From an uncultured Anaerolineae bacterium (GTDB taxonomy: Bacteria; Chloroflexota; Anaerolineae; J036; Brachytrichaceae): a stretch of 50,271 nucleotides of DNA. The stretch lies in the NCBI GenBank assembly GCA_938034415.1, contig CALHLE010000006.1, positions 1-50,271 on the forward strand. The letters are read 5' to 3'. The position numbers were made by a program, and so were the translations under genes. Positions within the stretch are counted from its first letter, which is position 1, and each line of letters opens with the position of its first letter. The notes beneath the pieces are model-generated. The model did no database searches. It was not told the origin of the DNA and saw nothing but the letters and a program-made list of their open reading frames with translations. Shown piece after piece: positions 1 to 50,271 of this stretch.

Positions 1-2541
1 GTTGCAGTTCTGAGTGGTGTTGTAAGCCATGAGCGTGGCTGACACCGCTATCGTCCCGCCGGCGAGGTTCACCCCAAAGCCGCCGGTGTTGCTGGCGACG
101 GTGGTGTGCGTGAGGTAGGCGCCGCCGGCGAGGTTGTAGAGCCCGCTGCCGGCCGCTGCGCTGTTGCCGCTCAGCGTGTTGTTGACGCTCTCCAGCACGC
201 CGGTGTTGTGCGCGCCGCCGCCGTTGCTGGCCGTGTTATTGACCAGCGCGCTGTTGGACAAGTTGGCCGGGCCGGCGTTGTACAGGCCGCCGCCGTCGTT
301 CGCTCCATTGCCGTCGAACGTGCTCGCGCCGACAAACAGATTGGTCGCCGCCGCAGCGTTGTACAGGCCGCCGCCGTTCTGGGTTGCCTGGTTCGCGCCG
401 AAAACGGCCCCGACCACTTGAGCGTTGCCGGCGTTGTAGAGGCCGCCGCCGTTGATCGCGGTGTTGGTCAGCACCTGAGACTGGCCGACGACGACGAACG
501 CGCCGGCAGCGTTATAAATGCCGCCGCCGTCTTGGTCGGCCTGGTTGTCGGCGATCTGGCTGGATTGGATGGACACGTCAGGGCCGGCGTTGTAGATGCC
601 GCCGCCGTTTTCCACGGCGCGGTTGTCGGCGATCTGGCTGGATTGGATGGACACGCCGCTGCCGGTGTTATAGACGCCGCCGTGATTGGGGATGCTGTCG
701 GACAGGGTGCGGTTGAAGCGCACCTCGCTGTTGTGCATCTGCGCGCCGGGTACGCTGTTGTACCAGCCGCCGCCCTGGCCGGCCACGTTGGTCAGCACCT
801 GCGTATCGGTGATCAGCGCGGCGCTGCCGATGCTCTCCACGCCGCCGCCGCCGCTGAAGCCGGAGGCCGGATTGGCCGTAGCCGCGTTGCTGATGACCAG
901 CGAGGCGGTCAGCGTCAGCACATCGCCGCTGAACACGCCGCCGCCGAGCGCTGTCTGGCCGCCCGCTGCGTAGTTGTTGCGCAACGCGCTGGCGGACACA
1001 TCCAGCGTGCCATCGCCGTAGATGCCGCCGCCCTGCGCGCCGCCAACAAAGCTGGGGTCGCCCTGCGCGGTGTTGGTCGAGACGGCGCTGCTCTGCACGC
1101 TGAGCTGGGGTGTGCCCGACGACTTGACGCTGGCGATGCCGCCGCCGGATGCCCGCACGCCGTCGGCGTAGTTGGCCTCCACATTGCTGTTGGCGATCGT
1201 CATGGCTGCATCCACGTTGTAGATGCCGCCGCCAAAGGCCCGCACAGGGGTGGATGGCGAGCGGACGGCGCGGTTGGAGATCACCGCCACGTTTTGCAGG
1301 TTGGCCTGGCCGCTGTTCCACACGCCGCCGCCGGCAACATTGATGTTGACGAACGAATGGGCGACGTTGTAGCCCACCCGCCCGCCGTTGATGTTCAGCG
1401 GCGCGCCCTGCTGGTAGATGCCGCCGCCGCCGCGGGGCGGCAACATCATCGTTGTGCCGGTGATCAGCGCCGCGTTGCTCAGCACATCGGTGTTGTTCAA
1501 GTCCAGCCGTCTGCCGCTCCAGATGCCGCCGCCGCTGGCCGGCTGGTTGAGGAAGGCGCCGGCGGTGTTGCTCAGCACCGTGCCGCCGCTCACCAGCAGG
1601 CCGCGCGCCGTCTGGTTGTAGATGCCGCCGCCGTCGCCGTCGGCGCGGTTGTAGGCCACCGTGCTGGTCAGGATCGTCTTGGGCGCGACGCCGCCCTGCG
1701 TGGCAATCCCGCCGCCGACGCCGTTGGGACCGTTGACGGTGTTGCTCAGCACTTGGCTGTCCTGCAGGGTGAACTGAGTGGTGTTCTCCCAGATGCCGCC
1801 GCCGGCGCGCCCGGCTGCGTTGCTAATCACGCGGCTATTCTGAATCGTGAGCACACCGGCATTCTGATGGCACACCCCGCCGCCATTCTCCGGCATCGTG
1901 TTGTTCTGGACGGTCACGTTATCCAGCGTCAGGTTGCCGCCCGATCGGTTGCGCACGCCGCCGCCGCTGAGGAAGCACGGCTCGCCGCTGCCGGTTTCAC
2001 TGGTTGGGGTTGGGGTGTTGCCGCCTTGAATGGTCAGGTTGCGCAGAACGACAGACGCCGGCTGTGACCCGGGCACCGGGGGCACGATGTCGAAGATGCG
2101 GTCGTTCCACCCCGGCCCGGCCTGCACCGTGACGCCGTTCGGGCCGCCGTCAATCGTCAGTGCGCCTGAGACTGAGTCGGCGCGGATATCCAGGTCGAGG
2201 TATTCGTTATTGTCGTTATTGGGCGGCGTCGGTGTGGTGTTGGTCAGCGTCACTGTGGCTACTGAAGGGTCAAACACGATTACGTCGGGGCCATAGATGC
2301 CGAATCCGACGCAGCCGCCGAAATTAGCATTCGTGTTGGCGGACTGGATCGCGTCGCGCAGGGAGCAGCCTGCACCCGGAGTTGCGTTGAAGAGGTCAAC
2401 GCCGGTGGTAACGGTGATCGTCGCCGCGCTGGCGACGCCGGCGGAGAAGGTTAACGCGCCGGCGGCTGCCAGCAGCGCGGTGAAGAGCCGGCGCGGCGCC
2501 CTCGCGCATATCCGTTGTGCGAATCGAAGAAGATCATGCAT
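1..2541 (-). CDS. Secreted right-handed beta-helix protein with CSLREA domain (3' end outside window)
   Basis: Open for 847 codons and runs off the window at base 1, so the C-terminus is unseen. Residues 1-40 form a signal peptide: an Arg-rich start, a hydrophobic Ala/Leu core, then ending near VASAA. The motif GCSLRDAIQSAN at about residue 60 is the CSLREA motif of secreted repeat proteins. From about residue 170 onward, GGGIYN/GGGIW/GGGVW turns recur every 25-40 residues, separated by short strands such as SSQIADN and SNTA. This is the pattern of a polymorphic-outer-membrane-protein or parallel beta-helix stalk. Start chosen at 2541 because AGGAG lies about 10 nt upstream (2552-2556). It lies 426 bp downstream of the ABC ATPase gene and is separated from it by a terminator. 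Probable role is cell-surface adhesion or a surface layer; the family gives no enzymatic activity. The periodic GGCGGCGGCAT DNA makes long antisense ORFs that are shadows. Confidence 0.85.
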   Translation of the reverse strand, partial: MHDLLRFAQRICARAPRRLFTALLAAAGALTFSAGVASAATITVTTGVDLFNATPGAGCSLRDAIQSANTNANFGGCVGFGIYGPDVIVFDPSVATVTLTNTTPTPPNNDNNEYLDLDIRADSVSGALTIDGGPNGVTVQAGPGWNDRIFDIVPPVPGSQPASVVLRNLTIQGGNTPTPTSETGSGEPCFLSGGGVRNRSGGNLTLDNVTVQNNTMPENGGGVCHQNAGVLTIQNSRVISNAAGRAGGGIWENTTQFTLQDSQVLSNTVNGPNGVGGGIATQGGVAPKTILTSTVAYNRADGDGGGIYNQTARGLLVSGGTVLSNTAGAFLNQPASGGGIWSGRRLDLNNTDVLSNAALITGTTMMLPPRGGGGIYQQGAPLNINGGRVGYNVAHSFVNINVAGGGVWNSGQANLQNVAVISNRAVRSPSTPVRAFGGGIYNVDAAMTIANSNVEANYADGVRASGGGIASVKSSGTPQLSVQSSAVSTNTAQGDPSFVGGAQGGGIYGDGTLDVSASALRNNYAAGGQTALGGGVFSGDVLTLTASLVISNAATANPASGFSGGGGVESIGSAALITDTQVLTNVAGQGGGWYNSVPGAQMHNSEVRFNRTLSDSIPNHGGVYNTGSGVSIQSSQIADNRAVENGGGIYNAGPDVSIQSSQIADNQADQDGGGIYNAAGAFVVVGQSQVLTNTAINGGGLYNAGNAQVVGAVFGANQATQNGGGLYNAAAATNLFVGASTFDGNGANDGGGLYNAGPANLSNSALVNNTASNGGGAHNTGVLESVNNTLSGNSAAAGSGLYNLAGGAYLTHTTVASNTGGFGVNLAGGTIAVSATLMAYNTTQNCN

Positions 2542-2897
2542 CGCTAGATTACTCCTGCGTGCCGCCCGGAATCTGTGGGCGACACTTCACTATGGGCTAA
2601 CACGAGTTCTGAAGAACTGCCGATCGTTCATTGCGGTTGTTGGGTTGTTGAGTTGCTGTGTTGACGATGTCCCCTCCTTTCGTCGGCGGCGACGGCGCAG
2701 CGTTTTTGTCCACCTCCGCCTCCGGTCGGCAAAAGCGCGCTTGGTCATTCCAGCGCGCTCCATTCCGCAGCAACTCTATAAGCAAGCGCGCGGGCTTGGG
2801 CGACGGTCAGCCTACGGAAGGCCTACGATTGCCCGTCGAACGCGCATGGCGTCTGGGAGAGGCTTGCCGCCCGCCGAGGCATGCCCGGACACAGACG
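2542..2897. other. Non-coding spacer upstream of the beta-helix gene
   Basis: No convincing gene in this stretch. Reading towards the beta-helix gene it contains an AAAGGAGGGG stretch near 2678-2687 that is not followed by a well-placed start codon, the palindrome at 2605-2618, and the gene's own ribosome site. A promoter for the beta-helix gene is expected here, but no clear -35/-10 pair was found. The short ORFs present have no recognisable features. Confidence 0.5.
2605..2618. promoter_or_regulatory. Perfect palindrome upstream of the beta-helix gene
   Basis: AGTTCTGAAGAACT is a 6-bp inverted repeat with a 2-nt centre, 64 nt upstream of the start codon at 2541. It could be an operator or part of the 5' leader hairpin. 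No regulator is identified. Half-sites are GTTC...GAAC, the reverse of the Gram-positive LexA order. Confidence 0.3.
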
Positions 2898-2930
2898 AAA
2901 AGAGCGCGCGCCTCTGCCGGAGGCGCGCGC
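2898..2930 (-). terminator. Rho-independent terminator after the ABC ATPase gene
   Basis: Perfect 11-bp stem: arm GCGCGCGCCTC at 2904-2914, loop 2915-2919, and arm GAGGCGCGCGC at 2920-2930. On the minus strand it is followed by TCTTTT (2898-2903). It lies 38 bp past the stop of the ABC ATPase gene and isolates the beta-helix gene from it. Confidence 0.85.
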
Positions 2931-2967
2931 CCGTGACATCACGCCGCTGGGCGGATGTGCGCGTAAT

Positions 2968-4071
2968 CTAGCGAATGGCCTTCTCCGTCTGTTTATCGAA
3001 AATGTGCATGTTGTCGAGGTTGAAGGCCATGCCCATCGTGTTGCCGACGCGAGCCTTGGTGCGCGGGTCCACGCGGGCCAGGAAGGGCTTGTTGTTGGGC
3101 GTCATCAGATAGACGATGACCTCGTTGCCCATCAGCTCGGTGACATCCACCTTCGCCTCGACGATGGCCTGATGGATGCCGGGCGGCGCATACTCTGGGT
3201 CGTGGATGTCTTCGGGGCGGATGCCGAAGATCACCTGCTTGCCGACGTGCGCGCGGTAGGGTTCTGCCTTGTTTTCGGGCACCTTGACGCGGAAGGCGCC
3301 GGTGTCCACGTAGAGGTCGCCGCCGCTGGACGTGAGCGTGGCGTCGAAGAAGTTCATCGAGGGGCTGCCGATGAAGCCGGCGACGAACACGTTGTCGGGG
3401 CGATCGTAAAGCGCCTGCGGCGTGTCAATCTGCTGCAACACGCCGTCCTTCATCACGGCGATGCGCGTGCCCATCGTCATCGCTTCCACCTGGTCGTGCG
3501 TCACGTAGATGAAGGTCGTGCCGAGCTGCATGTGCAACTTGCTGATCTCCGCGCGCGCCTGCACGCGCAACTTGGCGTCCAGGTTCGATAGCGGCTCGTC
3601 CATCAGGAACACGGCCGGGTTGCGCACGATGGCGCGGCCCACGGCCACGCGCTGGCGCTGGCCGCCGGAGAGCTGCTTCGGTTTGCGGTCGAGCAGGGCC
3701 TCGATGCCCAGGCGGCGCGCCGCCTCTTTCACGCGCCGGTCAATCTCCGCCTTCGGCACCCGGCGCAGCTTGAGGCCGAACGCCATGTTGTCGTACACCG
3801 ACATGTGCGGATACAACGCATACGACTGAAAGACCATGGCGATGTCGCGATCCTTGGGCGGCACGTCGTTGACGATGCGGTCGCCGATGTAGATGTTGCC
3901 TTCGGAGACCTCTTCCAAGCCGGCCAACATGCGCAGCGAGGTCGTCTTGCCGCAGCCCGAAGGGCCGACGAAAACGAGAAATTCGCGATCCGCTATGGAG
4001 ATGTTCAAATCGTTCACCGCAATGACGTCCCCAAAGCGTTTAGTCACATGCTCATAAGTCACACTTGCCAT
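2968..4071 (-). CDS. ABC transporter ATP-binding protein, UgpC/MsmX/MalK type
   Basis: A 367-residue ATPase that would energise a carbohydrate or glycerol-phosphate importer. Visible: Walker A GPSGCGKTTSLR at about 38, Q-loop VFQSYALYPH, signature LSGGQRQRVAVGRA, Walker B AVFLMDEPLSNLD, switch His in YVTHDQVEAMTMG, and a C-terminal TOBE-type regulatory domain from about 240. Start set at 4071 (MASVTYEHV) rather than the upstream in-frame ATG at 4137. The chosen start has GGGAGG 8 nt upstream and matches the family N-terminus, while the extra 22 residues would overlap the promoter. No permease or binding-protein gene is adjacent, so it may serve several importers, as MsmX-like shared ATPases do. 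Own promoter at 4109-4137 and terminator at 2898-2930 make it monocistronic. Confidence 0.93.
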   Translation of the reverse strand: MASVTYEHVTKRFGDVIAVNDLNISIADREFLVFVGPSGCGKTTSLRMLAGLEEVSEGNIYIGDRIVNDVPPKDRDIAMVFQSYALYPHMSVYDNMAFGLKLRRVPKAEIDRRVKEAARRLGIEALLDRKPKQLSGGQRQRVAVGRAIVRNPAVFLMDEPLSNLDAKLRVQARAEISKLHMQLGTTFIYVTHDQVEAMTMGTRIAVMKDGVLQQIDTPQALYDRPDNVFVAGFIGSPSMNFFDATLTSSGGDLYVDTGAFRVKVPENKAEPYRAHVGKQVIFGIRPEDIHDPEYAPPGIHQAIVEAKVDVTELMGNEVIVYLMTPNNKPFLARVDPRTKARVGNTMGMAFNLDNMHIFDKQTEKAIR

Positions 4072-4108
4072 GCAGCGATCCTCCCAGGAGCAAAAGCGAT
4101 ACAGCAGG

Positions 4109-4137
4109 ATTGTATACACACCTTCGGCAAGCGTCAA
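4109..4137 (-). promoter_or_regulatory. Sigma-70 type promoter of the ABC ATPase gene
   Basis: On the minus strand TTGACG (4132-4137) and TACAAT (4109-4114) are separated by exactly 17 bp (4115-4131). The predicted start of transcription near 4102 gives a roughly 30-nt leader carrying GGGAGG. The -35 box overlaps the thrB stop codon. Confidence 0.8.
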
Positions 4138-5066
4138 ACAAAGACCTGCGCGCCGGATGAGGCGACGTCGAGCACCCAGTAACGCGCGGGCAATCCGCCG
4201 GCGGTTGCGAACGCCGATTGCATGGCTTGGCCGATCGCGTCGTGATCTTCCCGCGCAAAGGCCAGGATGCCCGGCCCGGCGCCGCTCAAGGTGACGGCCA
4301 GCGCGCCGCGCGCCAGGGCCGCGCGCTTGGCTTCGATGGCGCCGGGGATGGCCGGCAGGCGATACGGCTCATGAATCCGGTCGTCCATCGCCCGCGACAG
4401 TAGCGACGCGTCGCCGTTGCGCAACGCCTCGACCACCAGCATGGCTCGCCCAACGTTGAACACCGCGTCGCTGCGCGAATAGTGCAGCGGAAGCACCGAC
4501 CGCGCGTGCGACGTCATAAAATGAAAGCGCGGCACGCACACCACTACACGGGTGGGCGGCAACGCAACGCGATGCGTGATCACCTCGCCGTCCCGACCGG
4601 CGACGATCACCAGGCCGCCCAGCAGCGCCGGCGCGACGTTGTCGCCGTGTCCCTCAATCTCGAAAGCGCGCTTGAGGATGCGCGCCGACCCGGCCGGGCC
4701 GTGAAAGCCCTGCGGATCGAGCACGGCATGGGCGAAGATCAACCCGGCCAACACGGCAGTCGAGCTGGACCCCAGGCCGCTCCCGCATGGCACCGCGTTG
4801 CGGCATACTATATGGTAAGACTGGCGGCTCGGATCGAACGGGACGAAGGTGGTCAGCTCTTCGATCATCGTGTGTACGACCAGGTGGCTCTTATCGTTAG
4901 GCAGGACGTCTTCGCCTTCCCCATGTGATTCCACCGTGATGCCCGCGCCGTCGCCCTGGTGCAACTCAAACGTATTCCATAAATCGAGCGCCAGGCCCAT
5001 GCAATCGAATCCGGGGCCGAGATTTGCGCTGGTGGCAGGGATGCGGACGGTCAACAGTTTTGTCAT
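4134..5066 (-). CDS. thrB: Homoserine kinase
   Basis: A 310-residue GHMP-family kinase that phosphorylates L-homoserine with ATP to O-phosphohomoserine, the penultimate step of threonine synthesis in the cytosol. The N-terminal motif PATSANLGPGFDCMGLAL and the ATP-binding loop PCGSGLGSSSTAVLAG at about 94 are diagnostic. The C-terminal GHMP motif VTLSGAGPGILAFA is present at about 257. Length is typical of bacterial ThrB. It follows thrC on the same strand with a 68-bp gap, consistent with a thrC-thrB unit that makes threonine from homoserine. No homoserine dehydrogenase is in the window. Confidence 0.95.
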   Translation of the reverse strand: MTKLLTVRIPATSANLGPGFDCMGLALDLWNTFELHQGDGAGITVESHGEGEDVLPNDKSHLVVHTMIEELTTFVPFDPSRQSYHIVCRNAVPCGSGLGSSSTAVLAGLIFAHAVLDPQGFHGPAGSARILKRAFEIEGHGDNVAPALLGGLVIVAGRDGEVITHRVALPPTRVVVCVPRFHFMTSHARSVLPLHYSRSDAVFNVGRAMLVVEALRNGDASLLSRAMDDRIHEPYRLPAIPGAIEAKRAALARGALAVTLSGAGPGILAFAREDHDAIGQAMQSAFATAGGLPARYWVLDVASSGAQVFV

Positions 5067-5134
5067 CGGTCGTCGCCTGCGCTCGCCACTTTCATGAGTC
5101 GCCGAAAAGACAAGCGCGCGAGAGGGCCGGTGTC

Positions 5135-6226
5135 CTAAGCGATCGCTTCAAGCAGCGTCTCGATCCGTGGTTCGATCGTCAGCGGCGCAGGGCTGCCCTT
5201 GATCGCCGTGTCGGGGTCTTTCAAGCCGTGGCCGGTCAGCACACATACGATGCGTTTGCCGCGCGCGTCCAGCCAACCTTCGCGCAGGCCCTTGGCCAGG
5301 CCGGCCAGCCCGGCGGCGGACGACGGCTCGCAAAACACCCCCTCGGTTTTGGCGACCAGGCGATACGCTTCCAGAATCTCGTCGTCGCCCACAGCGGTGA
5401 TGTGACCGTCCGACTCGTCGAGAGCCGCGACCGCTTCGCGCCAGCGGGCGGGGTTGCCGATGCGGATGGCCGTCGCGACCGTCTCGGGGCGTTCCACGAC
5501 CCTGCCCAGCACGATGGGCGCGGCGCCGGCGGCCTGCGCGCCCAGCAAGCGCGGGCGCTTCGACGCCAGGCCATCGCGGAAGTACTCGGCGAAGCCCATC
5601 CAGTAGGAGGTGATGTTGCCGGCGTTGCCGACGGGCAAACACAACCAATCCGGCGCATCGCCGAGGGCGTCGCACACCTCGAAGGCGGCCGTCTTCTGAC
5701 CCTGCAAGCGCGCCGGGTTGATGGAGTTGACCAGGGCAATCGGGGCGCGCTGAGTCGCCTCGCGCACCATGCGCAGGCCGTCATCGAAGTTGCCGTTGAT
5801 CGCGATCACCTGCGCGCCGTAGCTCAGCGCGCCGGCCAGCTTGCCGGCGGCGATCTTGCCATCGGGCACGAGCACCACGCACTTCAGGCCGGCGCGTGCG
5901 GCATACGCGGCGGCGCTAGCAGCGGTGTTGCCGGTGCTAGCGCAGATGACGGCCCTGGCGCCGTCGGCCACCGCCTGCGTCATCGCAGCCGTCATGCCGC
6001 GATCTTTGAACGAGCCGGTAGGGTTGGCAGCCTCGTATTTCAGATATAGCTCAAAACCGCCGCCCAGCGCGCGCGCCAAACGCGGCGCCGGGATGAGCGG
6101 CGTATTGCCCTCCAGCAGCGTAACAGGGGGAACCTCCCTCGTGATCTCAAGTCGAGCGCGATAGTGTTCAATCACACCAGGCCATGCGGTAGCGAGGCGC
6201 GCGCCAGGTGGCGACTGTAGGGCCAT
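5135..6226 (-). CDS. thrC: Threonine synthase
   Basis: A PLP enzyme of 363 residues converting O-phosphohomoserine to threonine and phosphate. The PLP lysine lies in [11 protein letters not shown] at about 70, the phosphate-cup loop is near [19 protein letters not shown], and a conserved region [13 protein letters not shown] lies near the C-terminus. The length fits the short bacterial class that lacks the N-terminal extension of plant-type enzymes. First gene of a minus-strand pair with thrB. The start ATG at 6226 is accepted because the family's N-terminal segment begins soon after it. A gene remnant lies 55 bp upstream. Confidence 0.95.
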
Positions 6227-6281
6227 AGCGACGCGATTCTAACATTCGCGCCGCTGAGGCGGTTTGACGCTCGACATCCTT

Positions 6282-6428
6282 TCAGCGCAGCGCCTTGCCG
6301 CGGAACGCCTCAACGCGCCGGTAGCCGCGCCGGTTCATGTAGTCCGCGATGCCGGCCGTCACTTCGCCGAACGCGCCCAAGCCGCAATACGCTGTCGCGA
6401 TATTCAGCGTCGTACTTCGATGCAGCAT
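6282..6428 (-). pseudogene. Remnant: C-terminus of a PreA/dihydroorotate-dehydrogenase-like enzyme
   Basis: A 48-codon reading frame ending in YMNRRGYRRVEAFRGKALR and a stop. The pattern TAGIADYMNRRGY..VEAFRGKAL resembles the extreme C-terminus of FMN-dependent PreA or dihydroorotate dehydrogenase family proteins (motif GxxxxMxxKGYxxxxxFRGKAL). Nothing resembling the rest of such an enzyme lies upstream; the Sco-like gene begins there on the other strand. I read this as the tail left after deletion of the rest of the gene, possibly at a recombination junction near 6430-6470. It could instead be a fortuitous ORF. Confidence 0.4.
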
Positions 6429-6470
6429 CCGTCTCAACGCGCGTTCAGCAAAATCTGCGACAGTTGCGGC

Positions 6471-7070
6471 ATGAAGATCGCCCGTCCAGGAGGAGCATTA
6501 GCAGCCGTGCTGCTGCTCGGCGCATGTGCCGCTTTCGCGCCCGCGCCAACACCGGAGCCTACCTTCCCGCCGCGCGCTATTCGCGTTGACTATCCGATCA
6601 CGCCGCCTGACGTGCCCATGTTAGACCAGGACGGACGCCCGACCAAACTGAGCGACTTCCGAGGCCGACCGGTGCTGATTTTCTTCAGCAACATCCACTG
6701 TCGCGAATCCTGTGTGGATGCGCTGCCCCAATTTCAGGCGATTAAGCAGATGCTCGGGCCGCGCAGCGCCGAGTTGACTTTCGTCATGGTGGGCACTGAC
6801 CGCGTGGCCGATGGGCCGAGCGCCCTCAAGCAGCACCTCCGCCGCTACGACCCGACGTTCGTCGGGCTTACGGCCGAGCGCAGCGACATGCGCCAGCTCG
6901 CGCTGCGTTTCGGCATTCACATGTACGAGAACCGCGATGGCGCGCTCGCTCCCCACGCGCCGTTCATCTACGTGCTCGACCGGCAAGGCCGCCTGCTCTA
7001 CTTTGTGCAGGATGGCGTGGCGATACCTGAGATCGTCCGAATTGTGACCCAGCTGCTCGACGAAAGCTGA
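6471..7070 (+). CDS. Sco1/SenC/thioredoxin-fold lipoprotein
   Basis: A 199-residue lipoprotein with lipobox LLGAC at about 20, a short Pro-rich linker, then a thioredoxin-fold Sco domain. Sco proteins deliver copper to, or reduce the cysteines of, the CuA site of cytochrome c oxidase outside the membrane. The two Cys of CRESC (residues 77 and 81) form the CxxxC copper motif, and a conserved His is in APHAPFIYVLD near residue 168. The motif lacks the usual Pro of CPxxC, so it is a divergent paralogue of the gene at 7088. Start set at 6471 (MKIARPGG) because only this start gives a proper signal peptide; a longer frame reaches back to 6264. Convergent with the second Sco gene, with a 17-bp gap. 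Confidence 0.82.
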   Translation: MKIARPGGALAAVLLLGACAAFAPAPTPEPTFPPRAIRVDYPITPPDVPMLDQDGRPTKLSDFRGRPVLIFFSNIHCRESCVDALPQFQAIKQMLGPRSAELTFVMVGTDRVADGPSALKQHLRRYDPTFVGLTAERSDMRQLALRFGIHMYENRDGALAPHAPFIYVLDRQGRLLYFVQDGVAIPEIVRIVTQLLDES

Positions 7071-7087
7071 CGCGGGAGCGCTAAGCG

Positions 7088-7738
7088 TCATGACGATTCG
7101 CGCAACATGGCTTGTGCGTCTTTGGCGATGATCTCGATGGGCGTGCCGAAGGAGTATTTCATCCGCCACTTGCCCTGCGCATCGAGCAGGTAGATGAAGC
7201 TGGTATGAGCTACTAAGTAGCTCTCCGGATTGTTGCTCTGGGACGGTTGCTTCTCGAACACCCCATCGAACTCGTAGATCAGCTTCTTCAGCGTGGCTTC
7301 GTCGCCCGTCAGGCCGATGAACGCCGGATCGAAAGCCGTTACATACCGGCGGATCACCTCCGGCGTGTCGCGTTGAGGATCCACTGAGATAAAGACGAAA
7401 TTGACCTGCTCGCCCGCCTCGCCCAGCGCGCGCTTCACCCGGCGCAGGTCTGCCATGGTCAACGGACACACATCCGGGCAGAAGGTGTAACCAAAGGCGA
7501 TGAGCGTGGGCTTGCCGTGCAGGGCGCTAAGCGGCATCGGTTGATTGTCTTGATTCGTCAGCACAAAGTTGGAAATCGTGCGGTATTGGCTAATAGCAAT
7601 GCCGCCGGGCGTCGGCGTCGGGACTGGGCCGGTGGCCAGTTGCGGCGCGTAGCTGAGCAGCAAACCGAAGATGACGATGGCGGCCATGCCGCCCAGCACG
7701 CCTAGCAACACCTTAAAACCATCGCTCCGGGTATCCAT
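7088..7738 (-). CDS. Sco1/SenC copper chaperone, membrane anchored
   Basis: A 216-residue Sco family protein. One transmembrane segment (about 9-30) anchors it, followed by a short Thr/Pro linker and a thioredoxin fold. The canonical copper ligands are C87 and C91 in TFCPDVCP and H178 in VAHTSFIYLLD. The family metallates the CuA centre of cytochrome c oxidase. Lies 70 bp downstream of the PCu(A)C chaperone gene on the same strand; those two families act together in CuA assembly in other bacteria. A GC hairpin between the two (7768-7801) may reduce read-through. Confidence 0.92.
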   Translation of the reverse strand: MDTRSDGFKVLLGVLGGMAAIVIFGLLLSYAPQLATGPVPTPTPGGIAISQYRTISNFVLTNQDNQPMPLSALHGKPTLIAFGYTFCPDVCPLTMADLRRVKRALGEAGEQVNFVFISVDPQRDTPEVIRRYVTAFDPAFIGLTGDEATLKKLIYEFDGVFEKQPSQSNNPESYLVAHTSFIYLLDAQGKWRMKYSFGTPIEIIAKDAQAMLRESS

Positions 7739-7767
7739 GGCCGATATGTTTGCACGAGAAGATGAGA

Positions 7768-7801
7768 GCGGCGCGGGAAGTCGGTCAACCTCCCGCGCCG
7801 C
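7768..7801 (-). terminator. Probable terminator after the PCu(A)C gene
   Basis: Perfect 11-bp stem: GCGGCGCGGGA at 7768-7778 and TCCCGCGCCGC at 7791-7801, with a 12-nt loop. It sits 8 nt after the PCu(A)C stop. The following minus-strand sequence is pyrimidine-rich (TCTCATCTTCTC) rather than a pure T-run, so termination may be partial. Confidence 0.55.
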
Positions 7802-7808
7802 GATGCGC

Positions 7809-8345
7809 TCAGGGTTCGCGCACGGTCACATCAACGGAGATGGTCTTGCCCGATTGGAAGGCGAGCGTGAGCTGAAATGCGTCGCCGGGCTTCAGCTCGC
7901 GCTTGACGCCCATCAGCATGATGTGATAGCTGGCCGGCCGCAGCTCCACGCTGCCGTTGGCGGGGATTTCCAAGCCGCCGGCGACTTCTTCCATCATCAT
8001 CATGCCATCCTTCTCTCTAGTCTGGTGCACCTGGATCATCTCGGCAACGTCGCCGGATGCCTTGAGCAACTTGTCGGGCGCGCTGCCTTTGTTCTCGATC
8101 GTCATATAGGCGGCGCTGTTCACGCTGCTCATCGCGGCGTCGGTCTTACCCGAACCACCATGACCGCCATGGCTGTGGCCTTCGCCGGCGCCTACCATGC
8201 CCATCGTGGGGCGCGCCCAGGCGTCGCGAACCACAATGTCACTCTGCCCGCCTGTATTTTGGGCAGGCGTGGCCGGCGCGGCGCAGGCGACGAGCATCAA
8301 CCCTGCGACGGCCGCTAGGAGCGTCTTCTTGATCCACATGTTCAT
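7809..8345 (-). CDS. PCu(A)C copper chaperone lipoprotein
   Basis: A 178-residue lipoprotein (lipobox LMLVAC near residue 21) of the PCu(A)C/DUF461 family, which binds Cu(I) outside the membrane and passes it to cytochrome oxidase. After the start of the domain (IVVRDAWARPT) it has a His/Gly-rich insert, GEGHSHGGHGG, at about 54-64. The ligands follow as VHQTREKDGMMMM and YHIMLMGVKRELKPGD, matching the H...M...H-x-M copper site. The His-rich insert and the run of four Met are extra potential copper ligands. Two in-frame starts (8345 and 8339) are possible; the first is used. The neighbouring Sco gene makes CuA assembly the likely job. Confidence 0.9.
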   Translation of the reverse strand: MNMWIKKTLLAAVAGLMLVACAAPATPAQNTGGQSDIVVRDAWARPTMGMVGAGEGHSHGGHGGSGKTDAAMSSVNSAAYMTIENKGSAPDKLLKASGDVAEMIQVHQTREKDGMMMMEEVAGGLEIPANGSVELRPASYHIMLMGVKRELKPGDAFQLTLAFQSGKTISVDVTVREP

Positions 8346-8444
8346 CTTTCCCTTTTCTCAAAGAAGCGCAGCCCGTTTGCGGTGGCAAGCGCGCCAGCCG
8401 GCTGCGCGACGGCCGCGCGCCTGAATGTCGAATACAGTGGTGAA

Positions 8445-8864
8445 CTATGAGGATGAAGCGGCGAGGCGAGGCGGCGGCTTGGGCGGCTGTAGGCCAACGC
8501 AGAGGGGAAGCGACACCTTAAAGGCTGTTAGGCTTGCTAGCACACTCAGCGCAGTAAGCCACAGCCACAGCGCGGGCGCGCATTCCGTCACCGCGCGCAT
8601 CAACTGCTGCAGGTCATTGAGCGGCGCGCGACCGCCATCCGGTGAAGCGGGCTGATGACGTGACCAAGGCGGATCGCAATGAAAGGCAGGGGCCGGCGCA
8701 GCCTGATGCGCGGCGCTCACAACGCGACAAAACGCCACGCACATCAGCGGCGCAAACGCCAACAGCGCCGCGATACCCATGCGACTGAGCGTCCCCCGCC
8801 TCCCTGGGTAAGAACGGGCGATCATCCATTTGCTCATGCGAGCCAAGTGCAACGCGCAATCCAT
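8445..8864 (-). CDS. Hypothetical protein with two membrane segments
   Basis: No family recognised. From ATG 8864 it is 139 residues, with a hydrophobic segment MGIAALLAFAPLMCVAFC and a second, ALWLWLTALSVLASLTAF, separated by a loop with a CDPPW motif and a further Cys. The C-terminus is Pro-rich. Several Cys lie at or near membrane faces. It is encoded 99 bp upstream of the PCu(A)C gene on the same strand, so a role in metal or redox handling is possible but unproven. An upstream ATG at 8936 exists, but the extra residues are Arg-rich and overlap the divergent acetyltransferase promoter. Confidence 0.55.
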   Translation of the reverse strand: MDCALHLARMSKWMIARSYPGRRGTLSRMGIAALLAFAPLMCVAFCRVVSAAHQAAPAPAFHCDPPWSRHQPASPDGGRAPLNDLQQLMRAVTECAPALWLWLTALSVLASLTAFKVSLPLCVGLQPPKPPPRLAASSS

Positions 8865-8948
8865 TATCCCATTCGGATTGCCGCGCCGTCGTTTGCGCGC
8901 CCGCAGGGTCGTCCGATAATCATCGGGCGGAGGCAAGCGAGGCGAAGC

Positions 8949-9434
8949 ATGTATGAGACGCTCGAATCGCTGCGCAGCGTAACGCTCTTTCCCGTGGCGC
9001 CTTTGCGCGACGGTGACCTATTGCTGCGCCTGGCCGGAACGGATCCGCTAGACGAAGTGGCAGGCCGCGCGCCCACCTATCGCTTTGACATGTATCTGCA
9101 AGGCGTGCGCCACGCTGTGGGCGGCATCAGCCTGCGCATCGCCAATACCGATCACATCGTCAATTACCTGGGGCACATTGGCTACCACGTCGAGCCAGCC
9201 TATCGCGGCCGGCATCTGGCCGCGCGAAGTTGCCGGCTGCTGCTGCCGCTGGCGCGCCAACACGGCCTGAACCCCCTCTGGATTACCTGCAACCCCGATA
9301 ACTGGGCCTCGCGCCGCACCTGCGAGCTGGCCGGCGCGCGCCTGGTGGAGATCGTGGACGTTCCTCCCAACAACCCAATCTACCTGAGCGGCGAGCCGCG
9401 CAAGTGCCGCTACCGGCTGGATACGTCGGCGTGA
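8949..9434 (+). CDS. GNAT-family N-acetyltransferase
   Basis: A 161-residue predicted acyl-CoA transferase. The GNAT core is visible: GGISLRIANTDHIVNYLGHIGYHVEPAYRGRHLAAR carries the acetyl-CoA loop (PAYRGRHLA), followed by a helix RLLLPLARQHGLNPLWITCNPDNWASRRTCELAGARLVEIVD typical of the COG3981-type acetyltransferases. Substrate unknown. Start chosen at 8949 (MYETLESLR), preceded by GAGGCG; the same frame is open far upstream but that part is antisense to the hypothetical gene. Divergent from the gene at 8445-8864. Confidence 0.82.
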   Translation: MYETLESLRSVTLFPVAPLRDGDLLLRLAGTDPLDEVAGRAPTYRFDMYLQGVRHAVGGISLRIANTDHIVNYLGHIGYHVEPAYRGRHLAARSCRLLLPLARQHGLNPLWITCNPDNWASRRTCELAGARLVEIVDVPPNNPIYLSGEPRKCRYRLDTSA

Positions 9435-9459
9435 CGCCGCATGATGAGAAATGGCATAC

Positions 9460-9774
9460 TCACCGGCGCGTCGAGCCGGACTTCTCATCGTCGCCGACGA
9501 CGATCTCGGTGAGGTCCGCCTGACATGTCCGCTCTTGGACATCCTTGACCCGCAGGGTGATGGTGTTGCCGGAAATCGCGGTCACCGTAGCGCGATCGGT
9601 CACGATGATGCCGTTGTCTTTGTGGCGCCACATGACCGATGAGCCAACGTGGATGCCGCGTTCTTCGGGAGTGCGCTTGTCGCGCAGTTGCTCGGCTTGC
9701 CAATCTTCGAAGGTACGGTAGACGCGGGGTTGCGCGGGGTTCAGCGCGATGGATTTGGATCGGGAGTTGCTCAT
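9460..9774 (-). CDS. Conserved-looking hypothetical protein with a small beta-barrel
   Basis: A 104-residue soluble protein with no recognised family. The first 30 residues are basic and polar, then a charged helix FEDWQAEQLRDKRTPEERG, then alternating strands VGSSVMWRHKDNGIIV, ATVTAISGNTITLRV that look like an SH3/KOW-like barrel. No signal peptide or membrane segment. Start at 9774 (MSNSRSKS) is preferred to 9825 because the upstream part is compositionally unlike protein. No good Shine-Dalgarno is seen. Convergent with the acetyltransferase gene (25-bp gap). Confidence 0.65.
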   Translation of the reverse strand: MSNSRSKSIALNPAQPRVYRTFEDWQAEQLRDKRTPEERGIHVGSSVMWRHKDNGIIVTDRATVTAISGNTITLRVKDVQERTCQADLTEIVVGDDEKSGSTRR

Positions 9775-9918
9775 GGATAGTGCCGTTGTAGCGTAGGGTG
9801 CCGGTGTTCTCTTTTGCAGAGGCAAGCCGGCTTACATCCGGCGCACGCGACTTGGGCAGCCCCCGGCATACAAAGGTCAAAAGGGCTGCCCTCACCCAGT
9901 TTCGTTAGCACGTGTCCT

Positions 9919-10398
9919 CTACGTTCCAGGCGGCGGCTGCACGAAGAAAGTGACGCTCACCGGCGCCGGCGTAGGCAGTTTGGCGTGCGTGCCGTCTGCC
10001 ATAACTGCGGTGATTGTGTGGACGCCTGGTGAGAGTGAGAGCGTGCGTGTGTTGAACGGCGGTGCGCCCATGTGCACATATTTGTCGGTCTGGTCGAGCG
10101 GGATGATCTGGCCATCGGCGATGGAGTTTGCCGGCACATCTATGAACAGATGCAGGTGCCCTTCGCCGGGTCTGGGCGCGCCCGGCCGCACAAGTCGGAA
10201 ATTGCGCACTTCCACGTAGATCGGCACCTTTGCCTCCGGCACACGCACGCCCGGCTGGGGATATATGATGCGCATGCTAGGCTCACGCGAGGCCGGCGCG
10301 CACGCCGCCAGCACGCCGCCTGTGCCGATGCTGAGCACGACGCCCGCTGCGCGAATGAACTTGCGGCGAGACAAAGTCAACCTGCGTTCACATGTCAT
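9919..10398 (-). CDS. Tat-exported lipoprotein with DUF4399-like domain
   Basis: A 159-residue protein. A twin-arginine motif (SRRKFIR at about residues 10-16) precedes a hydrophobic stretch and a lipobox GVLAAC, so it is probably exported folded by Tat and lipid-anchored. The mature part has GEGHLHLFIDVP, the GHxHLxID signature of DUF4399-like beta-sandwich domains, and a second strand pair LSLSPGVHTITAVMADG. The His pair (HLH) could bind metal. Start at 10398 (MTCERR) has GGGAGGG about 7 nt upstream; a start at 10413 is less likely. Divergent from the selenocysteine thioredoxin gene and part of the same extracytoplasmic redox island. Confidence 0.8.
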   Translation of the reverse strand: MTCERRLTLSRRKFIRAAGVVLSIGTGGVLAACAPASREPSMRIIYPQPGVRVPEAKVPIYVEVRNFRLVRPGAPRPGEGHLHLFIDVPANSIADGQIIPLDQTDKYVHMGAPPFNTRTLSLSPGVHTITAVMADGTHAKLPTPAPVSVTFFVQPPPGT

Positions 10399-10570
10399 AG
10401 TCAACCCTCCCAATCAATGATCGAAACTCACTTCACAGCCATCGTGTGCGCGGCAATGCAAAGCCCATTATAAGAACAAACCCGCTTTTGCCAACGCATT
10501 CTCAGCAAGTTGTAACCCCTGCCCTATATGATGGTGCGTGTATTCTGACGACAAGGAGGATTCAGAAACA

Positions 10571-10999
10571 ATGACGCGAATGCCCCGAATGATAGTTGCA
10601 GCGGTTATGGCAACGACGATGATCGCGCTGTCGGCGTGTGGGTCAACTCAGACGACGCCGACGTCAACGCCGGTTGCGCCCGCCACAGCGCCCGCTGCAG
10701 CGCCGGCGGCCAGCGCCCGCCCCCTGTTCATTGACTTCTACGCGCCGTGGTGAGGATCGTGCATGGCGATGAAGCCTGTCGTGAACAGGCTCAAAGAGGA
10801 ATTCGGCGATCGGGTGGAATTTAGAGCGCTGAACATTGACGAAGCCGGCTCTAAAGAAGCAATGGCGAAATACAAGTTCGTTGGCCAACCCCAGTTCGTC
10901 ATCGTCGCTCCGAACGGCGAGGTGGTTGCCTCGCGCAACGGCATACAGACCTACGACCGGTTGAAAGCTGATATCGAAGCGGCCCTCGCCAAGCGTTGA
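10571..10999 (+). CDS. Selenocysteine-containing thioredoxin lipoprotein (TGA at 10751 read as Sec)
   Basis: Read through one TGA (10751-10753), this frame is a 142-residue lipoprotein thioredoxin. It has a signal peptide, lipobox ALSAC, a Thr/Pro/Ala-rich tether (residues 25-50), then a thioredoxin fold: strand LFIDFYAPW, the active site U-G-S-C with Sec at residue 61 and Cys at 64, helix MAMKPVVNRLKEEFG, strand VEFRALNID, and the cis-Pro region GQPQFVIV. TGA replaces exactly the first Cys of WCxxC, and the frame is otherwise unbroken on both sides. A SECIS-like hairpin follows (10773-10791). SelA is encoded at 36068-37450. A standard caller would give two fragments, 10571-10753 and 10763-10999. 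Start at 10571 has AAGGAGG 11 nt upstream. The protein probably reduces extracytoplasmic thiols, perhaps of the Sco and CuA assembly proteins nearby. The alternative is a nonsense-mutated thioredoxin. Confidence 0.88.
10773..10791 (+). promoter_or_regulatory. Bacterial SECIS-like hairpin of the selenothioredoxin mRNA
   Basis: Perfect 7-bp stem AGCCTGT (10773-10779) / ACAGGCT (10785-10791) with a 5-nt loop CGTGA. The loop has a G at position two, as in the bacterial SECIS consensus, and starts 26 nt after the TGA, inside the 16-37 nt window known for these elements. It lies within the coding sequence, as bacterial SECIS elements do, and would recruit SelB with Sec-tRNA. Confidence 0.8.
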
Positions 11000-11019
11000 G
11001 TTGATGCGCGCGTCGGTCA

Positions 11020-11060
11020 GTCGCCTTCCACACTAGAGAGGGGGTGGAGGGCGACTTTTT
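11020..11060 (+). terminator. Rho-independent terminator of the selenothioredoxin gene
   Basis: Arm GTCGCCTTCCAC (11020-11031) pairs with GTGGAGGGCGAC (11044-11055), 12 bp with one G-T pair, followed by TTTTT (11056-11060). It begins 20 bp past the stop codon and overlaps the stop of the convergent Uma2 gene. Confidence 0.9.
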
Positions 11061-11574
11061 ATTCTTCAATTTCCACAATTCCCCACCACTCCATCAGCTT
11101 GAGCAAGCCGGGTTGCTTGCGGAACCACTCCACCGGGAAGGCCAGTTGCACGATGGCCGTTGAATAGTGTAGGCCGCCTTTGTCTGGCGGGATGAGGTCG
11201 TAATTCCAGTTCGCGTCGGCCTGATAGCAAAATCCGCGGCCTGTATCGGCCTCGATTTGCCAATACTCCAGCACATGCGCGGCAGCGTAGCGTCGCCGGA
11301 GCGCAGCGCGCTCGTCCTCGCTCACGCCGCTGTGCAGCACGTCTATAGCCAACGCCGGCGGGGCGTAGATCGCATCCGCCTTGACGGACCTGCGTTCGCT
11401 GTTCGGCACATAGAGCACGTCCGGCATGAGCGCATCGTCTCCCGCGACGACGCGCGCGCCTTTGCCGATCACTGCGCCGAGTTCATACGCTTCGACGACC
11501 ACGGTGAGCAGGGTGACCAGCCACGCTTGTAGCTTGGCCTGCAAGACGCTGTAGTTGTAGGTTGAAAGGGACAT
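11059..11574 (-). CDS. Uma2-family (DUF820) putative nuclease-fold protein
   Basis: A 171-residue protein of the Uma2/DUF820 family, which has a PD-(D/E)xK restriction-endonuclease-like fold and unknown function. Visible: ALMPDVLYVPNSERR (conserved PD), ALAIDVLHSGVSEDER (position of the usual ExxS...), and the aromatic YWQIEADTGRGFCYQ. The second acidic position reads IDVLHSG, where many members have EVLSPS, so the catalytic constellation may be altered. Families like this often occur in many copies in Chloroflexota and Cyanobacteria. Convergent with the thioredoxin gene. Confidence 0.75.
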   Translation of the reverse strand: MSLSTYNYSVLQAKLQAWLVTLLTVVVEAYELGAVIGKGARVVAGDDALMPDVLYVPNSERRSVKADAIYAPPALAIDVLHSGVSEDERAALRRRYAAAHVLEYWQIEADTGRGFCYQADANWNYDLIPPDKGGLHYSTAIVQLAFPVEWFRKQPGLLKLMEWWGIVEIEE

Positions 11575-11637
11575 AGGGGCGTAAATGTGAAAAGTGGAAT
11601 GCGGTCGTCAATCCTTGATCGCCGGCCAACGCATAGC

Positions 11638-12264
11638 CTATGGCGGCGCCCCCGGATCAACGTCGGTCAGACGCATCCCATATATGATGGCGCGCTGGTC
11701 GCCCCGAAGGCGCTGAAAGCCCATGCGCTCATAGAAGGCGATAGCGTTGAGGTTGCGCGCGCCTACGCCCAAATGCACCGCCGGCGCGCCCAGCGCACGC
11801 AGCCGCGCTAAGAAGGTCTCCATCAGCCTGCGGCCCCAACCCTGCTTCTGGGCAACCGGCAGAATGTCTATGTGCAAATGCGCCGGATACGCGCGCGCGA
11901 TCTCATCTACCGCGATGCCGGCATGGATGGCGCGGATCATCTGAGCGTCGGGCGAGTGGTCGTCCGGCGGCGGCAAGGGATAACGCGCGCGCAGCGCCGG
12001 AAACCACTCGCGCTCGCAACGCGCGGCGAATTCGGCGGTGTCGCACGCGCCAAGGATGTAGCCGCATGGCTCATCGTGCTCATCAACCAGGACGAACGAC
12101 GTCTCCGGCGCGAGCACACCGTAGGGCGCCGCAAAGTAATGACCGAGGAGATCCGGATCGCGAAATCGCGCCGTTGCATCGGCGCCGCTGTCGCCGGTTT
12201 TCAGGCAGATGGCGTAGAGCGCGCGCAAGTCGCGCGGTTGATAGGGCCGGATGGCGAAGCGCAT
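11638..12264 (-). CDS. GNAT-family N-acetyltransferase
   Basis: A 208-residue GNAT protein. N-terminal strand and helix [22 protein letters not shown], the acetyl-CoA pyrophosphate loop in [25 protein letters not shown] (QxxGxG/R), and the C-terminal [19 protein letters not shown] are typical. It resembles the acetyltransferases related to the domain found with O-GlcNAcase. Substrate unknown. It begins 9 nt after the stop of a 26-codon ORF that overlaps the glycosyltransferase gene, so it is probably cotranscribed with the genes upstream (purB, small membrane protein, glycosyltransferase). Confidence 0.85.
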
Positions 12265-12273
12265 AGGGCAAAT

Positions 12274-12354
12274 TCAAGTCTCGTGACGCACCACCGACTC
12301 AATCTGCTCGAAGCTGATGCCGGGTTTGCGCGCGATGTCGCGCGCATCGCTCAT
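12274..12354 (-). CDS. Possible 26-residue peptide between glycosyltransferase and GNAT genes
   Basis: Its ATG overlaps the TGA stop of the glycosyltransferase gene as ATGA (12351-12354), the usual sign of translational coupling. It reads [20 protein letters not shown]... and ends 9 nt before the GNAT start. No family recognised. It could be a real small protein, a decayed gene end, or a translated spacer that keeps ribosomes moving to the GNAT start. Confidence 0.35.
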   Translation of the reverse strand: MSDARDIARKPGISFEQIESVVRHET

Positions 12355-13505
12355 TTTACGGCGTCGAGATAACACGCTACCGTCTGCTCCGCCGTCCGTT
12401 GCCAGGTGAACTGCGCTGCGCGCGCCAGCGACTTCGCGCGCAGCGCGGCGCGCAGCGCATCGTCGCTCAGCACGCGATGCAGCGCCTCGGCAAGCGCGCG
12501 CACGTCGGTGGGGTCAACCGTGATGCCGGCCTCGCCGACGACCTCCGGCAGCGACGTGACGTTCGACGTGACGACCGGCGCGCCGCACGCCATGGCCTCC
12601 AGCGGCGGCAAACCGAAGCCTTCGTACAGCGATGGGTAGGCCATCACCGCGCACGCGCTGTACCAGCTCGGCAGGTCGGCGTCGCTCACGCGGCCGATCA
12701 GCCGGACGCGATCCTGGAGGCCGAGTTGCCGGATGCGCGCGAATACTTCGTCGTACTTCCAGGCCAGGCTCCCCCCCACGAACAACTGGAGACGGGAGAA
12801 CGACGATTGCGCATTCAGAACGGAGAAAGCTTCGATCAGGCGAGGAAGGTTTTTGCGCGGCTCCAGGCTGCCCAGGTAGAAGATGGCCTGGTCGCCGATG
12901 CCGTGCTGCGCCTTGAAGGCGGCAACGACTTCTGGCGGCTGGGGCTTGAAGTGGTCGTGATCCACGCCCAACGGAATAGCGATGATCCTCTCCGGCGCAA
13001 CGCCCAGATGCTGCGCCACGTCGCGCCGGGTCCACTCGCTGATGGCGATCACGCGCGCAGCGCGCCGGCACGACCAGCGCGTAAATAGCGACAGGTAGAG
13101 GCGGTTCACGCGCTTGTGCGCTTGGGGCTGTGTGATGAAGCTCAAGTCGAAGACGGTGACGATGGTAGGGCAGGGCGCGCGCAGCGGCGCAACGAAGCCC
13201 AGGCCGTGATACAAGTCGGCTTTGCGTTCGCGCAGCACGCGAGGGGTCTCGGTTTGCTCGATGAGGATGCGGCTGAGCGGGCGTTCGGTGCTGCGCGAGG
13301 CGGGGAGGATCGAGAATCGCGAATCAGTCATTGAAAGGCCCTGAGGCGCGACTGTGGGGCTGACGAGCGCCGTGAAGTGCGCCTCCGGGTGACGCGCGGC
13401 GACCCCGGCGATTCCCTGTAAGAGATGCTGCGCATAGCGATGCACGCCGGCCTGTCGGTAGCCGGGCGCGCTGCTGAGCAGATACGCGCCAAGGACAATG
13501 TTCAT
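12351..13505 (-). CDS. GT4-family glycosyltransferase (group 1)
   Basis: A 384-residue GT-B glycosyltransferase that transfers a sugar from an NDP-sugar to an unknown acceptor. The N-terminal domain has the loop [18 protein letters not shown] and [11 protein letters not shown]; the middle has the [40 protein letters not shown] motif, with [11 protein letters not shown] the E-x7-E nucleotide-sugar signature of GT4. The hinge [12 protein letters not shown] is also typical. No membrane segment. It lies in a minus-strand run downstream of purB with only a short gap to the 62-residue membrane protein. Likely works on exopolysaccharide or a glycolipid, but no other surface-sugar gene is adjacent. 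Confidence 0.9.
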
Positions 13506-13548
13506 GGGTTGTTCCGAACGATCGCGTCGGCGTCTTCGGCGGATGCGC

Positions 13549-13737
13549 TTATTCTGGCGGCCTGCGAAGCAACAACCAGGCGCCCAACAGCATCGGCGCG
13601 AAGAAGATCGCCGCGCTGAGGAGCAAGGCGCTGAATTGGCCGGTGATGCCGAGCACGATCATCCCTGCCAGCAATGGCCCACCAACCAGCAGGCTGCCGA
13701 AAAGGCGACGCCACTTCGCATCGCGCGGATCATTCAT
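13549..13737 (-). CDS. Small two-helix membrane protein
   Basis: A 62-residue protein with two hydrophobic segments (LFGSLLVGGPLLAGMIVLGIT and FSALLLSAAIFFAPMLLGAWLLL) and a basic C-terminus. Family not recognised. Its start overlaps the end of purB in ATGAATGA (the ATG at 13737 precedes the purB TGA at 13730-13732), which implies translational coupling. A longer frame to 13902 is an antisense-like shadow of purB and was not used. Confidence 0.65.
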   Translation of the reverse strand: MNDPRDAKWRRLFGSLLVGGPLLAGMIVLGITGQFSALLLSAAIFFAPMLLGAWLLLRRPPE

Positions 13738-15232
13738 GAACAGCAATCGTATCGCGCATCGTCGTTGCGTCGCCGTCGCCGATGCGCCGGAGCGCGGCCC
13801 GGGCCAGATCGCGCGCGCGCTGCGGCGCATCACCCACGTAGTCAACCGCATCGAGCAGCGCGCGCGCCGCTTCGGGACCGATGTAGCGCGCGATCTGGGC
13901 ATCGGCGCACAACGAAGCGATCAACGGATTCGGCTCGCCGGCGCTCACCTTTGCCCATGCCGCAAGCGCGTGTTCGCGGATGCGCTCGTGCATCTCCTGA
14001 CGATTGGCACCCGCCTTCGTGACGGCCATGAGCAATCGCTCGGTAGCGGCGAACGGCCCGTAGATGTGCATCGTGCGCGCGACCTGCGCTTCGTTCACGC
14101 GCAGGTCGCGGATAATCCGCAGGGCGACGGCGAGCATTTCGTCCACGGCCAGGAAGGCTTCCGGCAGCATCGCGCGCCGGTTGGCCGAATCGTCCAGCGT
14201 GCGCTCCAGCAGCGAGTGAGCCGCGTTGTCCCACGCGACGCGCGGCAGCGCGGCAACCAGCCGGGCCAGCGAATCTATCTTCTCCGCGTTGATCGGATTG
14301 CGCTTGAACGGCATCGCCGACGAACCAACTTGCTTAGCGCCGAATGGCTCGCTCCACTCGCCGATCGGCGGTGATTGCAAGATGCGCAGGTCGAAGGCGA
14401 ACTTGTAGAGCGACTGCGCAACGCCGGCCAGCGCGTTCATCACGCGCCAATCCTGCTTGCGCGGGTAGGTCTGCGTGGCCACGGAGAAGGCGGTGAGACC
14501 GAGCTTGGCGAGGACGCGCTGTTCGAGGCGCGACGGATTGGGAATGGGCGATTGGGAATAAGGCTGAGCCTCAGGCAAATCGCTCATCGCCGCTCTGTCG
14601 GCGCTCGGCTTTAACAACTCCGCATACGACGCCGATGTGCCCACTGCGCCTTTGAACCCCTTGCCTTTGATGTCGTCCCGAACGCGTTCGACTTCATCGA
14701 GGTCTATCAGCAGGTCTTGCAAGTACTGCGCCAGGCGATAGCCGACGGTGGTCGGCTCGGCCGGCTGCAGGTGAGTGAAGGCCATGGCCGGCAGATCGGC
14801 GTATTTCAGCACCTTGCCGGCCAGCGTTCGGATCAGCTCGATCAGCGAAGCATGTACCTGGTTCATCGCTTCGCGCAGGCGCAACGCGTCGGCGTTGTCC
14901 TCGATGTCCATCGAGGTCGCACCGAGATGGATGATGCCGCCGCCGACGGGACACTGTTCGGCATAAGCGCGCACCTCGGCCATCAAGTCGTGGTGGATCT
15001 CGCGCTCGATCTCCAGCGCGCGGGCGATGCTGGCTTCGGTCACCTCCTCCATGTGAGCGCGCAGGTCGTCGGCCTGCTCACGTGAGACGAGGCCCAGCTC
15101 GCACTGGGCCTCGGCCAGCGCCACCCAGATTCGGCGCCAGAGCAGCCGCTTGTAGCGCTCGCTCCAGATCGCGCGCATAGCCTCGCTGCCGTAGCGATGA
15201 GAGAAGGGCGAAGCGAATATCTCGTTGTTCAT
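13730..15232 (-). CDS. purB: Adenylosuccinate lyase
   Basis: A 500-residue member of the fumarase/aspartase superfamily. It cleaves SAICAR to AICAR and adenylosuccinate to AMP in purine synthesis. Visible: the early HLGATSMDIEDNADALRLREAM (region 1), a His-containing FTHLQPAEPTTVGYRLAQY, and the signature SSAMPFKRNPINAEKID (flexible loop with the catalytic Ser). Somewhat longer than the usual 430-470 residues. It begins 8 bp after the stop of the upstream membrane protein gene and overlaps the next small ORF, so it sits inside an operon of otherwise unrelated genes. purE lies elsewhere in the window, at 46986. Confidence 0.93.
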   Translation of the reverse strand: MNNEIFASPFSHRYGSEAMRAIWSERYKRLLWRRIWVALAEAQCELGLVSREQADDLRAHMEEVTEASIARALEIEREIHHDLMAEVRAYAEQCPVGGGIIHLGATSMDIEDNADALRLREAMNQVHASLIELIRTLAGKVLKYADLPAMAFTHLQPAEPTTVGYRLAQYLQDLLIDLDEVERVRDDIKGKGFKGAVGTSASYAELLKPSADRAAMSDLPEAQPYSQSPIPNPSRLEQRVLAKLGLTAFSVATQTYPRKQDWRVMNALAGVAQSLYKFAFDLRILQSPPIGEWSEPFGAKQVGSSAMPFKRNPINAEKIDSLARLVAALPRVAWDNAAHSLLERTLDDSANRRAMLPEAFLAVDEMLAVALRIIRDLRVNEAQVARTMHIYGPFAATERLLMAVTKAGANRQEMHERIREHALAAWAKVSAGEPNPLIASLCADAQIARYIGPEAARALLDAVDYVGDAPQRARDLARAALRRIGDGDATTMRDTIAVHE

Positions 15233-15240
15233 TGTTGCCC

Positions 15241-16068
15241 TTAACGCACCTCGAAGTTGGCGACGAATTGCGGCACGCCCCCTAGCGCGACGCGCACCTC
15301 ATACAGCCCGGATGGGAATCCGCCCGGTGGCGACCAGGATACATACGCCGTGCCCTGGCCGTTCTTCCCCAGTCGGCTGGAGCGAAAGAATACGCTGCCG
15401 CCATTGCGGAACCAGGAATGCCGCAGCAGTGCGCTGGGCGGCACGTCGCGGAAGTCGAAGAAGATATAAATTGTCTCGACACCCCGCGTAAACGTGGTGC
15501 CGACGCCGATGGGCGCGCCGCTTGCGTCTACACTGCTGGCGATTGCGTTGAGCGTCAGGCGCTTGTCCGATGCAACTTGTGCCGCGCTTGGGAGCGTTAG
15601 CGCGTCCGCCGGCAGCGCCGGCGCGCTGATCAGCGCCGACGTTGGCTCTGGGATGGGAGTCGCCGGAGGCGTTGGCCGCGGCGTAGCAGAGGCGGCAGGT
15701 CGCGTAGGCGCAATCTCCGCGTTTGTAGCAACGACCGGTATAACGCTGAAGACTGTTACAGCCGGTATGACGGCTTCGCCGACTTCAGCGCGGGCAACAT
15801 CGGCATCGGCCGGCGGTAGTGGCGGCAGTGATCGAACAGTTTCATCCGGCAAGGCTCGGCTTATCGCCATCAGTGCGCCGGCCAGCGCGAAGGTCGAGAG
15901 CGAGAGGGTCAGCCTTCGCTGGGCGGCGCGCTGCGCGTTGCGGCGCGGGCCGTAGTAAGCGGCTCGTTGCGCCCAACGGGCAACCCAAATTGCGTTGAGA
16001 AAGATGAGGAGCGCGATGAGGGCGATGAGGCCTGCCGCGATGCCGAGCAGATTCGACGCGGGAACCAC
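15241..16068 (-). CDS. Membrane-anchored protein with Pro/Thr-rich stalk and C-terminal beta domain
   Basis: No named family. From GTG 16068 it is 275 residues. A first hydrophobic segment (NLLGIAAGLIALIALLIFLNAIWVA), a basic loop, a second segment near TLSLSTFALAGALMAIS, a long Pro/Ala/Thr-rich stretch (roughly residues 90-165), then a globular C-terminus (IYIFFDFRDVPP, SWFRNGGSVFFRS, PGGFPSGLYEVRVALGG). That beta-sandwich end resembles extracellular domains seen downstream of membrane anchors in Chloroflexota. GTG 16068 is preferred because TATAAT (16078-16083) would start a nearly leaderless transcript there; the frame is open back to 16188. The gene precedes purB by 8 bp. Confidence 0.7.
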   Translation of the reverse strand: MVPASNLLGIAAGLIALIALLIFLNAIWVARWAQRAAYYGPRRNAQRAAQRRLTLSLSTFALAGALMAISRALPDETVRSLPPLPPADADVARAEVGEAVIPAVTVFSVIPVVATNAEIAPTRPAASATPRPTPPATPIPEPTSALISAPALPADALTLPSAAQVASDKRLTLNAIASSVDASGAPIGVGTTFTRGVETIYIFFDFRDVPPSALLRHSWFRNGGSVFFRSSRLGKNGQGTAYVSWSPPGGFPSGLYEVRVALGGVPQFVANFEVR

Positions 16069-16077
16069 GACGCCAAA

Positions 16078-16083
16078 ATTATA
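16078..16083 (-). promoter_or_regulatory. TATAAT box 9 nt before GTG 16068
   Basis: Exact -10 consensus on the minus strand; the transcript would begin at about the start codon. No good -35 was found at 17 bp. It fits the other leaderless-type promoters in the window. Confidence 0.5.
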
Positions 16084-16238
16084 CGAATGCCACCGTGCGG
16101 GACTTGCCGAGGGCAGACTGCGCGGTGGCCGACAGTTGCAGACGACCGGCGACGAGAATGCAGAACGCGGATGCGGTGGGCAAACCAAATACCTTCCTCA
16201 CCTAATCATAAGGATTGCCGGTTAATAATTGAGCAACG

Positions 16239-17711
16239 GTGATTGACCAGCTTAAAGTATTCTTCACGATCAACGACTCGATCGTGCAATTCGTGCACGG
16301 CCAGGTCTTCTTCTTGCTGGCGGTGATGATGGGCGTGCAGTGGTTCATGCAGCGCAGCCGGCTCGAGCTAGCCCGCGCCCTGCCCTGGCTGGCCGCGTTC
16401 GGCGCGCTGGAAGCGGTCGCCGTGTGGGGCAACGCTTTCATCCCTTTGCAAGAACGCCTGCTGCCGCCGGATACCATTCAGAACCTGCGCTTCCTGCAAT
16501 TGCTGGTGCATCTGTTGACTTTCGCCACATTGCTCGGCTTCGGCCTGCGGCTGAGTGAACCGGCCGTGCCTTCTTGGGCGGCAGTATATGTGCCCCTGGT
16601 GGTGGTGCTCGTCGCGACGGCCATCCTAGCTACCAACCGCGCGCTGACCAGCGGCGTGGACGTGGTCAACAACGCCACAGTCGAAGCGCTGCTGCGCTAC
16701 GCGCTCTGCTTGCCTTCAGCGCTGCTGGTCGCCTATGGCTTGCGCTTGCAAGCCGGCCGCCTGGTCGGCCCGCTCAAGAATCAGCGCCTGATCAGCGTGC
16801 TGCGCGTGGCCGGCTTCGGCTTCATCTTCTACGCGCTGGTAGAGAGCGTGTTCGTGCCGGCAGCGCCGATCTTCCCCGCCAACGTCATTAACACTGAGTT
16901 GCTCTTCGAGGCGACTGGCGTGCCGATCGGCATCTACCGCAGTATCGTCGGCGCCATCATTGCGCTGTTTCTGTTCCTGTCGCTGGACGCCTTCCGGATC
17001 GAGACCGACCGGCTGAACGAGACACTGCAGCGACAGCAATTTCTGATGACCGAGCGCGAACGCATCAGCCGCGACCTGCACGATGGCACAATCCAGTCCA
17101 TTTACGCCGCCGGGTTGATGGTGGACGACGCGCGACACACGATTGAACAATTGGCTGCGCAATCCCACAACGGCGCCGGCCCGCTGGTCGAACGCGCGCG
17201 GGAACAATTGGGCGCGGTGTTGTCGGTGCTGAACAAGACCAACGAGGAGATACGCAGCTACATCTACGATCTGCGCCGCTCGGTGGCCGGAGATGAAGAC
17301 CTGGCGCGCGGCTTGCTCGACATCGTGACCGAGTTTCGGATCCGCACCGCGATCCCCACCGACTGGAATGTCGAGGGGTGCGGCAAGGTCCATTTCTCCC
17401 CTGAGCAGCGCCAGCATATCTACCAAATCGTGCGTGAAGCGCTGAGCAACATTGCCCGGCACGCCTCGGCTACGCACGCCCAGGTGGAGTTGCGCTACGA
17501 CAACTGCGATGACCGCTCCGGCGCACGGGTTGTGCAGGTGAAAATTCGTGATAACGGTCGGGGCGTCGTCCAGCCGGCTATACGCGCTGGGCGCGGACTG
17601 CTCAATATGCGCGAGCGCGCCGCGCTGCTGAACGCGGACTTCGATCTGGAAAGCGAGCCGGGCAGAGGCACAACGGTAACTTTGGTGATAAAACAGTTGG
17701 ACGACAAGTGA
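16239..17711 (+). CDS. Sensor histidine kinase, LuxR/NarL-type partner (HisKA_3)
   Basis: A 490-residue membrane kinase. The first 260 residues are strongly hydrophobic with about seven membrane segments and no recognised sensor fold. Then comes a coiled linker ([18 protein letters not shown]), the dimerisation and phosphoacceptor box [21 protein letters not shown] with H281, and the ATPase domain with [19 protein letters not shown] (N-box), DNGRGV and [11 protein letters not shown] (G-box). The start codon is GTG at 16239. It ends 1 nt before the response-regulator gene at 17713, so the two form one unit. What it senses is unknown. Confidence 0.92.
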
Positions 17712-17712
17712 T

Positions 17713-18366
17713 ATGGCGAGGTTGCGCTTGATCTTAGTGGACGATCACGAAGTGGTGCGGATTGGACTGCGCACGTTGTTGGCGCGCCACCCTGACTTCG
17801 AGGTCGTGGATGAGGCGGCGACCGGTCAGGAGGCCGTGCGCAAAGCGCTAATGCACCGGCCGGACATCGTCATCATGGATGTCCGGCTGAGCGGCATGAG
17901 CGGCATCGAAGCCTGCCGCGAGATCACCCAAGCCGCGCCCAACATCAAGGTGATCATGCTCACGTCCTATGGCGACGACGACACGTTATTCGAGAGCATC
18001 GCCGCCGGCGCATCGGGCTATGTGCTCAAGCAAATCGGCAGCGATGAGCTGATCCGCTCGATCGAGAACGTGGGGCGGGGCGAGGCGTCGCTCGACCCAA
18101 CGACGACCTCGCGGGTGTTTGCCCGCATGCGCGAGATCGCTCGCAAGCGCGAAGAGAGCGCGTTTGCGCTGCTCACCGAGCAGGAGCTGCGCGTGCTGGC
18201 GCATCTGGCCGAAGGTCGCACCAATCGCGAGATCGCCGACATCCTGGTGTTGGGCGAAGGCACGGTGCGCAACTATGTCAGCAGCATCTTTGCCAAGCTG
18301 CACGTGAACAACCGCGCGGAGGCAGCGGCTTACGCCGCGGCGCACAACATTCGAGATTACCTGTAG
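17713..18366 (+). CDS. NarL/FixJ-family response regulator
   Basis: A 217-residue two-domain regulator: receiver domain (acidic DDHE near residues 10-13, phospho-acceptor D56 in [10 protein letters not shown], conserved Lys in GYVLKQIG) and a C-terminal LuxR-type HTH ([45 protein letters not shown]). It is the cognate partner of the kinase at 16239, with only a 1-nt gap. Target genes are not evident. The aldehyde dehydrogenase gene 41 bp downstream could be one or could simply be cotranscribed. Confidence 0.94.
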
Positions 18367-18407
18367 CCGCGAAACGCGCCCAGCGCGCATTTCGCCCCTT
18401 AACTGTT

Positions 18408-19865
18408 ATGGAGAAACTGCACTACATCAACGGGCAATTTACCCGAGGCGTCAGCACGGAGGTCATCGCTGTGGACAACCCGGCCAATGGCCAAATCATC
18501 GGCCATGTGCCGCTGGGCACGCCGGAAGATGTGGACGCTGCTGTGCGAGCGGCCAAAGATGCGTTCGACGCCTGGAAGCGCGTCAGCGCCAGCGAGAAGG
18601 CCGAGCTATTGCACGAAGCCAGCCGCAAGATGCGCGCCCACGCCCACGAGATCATTGAGCTGCTCACGCGCGAGGAGGGCAAACCCCTTAGCGAGAACGA
18701 GGAGGAGGTCGTCTGGACCTATTCGACCTTCGACTACTACGCCGAACTAGGCCGGCATTCGCGCGGCCGCGTGTTGCCAAGCACCGAGGACGGTGTGCTG
18801 AACATGGTGATCAAGGAGCCATACGGTGTGGTGGGTTGCATCGTGCCGTGGAACTATCCGCTGCTGTTGCTAGCTTGGAAGGTCGCGCCGGCGCTGGCTG
18901 CCGGCAACACCGTCGTCATCAAGCCCAGCGAGATGACGCCGCTCACCGCGCTGCAACTGTGCGAAGTCGCCTTCGACCATCTGCCGCCCGGCGTGGTCAA
19001 CGTGGTGACGGGCGATGGACGCACCGGCGAAGCGCTGGTGCGCCACCCAGACGTGCCGATGATCGCCTTCACCGGCTCGCTGAGCACCGGTCAAAAGATC
19101 GCCAGCATTGCTGCGCCGATGATGAAGAAGACGCACTTCGAGCTGGGCGGCAAAGACGCCTTCGTGATCGCCGATGACGCCGATCCCGCGCTGGCCGCGC
19201 GCGCCGTGGCCTACGCCGCGCTGATCAACGCCGGCCAGGTATGCACCAGCACCGAGCGCGTCTACGTGCCGCAGCGCCTGGCGGCGCACTTCACCGATCA
19301 ACTGGTGGACTTGGTGAAGTCACTCCGCCTGGGCGACGGCATGGACGCCGATACCGACATCGGCCCGATGATCGGCGACAAGTACCGGCAGAAGGTCATG
19401 GATCACATCGCCGATGCCAAAGCCAAAGGCGCCCGCGTGCTGACCGGTGGGCGCGCGCCGGATCGCCCCGGCTACTTCCACGAACCTACGGTCTTGGTTG
19501 ACGTGAACCACAGCATGAAAATCATGACCGAAGAGACGTTCGGGCCGGTCATCCCCTTGATGACCTACGACAATTTCGAGGAAGCGATCCGCCTGGCCAA
19601 CGACAGCATCTATGGCCTGGGCGCGTGCCTCTACACCAGCGACGCCAAAAAGGCCCGCCGCTTCTTCGAGGATGTGAAGGCCGGCACGATCTGGATCAAC
19701 GACCCGTTGACCGACAACTATGCCGGGCCGTTTGGCGGAATGAAGTACACCGGCGGCGGGCGCGAGTTGGGCGAAGAGGGGCTGGACGAGTTCCGCGAGA
19801 CCAAGCACGTGCACTGGGACATCGAGGCGCGGCCCAAGCCGTGGTGGCTGCCGTATCACAAATAG
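18408..19865 (+). CDS. NAD(P)-dependent aldehyde dehydrogenase
   Basis: A 485-residue member of the ALDH superfamily, oxidising an aldehyde to its acid. Visible: VPWNYPLLLLAWKVAPALAAGNTVVIKPSE (nucleotide site), the Rossmann-type FTGSLSTGQ, catalytic Glu in FELGGKDAF, and catalytic Cys in GQVCTSTERVYV (about residue 285). The mix of features is closest to betaine-aldehyde or 4-aminobutyraldehyde dehydrogenases, but substrate cannot be assigned. It follows a two-component system on the same strand. The reading frame is uninterrupted and full length. Confidence 0.9.
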   Translation: MEKLHYINGQFTRGVSTEVIAVDNPANGQIIGHVPLGTPEDVDAAVRAAKDAFDAWKRVSASEKAELLHEASRKMRAHAHEIIELLTREEGKPLSENEEEVVWTYSTFDYYAELGRHSRGRVLPSTEDGVLNMVIKEPYGVVGCIVPWNYPLLLLAWKVAPALAAGNTVVIKPSEMTPLTALQLCEVAFDHLPPGVVNVVTGDGRTGEALVRHPDVPMIAFTGSLSTGQKIASIAAPMMKKTHFELGGKDAFVIADDADPALAARAVAYAALINAGQVCTSTERVYVPQRLAAHFTDQLVDLVKSLRLGDGMDADTDIGPMIGDKYRQKVMDHIADAKAKGARVLTGGRAPDRPGYFHEPTVLVDVNHSMKIMTEETFGPVIPLMTYDNFEEAIRLANDSIYGLGACLYTSDAKKARRFFEDVKAGTIWINDPLTDNYAGPFGGMKYTGGGRELGEEGLDEFRETKHVHWDIEARPKPWWLPYHK

Positions 19866-19969
19866 GTCGTCCACGAGCGACGCGCGCGGCAGTTGCGCAG
19901 TCGCGTGTAACACGCAGCGCTAAGCGCCTTGAGTCTTTGCGGCTTTGTGATAAAAACGCGAGTGCAACG

Positions 19970-20389
19970 ATGCTGAAGTACAACCTGCTACACCCTGAAA
20001 TCCTCGAAGCGCTCGGTGGGGCCGGCCACGGCTCCAAAATCCTCATCGCCGATGGCAACTACCCATTCAGCACGCGAGCGCATCCTGCAGCGCGGCGCGT
20101 ATATCTCAACTTGGCGCCGGGCTTGGTGAATGCCGTGGATGTGCTGCGCGTGTTGGTGGGAGCAATCCCCATCGAGGCCGCCGACGTCATGCTCACGGCT
20201 GAAGGCAAGGAAGCGCCCATCATCGCCGAGTTCCGGGCGTTGCTCCCGGAGGGCGTACCGGTGCACGGACATGACCGTTTTGCGTTCTATGATCTGTGCC
20301 GCGACCCCGACACGGCGCTGGTCATCGCCACCGGCGAACAGCGCGTTTACGCTAACATCCTGCTCACGGTCGGCGTGGTGAAGCCGTGA
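19970..20389 (+). CDS. RbsD/FucU-family sugar mutarotase-like protein
   Basis: A 139-residue protein of the RbsD/FucU fold, whose members interconvert pyranose and furanose or alpha and beta anomers of ribose or fucose. The family's N-terminal MLKYNLLHPEILEALGGAGHGSKILIADGNYPF contains the conserved H and D, and the C-terminal YANILLTVGVVKP the conserved Tyr and Asn. Start at 19970, since the longer frame begins inside the aldehyde dehydrogenase gene. The substrate is likely fucose or another hexose because of the C-terminal pattern, but this is inference. Separate from the ALDH gene by about 100 bp. Confidence 0.85.
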   Translation: MLKYNLLHPEILEALGGAGHGSKILIADGNYPFSTRAHPAARRVYLNLAPGLVNAVDVLRVLVGAIPIEAADVMLTAEGKEAPIIAEFRALLPEGVPVHGHDRFAFYDLCRDPDTALVIATGEQRVYANILLTVGVVKP

Positions 20390-20439
20390 GCTTGGGGCGC
20401 CCGATGTGGGAAGCGCATCGGGCGCCTTGCCTTCATCAC

Positions 20440-20889
20440 CTACTTGCTAGCCTCTTTGGCCGTGTTCTCGTACTTGGTCGGGCACTGCAACAGCAACGCG
20501 TCGGGCGAATTACCGGCGTAGAACTTGCCGTCGCTGTTCACTTTGCCGGTGACGATCGCGCGCGCTTCGTGCATCAGCGTGTCGGGCTTCACCCCGCGAT
20601 ACACCACTCGGACGCGCTGCGCGTCGGGAAGGTTAGCGGCGAGATCTTCGCGCGCGTGCACGACGTCGAACTCCAAATGCAGCGAATTGGGGTCGTAAAC
20701 GATGCTATCGCCGACCACCCAGCCGATCAACTTGAGCGACCGATCCGGCGCGATCTGGCCGGCGCGCTGCTTGGCCAACAGGTCGTTGACCTGCACCTCC
20801 ATGCTGCTGTTGCCCATAATGGTGAAGACCATCACGGCGATCACCGCTGCGATTATTAGGCCGATGCCGAACACGAATTTGGGTTTCAT
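20440..20889 (-). CDS. ccmE: CcmE-type haem chaperone, CxxxY variant
   Basis: A 149-residue protein: an N-terminal membrane anchor (residues 5-25) and a beta-barrel OB domain (SLKLIGWVVGDSIVYDP, RVRVVYRGVKPDTLMHEARAIVTGKVN). At the C-terminus it has LLLQCPTKYEN, with C136 and Y140, instead of the classical HxxxY haem-binding site. CcmE proteins carrying Cys in place of His occur in archaea and some anaerobes. They take haem from CcmC and hand it to apocytochrome c. No other ccm gene is in the window. Convergent with the RbsD/FucU gene. Confidence 0.85.
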   Translation of the reverse strand: MKPKFVFGIGLIIAAVIAVMVFTIMGNSSMEVQVNDLLAKQRAGQIAPDRSLKLIGWVVGDSIVYDPNSLHLEFDVVHAREDLAANLPDAQRVRVVYRGVKPDTLMHEARAIVTGKVNSDGKFYAGNSPDALLLQCPTKYENTAKEASK

Positions 20890-20992
20890 CTGCCACCTCT
20901 TCTGCGTTAACCATTGTATGCAATCGGGCTGAGACGCAAGTGAGTTTCATCACGCCATCCGCAGAACGTTTGATGGGTTCTCCAAGTCGGAC

Positions 20993-22288
20993 TCATGGCC
21001 GCCAGAGCGTGCCGTCAGGCAGCCGGCTCTGCGTCCAGTAGATCACGCCGCCCTTGAACTGTCCCGTATCGCCGTGGATGGGGTATTTCGCTGCTAGTTT
21101 CTCGTCAATGTCGATGCCTAGGCCGGGCTTATCGTTTGCATAAAGGTAGCCGTCGCGCAGCTCTGGGCAGCCGGGGAACACCTCCGGCAGCGGGTCGGGG
21201 AAGCCGCTGAACTCCTGGATGCCGAAGTTGTGCAGGTGCAGGTCGAGGTGCACGTTGGCCGCGTGGCCCACCGGCGACACATCCCCCGGCCCGTGCCAGG
21301 CCGTGCGCACGCCGAAGGCCTCGCACAGCGCTGCCAGCTTGCGCGCCGGCGTGATTCCGCCAATGGCGCTGATGTGCACGCGGATGAAGTCAATCAACTG
21401 TTCGGTGATCAGCGGCTTCCACTCCAGCGGATGGGTGAACAACTCGCCCATTGCCAGCGGCACGGTAGCGTGTTGCCGGATTCGCCGGAACCACTCGATG
21501 TCCTCTGGTGCCAGGGCATCTTCCAAGAAGAAGAGCCGATAGGGTTCCAATCGCTTCGCGAAGCGCATCGCTTCGACCGGGGGCAGGCGCTCGTGCACGT
21601 CGTGCAGCAGCGGCGTCTCGAACCCAATTCGGCTGCGGACGTAGTCGAACATCTTCTCGACCGACAGCACGTACACGTCCGGGTCGTAGTATTCGCCCGG
21701 CAGCGCTCCTTCGGGGCTGCGCGCCTGACCCTTAATGCCGCCGTATACGCCGACGTTGTTGTAGGGTTTCTCCTGCGCGCGCCTGCCGAGGGCTTCATCT
21801 TGCTTGGCCAGCCCGCCATAGCCGCCGAGCTGGCAGCGGATGTACATGATGCCCTGCTCCTTGAGGCGATAGACGTTGTCTAGCACTTCCTGTGGGTCGC
21901 GTCCGTCGGCGTGGCGATAGACGGCTACGCCGTCCCGGCTTTTGCCGCCCAGCAAGTCGTAGAGCGGCATGTTCGCCAGTTTGCCCTTGATGTCCCACAG
22001 CGCTTGATCCACGCCGCTGATGGCGTTGTTCAGCGCCGGCCCATTGCGCCAGTAGCTGTTCTGGTAGCACAGTTGCCAGATGTCCTCGATGCGCGCAACA
22101 TCGCGACCGAGCAACAGCGGCTTGAGATAGTCCTCGACTGCCGCTTTGACCAGCGTGAGGCGTTGGGTAAAGGTGGCGCACCCGACGCCGTATAAGCCGG
22201 CATCGGAGGTTTCGACTTTGACCACGGCCAGGCCGATGCCAGCCGGCGCGGTCAGGATGCATTTGACGTTCGTGATCGTGATTGGCAT
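20993..22288 (-). CDS. Enolase-superfamily mannonate dehydratase-like protein (RspA/ManD family)
   Basis: A 431-residue acid-sugar dehydratase-like enzyme. The N-terminal capping domain includes SYWRNGPALNNAISGVDQALWDIKGKLANMPLYDLLGGKSR. The barrel shows metal ligands in HDVHERLPP, FLEDALAPED and MGELFTHPLEW, and WHGPGDVSPVGHAANVHLDL near the end. These match the ManD/RspA subgroup, which dehydrates D-mannonate or related sugar acids. Some members have lost high activity. Start 22288 (MPITITNV) is chosen over 22381, because the family begins with this strand. Substrate not proven. The gene lies downstream of the sulfur-relay operon but is separated by a strong hairpin, so it is probably its own unit. 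Confidence 0.85.
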   Translation of the reverse strand: MPITITNVKCILTAPAGIGLAVVKVETSDAGLYGVGCATFTQRLTLVKAAVEDYLKPLLLGRDVARIEDIWQLCYQNSYWRNGPALNNAISGVDQALWDIKGKLANMPLYDLLGGKSRDGVAVYRHADGRDPQEVLDNVYRLKEQGIMYIRCQLGGYGGLAKQDEALGRRAQEKPYNNVGVYGGIKGQARSPEGALPGEYYDPDVYVLSVEKMFDYVRSRIGFETPLLHDVHERLPPVEAMRFAKRLEPYRLFFLEDALAPEDIEWFRRIRQHATVPLAMGELFTHPLEWKPLITEQLIDFIRVHISAIGGITPARKLAALCEAFGVRTAWHGPGDVSPVGHAANVHLDLHLHNFGIQEFSGFPDPLPEVFPGCPELRDGYLYANDKPGLGIDIDEKLAAKYPIHGDTGQFKGGVIYWTQSRLPDGTLWRP

Positions 22289-22342
22289 AGAACAATCCGC
22301 TCCAACCTGATTAAACGCGATGCCCGCCACAAAGCAACAGTT

Positions 22343-22373
22343 CGGGTGGCGAAGGGGCTGCCTTCGCCACCCG
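22343..22373 (-). terminator. Strong hairpin between the sulfur operon and the dehydratase gene
   Basis: Perfect 13-bp stem: CGGGTGGCGAAGG (22343-22355) and CCTTCGCCACCCG (22361-22373), with loop GGCTG. No clear T-run on either strand, so it may act as a 3' stabilising hairpin or an imperfect terminator rather than a classic one. Confidence 0.55.
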
Positions 22374-22423
22374 ATAAGCATCTCTGGATGGGCGCTGAGC
22401 CTGGTCGTTTGCCGCGCCGAGCG

Positions 22424-22927
22424 TCAGATGAAGATGATCTGCGCGCCGTCGGTCATGTCAATGAAGTCGGCAGCGGTGACGATGCCGGCCACGCCGTCCA
22501 CGAAGTCCTCCGGCTTCAGCCCCATCATGTCCACCGAGAGCTTGCACGCATAGAGCTTGGCGCCGCCGTCCACCAACATCTGCAGATATTCGCTCACCGG
22601 CGGCACACCCAGGGCCTGCATTTTGTCCTTCATCAGCTTGGTGGCCAGCGCGGTCATGCCGGGCAATACGCCGACTACATTGGGGATGCCGGCGTTGTCG
22701 GCGCGAATGCCCATCATGCTCATCTTCATGCTGGTGTTGCCGACTGGGGCGATCTCCAGATGGTCCTGGCGCGATTTGCGGATAATGTCCAGCCCCCAGA
22801 ACGTGAAGAAAATCGTCACGTCTATGCCGTTGCCCAGCGCCGCCCAGCCCATCACCAGCGCCGGATAGGCCATGTCAAGCGTGCCTTTGGAGCAGATGAA
22901 GGCCATTTTGCGCGTTTCGTCCGTCAT
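22424..22927 (-). CDS. DsrE/DsrF/DrsH-like sulfur-relay protein
   Basis: A 167-residue protein of the DsrE-like family, whose members accept persulfide on a conserved Cys. The N-terminus MAFICSKGTLDMAYPALVMGWAALGNGIDVTIFFTFWGL has the first Cys, and LYACKLSVDMMGLKPEDF contains the conserved second Cys at about residue 127. No membrane segment is strong enough to call. It follows the TusE/DsrC-like gene by 15 bp and ends the operon that starts with the PocR-type regulator. With those partners it likely carries sulfane sulfur in the cytosol. Exact donor and acceptor are not shown by the sequence. Confidence 0.87.
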   Translation of the reverse strand: MTDETRKMAFICSKGTLDMAYPALVMGWAALGNGIDVTIFFTFWGLDIIRKSRQDHLEIAPVGNTSMKMSMMGIRADNAGIPNVVGVLPGMTALATKLMKDKMQALGVPPVSEYLQMLVDGGAKLYACKLSVDMMGLKPEDFVDGVAGIVTAADFIDMTDGAQIIFI

Positions 22928-22942
22928 TCCGAGCCTCCTTCG

Positions 22943-23263
22943 TTACACGCATCCTTCTGGCTTGCCCAGCCCTGCGATGTGCGCCACCTTTTTGGCTGGC
23001 CCTTTGGGGAAGAGCGCGAACATTTCCTTCGTGCTGATGCCCGTGCCAGCGGTGATCTGCCGCAGCGTCGGCGAACGCCCGTTCACGGCGTTCTGGCGGC
23101 ACCACTCGATCACCTTCCAATGCTCCGGCGTCAGCTCCGCGATGCCCTCTTCCTTCGCAATTTCGACTGCGATCTCTTTCGTCCATTCGTCCGGCGAGAG
23201 CAGGAAACCCTCCTCGTTCACCTGAACGGTCTTGCCTGAGATTACTCGCGTGGTCATATTCAC
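22943..23263 (-). CDS. TusE/DsrC-family sulfur-carrier protein
   Basis: A 106-residue protein. The family features are GFLLSPDEWTKEIAVEIAKEEGI, ELTPEHWKVIEWCRQN, and a C-terminal KPEGCV with C105 the penultimate residue. DsrC proteins of dissimilatory sulfur metabolism have a second Cys about 11 residues earlier, in ACKIAGL. Here that position reads VAHIAGL, so only the terminal Cys is present. Such one-Cys members act as TusE-like carriers rather than trisulfide-forming DsrC. Neighbours (DsrE-like, DUF1641, SQR-like) place it in a persulfide relay. Confidence 0.9.
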   Translation of the reverse strand: MNMTTRVISGKTVQVNEEGFLLSPDEWTKEIAVEIAKEEGIAELTPEHWKVIEWCRQNAVNGRSPTLRQITAGTGISTKEMFALFPKGPAKKVAHIAGLGKPEGCV

Positions 23264-23311
23264 CTCCTAGCCAGGCGCAACTTGCAACCTGTCACTTGTC
23301 ACCGATAACGC

Positions 23312-24034
23312 CTATTTCGATTCAGTCGTCTGCGCGCCGATGCTGCTGAGCATGCGCATGGTGAGCGCTAGGCCGCGCCGCACGTTCGGGTCGCGCATCT
23401 GCTTCAGGAGCGCACGATACGAAATGTCCACCGGCTCGCTCGCCTCTTGTTCCGCCAGCGTGACGGTGTTGCGCAGGAAGTTCATCACTTCCGGCTGCGT
23501 CATCTCCTTCACCGTGCGCAGGATGAGCACGATGTTGTCGCCGAGCTGTTTGACATCCTCCTCGGTAAACGATGTGACGATGTTGTCCACGATGCGCAGG
23601 CCGCCCTTCAAGAAGGCGAAGTAGCCTTTGCGCTCGGCTTCGGCCAGCGCGTCGGATGCCCGGGCGAAGGCGTTATTGCCGATCGGCGCGACGACTTCGG
23701 CCAGGTCGCCCAGGCTCTCGAGTTGCTCGAGCAACCGCTCGATGTTCGGGCCGTTGCGCAGCAGCCGCTTCAGCAGGCGCAGCAAGTCGGCCAGATCCGC
23801 GGCGTCTTGCACCTCTTCGAGTTGCGCAGCGGAAAGATGCAAGGCTTCCTTGAGGATGGGCGTCAGGTCGTGCATCAGCTCGGCGCGCGCCTGGCGCTCG
23901 TGCGCTGCGGCCTGCGCTTGCTCGGTCAGATATTGCACCTGCGCGGTCAGTGCGTCTATCTTGCGGTTCAGCTCGGCAAGCGCTGCCGCGCCGTCGGTCG
24001 CCGCGGTGCCGTTTTGGATCAACTCGTTCTTCAT
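23312..24034 (-). CDS. DUF1641-family protein
   Basis: A 240-residue protein with a coiled-coil N-terminus (LNRKIDALTAQVQYLTEQAQAAAHERQ) and the DUF1641 core, FTEEDVKQLGDNIVLILRTVKEMTQPEVMNFLRNTVTL. DUF1641 proteins are often encoded next to SQR-like flavoproteins and formate dehydrogenase-like subunits, and their role is unknown. Here it lies 10 bp downstream of the SQR-like gene, in the same unit. It has no Cys pair or membrane segment, so it may be a scaffold or membrane-peripheral subunit. Confidence 0.87.
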   Translation of the reverse strand: MKNELIQNGTAATDGAAALAELNRKIDALTAQVQYLTEQAQAAAHERQARAELMHDLTPILKEALHLSAAQLEEVQDAADLADLLRLLKRLLRNGPNIERLLEQLESLGDLAEVVAPIGNNAFARASDALAEAERKGYFAFLKGGLRIVDNIVTSFTEEDVKQLGDNIVLILRTVKEMTQPEVMNFLRNTVTLAEQEASEPVDISYRALLKQMRDPNVRRGLALTMRMLSSIGAQTTESK

Positions 24035-24044
24035 GTCACCCTCC

Positions 24045-25280
24045 TCAGTTGAGGCGATGCTTGCCGGCCATGCTCATCAGCGCCGGCAGGGGCAGCGGCT
24101 TGCCTTTCAGCAGGATGTGCCAGTACATCCAGCGGAACATCAGCTTGCCCCAGTGGTTCATCTCCGACTCTTCCAACAATGTAAACGGCCCGACGCCGGG
24201 CAACGGATAGCGGCCGGGCAGTGGCTCCACGTCGTAGTTGAAGTCAATCAGCAGCGCTTTGCCGAAGCCCGATTCGATAAAGCAATTGGCGTGCCCATCG
24301 AACTTGTGCGGCATTTCCAATCCATCAGCGTAGTGGACGAAGTTCTCGGCAAAACACTCCACGGCGAAGTGCGCCGTCGAGCCGGCCTTGGACGCCGGCA
24401 AGGCCGCCGCATCGCCCAGCGCAAACACGTTCGGATACTTCGGCGAGACAAAGGTGTGCTTGTCCACCGGCACATAGTTCAGCGCATCGCCCATGCCGGA
24501 GCGCGCGATCGCCTCGTCGCCCATGTTGAGAGGTATGCTCACCAGCAAGTCGTAGGCCACCTCCTGCTCGTCATACGAGATGATCTTCTTCGCGTCTGGC
24601 TCGACGCGCTCGATCATGAAGTCCGGCACTACCCGGATGCCCTTCTCGTCCAGCATGGTGCCCAGCAGCTTAGAGGCGATTGGCTTGGTGAACGCGCCGG
24701 AGAGCGGCGTGGCGTAGATCAACTCGACGCGGTCGCGCATGCCGCGCTCGCGGAAGAACCAGTCGGCCAACATCAGGAACTCCAGCGGGGCCACCGGACA
24801 CTTGATCGGGTTGTCCACCACGTTCACCACCAGCCGGCCGCCCGGCCACGCGCGCAGGTGTTGCGCGAGGGCCAGCGCGCCTTCCAGCGTGTAGAAGTCG
24901 TGGATGGAGCGACGCCACTCGTGCTCGGTTAGGCCGGGCGTCTGATCGGGGCGGATATGCGCGCCGGTGGCGATGACCAGGAAGTCGTAGTCGAGAGGAC
25001 TTCCGTCTCCGGCCAGCCGCACGCGATTGCGCTCCGGTTCAATCGCCTCTATCGGCGAGAGGATCAGTTCGACGCCAGGCGGAATGAAATCGCGTCGCGG
25101 CTTCACCACATCGCGCTTGCCGTAGATGCCGAACGGGATGAAGAGAAAGCCGGGCTGATAGTAGTGCGTCTCGCTCCGGTCTACGAGGGTGATCTTCCAG
25201 CCATCATCCAGCAGGTGGCTGAGTCGGTTGGCAACCATGGTGCCGGCTGTGCCGGCGCCTAAGATCAGTAGTTTCTTCAT
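24045..25280 (-). CDS. SQR-like FAD-dependent sulfide:quinone oxidoreductase
   Basis: A 411-residue flavoprotein. N-terminal FAD loop GAGTAGTMVANRL, ATG motif VIATGAHIRPD, a second nucleotide region, and the FAD-ribityl motif VFALGDAAALPASK. C161 in NPIKCPVAPLEF matches a conserved redox Cys of the sulfide:quinone oxidoreductase family. Further Cys in AVECFAENF and HANCFIESG may form the rest of the persulfide site. The enzyme would oxidise sulfide at the membrane and feed electrons to quinone, with the sulfane sulfur passed to the Tus/DsrE-type partners. Start at 25280 has GGAGG immediately before it; its ATG overlaps the stop of the upstream regulator (ATGA). A longer frame to 25496 overlaps that regulator. 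Confidence 0.9.
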   Translation of the reverse strand: MKKLLILGAGTAGTMVANRLSHLLDDGWKITLVDRSETHYYQPGFLFIPFGIYGKRDVVKPRRDFIPPGVELILSPIEAIEPERNRVRLAGDGSPLDYDFLVIATGAHIRPDQTPGLTEHEWRRSIHDFYTLEGALALAQHLRAWPGGRLVVNVVDNPIKCPVAPLEFLMLADWFFRERGMRDRVELIYATPLSGAFTKPIASKLLGTMLDEKGIRVVPDFMIERVEPDAKKIISYDEQEVAYDLLVSIPLNMGDEAIARSGMGDALNYVPVDKHTFVSPKYPNVFALGDAAALPASKAGSTAHFAVECFAENFVHYADGLEMPHKFDGHANCFIESGFGKALLIDFNYDVEPLPGRYPLPGVGPFTLLEESEMNHWGKLMFRWMYWHILLKGKPLPLPALMSMAGKHRLN

Positions 25281-26038
25281 TTCTTTTCCTCCTGGGGCAG
25301 CGGCGCCCTGTCGCTCCCCTGTCGAACCAAGGCAATGTGCGACAAGATGTCGGCCACGCGCTGCGCGCCACGCAGTGCCTTGGCCAGTTGTTCGCGGCCG
25401 AGGCGATACACACCCTGGACGTTCGCCCTGACGCGCGCCTCGTCGGCGGCGAATCTCCGCGCGAGTTCGCGCAACTGGCCGTCGTCGGGCGGCCACTGCT
25501 CCGGTGCGATGCCGCCGATGACCACTGCGCCTTTCAGCTCACTGCCGACGCGGATCAGCCCCCGCGCACCCAACAGGCCCATCTCGCCGACCAGCGCGCG
25601 CGGCTCGATCGCGGGCGCTGCAGCAAGTTGCCGCCAATCGCTGACGCAGCGTGCGATGCCGTTGGCGCCTTGCGCAAGTGCAGTGAAGAAGTCGCAGGGA
25701 TGGCTCACCTGGGTGATGGGTCGTCCGACCATATCGGTCGTCACCATCATCACATCCAGCGCCTCGGCAAACGCATCCTGAATCATCTGGACGCATTCCA
25801 GCGGCAATAGCTCGCGCAGCTCACCCGGCGCGCGCTCATCCGGCGCAAGCGGACGACGTTCGAGCGTCGCCAGCGTAGCGCGCTCGTGCAGCCAACGCTC
25901 AACCGCATTCGGCTCAAAGCGCCACTGCTTGCCCACGCGAATAGCGGGCAACCGGCCAGCTTCCACCATGCGATAGATCGTCGTTCGATCCACCTTGAGC
26001 AGGTCTTGAACCTGATGGGTTGTGAGCAATCCGGCCAT
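25277..26038 (-). CDS. HTH (excisionase-type) regulator with PocR sensory domain
   Basis: A 253-residue transcription factor. The N-terminal HTH (LTTHQVQDLLKVDRTTIYRMVEAGRLPAIRVGKQWRFEP) is of the excisionase/MerR-like class, and the rest is a PocR domain (IQDAFAEALDVMMVTTDMVGRPITQ...HPCDFFT...ARCVSDW) with conserved Cys near residue 122 and 139. PocR domains bind small hydrocarbon or redox cues in other proteins; its ligand here is unknown. Start at 26038 (MAGLLTTHQ) has GAGAGG 6 nt upstream. It is the first gene of the operon, overlapping SQR by 4 nt. Iterated GATGC boxes and a perfect Crp-like palindrome precede it. Confidence 0.87.
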   Translation of the reverse strand: MAGLLTTHQVQDLLKVDRTTIYRMVEAGRLPAIRVGKQWRFEPNAVERWLHERATLATLERRPLAPDERAPGELRELLPLECVQMIQDAFAEALDVMMVTTDMVGRPITQVSHPCDFFTALAQGANGIARCVSDWRQLAAAPAIEPRALVGEMGLLGARGLIRVGSELKGAVVIGGIAPEQWPPDDGQLRELARRFAADEARVRANVQGVYRLGREQLAKALRGAQRVADILSHIALVRQGSDRAPLPQEEKK

Positions 26039-26085
26039 TGCAACCTCTCTGCTTTGCCGCTGGTGCAGCGAATGCACGCTTGGCT

Positions 26086-26117
26086 GATGCATGTGATGCG
26101 CATGATGCGCGCGATGG
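26086..26117. repeat. Four 9-bp GATGCnnnn iterons before the regulator gene
   Basis: GATGC or GATGG occurs at 26086, 26095, 26104 and 26113 at exact 9-bp spacing, 48-79 bp upstream of the regulator's ATG. Such iterons fit an operator for a small HTH protein, possibly its own. Confidence 0.5.
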
Positions 26118-26126
26118 CATCCACTT

Positions 26127-26142
26127 TGTGAAGCGTTTCACA
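26127..26142. promoter_or_regulatory. Perfect TGTGA-N6-TCACA palindrome (Crp/Fnr-type site)
   Basis: TGTGAAGCGTTTCACA matches the Crp consensus in both halves. It lies between divergent genes: 89 bp upstream of the sulfur operon regulator and 62 bp upstream of hisD. Which Crp-family protein binds it is unknown; none is encoded in the window. Confidence 0.6.
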
Positions 26143-26203
26143 CCTGGCCGGTTGGCTAGCCGATGGGCGAGTCCCGCATCGGCTCTAAAATGTCCGCACG
26201 CCT

Positions 26204-27550
26204 ATGTTGAGGATCATGGAGCTTGAGCAGGCAACGGAGGTACTGCTGCGCCGCCCGCCGATTGATGAGATCGTCATCACCGAGGCGATGCGCCGGCGCA
26301 CAATAGCGACCTTCGGCGAAGACCTGCATCCCGAAGAAGCCGTGCGACGCATCCTGCGCGACGTGCGCGCGCGAGGCGATGGCGCCCTGTTGGACTGGAC
26401 GCAGCGGCTGGACGGCGTCGCGCTCAGCGCTGATCAACTCGAGGTTGGCGATGCCGAGATCGCTGCCGCCTACGACCGCGTGGACGGCGAAGTGGTTGCA
26501 GCGATGGAACGCGCTGCGGAGCGCATCGCCCGGTTTCACGCGCGGCCGGTCGCCCAATCCTGGATGATGACCGAGCTGGGCGGCGTGCTCGGTCAGCTCA
26601 TTCGACCGCTGGCGCGCGTGGGCGTATATGTGCCGGCCGGCGCGGCGCCGCTGCCCTCGTCGCTGCTGATGACGGCCATCGTAGCGCGGCAGGCCGGCGT
26701 CGAGGAGGTGATCGTGTGTTCGCCGCCGCAGCCGGGTTCACGGCTGCCCCATCCGCTCGTCCTCGTCGCTGCCGACATCGCCGAGGTGGACGCCGTGTAT
26801 GCCGTTGGCGGCGCGCAAGCCATTGGCGCCATGGCTTTCGGCACCGAGACCATCGCGCGGGTGGATAAAGTTTGCGGGCCGGGCAACACTTTCGTCGTGC
26901 TGGCCAAGCGCCAGGTGTATGGCGTGGTCGGCATTGACGCGCTGCCGGGGCCGACTGAGACCGTGATTGTGGCGGACGAGAGCGCCAATCCCGCCTGGGT
27001 TGCCGCCGACATGATGGCGCAGGCCGAACACACCGCCGGCATGGCGCTGCTGCTCACCCCATCACGTGGCCTGGCCGAAGCCGTCAACGCCCATCTCCAA
27101 TCCCAGGTCGCGGCCCTCCCTGAGCCTAACCGCAGCGACGCGCGTGACTCGTTCGCTCAGCGCAGCGGCGCAGTGATCACCGAAGACCTGTTGGAGGCAG
27201 TCGCGTTAGCCGACGACTTTGCCCCGGAGCATCTGTGCCTATCGGTCAAGGATCCCTGGGCCTGGGTGGATAAGGTCCGCAACGCCGGCGGCGTGTTCGT
27301 GGGCGAGCACTCTTACGAAGTGCTGGGCGACTACGTCGCCGGACCGAGCCACGTCATGCCGACCGGCGGCACGGCGCGCTTTGCGTCGCCGCTGAATGTG
27401 CTCGACTTCATGCGGGTGATGAACGTAATCGCGCTGGACGAAGCGACGGCGCAGCAACTCGCGCCGGTCGCCGTCAAGCTGGCCGAAGCCGAAGGGCTGC
27501 ACGCGCACGCCAACGCCGTCAGGCAGCGGGAGAGAGCAGACGGTTCGTGA
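26204..27550 (+). CDS. hisD: Histidinol dehydrogenase
   Basis: A 448-residue zinc enzyme that oxidises L-histidinol to histidine in two NAD-dependent steps. Visible: VYVPAGAAPLPSSLLMTAIVARQAGV, VYAVGGAQAIGAMAFGTETIARVDKVCGPGN, the metal/catalytic region DMMAQAEHTAGMALLL, and DDFAPEHLCLSV. The start could be 26204 or the ATG at 26216; TAAAAT at 26186-26191 is a possible -10 box about 12 nt before. No other his genes are nearby, so it may be a dispersed histidine pathway. Confidence 0.93.
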   Translation: MLRIMELEQATEVLLRRPPIDEIVITEAMRRRTIATFGEDLHPEEAVRRILRDVRARGDGALLDWTQRLDGVALSADQLEVGDAEIAAAYDRVDGEVVAAMERAAERIARFHARPVAQSWMMTELGGVLGQLIRPLARVGVYVPAGAAPLPSSLLMTAIVARQAGVEEVIVCSPPQPGSRLPHPLVLVAADIAEVDAVYAVGGAQAIGAMAFGTETIARVDKVCGPGNTFVVLAKRQVYGVVGIDALPGPTETVIVADESANPAWVAADMMAQAEHTAGMALLLTPSRGLAEAVNAHLQSQVAALPEPNRSDARDSFAQRSGAVITEDLLEAVALADDFAPEHLCLSVKDPWAWVDKVRNAGGVFVGEHSYEVLGDYVAGPSHVMPTGGTARFASPLNVLDFMRVMNVIALDEATAQQLAPVAVKLAEAEGLHAHANAVRQRERADGS

Positions 27551-27605
27551 AGGCCGTGACTCTGTCTCTCACCATCTGCTGCTCAGCGATACAATCGCTC
27601 TTGAA

Positions 27606-28181
27606 ATGGCGCTCGCAAACATCATCGGTGCGTTTGGGCTGGCTGGCGCAGCAGGGCTAAACGCCTACATCCCTCTGCTCATTGTGGCCATCCTGGCTCG
27701 GCTAGACATGCTTCAGCTCAGCCCGCCGTTTGATGCGCTGGCGAGCTGGCCGGCCATCATCGCGCTGGTCGTGCTCGGCGCCATCGAGTTCGTGGCCGAC
27801 AAGGTGCCCGGCGTAGATCACGTCAACGATGCCATCCAAACCTTCGTGCGGCCGGCCGCCGGCGCGATCCTCTTCGCCGCAAACACCGGCGTCGTATCGG
27901 GCATAGATACAACGCTCGCGCTGATCTGCGGGTTGGTGCTGGCCTCTGGCGTGCATGCGACGAAAGCAGCGGCACGTCCGGTCGTCAACGGCGCGACGAT
28001 GGGCATCGGCGCGCCGTTCATCAGCGTCGCCGAGGATGTCCTGGCGACTATCGGGTCGCTGCTGGCCATCTTCTTCCCCGTCTTGTTCGTGCTCTTTGCG
28101 GCAACGCTGGGCTATCTGGCTTATCGGCTGATCAAGAAAGCGCGCCGGTTGCGCGCGCCGAAGCCGACTGCGGTCTCGTGA
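27606..28181 (+). CDS. DUF4126-family membrane protein
   Basis: A 191-residue integral membrane protein with about five hydrophobic segments (IIGAFGLAGAAGLNAYIPLLIVAIL, WPAIIALVVLGAIEFVADKVPGVDHVNDAI, ATIGSLLAIFFPVLFVLFAATLGYLAYRLI). The DUF4126 region includes the charged DKVPGVDHVNDAIQ loop and a Gly/Ala-rich middle. Function of the family is unknown. TACAAT at 27590-27595 lies 10 nt before the ATG, suggesting a nearly leaderless promoter. The next gene (holB) may start inside its stop codon, but the ATG at 28208 is more likely. Confidence 0.8.
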   Translation: MALANIIGAFGLAGAAGLNAYIPLLIVAILARLDMLQLSPPFDALASWPAIIALVVLGAIEFVADKVPGVDHVNDAIQTFVRPAAGAILFAANTGVVSGIDTTLALICGLVLASGVHATKAAARPVVNGATMGIGAPFISVAEDVLATIGSLLAIFFPVLFVLFAATLGYLAYRLIKKARRLRAPKPTAVS

Positions 28182-28207
28182 ATCCACGCTTGCGCAGCGG
28201 ACGGCCA

Positions 28208-29182
28208 ATGAACGACTGGGACATCATCGGCCACGACTGGGCGGTGCGCCGCTTGAGGCGCGCCATCGAGCAAGGCCAGCTCGCCCAGTCGCACCTGTTC
28301 GTCGGCCCGCCGTCCATCGGCAAGGCGACTCTGGCGCTGGCGTTAGCGCGCGCCCTCCTCGGCCACAATGACCGCGCGCGCGCCCTGGTGAATCAGCGCC
28401 GACATCCCGACCTGCTGTGGGTCGAGCCGGCCGATGCAGGCGAAGCGCTCAAGGTGGAACAAATCCGCGAGCTGCTACACGCGCTCACCCTAGCTCCGGT
28501 CGAGAGCCGGCATCGCATCGCCATCGTCAATGATGCGCACCTGATCACCGAGAGCGGCCAGAACGCCATTCTCAAGACGCTGGAGGAGCCAAACCCATCG
28601 GTCGTCATCGTCCTGACTGCGCCGAACACCGACACGCTGCTGCCAACTATCGTCTCGCGCTGCCAACTGCTCAACCTGCGGCCGGCGCCGGTGCGCGCTG
28701 TTGAAGAGGCGCTCCTAGCGCGGGGCGTCGCCGGCGAGCGCGCCGCGCTCATCGCCCGGTTGTCGCGCGGCCGGATCGGCTGGGCGCTGCGCGCCATCGA
28801 GGACGATGCAACGCTCGAAGCGCGCGCCGAGCGGCTGAGGGACTTACGCGACCTTCTAACCGCCGGCCGTACCCAGCGTTTCGCCTATGCCGAGAAGCTG
28901 GCGCGCGCCGAGCCATCCCACGTTGTGCAAACGCTGGAGGACTGGTTGTTGCTATGGCGCGATGTGGCGCGCGCGACCGGCCGCGAAGCCTCGCCCGAAG
29001 CGCTGGTCAACGCCGACCAGCGCGACTGGATCGCTCAACTGGCAAATGCCCTTTCGGTTGCGCAAGTGGCGGCGCTGTTGCGCGCCATCAGCCAGACGCT
29101 ACAGTATCTCGACCGCAACGTGAACCCACGTCTGGCGCTCGACGTGCTGTTGCTAAAGCTGCCGCGCCTGCCGGCAAGCTGA
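28208..29182 (+). CDS. holB: DNA polymerase III delta' subunit
   Basis: A 324-residue clamp-loader subunit. The AAA+ core shows the P-loop GPPSIGKATLALALARALLG, the SRC motif ILKTLEEPNPSVVIVLTAPNTDTLLPTIVSRCQLL, and a sensor-like RLSRGRIGWALRAIED. It loads the sliding clamp together with delta and gamma/tau. No clear four-Cys zinc module is seen, unlike some delta' or gamma proteins. GTG 28178 would add 10 residues and overlap the previous stop. ATG 28208 (MNDWDIIGHDWAVRR) matches the family's start. Convergent with the BCCP gene, 22 bp apart. Confidence 0.88.
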   Translation: MNDWDIIGHDWAVRRLRRAIEQGQLAQSHLFVGPPSIGKATLALALARALLGHNDRARALVNQRRHPDLLWVEPADAGEALKVEQIRELLHALTLAPVESRHRIAIVNDAHLITESGQNAILKTLEEPNPSVVIVLTAPNTDTLLPTIVSRCQLLNLRPAPVRAVEEALLARGVAGERAALIARLSRGRIGWALRAIEDDATLEARAERLRDLRDLLTAGRTQRFAYAEKLARAEPSHVVQTLEDWLLLWRDVARATGREASPEALVNADQRDWIAQLANALSVAQVAALLRAISQTLQYLDRNVNPRLALDVLLLKLPRLPAS

Positions 29183-29204
29183 AGCGCCTCGCCCTGCGTT
29201 GGCG

Positions 29205-29702
29205 TCAACTCAACACCACCAGCACCTGGTTCTGCTCGACGGTCTGACGCGGTTGCACTTTGATCGCGCTGACCGTGCCTTCGCGGGGGGCTTTCAGCTC
29301 GTTTTCCATCTTCATGGACTCGAGCACCACGACCACCTGGCCCTTCTTCACTTTTTGGCCTTCCGTCACCGGCACCGATACGATCAACCCCGGCATGGGC
29401 GACTTGATGTTGACCTCGCCGCTGGTGGGAGTGAATGCGCCGGCGGCCTCCGCCAACCGCTTGGCGCGCTCATCGGCAACCTGCACGTAATACAGCACGC
29501 CGTTCAGCAGCACGCGATACTCGCCATCTCCTCCCTCCACCAGCGCCTCGAACGAGCGGTTGTCGATCAGCAATGAATACAGCCCGTCGTCGTCAATCGC
29601 GCGGAGATCTAGCGTGCGTTTGACGCCGTCTATGACGACTTCGCCATCCTGATTGATGTCAATAATGTGCGTCTTGTCGCCGATGGTGGTCAGGTAGCGC
29701 AT
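29205..29702 (-). CDS. Biotin carboxyl carrier (biotinyl) domain protein
   Basis: A 165-residue protein. The N-terminal half is a beta-rich segment with LYSLLIDNRSFEALVEG; the C-terminal 75 residues are a biotinyl/lipoyl domain with IKSPMPGLIVSVPVTEGQKVKKGQVVVVLESMKMENELKAPREG, where the Lys in MKM is the biotin attachment site. This fits the carrier of an acyl-CoA or pyruvate carboxylase; no carboxyltransferase gene is adjacent. A longer frame to 29762 has no evidence. The start sits just 9 nt downstream of TATACT, so the mRNA may lack a leader. Confidence 0.88.
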   Translation of the reverse strand: MRYLTTIGDKTHIIDINQDGEVVIDGVKRTLDLRAIDDDGLYSLLIDNRSFEALVEGGDGEYRVLLNGVLYYVQVADERAKRLAEAAGAFTPTSGEVNIKSPMPGLIVSVPVTEGQKVKKGQVVVVLESMKMENELKAPREGTVSAIKVQPRQTVEQNQVLVVLS

Positions 29703-29723
29703 AGCAGGGGTAGTATATCGGGT
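29703..29723. promoter_or_regulatory. 21-bp divergent spacer with back-to-back -10 boxes
   Basis: The BCCP ATG (29702, minus) and the rdgB ATG (29724, plus) are 21 bp apart. TATACT (29712-29717, minus) lies 9 nt before the BCCP start, and TAGTAT (29711-29716, plus) 7 nt before rdgB. Both transcripts would be leaderless or nearly so, and each -35 would fall in the opposite gene. Confidence 0.5.
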
Positions 29724-30359
29724 ATGCCGAAAGCCGTGATGGTCGCGTCCAACAACGCGCATAAGCTGCAGGAGCTACGCGAGATTTTTGCCCTGGCCGG
29801 ATTCACCGGTGTGAACCTGGTTGCCCCGCGCGATCTGGGTTTGGCATGTGCGCCGGATGAAACGGGCGCGACATACCTGGACAACGCGCTAATCAAGGCT
29901 AGGGCATTCGCCCGCGCATATCGCGAGGAAGCCAAGCGCCGGAATTGGGACGAGCTGTGGGTGTTGGCCGATGACTCCGGGCTGGAAGTGGACGCGCTGG
30001 GAGGCCGACCGGGGGTGCATTCGTCGCGCTACCACCAAGATGCGCCGGGCGGCGACGGGTGCGCCGCGCTCCTGCGTGAGCTGGCGGCTACGCCGGATGC
30101 GCGACGCTCGGCGCGATTTCGCTGCGTCCTGGCGCTGATCGGCCCGCAGGGCCAAGAGCACATCTTCGAGGGGGTGTGCGAAGGGCGCATCGCGCATGAA
30201 CGACGCGGCGAAAACGGCTTCGGCTTCGACCCGGTGTTTCTCTTGGACGACGGACGGACGATGGCGCAGCTCTCTTCTACCGAGAAACACCGCATCAGCC
30301 ATCGCGGTATCGCCGGCCGCCGGGCAGCCGAGTTCTTGCTGCGCTTGGAGGCAGCGTGA
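29724..30359 (+). CDS. rdgB: Non-canonical purine NTP pyrophosphatase (RdgB/HAM1 family)
   Basis: A 211-residue enzyme that hydrolyses dITP, ITP and XTP to monophosphates, guarding DNA and RNA from deaminated purines. Visible: ASNNAHKLQELREIF, VLADDSGLEVDALGGRPGVHSSRY, GENGFGFDPVFLL and STEKHRISHRG, the family's conserved blocks in order. Start at 29724 (MPKAVMVASNN), because the longer frame from 29667 lies inside the divergent BCCP gene. The next gene, tilS, starts within its stop codon (GTGA, 30356). Confidence 0.94.
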   Translation: MPKAVMVASNNAHKLQELREIFALAGFTGVNLVAPRDLGLACAPDETGATYLDNALIKARAFARAYREEAKRRNWDELWVLADDSGLEVDALGGRPGVHSSRYHQDAPGGDGCAALLRELAATPDARRSARFRCVLALIGPQGQEHIFEGVCEGRIAHERRGENGFGFDPVFLLDDGRTMAQLSSTEKHRISHRGIAGRRAAEFLLRLEAA

Positions 30360-31387
30360 TCTCGAACCTGGTCTCGCGCATTCGCGGCGAAGTCGCGCAG
30401 GCGTTCGAGCCGTTTTGCGGCTCAACGCGCGAGGAAGCGCCGGGGGTGGTGTTGGCCGTGTCCGGCGGCGCGGATTCGTTGTGCCTGGCCGACGCAACGT
30501 TGGCTGTTGCGCCGCGTTTGCGCCTGCGCCCTCTCATCGCGCACCTCGACCATGGGCTGCGCGGCGAAGCGTCGGCGTCGGACGCCGAGTTCGTGCGCGC
30601 GTTCGCTGCCGAACGCGGCGTGCCATGCGTCGTCGAACGAGCGGACGTCGGCGCTCTGGCGCGCGAACGCAGGCAGTCTATCGAAGTGGCTGCGCGCGAG
30701 GCGCGCTACCAATTTCTGGCACGCGCCGCCGAAGCGCATCGCGCCCGCTTAGTGGCGCTGGCGCATCACGCCGATGACCAGGCCGAGACCGTCCTGCTGC
30801 GCTTGATCCGCGGCACCGGGCTGCAGGGCCTACGCGGCATGCGAACGCACGATGCGCTGCCGGCGGCGCCCCATCTCACGACCGTGCGTCCGCTGCTGCG
30901 CACATCGCGCGCGGAGATCGAGCAGTACTGTCAGGAGCGGCGGTTGCAACCACGCCACGATGCGACGAACGACGCGCTAGACCATACCCGCAACCGGGTG
31001 CGCCATGAGCTATTGCCCATCTTGGAGCGCTATAACCCCAACATTCGCATGGCGCTGACGCGGCTGGCCGACGCAGTCGCGTCGGATATGGAGATCGTCG
31101 AGCAAGCGACTCAGGCTGCTTTCGAGCGCGTGGCGCAGTCGTCGCATGAGGGCATCGCGTTCGATCGTTCGGCCTGGCGCGCGCTGTCGCGCGGCCTGCA
31201 GCGCGCGACCCTGCGCGAGGCCGCGCGGCGATTGCAAGGCGACGTAACCGGCCTGTCGTATGCAGCTATCGAAGAGGCGCGCGATGTCCTCAACAGCGAC
31301 GCGCCAATCGGCGAAATCGCGCTGGCGCGCGGCGTCAGGATAGACGTGACTAAGCGCGCCTTCATCGTGCGTCATTCGCGGGTGTGA
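30356..31387 (+). CDS. tilS: tRNA(Ile)-lysidine synthase
   Basis: A 343-residue PP-loop ATPase that makes lysidine at C34 of tRNA-Ile(CAU), an essential anticodon change. The PP-loop is VLAVSGGADSLCLADATL; then LDHGLRGEASASDAEFV, LAHHADDQAETVLLRLIRGTGLQGLRGM and LQPRHDATNDALDHTRNRVRHELLPIL are the classic TilS blocks. The protein is shorter than TilS that carry the extra C-terminal domains, and resembles the compact type. GTG start at 30356 overlaps the rdgB stop. Confidence 0.93.
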   Translation: MISNLVSRIRGEVAQAFEPFCGSTREEAPGVVLAVSGGADSLCLADATLAVAPRLRLRPLIAHLDHGLRGEASASDAEFVRAFAAERGVPCVVERADVGALARERRQSIEVAAREARYQFLARAAEAHRARLVALAHHADDQAETVLLRLIRGTGLQGLRGMRTHDALPAAPHLTTVRPLLRTSRAEIEQYCQERRLQPRHDATNDALDHTRNRVRHELLPILERYNPNIRMALTRLADAVASDMEIVEQATQAAFERVAQSSHEGIAFDRSAWRALSRGLQRATLREAARRLQGDVTGLSYAAIEEARDVLNSDAPIGEIALARGVRIDVTKRAFIVRHSRV

Positions 31388-31393
31388 TCTCCA

Positions 31394-31399
31394 TATAAT
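31394..31399 (+). promoter_or_regulatory. TATAAT box 7 nt before the LuxR-Kelch start
   Basis: Exact -10 consensus in the 19-bp gap after tilS. The predicted transcript would start at about the ATG 31407. No -35 was convincingly found; a leaderless mRNA is likely. Confidence 0.55.
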
Positions 31400-31406
31400 C
31401 GCGGCA

Positions 31407-32858
31407 ATGGCTGAGCCGGGGGAGCCACTGACTGAACGCGAACTGGAAGTGGTGCGGCTGCTTGCGACGGGCGTCAGCAACAAAGAGATCGCTGCGCAGT
31501 TGCACGTCAGCCCGAACACGGTGCGCGTTCACCTGCGCAACATCTTCGCCAAGCTGGAAGCCCAGTCGCGCACCGAGGTGACGATGATCGCCGTGCGCAA
31601 CGGCTGGGTGGAAATTACGGCGCAGGCCGCACCGCAACCCCTTGTTGCATCCTCCGACTCGCCAGTTGCCGATGCCGCGGCAGCGCCCGACGCGCCGCAG
31701 GGAATCCTAGCCGCTGCCCCTGTGGTTCAACCGGCAGCTTCCCCTGCGCAGCCGACGCCGGTCGCCCCCAATCCACAACCGCTGCCCTCGCCCACCCTGT
31801 GGCAGCGGGTCGCGTCCCTCGCGACGCTGGTCGCCATCCTCTTGCTCACGGTCATCTTGTTACAGCGTCCCGCTGCCGAGGCCGAATTGGCGTTGGACGA
31901 CTTTGCGCCGACCGACAGATCGAGCGACCCCGCAATCGTCGCGCCGTCAGTCGAATCGTCGCGCTGGCATCTGCGCGCTTCGATCCGCACGGCGCGCACG
32001 CGGCCGGCCGTCGCTGTCGCTCAAGGCAGCGTCTATGTCGTCGGCGGCGAAGTCGGACGCGCGCCATCCGACGAGACGCTGATCTACAACCCACGGCAGG
32101 ACGCCTGGCGAGAGGCAGCGAGCAAACCGACGCCGGTGATGAACACCGGGGCCGCTGTCATTGATGACGTGTTGTATGTGCCCGGCGGCGCTACGATGGA
32201 CAGCCAAGCAACCGATCGCTTTGAAGCGCTGGACTTGATCACGGGTGAGTGGAAGGCGCTTCCGCCATTGCCACGTCCTCTAGCCGGTCATGCCGTCGTG
32301 GCCTTCGGCAAGCGGATCTATGTCGTCGGCGGTCGCACCCTAGGCGGCCTGAGCAGCGCCACGTTCGCCTTCGACGTGAATTCGGGCCAATGGACATCGC
32401 TCGCGCCCCTGCCCACGCCGCGCAGCCAGCTCGCCGCTGCTGTTGTCAATGGACGCATCTATGCGGTGGGCGGCTATGACGGCCGGCGGGAATACGCGAC
32501 CTGTGAATACTTCCAAATCGCAACCGGCCAGTGGGCCGCCTGCGCACCAATGACCATCCCGCGCGGCGGGTTGGGCTTGGCGCAAGTTGGCTCGACGCTC
32601 TACGCCATCGGCGGCGGACTATCGGGCTTCGTCGGGTTCAACGAACGATACGATGCCAACGCGGATAGGTGGACGCCGTTTGAGATGCCGGCGCAGCGGA
32701 TGGGGGACTGGCGGTACATCGGCGTCGCGTCGTTGCCTACTGAGTTCTACGTCATTGGCGGAGCTACGCGAGGCGTGCCGCTGGCCGATAACTACGTGTA
32801 TGAAGTGCTGAACTACCGCACCTTCCTGCCGGCGTTCCAGTCGGGCGGAGAGCGGTAA
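31407..32858 (+). CDS. LuxR-type HTH protein with membrane segment and extracellular Kelch domain
   Basis: A 483-residue single-pass protein of unusual order. Residues 8-65 are a LuxR/GerE HTH (LTERELEVVRLLATGVSNKEIAAQLHVSPNTVRVHLRNIFAKLE). Residues 75-128 are an Ala/Pro-rich linker, and 131-155 (LWQRVASLATLVAILLLTVILL) a membrane helix. The last 320 residues contain at least five Kelch repeats (VYVVGGEVGRAPSDETLIYNPRQDAW, IYVVGGRTLGGLSS, IYAVGGYDGRREY, LYAIGGGLSG, FYVIGGATRG), a beta-propeller that should lie outside the cell. By layout it would bind DNA inside and a ligand outside, like ToxR but with different domains. No receiver domain. A fusion caused by a sequencing artefact is unlikely, as the frame is continuous. 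Confidence 0.88.
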   Translation: MAEPGEPLTERELEVVRLLATGVSNKEIAAQLHVSPNTVRVHLRNIFAKLEAQSRTEVTMIAVRNGWVEITAQAAPQPLVASSDSPVADAAAAPDAPQGILAAAPVVQPAASPAQPTPVAPNPQPLPSPTLWQRVASLATLVAILLLTVILLQRPAAEAELALDDFAPTDRSSDPAIVAPSVESSRWHLRASIRTARTRPAVAVAQGSVYVVGGEVGRAPSDETLIYNPRQDAWREAASKPTPVMNTGAAVIDDVLYVPGGATMDSQATDRFEALDLITGEWKALPPLPRPLAGHAVVAFGKRIYVVGGRTLGGLSSATFAFDVNSGQWTSLAPLPTPRSQLAAAVVNGRIYAVGGYDGRREYATCEYFQIATGQWAACAPMTIPRGGLGLAQVGSTLYAIGGGLSGFVGFNERYDANADRWTPFEMPAQRMGDWRYIGVASLPTEFYVIGGATRGVPLADNYVYEVLNYRTFLPAFQSGGER

Positions 32859-32873
32859 CACAGATCGGCCGGG

Positions 32874-33623
32874 TCAGGCCGTCGCTTCGAGCGCGTTCAG
32901 CGGTGAAACGTCGCCCGACTCAAAGTGATGCCACCATGCGCGGATGGTTGAGGCGTCGCCGAAAAACCACCTGCCCCAACCCGGCGAATGTCCCACGCCT
33001 TCTAGTTCAAGTGTATCTGCGCCGTCCAGCTCGCTCAGCGCGAGCGGCACCACGCCATCGCCCCACTGCGCGCCGTTGCCGGAGATGAAGCGGTAGTTGT
33101 AATAAGCTTCGCGCTGGCGCAAAGCGCCGTTGACTTTGCCTTCGATGTGCCGGCTGCGCACATTGAGATACTTGACCTGCGGCGCATAATACGCGCCGGG
33201 GTATGTCTCGTCCACCCATGCCGCGGCGCGCAAGCCTCGGCGCGGCGCTTCCCGCGTCGCCCGCAGCGGACTGCCGATCATATACAGGCGCGACACGCGC
33301 TCGTAGCCATGATATGAGCGCTGATGGGGTTTGACCGTCCGGTCGCCGAGATAGGCGCGCCCGACGATGCCGCCGGCGCTGTGACCGACCAGGATGACTT
33401 TGCGCGCACCGGTCTGCTTCAGCGCGTGGATGACGGCCGTGTGCGCGCGGTCCACCAGCAAGCTGTAGTCGGTGAGGCCGGCCAGCATCCACGTCACGCG
33501 CGTGATGCCGGCGATGAAGACGCGCCGCCCCGCAATGTCCGCCAGCGCGCGCGCCGCAAGGCGGTAGTCGCTCCAATGCGAGCCGAAACCACCGATCAGC
33601 ACGATGGGTTCTTGAACGCTCAT
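32874..33623 (-). CDS. Alpha/beta-hydrolase, esterase or lipase type
   Basis: A 249-residue hydrolase with the nucleophile elbow VGHSAGGIVG (Ser at about 101), acidic region GAQWGDGVVPLALSE and C-terminal His in GVGHSPGWGRWFFG. The N-terminus PIVLIGGFGSHWSDYRLAARAL has the oxyanion GGFGS pattern seen in palmitoyl-protein-thioesterase-like and lipase-like proteins. No signal peptide, so cytosolic. Substrate unknown. Start at 33623 (MSVQEP) chosen; three more residues are possible at 33632. Downstream of serS on the same strand with an 81-bp gap. Confidence 0.83.
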   Translation of the reverse strand: MSVQEPIVLIGGFGSHWSDYRLAARALADIAGRRVFIAGITRVTWMLAGLTDYSLLVDRAHTAVIHALKQTGARKVILVGHSAGGIVGRAYLGDRTVKPHQRSYHGYERVSRLYMIGSPLRATREAPRRGLRAAAWVDETYPGAYYAPQVKYLNVRSRHIEGKVNGALRQREAYYNYRFISGNGAQWGDGVVPLALSELDGADTLELEGVGHSPGWGRWFFGDASTIRAWWHHFESGDVSPLNALEATA

Positions 33624-33704
33624 GCTGGGCACAGTCTAACGGAAACGATTAGCCCAACATTAAGGGTGAATTTCAACGTGATTGAGGCGTCTTGCGCCGT
33701 TGGC

Positions 33705-34985
33705 CTATGCGTGCGCTTGGCGGATGACATCGGTGCCTACGTAGGGACGTAGCACTTCCGGCACGACGACGCTGCCGTCGGCTTGCTGGTAATTCTCCAG
33801 CACCGCGATCATCGTGCGCGGCAGGCCTAGCCCGCTGCCGTTCAGCGTGTGCACGAATTCCGGCTTGGCCCCCTTCTCCCGGCGGAACTTGATGTTGGCG
33901 CGGCGCGCCTGGAAGTCGCCCACGTTGCTGACTGAGCTGACCTCCAGCCACTCGCCGACGCCGGGAGACCACACCTCGAGGTCGTAGGTGATGCGCGAGG
34001 CGAAGCCCAAGTCGCCGGTGCACAGCAACTTGACGCGATAGGTCAAGCCTAATTCCTTTAACGTGGCCTCAGCGTCTTCGCGCATTTTCTCCAGATAATG
34101 GTCGCTCTCTTCCGGCTTGGTGAAGGCATACATCTCCACTTTGTCGAACTGGTGGCCGCGCTTGATGCCGCGCACGTCTCGGCCGGCGCTCATCTTCTCG
34201 CGCCGGAAGCACGGCGTGTAGGCCGTGTAAAGCCTGGGCAGGTCGTCGGCGTCGAGGATCTCGTTGCCGTGCAGGTTGGTTAGCGGCACTTCGGCCGTCG
34301 GCACCATCCAGAAGTCCTCCTCGGCATCGTGATACAGGTTGTCGCGGAACTTCGGCAGTTGGCCGGCGGCGAATAACGTCTGCGCTTTCACCATGAAGGG
34401 CAAGTAGCGTTCTTCGTAGCCCTGCCGTAAACGCAGGTCGAGCATCCAGGCGATCAGGCCGCGTTGCAGGCGCGCGCCCCAGCCGTTCAACACGTAGAAC
34501 CGGCTGCCGCTCAACTTCACCCCGCGCTCGAAGTCGATGATCCCCAACTGCTCGCCGATCTCCCAGTGGGGCTTCGGTGGAAAGTCCGGCTTGGGCAGCG
34601 CGCCTTCTACCACGCGCAGCAAGACGTTGTGCGTCTCGTCCGGCCCGACCGGCACGCGCGGGTCTGCCAGGTTGGGCAGCGCTGCCGTCAGCTCGCCGAG
34701 TTGCGCTTCGATCTTGGCCAGCTCCGCCTCTAGCATAGCAATTTCGTCGCCTACGCGGCGCATCTCGGCCTTCTTCGCTTCGCGCTCGGCTTCATCACGC
34801 ATGCGGCCGATTTCCTTGCTCACCGCGTTGCGGGTGGCGCGCAGTCGCTCCGAGCGCGCCAGGATCTCCCGTCGCTGTGTGTCGAGCGCCAGGATTTCGT
34901 CCACCGGCGTCGGGTCGTTGCCGCGATTGATGATCGCTTGACGGACGACCTCCGGCTCTTTGCGGATCAAGTTGATGTCCAACAT
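33705..34985 (-). CDS. serS: Seryl-tRNA synthetase
   Basis: A 426-residue class II enzyme charging tRNA-Ser (and, in Sec-using bacteria, the first step on tRNA-Sec, to make Ser-tRNA-Sec). Visible: an N-terminal coiled-coil arm ([41 protein letters not shown]), motif 2 with [28 protein letters not shown], and the C-terminal [22 protein letters not shown] (motif 3). Start at 34985 (MLDINLIRK) matches the family. Controlled by the T-box leader upstream. SerS and SelA in one window are both needed for selenocysteine use. Confidence 0.95.
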
Positions 34986-35001
34986 ATCGGCATCCTCGCA
35001 T

Positions 35002-35266
35002 CAAAATTAAAGCGCCCTCGTCGAATCAGGACGAAGGGCGCTCGTGGTGCCACCTGACTTCGCCAGCGCTTTGGGAATTGGCTGCGAAACGTGCATTCGA
35101 CGCCGATTACCCAGTCGCTGACCTCAAATGTTCGCTAACGGGAACTCCCGTCCTGCTCGTCGCAGGAAGCTCTGCGAGTGGAAGCGCGACCCTTCAGGCT
35201 GCCGGTTCGCACCGTCCACCGGCTCTCTGCAAGCGCATCCGGCGCGCGTCTCGCGTCATCGCCGAT
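35002..35266 (-). promoter_or_regulatory. T-box leader of serS (tRNA-Ser sensing)
   Basis: On the minus strand, AGGTGGCACCACGAG (35041-35055) is the T-box motif, whose bulge TGGC would pair with the GCCA end of a tRNA with discriminator G, as tRNA-Ser has. The terminator is AGCGCCC..GTC/GAC..GGGCGCT at 35011-35042, with a TTTAATTTT tail (35002-35010). Upstream lie the Stem I pieces, GCAGAGAGCCGGTGG and GTGCGAACCGGC, typical of the distal Stem I loops. A candidate specifier is TCC (Ser) at 35180-35182, followed by a purine. The TAGAAT at 35273-35278 is a possible -10. Confidence 0.9.
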
Positions 35267-35307
35267 GCTTGTATTCTAACCGAAAAGACCAACTATGATG
35301 ACGCGGC

Positions 35308-36018
35308 ATGGTCAGAGCGTTGCATGCATGGTCGCTCGAACCGGAGCAGGCGATCCAGGTTCAGGCGCAACTGCGCGCGCAACTGGTGTTGCGGTGGGAT
35401 GGCCGCGCGGTGCGCACCATCGCCGGCGTGGATGTGAGCCTGAGCGAGGCGCGCGCGCATGCGGCCATCGTCGTGCTGCGCTATCCCCAGATGACCCCGA
35501 TCGAGGGCGTGACCGCGGACGCGCCGCTCGTCTTTCCCTACATCCCCGGTTTGCTGGCCTTTCGAGAAGGGCCGGCTATCCTCGCCGCCTGGGAGAAGCT
35601 CCGACACCTACCCGACCTCGTCATGTTTGACGGGCAGGGCATCGCGCATCCGCGAGGGATAGGCATCGCCTCGCAGATGGGTCTGTGGCTGGAACGCCCC
35701 ACAATCGGCGTTGCCAAGTCCAGGCTATACGGTGATTTTGAGGAACCCGGGCCGAACATCGGCGACGCGAGCGCGCTGGTTGACCCACAGACGAAGGAGG
35801 TGATCGGGGCCGTCTTGCGGACGCGCGAACGGGCCAACCCGCTGTTCATCTCCCCCGGCCATCTAATTGATGCCGCGCGCGCAGTGGCCTTCGTCATGCA
35901 ATGCGTGCGGGGCTACCGTCTGCCGGAGCCGACGCGCTGGGCGCACAAGTTCGCCGCAGGCGAAGCGTTGCCGATGGGCGAAGGTGAAGACCCTGGAAAC
36001 CAGTTAGCGCTTTTTTGA
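35308..36018 (+). CDS. nfi: Endonuclease V
   Basis: A 236-residue DNA repair nuclease that cuts one strand near deoxyinosine (deaminated adenine). Catalytic and binding motifs: IAGVDVSLSE (Asp), FPYIPGLLAFREGPAI (Glu region), VMFDGQGIAHPRGIGIASQMGL, and the C-terminal SPGHLIDAARAV. Full length. TATGAT at 35294-35299 lies 8 nt before the ATG, in the divergent gap to the T-box leader. Convergent with selA. Confidence 0.93.
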   Translation: MVRALHAWSLEPEQAIQVQAQLRAQLVLRWDGRAVRTIAGVDVSLSEARAHAAIVVLRYPQMTPIEGVTADAPLVFPYIPGLLAFREGPAILAAWEKLRHLPDLVMFDGQGIAHPRGIGIASQMGLWLERPTIGVAKSRLYGDFEEPGPNIGDASALVDPQTKEVIGAVLRTRERANPLFISPGHLIDAARAVAFVMQCVRGYRLPEPTRWAHKFAAGEALPMGEGEDPGNQLALF

Positions 36019-36067
36019 TCACTCCGCGCCGGATCGCGCGACGCATCGTTCGTGGCCATGCGCGAGA

Positions 36068-37450
36068 TTACGCGGCGCGCAGGCGATGCACCAACTCGTC
36101 GTCATCCAGCACGGTGCGCAAGTCGAGCGTAACGCGGTCGTTGCTGATTCGGGCGATCACGCCGCGCGCGCGCAAGGCGGCCAGGATCTCGTGCGGCGAG
36201 CGCGCGTCCGACGTGAGCGCGATCAACGTCGTCGGCAGGGTCTCGCCCGGCAACGACCCGCCGCCCACCGTGCTTTCGCCGTCTACCAATTCGGCCCGCA
36301 GGCCGTTCGCCGATAGCCAATCGGCGATCCGCGCGCTCACCTGATGTGCGCGCTGCGCAATGCCGGATTTGGGCATGGCCAACATGCGGATCACCGGCAC
36401 CTCGCGATGCGCCTCGCCGCGTGCGTAATGCCGCAGCGTCGCCGAGAGTCCGGCCAGGGTGAATTTATCGGCGCGGAAGGCGCGCGCCAACGGATGCTGA
36501 CGGCAGCGCTCAATCCACTCGCGCCGGCCCAGCATGATGCCGGCCTGCGGCCCGCCCAACAGCTTGTCGCCGCTGAAGGTCACAATGGCCGCGCCGGCGC
36601 GCAGGCTATCCTGCGGCATCGGCTCGCGCCGCAGGCCGAACTGCGACGTATCCACGAGCGCGCCGCTGCCCAGGTCGTCCAGCACCGGAACGGAGAACCG
36701 CTTGCCGAGCTGGACCAGATCTTGAATGGGTGTCGCCTCCACGAAGCCGACCATCAGGAAGTTGGACGAGTGCACGCGCAGGATGGCGCCGATGCCCGGC
36801 GCGCGCGCTTTGGCTTCGAGGATCGCCCGCTCGTAGTCCGCCAGGCGCGTTCGGTTGGTCGTGCCCACCTCGATCAGATGCGCGCCGCTTTGTGTCATGA
36901 TCTCGGGGATGCGGAATCCGCCGCCGATCTCCACCAGTTGGCCGCGTGAGATCACCACGCCCTTGCCGGCGGCGACCGCTGCCAGCATCAGCACCGTCGC
37001 TGCGGCGCAGTTATTCACGACCAGCGCCGCTTCTGCGCCGGTCAATTGGCGCAGCAACTGCTCCACCGCCTCACCGCGCCGCCCGCGTTCGCCGATGGTC
37101 ATGTCGAATTCCAGCGGGCTGTAGTCGCGCCCAACGGTCAGCATCGCCTCTTGTGCTGCTCGGCTGAGCGGCGCGCGACCGAGGTTAGTGTGGATGATCA
37201 CGCCGGTCGCGTTCACAACGGTCGGCGGGCGCTCGGGGGAGGATGCTTGCAACAGAGCGCGCGCAGTCGCGATCAGCTCATCGCGGGAGGGGAACGGGGC
37301 GCCATCGCGGATGGCTTGGCGGGCGCGCTCGAGCGCTTCGCGGAGCGCATGCACCGCGCGCGCATGTCCTTCGGCTTCGACCAGCCCGTTGGCCTGCGTG
37401 AGCAGTTCGCTGACGCTCGGCAACTGCCGCAGCCTGTCGTTCAAGGACAT
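36068..37450 (-). CDS. selA: L-seryl-tRNA(Sec) selenium transferase (selenocysteine synthase)
   Basis: A 460-residue PLP enzyme that turns Ser-tRNA-Sec into Sec-tRNA-Sec with selenophosphate. The PLP lysine is K296 in TFSGDKLLGGPQAGI; other conserved blocks are VNATGVIIHTNLGRAPLS, NNCAAATVLMLAAVAAGKGVVISRGQLVEIGGGFRIPEIMTQSGA and VLDDLGSGALVD. Length and order match SelA, not the shorter archaeal-like proteins. It gives strong support that the host decodes TGA as Sec, which the thioredoxin gene at 10571 needs. TATAAT lies 7 nt before its ATG. It lies about 100 bp downstream of the RNA methyltransferase gene. selB, selC and selD are not in the window. Confidence 0.95.
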   Translation of the reverse strand: MSLNDRLRQLPSVSELLTQANGLVEAEGHARAVHALREALERARQAIRDGAPFPSRDELIATARALLQASSPERPPTVVNATGVIIHTNLGRAPLSRAAQEAMLTVGRDYSPLEFDMTIGERGRRGEAVEQLLRQLTGAEAALVVNNCAAATVLMLAAVAAGKGVVISRGQLVEIGGGFRIPEIMTQSGAHLIEVGTTNRTRLADYERAILEAKARAPGIGAILRVHSSNFLMVGFVEATPIQDLVQLGKRFSVPVLDDLGSGALVDTSQFGLRREPMPQDSLRAGAAIVTFSGDKLLGGPQAGIMLGRREWIERCRQHPLARAFRADKFTLAGLSATLRHYARGEAHREVPVIRMLAMPKSGIAQRAHQVSARIADWLSANGLRAELVDGESTVGGGSLPGETLPTTLIALTSDARSPHEILAALRARGVIARISNDRVTLDLRTVLDDDELVHRLRAA

Positions 37451-37457
37451 CGCGCGG

Positions 37458-37463
37458 ATTATA
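37458..37463 (-). promoter_or_regulatory. TATAAT box 7 nt before the selA start
   Basis: Exact -10 consensus on the minus strand in the gap after the RNA methyltransferase gene. Transcription would begin at about the ATG 37450, so the mRNA is probably leaderless. No clear -35 was found. Confidence 0.55.
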
Positions 37464-37550
37464 CGGAGTCCCGTTCGACTATTCGCGTGACTGCGGCGCG
37501 CAAGCGCGCGGCCTTTTAACCGCCGCGCTCGATCATGAAGCGTGGGCCGT

Positions 37551-38381
37551 CTACGCCATGCCGCGCTGCTTGATTGCCTCGTAGATCAACAGCGCTGCGC
37601 TCGTCGCCACGTTCAGCGAGTTGATCCGGCCGAACATCGGGATGCGCACGGCGGCGTCGGCCTGGTCGAGCCAGAATTTGGACAGCCCGTATTTCTCTTC
37701 GCCGACGGCGATCGCGCAGGGCTGGGTAAAGTCGAACCGCGTGTAGCTCATCGGCAATTGTCCACGTAATGGATTGGGCGTAGTGGCGACGATACGTATG
37801 CCGCGCTCGCGCAGCCAGGCCATCGCCTCGGCGCTTGCGCATTGCGCGACCGGCACGCTGAATAGCGCGCCCTGCGAAGCGCGCACCACGTTCGGGTTAG
37901 TGAGGTCGGCCTTGGGATCGCAGAACAGAAAGGCGTCTACGCCGGCCGCGTCGCACGTGCGCAGCATGGCGCCCAGATTGCCCGGCTTCTCCACCGCTTC
38001 CACGACAAGGTAGAGCGGCGCGCGGCTGCGCGCTTGGGTCAGCCGTCCCAGCGAGAAATCCGGCCGCGCGATCACGGCCAGCCAACCATCCGGCCCGTCG
38101 CGATAGGCCATCTTCTCGAAGACCGGCCGTGTGGTCTCGATCACCTCGGCACCGGTGTCGCGCACGCGCCACTGCAAGTTGTCATGCGCATTGGGGCTGC
38201 GCGCAGGCTTGAACAGCTCAGGGCAGATGAAGACGGTCTGCGGGCGCGCGCCGCAATCCAGGGCCAGCGACAGCGGATCGAAGCCCTCGACCAGCATCAA
38301 GCCGTCGTCGTCGCGCCGGCGCTTGTCGCGCAGCGCCACGATGTGCTTCACGCGCGGATTAGTCAGGCTGGTGATGCGCAT
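37551..38381 (-). CDS. TrmH/SpoU-family RNA 2'-O-methyltransferase
   Basis: A 276-residue protein. The N-terminal substrate-binding domain starts MRITSLTNPRVKHIVALRDKRRR, the usual rRNA/tRNA methylase start. The C-terminal SPOUT knot has VVEAVEKPGNLGAMLRTCDAAGVDAFLF, AVGEEKYGLSKFWLDQADAAVRIPMFGRINSLNVATSAALLIYEA, with SLNVATSAALLIYE motif 3. It methylates a ribose in rRNA or tRNA; target unknown. Start at 38381 is chosen because upstream residues lack similarity. Same strand as selA, gap about 100 bp. Confidence 0.9.
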   Translation of the reverse strand: MRITSLTNPRVKHIVALRDKRRRDDDGLMLVEGFDPLSLALDCGARPQTVFICPELFKPARSPNAHDNLQWRVRDTGAEVIETTRPVFEKMAYRDGPDGWLAVIARPDFSLGRLTQARSRAPLYLVVEAVEKPGNLGAMLRTCDAAGVDAFLFCDPKADLTNPNVVRASQGALFSVPVAQCASAEAMAWLRERGIRIVATTPNPLRGQLPMSYTRFDFTQPCAIAVGEEKYGLSKFWLDQADAAVRIPMFGRINSLNVATSAALLIYEAIKQRGMA

Positions 38382-38535
38382 ACGGAACCACGTGGGCAAT
38401 ATCCTACTGCCGCTCACCGATGTACGGGACGATGCCCGCATTGCCAAACTGCCCCACGTCGAGGACGTTTGCTTGTCCGGCCGGCAGATCCCATTTGTCT
38501 CATAGGTTCAAGTGCGATAGTATCTGCAATCGTCT
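38382..38535. other. Spacer before the aminotransferase remnant
   Basis: No gene found. It lies between the divergent start of the RNA methyltransferase gene and the truncated aminotransferase. No terminal repeat or transposase sequence is seen that would explain the loss of the aminotransferase N-terminus. Confidence 0.4.
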
Positions 38536-39119
38536 ATGAACGCTCCATCTTTCGTGAGCCAGCTATACGACGTGCAACCCGACTTCTTGACGCTCTCCAA
38601 GGCTTTATCGTCCGGCTACATGCCCATCGGAGCAACATTGGTGAGCCAAAAGGTCATTGACGTGTTCAACGGCGCCCACCCGGCCGACAACATCTTTACG
38701 CATGGCCATACCTACAGCGGTCATCCGGTTGCCCTGCGCGGTCGCGCTGGAGAACATCCGCATCCTCGAGCGCGAAGGCTTTGCCGACCCGCGCGGCGCA
38801 GATGGGCGAGTATCTTCAACGCGGCCTGGAGAGCCTCAGCAGCCACCCTTCATACGCGGATGCGCGCGGCGTCGGGATGTTGCGCGGCTTGGAGTTGGTC
38901 GGCGACGATGAAAGAGCTGGCGCCTTTGGCAGCGCGCGGGCTGCCTGCTTATGGCTGCGCAAGCGGCTGCGCGACCTTGGCTTGATTACCCTCACGATTC
39001 ATCCCGGCACGGTGTTTCTGATCGCCCCACCCTTGGTCATCGAGCGCGCAGAGATTGACGCGCCGGTCGAAATTCTGGATCGCGGCTTGCGCGAACTGGA
39101 TCAGGCCTTGGCAGACTAA
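38536..39119 (+). pseudogene. Truncated, frameshifted class-III aminotransferase
   Basis: Only the C-terminal part of an omega-aminotransferase-like PLP enzyme remains. Intact pieces in order: QLYDVQPDFLTLSKALSSGYMPIGA (PLP Lys in LSKAL), then IFTHGHTYSGHPV, then CAVALENIRILEREGFAD, then QMGEYLQRGLESLSS and VGMLRGLELVG. The reading frame shifts forward by one base twice, each time with one extra C in a CCC run (38732-38734 and 38788-38790). The N-terminal half (about 250 residues) is missing altogether. Either the C runs are sequencing errors in a truncated gene, or the gene is decaying. The missing N-terminus makes it non-functional in both cases. Confidence 0.82.
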
Positions 39120-39161
39120 AGAGAGCACAAGCGCAAACAGCGCGCTGAGACGCCATGGGCG

Positions 39162-39857
39162 ATGCGCACTTCCTTGCTCCAACGTTCACCGGCGCCTGAG
39201 TTGCTGGACGAGCGCGCCTACCATGATCTGGAAGAACTGCGCGGCAACCTGCGCGACATGGCGCGCTATGACCACAGCTTGGGCGTCTTTGCGCTGGCGA
39301 TGCGACTGGTCAACGCTGCGCTGTCGCCAAGCGCGACCGGCTATACCGGCTTGGATGTCGGCTGCGGGTCCGGCGACTTCATCGCCTACGCCCGGCAAGC
39401 TGCGCCGGCCGCGCGCTGGTGGGGTGTGGACGTGTCGCCGGACGTGCTACGCGTCGCGCGCCAGGAGCATCCCGAACTGTTCGTGGTTTGCGCTCAAGGC
39501 ATGCGCCTGCCGCTCGCCGATGCCAGCGTGGACATGGTGACGTGCATTCACGTGCTGCACCACCTCAGCCCGCCGGAAGCTATCACGCTGCTGTGTGAAC
39601 TCCGCCGCGTCGCTCGGCTGCGGGTGGTGTGCTTGGACTTGAACCGAAACGCAGGCACGCTGGTCGGCGCTTGGCTGCTGACGCGGCTGACCAGCCGCAA
39701 CCGACTGACGCGCGCCGATGGCGTGCAGTCGGTCCGCCGCGCCTACACGGCAGCCGAAGCTGCCGACCTCGCCCGGCAGGCCGGCTGGGCTGATTTCGAT
39801 ATTCGCCTCCATGGGCCGTTCCGTTACGCCCTGACGTTGATGCGGTCACTCGCATAG
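39162..39857 (+). CDS. Class I SAM-dependent methyltransferase
   Basis: A 231-residue methyltransferase with the Rossmann core GLDVGCGSGDFIAYARQAAP (motif I), WWGVDVSPDVLRVARQEHPEL, DMVTCIHVLHHLSPPEAITLL (motif III/IV) and RVVCLDLN. N-terminal region YHDLEELRGNLRDMARYDHSLG matches the group that acts on lipid quinones or small molecules. Substrate unknown. Its end overlaps the convergent glycosyltransferase gene by 12 bp. The frame is open with no close upstream partner. Confidence 0.87.
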   Translation: MRTSLLQRSPAPELLDERAYHDLEELRGNLRDMARYDHSLGVFALAMRLVNAALSPSATGYTGLDVGCGSGDFIAYARQAAPAARWWGVDVSPDVLRVARQEHPELFVVCAQGMRLPLADASVDMVTCIHVLHHLSPPEAITLLCELRRVARLRVVCLDLNRNAGTLVGAWLLTRLTSRNRLTRADGVQSVRRAYTAAEAADLARQAGWADFDIRLHGPFRYALTLMRSLA

Positions 39858-40961
39858 CGACATGAGCGCGCGCGCGATGTCCAGCGCCGCCTGGGGGCGC
39901 GCCAGCGCCTTGGAGGCGCGTCGCACTCGCGCCAGGTCATCGGGGTTGTTCAGCCACTGCTTGAGCTGCGCCACAACCGACGCCGGCGTGGGACACCATG
40001 CTGCTGCGCCGTGGCTTACGGCATAGTCGCGCGGGCCTTCCTCCTGGCCGGGCAGCGCGTCGAAGATGATGATGGGCAATCCGGCGGCGAAGCCTTCGGC
40101 CAGCGTAGTCGAGCCGGCCTTGGTGATCAGCACATCCGATGCCCCCATCCACTCCGGCACGTCGTCCACGAAGCCCAGCACCTGCGTCGTGGGGCCGGCG
40201 ATGTCCTTGCCCAGCGTCTGGCGCAGCGCCTGATTGCGCCCACAGATGACGACCAATTGCACGGGCAAGCCGGCATGAGCAATCGTCCGCGCCGTCCTGT
40301 CCAGCAATCCTGCCCCCTCACCGCCGCCTAAGAGCAGCACAACCGGGAGATCATCGCGCAGGCCGCGTTCGGCGCGCGAGCAGGCCCCGCGCTTCACGCG
40401 CGCTTCGAGCGAAGGGATGACCGGTTGGCCGGTGATGATCACTCGCTGAGGCAATATGCCGCGCGCGATAAGCTCTTCGCGCGCCTCTTCGGTGGGCGCC
40501 GTGACGACATCGGCGAGCGGCGTGACATGAAAGCTGTGGATATGGCTGAGGTCAGTCACCACGTGAGCGTAGCGCGCATAGGGCGCCCACAGGCGCATGG
40601 CCGGCGGGACGAACGGATTAAAGTGCGGCTGGCACGACACATAAACGTCGGCCGGGTGCTCGCGAAATAGCGCGCGCAGGCGCTCACCATCCAGTTTGCT
40701 CAGCAGAGCGCCTACCTTCTGCATGCGCTGCACGTTATCGAGCGCAATGTAGTTCAAATAGTGCAACCATCGCGCATGGCTAATTGCGACACGGTAGGTG
40801 GCCTCGCTGTGGTTGAAGGGGCGAGGGAGATAGCCGATGGCGTTGATGGTCTCCACGCGGTGTGGCTTGCCGTTGAGTGTCGCAAAGGCTTGCTGAATGC
40901 TGTCGGCAGCCGTGCGATGTCCGCCCCCCGTGTCGGAGTACAGAAGCGCGAAGGTGGCCAT
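39846..40961 (-). CDS. GT28-family glycosyltransferase, MGDG-synthase/UgtP-like
   Basis: A 371-residue GT-B enzyme of the MurG-related GT28 family. The N-terminal domain starts with LLYSDTGGGHRTAADSIQQAF, then VSCQPHFNPFVPPAM, HVVTDLSHIHSFHV; the C-terminal domain has VVLLLGGGEGAG, VVICGRNQALR, VLGFVDDVPEWMGASDVLITKAGSTTLAEGFAAGLPIIIFDALPGQEE. These are the motifs of processive diacylglycerol glucosyl- or galactosyltransferases, giving membrane glycolipids. No transmembrane segment, so peripheral. Lipid substrate is inferred only from the family. Confidence 0.9.
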   Translation of the reverse strand: MATFALLYSDTGGGHRTAADSIQQAFATLNGKPHRVETINAIGYLPRPFNHSEATYRVAISHARWLHYLNYIALDNVQRMQKVGALLSKLDGERLRALFREHPADVYVSCQPHFNPFVPPAMRLWAPYARYAHVVTDLSHIHSFHVTPLADVVTAPTEEAREELIARGILPQRVIITGQPVIPSLEARVKRGACSRAERGLRDDLPVVLLLGGGEGAGLLDRTARTIAHAGLPVQLVVICGRNQALRQTLGKDIAGPTTQVLGFVDDVPEWMGASDVLITKAGSTTLAEGFAAGLPIIIFDALPGQEEGPRDYAVSHGAAAWCPTPASVVAQLKQWLNNPDDLARVRRASKALARPQAALDIARALMSLCE

Positions 40962-40996
40962 TCCCGTCGCATTCTAAATCGCCCAATGCAATCAGT

Positions 40997-41014
40997 CAGG
41001 CAATGCCTGCGCCT
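40997..41014. repeat. Copy of a short dispersed palindromic repeat
   Basis: CAGGCAATGCCTGCGCCT also occurs within the hairpin at 43840-43868. Here only one arm and the centre are kept. It sits in the 152-bp gap between the divergent glycolipid glycosyltransferase and mdh genes. Confidence 0.5.
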
Positions 41015-41074
41015 GCCCCTTGTATACGCGCCTTCCCCCGCCACAAATGCGCTCGCCCATCCCGCCGAGTATGA

Positions 41075-42058
<984 letters not shown>

Positions 42059-42091
42059 GCGATGGGCCAGTAGCGTCGTCCTTGAAGAGAC

Positions 42092-43771
42092 GTGAGAAGC
42101 CTGCGCGCGTGTCTGCTCGACGAGCCGTTGCCACGGTTGATGGCGATGGCTGACTTATGGGATGCGCCGATAGAAGCGACATCGGCGCACGACGTGGCAG
42201 GAACGCTGGCGCTCTACATGCTGCAGCGCGACCGGTTGGCAGCAGCCCGCGCGTCACTGCCGCCGGATGCCCGCAGCGCGCTCGATGCCCTGGTGGCCGC
42301 GCACGGCCGGATGCCCGCAGCAGCGTTCGAGCGGCGCTTCGGCAGCATCCGGCCTATGGGACCCGGCCGGCTGGAGCGCGAGCGCCCGTGGCAATCGCCG
42401 GCCAATGCAGCCGAACAGTTATGGTATCACGGCTTCATCTTTCGCGCCTTCGACCGGCTGAGCGGCGCGCCCACCGAAGTCGTGTTCGTGCCGGGCGATA
42501 TGCTTGCGCTGCTGGACGCCGAGCCGCACGCGCCTCAAGAGGAATTCACTGCCTCGCAAGCTCAGACATCCGACCTGCGCCCGTCGAAGTGCCTCGATGA
42601 TGTCGTCACGCTCCTGTGTTTCATCCGCAACCACGAGGTGCGCACGAAGGCCGGCGATGCGTGGGACGCGGCCTCGCGGCGGGCAGTAGCGCCGATGTTG
42701 CGCGACCCGGACGGCGCAATCAAAAATGAACCCAACGGCCGTTTTGCCTTTCTCACTCACCTGCTTGCGCGTCTGGGCTGGACGCGGCCGGAGCAGGGCC
42801 GGCTACGGTTGACCCCACAGCCGGTCGCCCAATGGTTGCGGAGCGCGCCGGATGCGCAACGCGACGCCTTGTTCACCGCCTGGTTGAACGACCCTGAATG
42901 GAACGACCTCGCGCACGTGGACGGGTTAGCCCTGGAGATGACGCACACCTGGTCGAGCGACCCCGCGCGCGCGCGCAAAGCAATTGTCAGCTTATGGGGG
43001 AAGTGGCGGGCGGAGCGTGGGGCAACGACGCGCTCAGCCTATGCCGCTTCTCCTGCTCCGTTCCCGGAACAGTCGCTTGTCGCTGATTTTGTCGCATATG
43101 TCCATCAGCACGCCCCTGATTTTGCTCGCCCCGACGGGCGCTATGACACGTGGCATGTGCGTGACGCGCGCACCGGCGAATTTCTGCACGGCTTCGAGAA
43201 CTGGGAGCGCGTGGAAGGGGCGTTGATCCGCTACATCATCGAGAAGCCACTGCGCTGGTTGAGCGACTCAGACGAGGCCGCCCCCGACCCGCCGACGCCG
43301 CCCTTCCAGGTGACCGCTGATGGCCGGATCATTGTCGCGCGCCATCTGCGATACGAGCGCTTTCAGGTGGCGCGCGTGGCCGACTGGATCGAGACGCGCG
43401 CGGACGCCTACGCCTATCGGCTCTCCCCCCGCTCACTCGACCGCGCGCGCGCGCAGGGCATCCGCGCCGGCCGCGTGATCGAGTTCCTGGAGCAAACCGG
43501 CGGTCAGACCCTGTCGGCCGGCCTGAGGCGGGCGTTATTGCGTTGGGAAGAGCGCGGGGCCGAGCTGAGGTTAGAGACGATGGTTATCTTGCGCGCGCAG
43601 GACGGCGCGACGATGGACGCGCTGCTGCGTCTGCCCCAGATGCGTCGCCTGGTGGCCGAGCGCTTGGCGCCGCACTGTATTGCTATTCGCCCGCGCGATG
43701 TTGAGGCCGCGCGCACTGTGATCGCTGAAAGCGGCCTGCTGGTGGACGCTTCACAGTCTTCTGGCTGCTGA
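42092..43771 (+). CDS. Helicase-associated (XPB/Ssl2 N-domain-like) protein
   Basis: A 559-residue protein without a helicase motor. N-terminal helical part (LAALYMLQRDRLAAARASLPPDARSALDALVAA-like, near residues 40-75), a conserved EVRTKAGDAWDAASRRAVAP segment, then the C-terminal domain with PPFQVTADGRIIVARHLRYERFQVARVADW and YRLSPRSLDRARAQGIRAGRVIEFLEQTGG, which is the pattern of the helicase-conserved XPB N-terminal-like domain found in standalone proteins of Actinobacteria and Chloroflexota. DNA binding is likely, function unknown. GTG start at 42092 is 33 bp after mdh. Confidence 0.75.
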   Translation: MRSLRACLLDEPLPRLMAMADLWDAPIEATSAHDVAGTLALYMLQRDRLAAARASLPPDARSALDALVAAHGRMPAAAFERRFGSIRPMGPGRLERERPWQSPANAAEQLWYHGFIFRAFDRLSGAPTEVVFVPGDMLALLDAEPHAPQEEFTASQAQTSDLRPSKCLDDVVTLLCFIRNHEVRTKAGDAWDAASRRAVAPMLRDPDGAIKNEPNGRFAFLTHLLARLGWTRPEQGRLRLTPQPVAQWLRSAPDAQRDALFTAWLNDPEWNDLAHVDGLALEMTHTWSSDPARARKAIVSLWGKWRAERGATTRSAYAASPAPFPEQSLVADFVAYVHQHAPDFARPDGRYDTWHVRDARTGEFLHGFENWERVEGALIRYIIEKPLRWLSDSDEAAPDPPTPPFQVTADGRIIVARHLRYERFQVARVADWIETRADAYAYRLSPRSLDRARAQGIRAGRVIEFLEQTGGQTLSAGLRRALLRWEERGAELRLETMVILRAQDGATMDALLRLPQMRRLVAERLAPHCIAIRPRDVEAARTVIAESGLLVDASQSSGC

Positions 43772-43839
43772 GACGCAGCGCGCTGTCCAGAGGCTTTGTC
43801 CGAGTGTATTGCTGGCGAGGGGCAGGCGCAACATGCAAG

Positions 43840-43868
43840 GTTAGGCGCAGGCAATGCCTGCGCCTAAC
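43840..43868. repeat. Palindromic repeat, 13-bp arms (REP-like)
   Basis: GTTAGGCGCAGGC (43840-43852) and GCCTGCGCCTAAC (43856-43868) are perfect inverted repeats with loop AAT. Part of the sequence recurs at 40997-41014. It follows the helicase-associated gene by 69 bp and may act as a transcription end hairpin, but lacks a T-run. Confidence 0.6.
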
Positions 43869-43910
43869 TCATGTCTCGCCACCGCAGAGACACTTCCCCT
43901 TCGTCCCCTA

Positions 43911-43937
43911 TGAGACGGTTATTGAGACGGTTATAAT
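43911..43937 (+). promoter_or_regulatory. Promoter with 12-bp tandem repeat and TATAAT
   Basis: TGAGACGGTTAT occurs twice in tandem (43911-43922, 43923-43934) and runs into TATAAT (43932-43937). The first copy supplies a rough -35 (TGAGAC) at 15 bp. It would start transcription near 43944, just at the structured RNA and before prfA. Confidence 0.55.
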
Positions 43938-43941
43938 GACA

Positions 43942-44037
43942 TGCAGCCTTATTATGCTGCGTTAGCCGCCTTGCCCTGATGACAATCCGCAGGCCGGTCA
44001 CGGCGCTGCGTTTGTTGTGTTGGCGAGGCGGCTTTTT
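43942..44037 (+). ncRNA. Candidate structured leader or small RNA upstream of prfA
   Basis: First hairpin ATGCAGC (43941-43947) / GCTGCGT (43956-43962), 7 bp. Then a large nested hairpin: AGCCGCCTTGCC (43964-43975) pairs with GGCGAGGCGGCT (44022-44033). Inside it, ACAA/TTGT, CGCAG/CTGCG and GCCG/CGGC pair around loop GTCA. It ends in TTTTT (44033-44037). It resembles an intrinsic terminator, with the TATAAT only about 10 nt before the first hairpin. This could be an attenuator for prfA or a free small RNA. No known riboswitch family was recognised. Confidence 0.5.
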
Positions 44038-44089
44038 GACGCCGGTGCTCTTCGTCCCTTGCTGATGGCGAGGAGCAGGGTCGCCGATC

Positions 44090-45154
44090 ATGGAAAGCAA
44101 GCTGGCAGGCATCGAACAGAGATACGAAGAACTCGCGCGACGGATGGCCGATCCGGAGCTGGCCAACGATTATCCGCGCTACGCCGAAGTTGCGCGTCAA
44201 CACAGCGAGTTGGAGCCGATCGTGCAGAAGTACCGCGAATGGAAGCGCGTTCGGCAAGAGCTGGCCGACAACGAGCTGCTAGCCGAGGGCGAGGACGAGC
44301 TGGCCGAGTTGGCGCGCGCGGAGCTGGAGCCGCTGCGCGGACGCGCCGCCGCGCTGGAACAGGAGCTAAAGCTGATGCTCGTCCCCAAAGACCCCCGCGA
44401 TGACCGCGACGTGATCATGGAGATCCGCGCCGGCGCCGGCGGCGAGGAGGCCGCATTGTTTGCTGCCGATCTCTTTCGCATGTACAGCCGCTACGCCGAG
44501 AGCCATCGCTGGAAGGTGGAGCTGATTGACGCCAACGAAACCGGCATCGGCGGCTTCAAAGAGATCATCTTCGCCGTCAAGGGCAAAGGGGCATACTCCC
44601 GGCTGAAGTTCGAGAGCGGCGTGCATCGGGTGCAGCGCGTCCCAGCCACCGAGGCCAGCGGCCGCATCCACACCAGCACGGTCACCGTGGCCGTATTGCC
44701 AGAGGTGGACGAGGTCGAAGTCAACATCCCACCAAGCGATATCGAGGTCGAGACCTTCCGCTCGCGGGGCGCCGGCGGCCAAAACGTGCAGAAGAACGAG
44801 AGCGCCGTGCGCATCATCCACAAACCGACCGGCATTGTCGTGACCGTGCAGGATGAGCGCAGCCAAACGCAAAACCGGCTGCGCGCCATGGCCATCTTGC
44901 GCGCGCGGCTCTATGAAATCGAACAGAGCAGGCTGGCTAATGAGCTGGCGCAGCAAAAGCGCGAACAGATCGGCACCGGCGAGCGCAGCGAGAAGATCCG
45001 CACCTACAACTACCCGCAGAATCGTGTGACCGACCATCGCATCGGCCTGGACGTGTATCGCTTGCCGGAAGTGCTGGAGGGCGACCTCGACGTGTTCATT
45101 GACGAACTGGCCATCCGAGAGCAGGCCGAGCGATTACAGGCGACAGGAATGTGA
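44090..45154 (+). CDS. prfA: Peptide chain release factor 1
   Basis: A 354-residue factor that frees finished proteins at UAA and UAG. The peptidyl-hydrolysis motif GGQ is in [16 protein letters not shown] at about 223. The N-terminal helical domain ([30 protein letters not shown]) and the [29 protein letters not shown] domain match RF1. It is followed by prmC with a 4-nt overlap (GTGA), so the two are coupled. prmC methylates the Gln of the GGQ. TGA as Sec is not read by RF1 but by RF2, so its role fits Sec decoding. Confidence 0.96.
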
Positions 45155-46077
45155 GGGATCGCGGTCGCCGGTTGAGGATTGAATTGGACGAAGACATTCG
45201 CACCACCCTGCGCGCAGCAATCGCTCAGCTTGACGCCGCGCGCGTGGACGCGCCGACCACAACGGCGCGCCTGTTGCTGGCGCACACGCTCGGCAAGCCC
45301 AAAGAGTGGCTCGTCGCGCACAGCGATGCGCGGCTCGACGCTGCGGCGCAGCAGCGCTTTAGGACGCTGTTGCGGCGCGTGGTCGCGCATGAGCCGCTCG
45401 CCTATGTCCTCGGGCATCGCGAGTTCTACGGCTTCGATCTGATCGTGGATCCGCGGGTGCTCATCCCGCGGCCGGAGACGGAGATGCTCGTCGAGTTGGC
45501 GCTCGACGAATTAAAGGCCGCCCAGCTCGGCCCGTCTCCCCTCCTCTCTCGATTTTCGGTCTTGGATGTGGGCACGGGCAGCGGCGCGATCCCGATTGCG
45601 ATTGCAAAGCACATGCCGGATGCTCACATCCTGGCGACCGACATCAGCGCCGATGCGCTTGCCGTGGCGCGCCTGAACGCCGAGCGGCACGGCGTCGCCG
45701 ATCGCATCACCCTGTTACAGGCCGACCTGCTGGACGGCCTCGTCGCGCTGCCGCCTATCGTCACGGCCAACCTGCCCTACGTCACGCGCGAGGAAATCGA
45801 AGGACTGCCGCCGGAGATCCAAGCGCACGAGCCGCGCATCGCGCTCGACGGCGGCGAAGACGGCCTGGCGCTGGTGCGACGGCTGTTGGAGCAGGTGGCG
45901 GCGCGCGCAGCGATGCGCGGTCGCGCCTCTCTGCCGCGCGCGGTCTTTCTCGAGATTGGCGCGTCACAGGGGCCAGCCGCCCTGGCGGCCGCGCGAACCC
46001 TTCTGCCGCATGCGCAGGCAGAGGTTAAAAAAGACCTGGCCGGCTTAGACCGCGTATTGGCCATTCGCCTTTCATGA
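45151..46077 (+). CDS. prmC: Peptide chain release factor N5-glutamine methyltransferase
   Basis: A 308-residue SAM-dependent methyltransferase that methylates Gln of the GGQ loop of release factors. N-terminal helical part ([27 protein letters not shown]), then [32 protein letters not shown], motif [28 protein letters not shown] and the glutamine-binding [33 protein letters not shown]. The usual NPPY reads NLPY here, a known variant. GTG start at 45151 overlaps the prfA stop; no SD needed if coupled. Confidence 0.93.
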
Positions 46078-46135
46078 GCGCTGCTTTGCGATAATCGGTT
46101 ATGCGCCGCCCGCCATCAGTTGCCAACCATTCAAC

Positions 46136-46960
46136 ATGAGTCGCCCAACGGTGCCGTTTGCCCTGCTCGCCCTCGACCTCGATGGCACCACCGTTCATCA
46201 TGACATGACCGTATCGCCGCGCGTGCTGCGTGCTGCCCAGATGGCGATGCAGAGCGGCGCGCTGGTGACGATCGCCACCGGCCGCAACGTGCCCAGCACG
46301 CGACCGTTCGCGGCGCTTTTCGGCGTTAATGCGCCGGTCATCTGCCAACAAGGCGGGGTGATCTACGACTACCGCAGCGAAACCACGCTCCTGCGCATCA
46401 CCCTGCCGCATGCGCTGACGTGCGAGCTGATCGCGCTCGAAGCTCAGCACCCCGAATGGCGCGCCGTCATGTATCAGGACGAGCGCATCTTCGTCAGCGA
46501 TGGCGAATTCTTCCGGCACATCCATAGCCTGGTCGGCTGCGCGCCGACCGTCGCCCATGACCTGTGCGCCGCGCTCGACGGACGCGACGCCGACAAAGTG
46601 CTGTTCGCGGTCGAACCTGACGATGCGCCGCGCGCGCTGGCGCATCTGCGCGCATTGGTCGGCGACCGTGCGACCGTGGTGCAGTCCCATGCCCGCTTCG
46701 TGGAGGTCAACCCGCTCGGCGCCGACAAAGGCAGCGCGCTGCGCTGGTTAGCCGGCCAGCTGGGCATACCGCGCGAGCGCGTCATGGCGATCGGCGATCA
46801 AGGCAACGACGCCACGATGGTCGCCTGGGCCGGCTTCGGCGTGGCGATGGGCAACGGCAACGACGTGACCAAAGCCGTCGCCGACTGGATCGCCCCCAGC
46901 ATCGAGGAGGATGGCGCAGCGGTCGCGATTGAGAAATTTGTGCTCGGGAGCGAGCGATGA
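46136..46960 (+). CDS. HAD-superfamily hydrolase, Cof type
   Basis: A 274-residue phosphatase of the Cof/IIB group. Motif I with the nucleophilic Asp is LLALDLDGTTVHHDMTVS, motif II is in TIATGRN, motif III in KGSALRWLAGQLGIPRERVM and motif IV in AIGDQGNDATMVAWAGFGVAMGNG. A substrate-binding cap lies between motifs II and III. It likely hydrolyses sugar phosphates, nucleotides or cofactors such as PLP. Convergent with purE. Confidence 0.9.
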   Translation: MSRPTVPFALLALDLDGTTVHHDMTVSPRVLRAAQMAMQSGALVTIATGRNVPSTRPFAALFGVNAPVICQQGGVIYDYRSETTLLRITLPHALTCELIALEAQHPEWRAVMYQDERIFVSDGEFFRHIHSLVGCAPTVAHDLCAALDGRDADKVLFAVEPDDAPRALAHLRALVGDRATVVQSHARFVEVNPLGADKGSALRWLAGQLGIPRERVMAIGDQGNDATMVAWAGFGVAMGNGNDVTKAVADWIAPSIEEDGAAVAIEKFVLGSER

Positions 46961-46985
46961 ATTACCCAGGATTCACGCCTGGTCG

Positions 46986-47489
<504 letters not shown>

Positions 47490-47544
47490 GTCGTGCGTCC
47501 GTCCTGTAGCCCAGGCGTCGCGGGCGAAGCGCCGATGCGCAAAC

Positions 47545-48504
47545 TCACCATCGGCGTTGCTGGCTCAGCTCCTCGCGTAGCCGCAAATAGGAATCGTAGC
47601 GCGCCTGGCTAATCTCGCCGCGTTTAAGTGCGCGGATCACGGCGCAGCCCGGTTCGTGCGTGTGCGTGCAATCCGAGAATTCGCACTGGCTAACCAGCGG
47701 CGCAATCTCGCGGTAGTATCCATCCAACTCTTCAGCCTGCACGTCCCAGATGGCGTAGGCGCGGATGCCCGGCGTGTCGGCGATCCAGCTACATTCGTCG
47801 AGCTGCACCAGCTCGGGCACGACCGTGGTGTGTCGGCCCTTCTTCAGCGCTTCGCTGATGCGCCCAACCTCTTTGCCCAGGCCGGGCTTAAGCGCGTTCA
47901 ACAAGCTGCTCTTGCCCACGCCGCTTTTGCCGGTGAGCACGCTGAGCTTGCCGTGCAATCGCTCGCGCAGCCGCGCGATGCCGGCGTGGGCCGGATGGTC
48001 GGCGTGTATAGACGTGTAGATCACCTCATAGCCCAACTGCTCATAGATTGCGAACATCGCGCGCGCCTCGTCCAGGCCCACCAGGTCTACTTTGCTGGCC
48101 ACGATCACCGCCGACAACCGCTGCGCCTCTGCCCCAACCAGATAGCGGTCGAGCATGCGCGGATGGAACTCCGGCTCGGCGCACGCAAACACAAAAGCCA
48201 CCAGGTCTACGTTGGCGACGATTACCTGGCGGATCTCCTGGCCTTGCTTGCCGCGTGCAGTGAACACCGGATCGAGACGTGACAGTGTGCGCCCGCGCGG
48301 CGCGACGGCGATGATGCGCCCGTTCACCAGTCCCTCGCTCTTCACCGGCTCGATTGTTACTCGGTCGCCAACGGCCAACGCATCCTCTTCGTGCTTGCCC
48401 TTGGTCAGCCGGCCGGCGGCTTTGCAGACGAATCGGCTGCCGTCGTCGCAGTGCACGGTGAAGAAGCCGCTCTGCGCCTTGATCACCAGTCCGGGCTTAG
48501 TCAT
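47545..48504 (-). CDS. rsgA: Ribosome small-subunit GTPase RsgA
   Basis: A 319-residue circularly permuted GTPase that helps late maturation of the 30S subunit. The OB domain ([29 protein letters not shown]) comes first; then G4 [10 protein letters not shown]1 [17 protein letters not shown]3 [10 protein letters not shown], in permuted order. The C-terminal zinc site is [16 protein letters not shown]. Start at 48504 (MTKPGLVIK) fits the family; a longer frame exists. Confidence 0.94.
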
Positions 48505-48661
48505 CGGCCATTGCTCAATCGAAAACCTCGCGATTGCATTGCTTCGCATTATGCAGGGTTTTCAACCGAGCAAGTCGCAACCCCATAGCCCGCGGGGGGC
48601 AGGATGGGCAAATGACGAGCAGCCGGCGGCAAGCGGTGAGCTATCCGCCGCGCGACTTCGT

Positions 48662-49708
48662 CTAGAACACCCAGCAGGCCTCTGCCGAAAAGTGCACCGA
48701 GAGCGTCTCCCCCACGCTCGGCATCTGCAGCCGTCGCTCGTTGAACATGTCCAGCGCCAGCGTGTGACCATCTACGTTCAAGTGCACGCGAATGATGGAG
48801 CCCAGATATGTCACCGACGCCACCCGTCCGCACAAGTTGTTGAATCCCTCCACAGCGCCCAGCTTTAACTCCTCGGGGCGCACCGCCAGCCGAGCATTCC
48901 CACCGTTCAGGCTTCCCAACCGTTTGGTCCGAACAAGCTGAGTGCCCATTCGCACCCATCCATCCGCAAAGTCCACCACCTCCACCGGCAGCAAGTTGAT
49001 GTGGCCGACAAACTGAGCGACAAACGCCGTGGCCGGCTCGTTGTAGATCTCGCTTGGGGTGCCGACCTGCTCGATCCGCCCTTGGCTCATCACCACGATC
49101 CGGTCTGAGAGCGACAGCGCCTCTTCTTGGTCGTGCGTCACGTAAACCGTGGTGATCCCTAGCTGTTGTTGAATGCGGCGGATTTCCTGGCGCAGCTCCA
49201 AGCGGATCTTCGCGTCCAGCGCTGAGAGCGGCTCGTCGAGCAGCAACACCTGTGGCCGAATAGCCAACGCGCGCGCCAGTGCCACGCGTTGTTGCTGACC
49301 GCCGGAGAGTTGGTGCGGGTAGCGTCCGGCGAACTGTTCCATTTGGATCAAGGCCAGCATTTCTGATACGCGCTTCTCGATCTCGGCCCTCGGCTTGCCC
49401 GCCACCTTCAGGCCATACCCCACGTTCTGCGCCACCGTCATGTTAGGGAACAAGGCATAGGACTGAAACACCATGCCCACATTGCGCTTGTGGGGCGGGG
49501 CATAGGTCAGGTCCTTGCCGCCGATGAGGATCGTGCCGGCGGTGGGCAACTCGAAGCCAGCGATCATGCGCAGCGTGGTGGTTTTGCCGCAGCCGCTGGG
49601 TCCTAGGAACGAGACAAATTCGCCCTGGCGAACGGACAGGTTGAAATCCTCCACCGCGACTGCGCTGCCGAACGATTTGCGGACGTGCACCAGCTCAAGA
49701 TGGTCCAT
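48662..49708 (-). CDS. ABC transporter ATP-binding protein, PotA/FbpC/MalK-like
   Basis: A 348-residue ATPase of an importer. Walker A GPSGCGKTTTLR, Q-loop VFQSYALFPNM, signature LSGGQQQRVALARA, Walker B QVLLLDEPLSALD and the switch His in YVTHDQEEALSLSD; a C-terminal TOBE domain (RLAVRPEELKLGAVEG) follows. It is closest to the spermidine/putrescine or iron family. No permease or binding-protein genes are visible. A TnpB transposon end lies 16 bp upstream, so the gene may have been cut off from its original operon by the insertion. Confidence 0.9.
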   Translation of the reverse strand: MDHLELVHVRKSFGSAVAVEDFNLSVRQGEFVSFLGPSGCGKTTTLRMIAGFELPTAGTILIGGKDLTYAPPHKRNVGMVFQSYALFPNMTVAQNVGYGLKVAGKPRAEIEKRVSEMLALIQMEQFAGRYPHQLSGGQQQRVALARALAIRPQVLLLDEPLSALDAKIRLELRQEIRRIQQQLGITTVYVTHDQEEALSLSDRIVVMSQGRIEQVGTPSEIYNEPATAFVAQFVGHINLLPVEVVDFADGWVRMGTQLVRTKRLGSLNGGNARLAVRPEELKLGAVEGFNNLCGRVASVTYLGSIIRVHLNVDGHTLALDMFNERRLQMPSVGETLSVHFSAEACWVF

Positions 49709-49723
49709 GCCTCAATCCTGCTA

Positions 49724-50271
49724 TCAAGAAAGTGCGCAAACCTGCGCACGATTCTCTTCCTGCCCCGAAGCGTCTTGCAGACCGCATTCGTATCTGACAG
49801 GCGTAACTTTCCCGACTGTAGCAGAGACCCCCTCTACCACAGTGCCGCCGTTGCCGGACGGACTCGCCACGGGTAGGGCAGTTACGGTTGCCAGCCGTTT
49901 AAGATTCAGCGCAGCATTGAGGTCGCGATCATGGTGTGCACCGCATTGCGGGCAGTCCCACTCACGGTCGCTCAAGGCCAGCGCATCATTTTTATAACCA
50001 CAGACCGAGCACAGGCGGCTGCTCGGATACCAGCGATCGGCGACGATCAACCGGGTTCCGTAGCGTTTGGCCTTGTATTCGATCTGCGAGCGGAACAGGC
50101 CAAAGCCCACATCACTGATGGCGCGGGCGAATTTGTCGTTCGCCAGCATCCCCTTCACGTGCAAATCCTCGATCCCCACCGCTTGGTTTTCGCGGCAAAG
50201 TCGAGTCGTGAGCTTGTGGACAAAGTCCGCTCGGATATTGGCAATACGAGCATGTAGTCTTGCCAATGTCG
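49724..50271 (-). CDS. tnpB: IS605-family TnpB nuclease (5' part outside window)
   Basis: Minus-strand frame that runs off the right edge, so only the C-terminal 182 residues are seen. It holds the RuvC-like Glu in VGIEDLHVKGML, the zinc ribbon SRLCSVCGYK and WDCPQCGAHHD, and the final Asp in DRDLNAALNL. These motifs identify TnpB/OrfB, the RNA-guided ancestor of Cas12. The catalytic Glu, Asp and four Cys are all present. The TTG at 50264-50266 reported as a start is internal, since the frame continues. A hairpin near its end marks the element's right end. No TnpA is visible. Confidence 0.9.
   Translation of the reverse strand, partial: TLARLHARIANIRADFVHKLTTRLCRENQAVGIEDLHVKGMLANDKFARAISDVGFGLFRSQIEYKAKRYGTRLIVADRWYPSSRLCSVCGYKNDALALSDREWDCPQCGAHHDRDLNAALNLKRLATVTALPVASPSGNGGTVVEGVSATVGKVTPVRYECGLQDASGQEENRAQVCALS
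49732..49749 (-). mobile_element. Right-end hairpin of the IS605-type element
   Basis: GTGCGCA (49732-49738) and TGCGCAC (49743-49749) form a perfect 7-bp stem with a 4-nt loop, within the last codons of tnpB. Subterminal palindromes of this kind are recognised by TnpA in the IS200/IS605 group. The end of the element is probably a few tens of bases on, near the ABC gene start. Confidence 0.6.

Follow-up and report, generated by a model that had tools for sequence, protein, structure and literature searches.

The locus and its predicted product

The window, i.e. the whole stretch of 50,271 nucleotides that was analysed, makes up one contig of a 2.83 Mb genome (98.5% complete) of the Roseilinea group of hot-spring Chloroflexota. 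The features discussed here are compiled in Table 1. The frame at the center of this work translates as MTRMPRMIVAAVMATTMIALSACGS...FIDFYAPW*GSCMAMKPVVNRL...VGQPQF...ALAKR* (asterisks denote stop codons) and contains one internal stop only, the TGA of codon 61. The predicted product is composed of a lipoprotein signal peptide, a tether rich in Ala, Pro and Thr, and a thioredoxin domain, for which the Pfam model Thioredoxin (PF00085) returned 58.2 bits against a cut-off of 23.5 with codon 61 set to Cys. In the AlphaFold2 model, residues 51-142 adopt the thioredoxin fold with pLDDT values of ≈ 96-98, the last two residues being lower, and Foldseek matched this model to hundreds of thioredoxin-like chains (best E 3e-8). 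The original prediction had described a clear lipoprotein thioredoxin that stays in frame on both sides of a TGA placed exactly at the first catalytic cysteine; this description is borne out by the single frame of 142 residues, its PF00085 score, the lipobox LSAC, and the position of codon 61 within W-TGA-G-S-C in the translation. Gene callers without provision for selenocysteine (Sec) are expected to split such a gene into two fragments.

An Rfam scan of the gene region gave no family above the gathering score. A terminator-like hairpin was recognized by eye on the 3' side of the gene (≈ 11019-11056), where the terminator scan listed none; it is an element separate from the SECIS, which is best placed at the hairpin within the gene.

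Table 1. Coordinates of the Sec-thioredoxin gene, its elements, and related or neighboring loci (positions in the window, unless a genome and contig or a locus is given).
Feature	Position	Strand	Basis
Predicted selenothioredoxin lipoprotein gene	10571..10999	+	Translation; 142 aa, Sec at 61, end TGA 10997-10999
Ribosome-binding site AAGGAGGA	10553..10560	+	Sequence; 10 nt ahead of ATG
Signal peptide and lipobox L20-S21-A22-C23, lipidated Cys 10637-10639 (predicted)	10571..10639	+	Sequence; L-x-A-C kept in most complete homologues
UGA predicted to be read as selenocysteine, residue 61, first active-site position (W-TGA-G-S-C)	10751..10753	+	Same TGA in 18 genomes; where a genome lacks SelB/tRNA-Sec, its homologue has a Cys codon
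Resolving cysteine, residue 64 (UGSC)	10760..10762	+	Invariant in 26-row alignment
Bacterial SECIS hairpin AGCCUGU-CGUGA-ACAGGCU	10773..10791	+	Covariation, fold energy; 19-38 nt past UGA
Proline 107, thioredoxin cis-Pro position by alignment	10889..10891	+	Invariant column; assigned from alignment alone
selA, L-seryl-tRNA(Sec) selenium transferase	36068..37450	-	TIGR00474 519 bits, cut-off 267.9; PF03841 440 bits
Convergent SCO1/SenC pair beside PCu(A)C copper chaperone	6264-7070, 7088-7738, 7809-8345		
Second Sec-thioredoxin of the same genome (L004)	G000:C25:110741-110974	-	YUSAC
Cys thioredoxin lipoprotein (L002)	G000:C9:29349-29753	+	TGC codon
Two-TGA lipoprotein thioredoxins	L057 (G001:C109:21411-21713), L058 (G006:C1:3359463-3359774), L059, L060, L071, L072		UGPU, UAPU, UTPU
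Dehydrogenase fusions	L055 (G025:C153:4926-5243), L056 (G009:C408:7936-8256)		UEAC
Weak DsbD_TM match (L111)	G006:C1:513202-513516		One in-frame TGA
YkuD L,D-transpeptidase genes	L082:6398-7531, L088:6683-7837, L083:4871-5989		Three genomes, two genera

Selenocysteine machinery and the SECIS hairpin

The presence of SelA in the same window, part of the original prediction, was confirmed with TIGR00474 above its cut-off, and selB, selC and selD, for which a search of the genome had been recommended, were all three located. SelB scored 335 bits (cut-off 242), SelD 360 bits (cut-off 125), and the tRNA-Sec 73.2 bits, with the anticodon TCA assigned by ARAGORN. SelD itself carries an in-frame TGA (SCAGUAGK), and behind this codon the fold shows, by eye, a hairpin whose loop likewise starts with CGUG. 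At the level of sequence, the selenocysteine apparatus consisting of SelA, SelB, SelD and tRNA-Sec is complete.

The published model of the bacterial SECIS element asks for a loop of 3-9 nt with G within its first two positions, a stem of 4-16 bp, a minimum free energy (MFE) ≤ -7.5, and a spacing of 16-37 nt (PMC13188914). All of these rules are satisfied by the hairpin that follows codon 61, with its stem of 7 bp, the 5 nt loop CGUGA starting 26 nt past the UGA, and a fold energy of -9.2 kcal/mol. No other hairpin of this class (TGA, 16-37 nt spacing, 7-bp stem, CGTG loop) occurs in the 50 kb window, whichever strand is read. Among 18 distinct TGA homologues, 97.6% of the pair cells are paired and four of the seven stem pairs have changed on both sides. 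Compensatory double changes occupy 20 cells vs 5.7 in shuffles, and the covariation score of 0.512 compares with 0.224 for shuffled and ≤ 0.11 for slid controls. Of 19 rows examined, 18 have CGUG at the start of the loop and one has CGUU. Set against synonymous recodings that preserve each peptide, most TGA forms have a hairpin of more than the expected strength (p 0.004-0.11), whereas most Cys forms do not (p 0.17-0.81 in six out of eight). The SECIS-like hairpin noticed early on thus proved to be a covarying element which agrees with all bacterial SECIS rules.

Conservation of the TGA codon and exchange with cysteine

The TGA at the position of codon 61 is shared by each of the eight other genus members and by nine further genomes of the family (G009, G011, G012, G015, G016, G018, G021, G024, and G025, the G024 homologue lying in two contig pieces), so that it is kept throughout the genus and in the majority of the family, 18 genomes in all. 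The remaining relatives have TGC or TGT at this place, with no further codon seen; the alignment of homologues that had been proposed as a check hence displays Cys or TGA and nothing else, and, as to TGC or TGT possibly hidden in the reads, the independent genomes of the genus uniformly have TGA. Over the 81 codons past the TGA, dN/dS with respect to the genus members amounts to 0.05-0.27, from which it follows that this segment is translated and under selection. An ordinary Cys thioredoxin, interrupted by a nonsense mutation or a sequencing error, would explain the internal stop, and the genomes are indeed mostly metagenome assemblies. Such a pseudogene is, however, very hard to reconcile with an identical TGA in 18 genomes, including the single-contig assembly G006, with strong purifying selection past the TGA, and with a covarying SECIS; the view that a chance nonsense mutation would not choose this codon agrees with its recurrence in eight out of eight genus genomes and nine beyond.

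It might also be argued that TGA carries a sense meaning without selenium, either in a code with TGA for Trp or Cys or by plain read-through, as the frame is open on both sides. A general reassignment is excluded because TGA terminates this very gene, as well as several of its orthologues, and the co-occurrence of SECIS and full Sec machinery with the TGA form leaves this explanation as improbable as the pseudogene.

The machinery follows the codon closely. tRNA-Sec was found in 18/18 genomes with the TGA form and SelB above cut-off in 17 of them, the exception being G018 (67% complete), which has tRNA-Sec. In the genomes of the close Cys forms G010, G013, G020 and G022, neither SelB (0/4) nor tRNA-Sec (0/4) was detected, the codon is TGC or TGT, and the hairpin has gone or decayed. 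Matches to the tRNA-Sec model of 49-52 bits in G010, G013 and G017, although above the Rfam cut-off, were rejected, being called tRNA-Ser by ARAGORN. Fisher tests of the co-occurrence of machinery and codon gave p 0.0065 and 0.0014, and ≈ 0.05 when collapsed by genus, a modest value since few independent losses are sampled, with six genomes making up the Cys forms of this branch (the four above plus G019 and G023). The last two carry divergent Cys homologues (WC[EL]PC) in genomes that retain both SelB and tRNA-Sec; consequently, replacement by Cys is not driven solely by the loss of the machinery. The tree suggests 5-6 switches between Sec and Cys, of which the starred branches force only two, and the count is inexact because of the many weak forks.

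A natural selenium experiment is provided by G015, with the intact Sec form, and its close relative and sister G020, with the Cys form, which differ in machinery, codon and SECIS at once. In G020 part of the hairpin can still be recognized, with the loop CGTGA on a decayed 5-bp stem, which is most simply understood as a Sec gene caught soon after its conversion to Cys.

Taken together, the frame, the conserved TGA, the covarying SECIS, the full machinery, and the loss of the latter together with replacement by Cys are observed features, and UGA 61 is almost certainly decoded as selenocysteine, a claim that sequence evidence by itself could hardly make stronger. The product is very probably an extracytoplasmic lipoprotein. 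For both parts combined, i.e. Sec insertion into a lipid-anchored thioredoxin as originally predicted and now well supported by TGA, SECIS, machinery and lipobox, we estimate a probability of ≈ 0.87.

Paralogues and the wider Chloroflexota branch

The genome that contains the window encodes a second Sec-thioredoxin (L004), conserved in the genus, with the active site YUSAC and N-terminal membrane helices; its TGA is followed by a SECIS of the same class (GUCCGGC-CGUGC-GCCGGAU). Loci resembling L004 (L065, L067-L070) combine YUSAC, YUGAC or YUTAC sites with N-terminal membrane helices and this SECIS class. Furthermore, a Cys thioredoxin lipoprotein of the same genome (L002) and its relative L048 have kept a SECIS-like hairpin with the codon TGC. 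The hairpin alone is therefore no proof of Sec; in these two genes it may be the trace of a Sec ancestor, or a product of chance. L002 is located directly after enolase, a position also occupied by the thioredoxin gene in G015 (Sec form) and in G020 (Cys form).

When 301 Chloroflexota genomes were scanned with a covariance model of the SECIS built in this analysis, 28 of them gave matches, and the model thereby recovers more such genes; as it contains flanking sequence columns, it favours thioredoxins and does not amount to an unbiased census. In each of the 25 further loci that were read out, the TGA is in frame and the protein is thioredoxin-like with a membrane or lipid anchor, UxxC being the motif in nearly all of them. 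With regard to the window's own genome, the match on C9 corresponds to the Cys paralogue L002, and weaker matches on C33 and C64 were rejected, the model start lacking a TGA.

Lipoprotein thioredoxins with two TGA codons (UGPU, UAPU, UTPU) form one clade with support 99/96, and a diselenide thioredoxin is a possible description of these UxxU proteins. L071 and L072 have a perfect hairpin, the Roseilinea copies an imperfect one, and no UxxU form was found in the window's own genome at E 0.001. In another variant, a Sec-thioredoxin domain (UEAC) is placed at the C terminus of an exported protein resembling glucose/sorbosone dehydrogenases (PF07995, 146.7 bits). The weak DsbD_TM match L111 could represent a fragment or some other TGA-containing membrane protein.

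Neighborhood, partners and a possible mechanism

The putative Sec61-Gly-Ser-Cys64 site is probably that of a thiol/disulfide reductase. SelB and tRNA-Sec would read UGA 61 as Sec, directed by the downstream mRNA hairpin. After export, the product would receive a lipid at Cys23 and stay tethered to the outer face of the cytoplasmic membrane through its Ala/Pro/Thr-rich stretch. With Sec present in the mature protein, the selenolate of Sec61 would attack a disulfide or sulfenate of the substrate, and Cys64 would resolve the mixed bond. The genome encodes a CcdA-like DsbD_TM protein with two Pro-Cys motifs (WTPC, LSPC), through which the selenenylsulfide might be re-reduced with electrons from cytoplasmic thioredoxin. 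A role as reductase is somewhat favoured over that of an oxidase or isomerase, both of which are also possible; VKOR, as oxidant partner, was found neither in the window's own genome nor in any of 10 genomes tested.

Two narrower versions of the Sec-lipoprotein reading assign a dedicated substrate. According to the first, the Sec-thioredoxin serves copper/CuA assembly, with SCO1 or the CuA subunit as the protein that it reduces. At a distance of 2-4 kb from the thioredoxin gene there are two genes for SCO1/SenC proteins and one for a PCuAC copper chaperone, in an order conserved within the genus, and Roseilinea, anoxygenic phototrophs of the Chloroflexota which also respire oxygen, possess A- and B-family heme-copper oxidases (PMC8446752). 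These genes lie, however, on different strands with unrelated genes in between, and no SCO1, PCuAC or CuA neighbors were found beside the homologues of other thioredoxin-bearing genera. The link to copper and CuA assembly genes put forward in the original prediction was not sustained beyond the genus; it is weak on gene order, and a dedicated copper function is unlikely. Within the SCO1 pair, CRESC of the first protein stands in the place of CPDVC in the second.

The second version envisages a DsbG-like rescue in the envelope, where the reductase would maintain the activity of single-Cys enzymes, for instance L,D-transpeptidases. In G015, G016 and G020, a YkuD L,D-transpeptidase with the catalytic Cys motif SHGCVN is encoded directly downstream of the thioredoxin on the same strand, with a gap of ≈ 15 nt in G015, a hint more operon-like than the copper context and limited to two genera. 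Since this neighbor is absent in the window and in other genera, the transpeptidase version must be considered doubtful, to much the same degree as the copper version.

Extending the reading of an anchored Sec-thioredoxin to the Chloroflexota at large, one may envisage a branch-wide selenium redox system on the outer face, with lipid- or helix-anchored Sec-thioredoxins (UxxC, some UxxU with two Sec, some dehydrogenase fusions), SECIS elements of the CGUG type, reset by CcdA, and a swap to Cys on loss of the Sec machinery. The chances for and against this broader picture appear evenly balanced.

Comparison with known systems

In contrast to classical cytoplasmic TrxA, the window protein has a lipobox signal peptide, which is kept in most homologues, and the TrxA equivalog model TIGR01068 gave 59 bits, far under its cut-off of 96.8. 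With the TlpA/ResA/CcmG and slr1796-type thioredoxins it has in common a membrane-anchored extracytoplasmic domain and a plausible reductase function, but it has Sec in place of their Cys; scores were far under the cut-offs for ResA (27.3/170), TlpA (22.2/230) and DsbE (20.1/123), and also for slr1796. Predicted envelope-type selenoproteins with a thioredoxin fold have been listed as well, namely DsbG-like, DsbA-like, PF13098 thiol:disulfide interchange, TsoB, SaoT, and thioredoxin-like proteins with a HUIPC motif (PMC13188914). They likewise have Sec in a UxxC-type motif and some are probably extracytoplasmic, whereas the best match of the window protein is PF00085. TsoB and SaoT were the only selenoprotein models with any score, at 20.4 bits against a cut-off of 805 for the window protein (NF045694) and 16.6 bits against 65 for the UxxU paralogue (NF040730); the window protein stayed below the cut-off of every selenoprotein model in NCBIfam release 20.

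The text of the 2026 review inventory (PMC13188914) makes no mention of lipoprotein, periplasm or Chloroflexota, and the literature search found no extracytoplasmic or lipoprotein Sec-thioredoxin. Sec-thioredoxins are already known; their anchored extracytoplasmic branch, including the UxxU and dehydrogenase-fused members, was not found in that inventory or in NCBIfam and is apparently uncatalogued. In this context one should bear in mind that a protein absent from one review and one library may still have been seen by others, and some genomes may already carry the annotation. The branch suggests that relatives of hot-spring phototrophs, and organisms across the Chloroflexota, carry out selenium-dependent redox reactions outside the cytoplasm.

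The recognised family in question is the Sec-thioredoxin of the PF00085 UxxC type, listed with WP_010956703.1 (PMC13188914, PMC9312934). The window protein shares with it the thioredoxin fold, Sec at the first active-site position, a SECIS just downstream, and the existence of Cys homologues, and its site UGSC stands beside UGAC, UGTC and UTTC in relatives. Unlike that family, of which WP_010956703.1 is known here from its listing alone, the window protein is predicted to be exported and lipid-anchored on a long tether.
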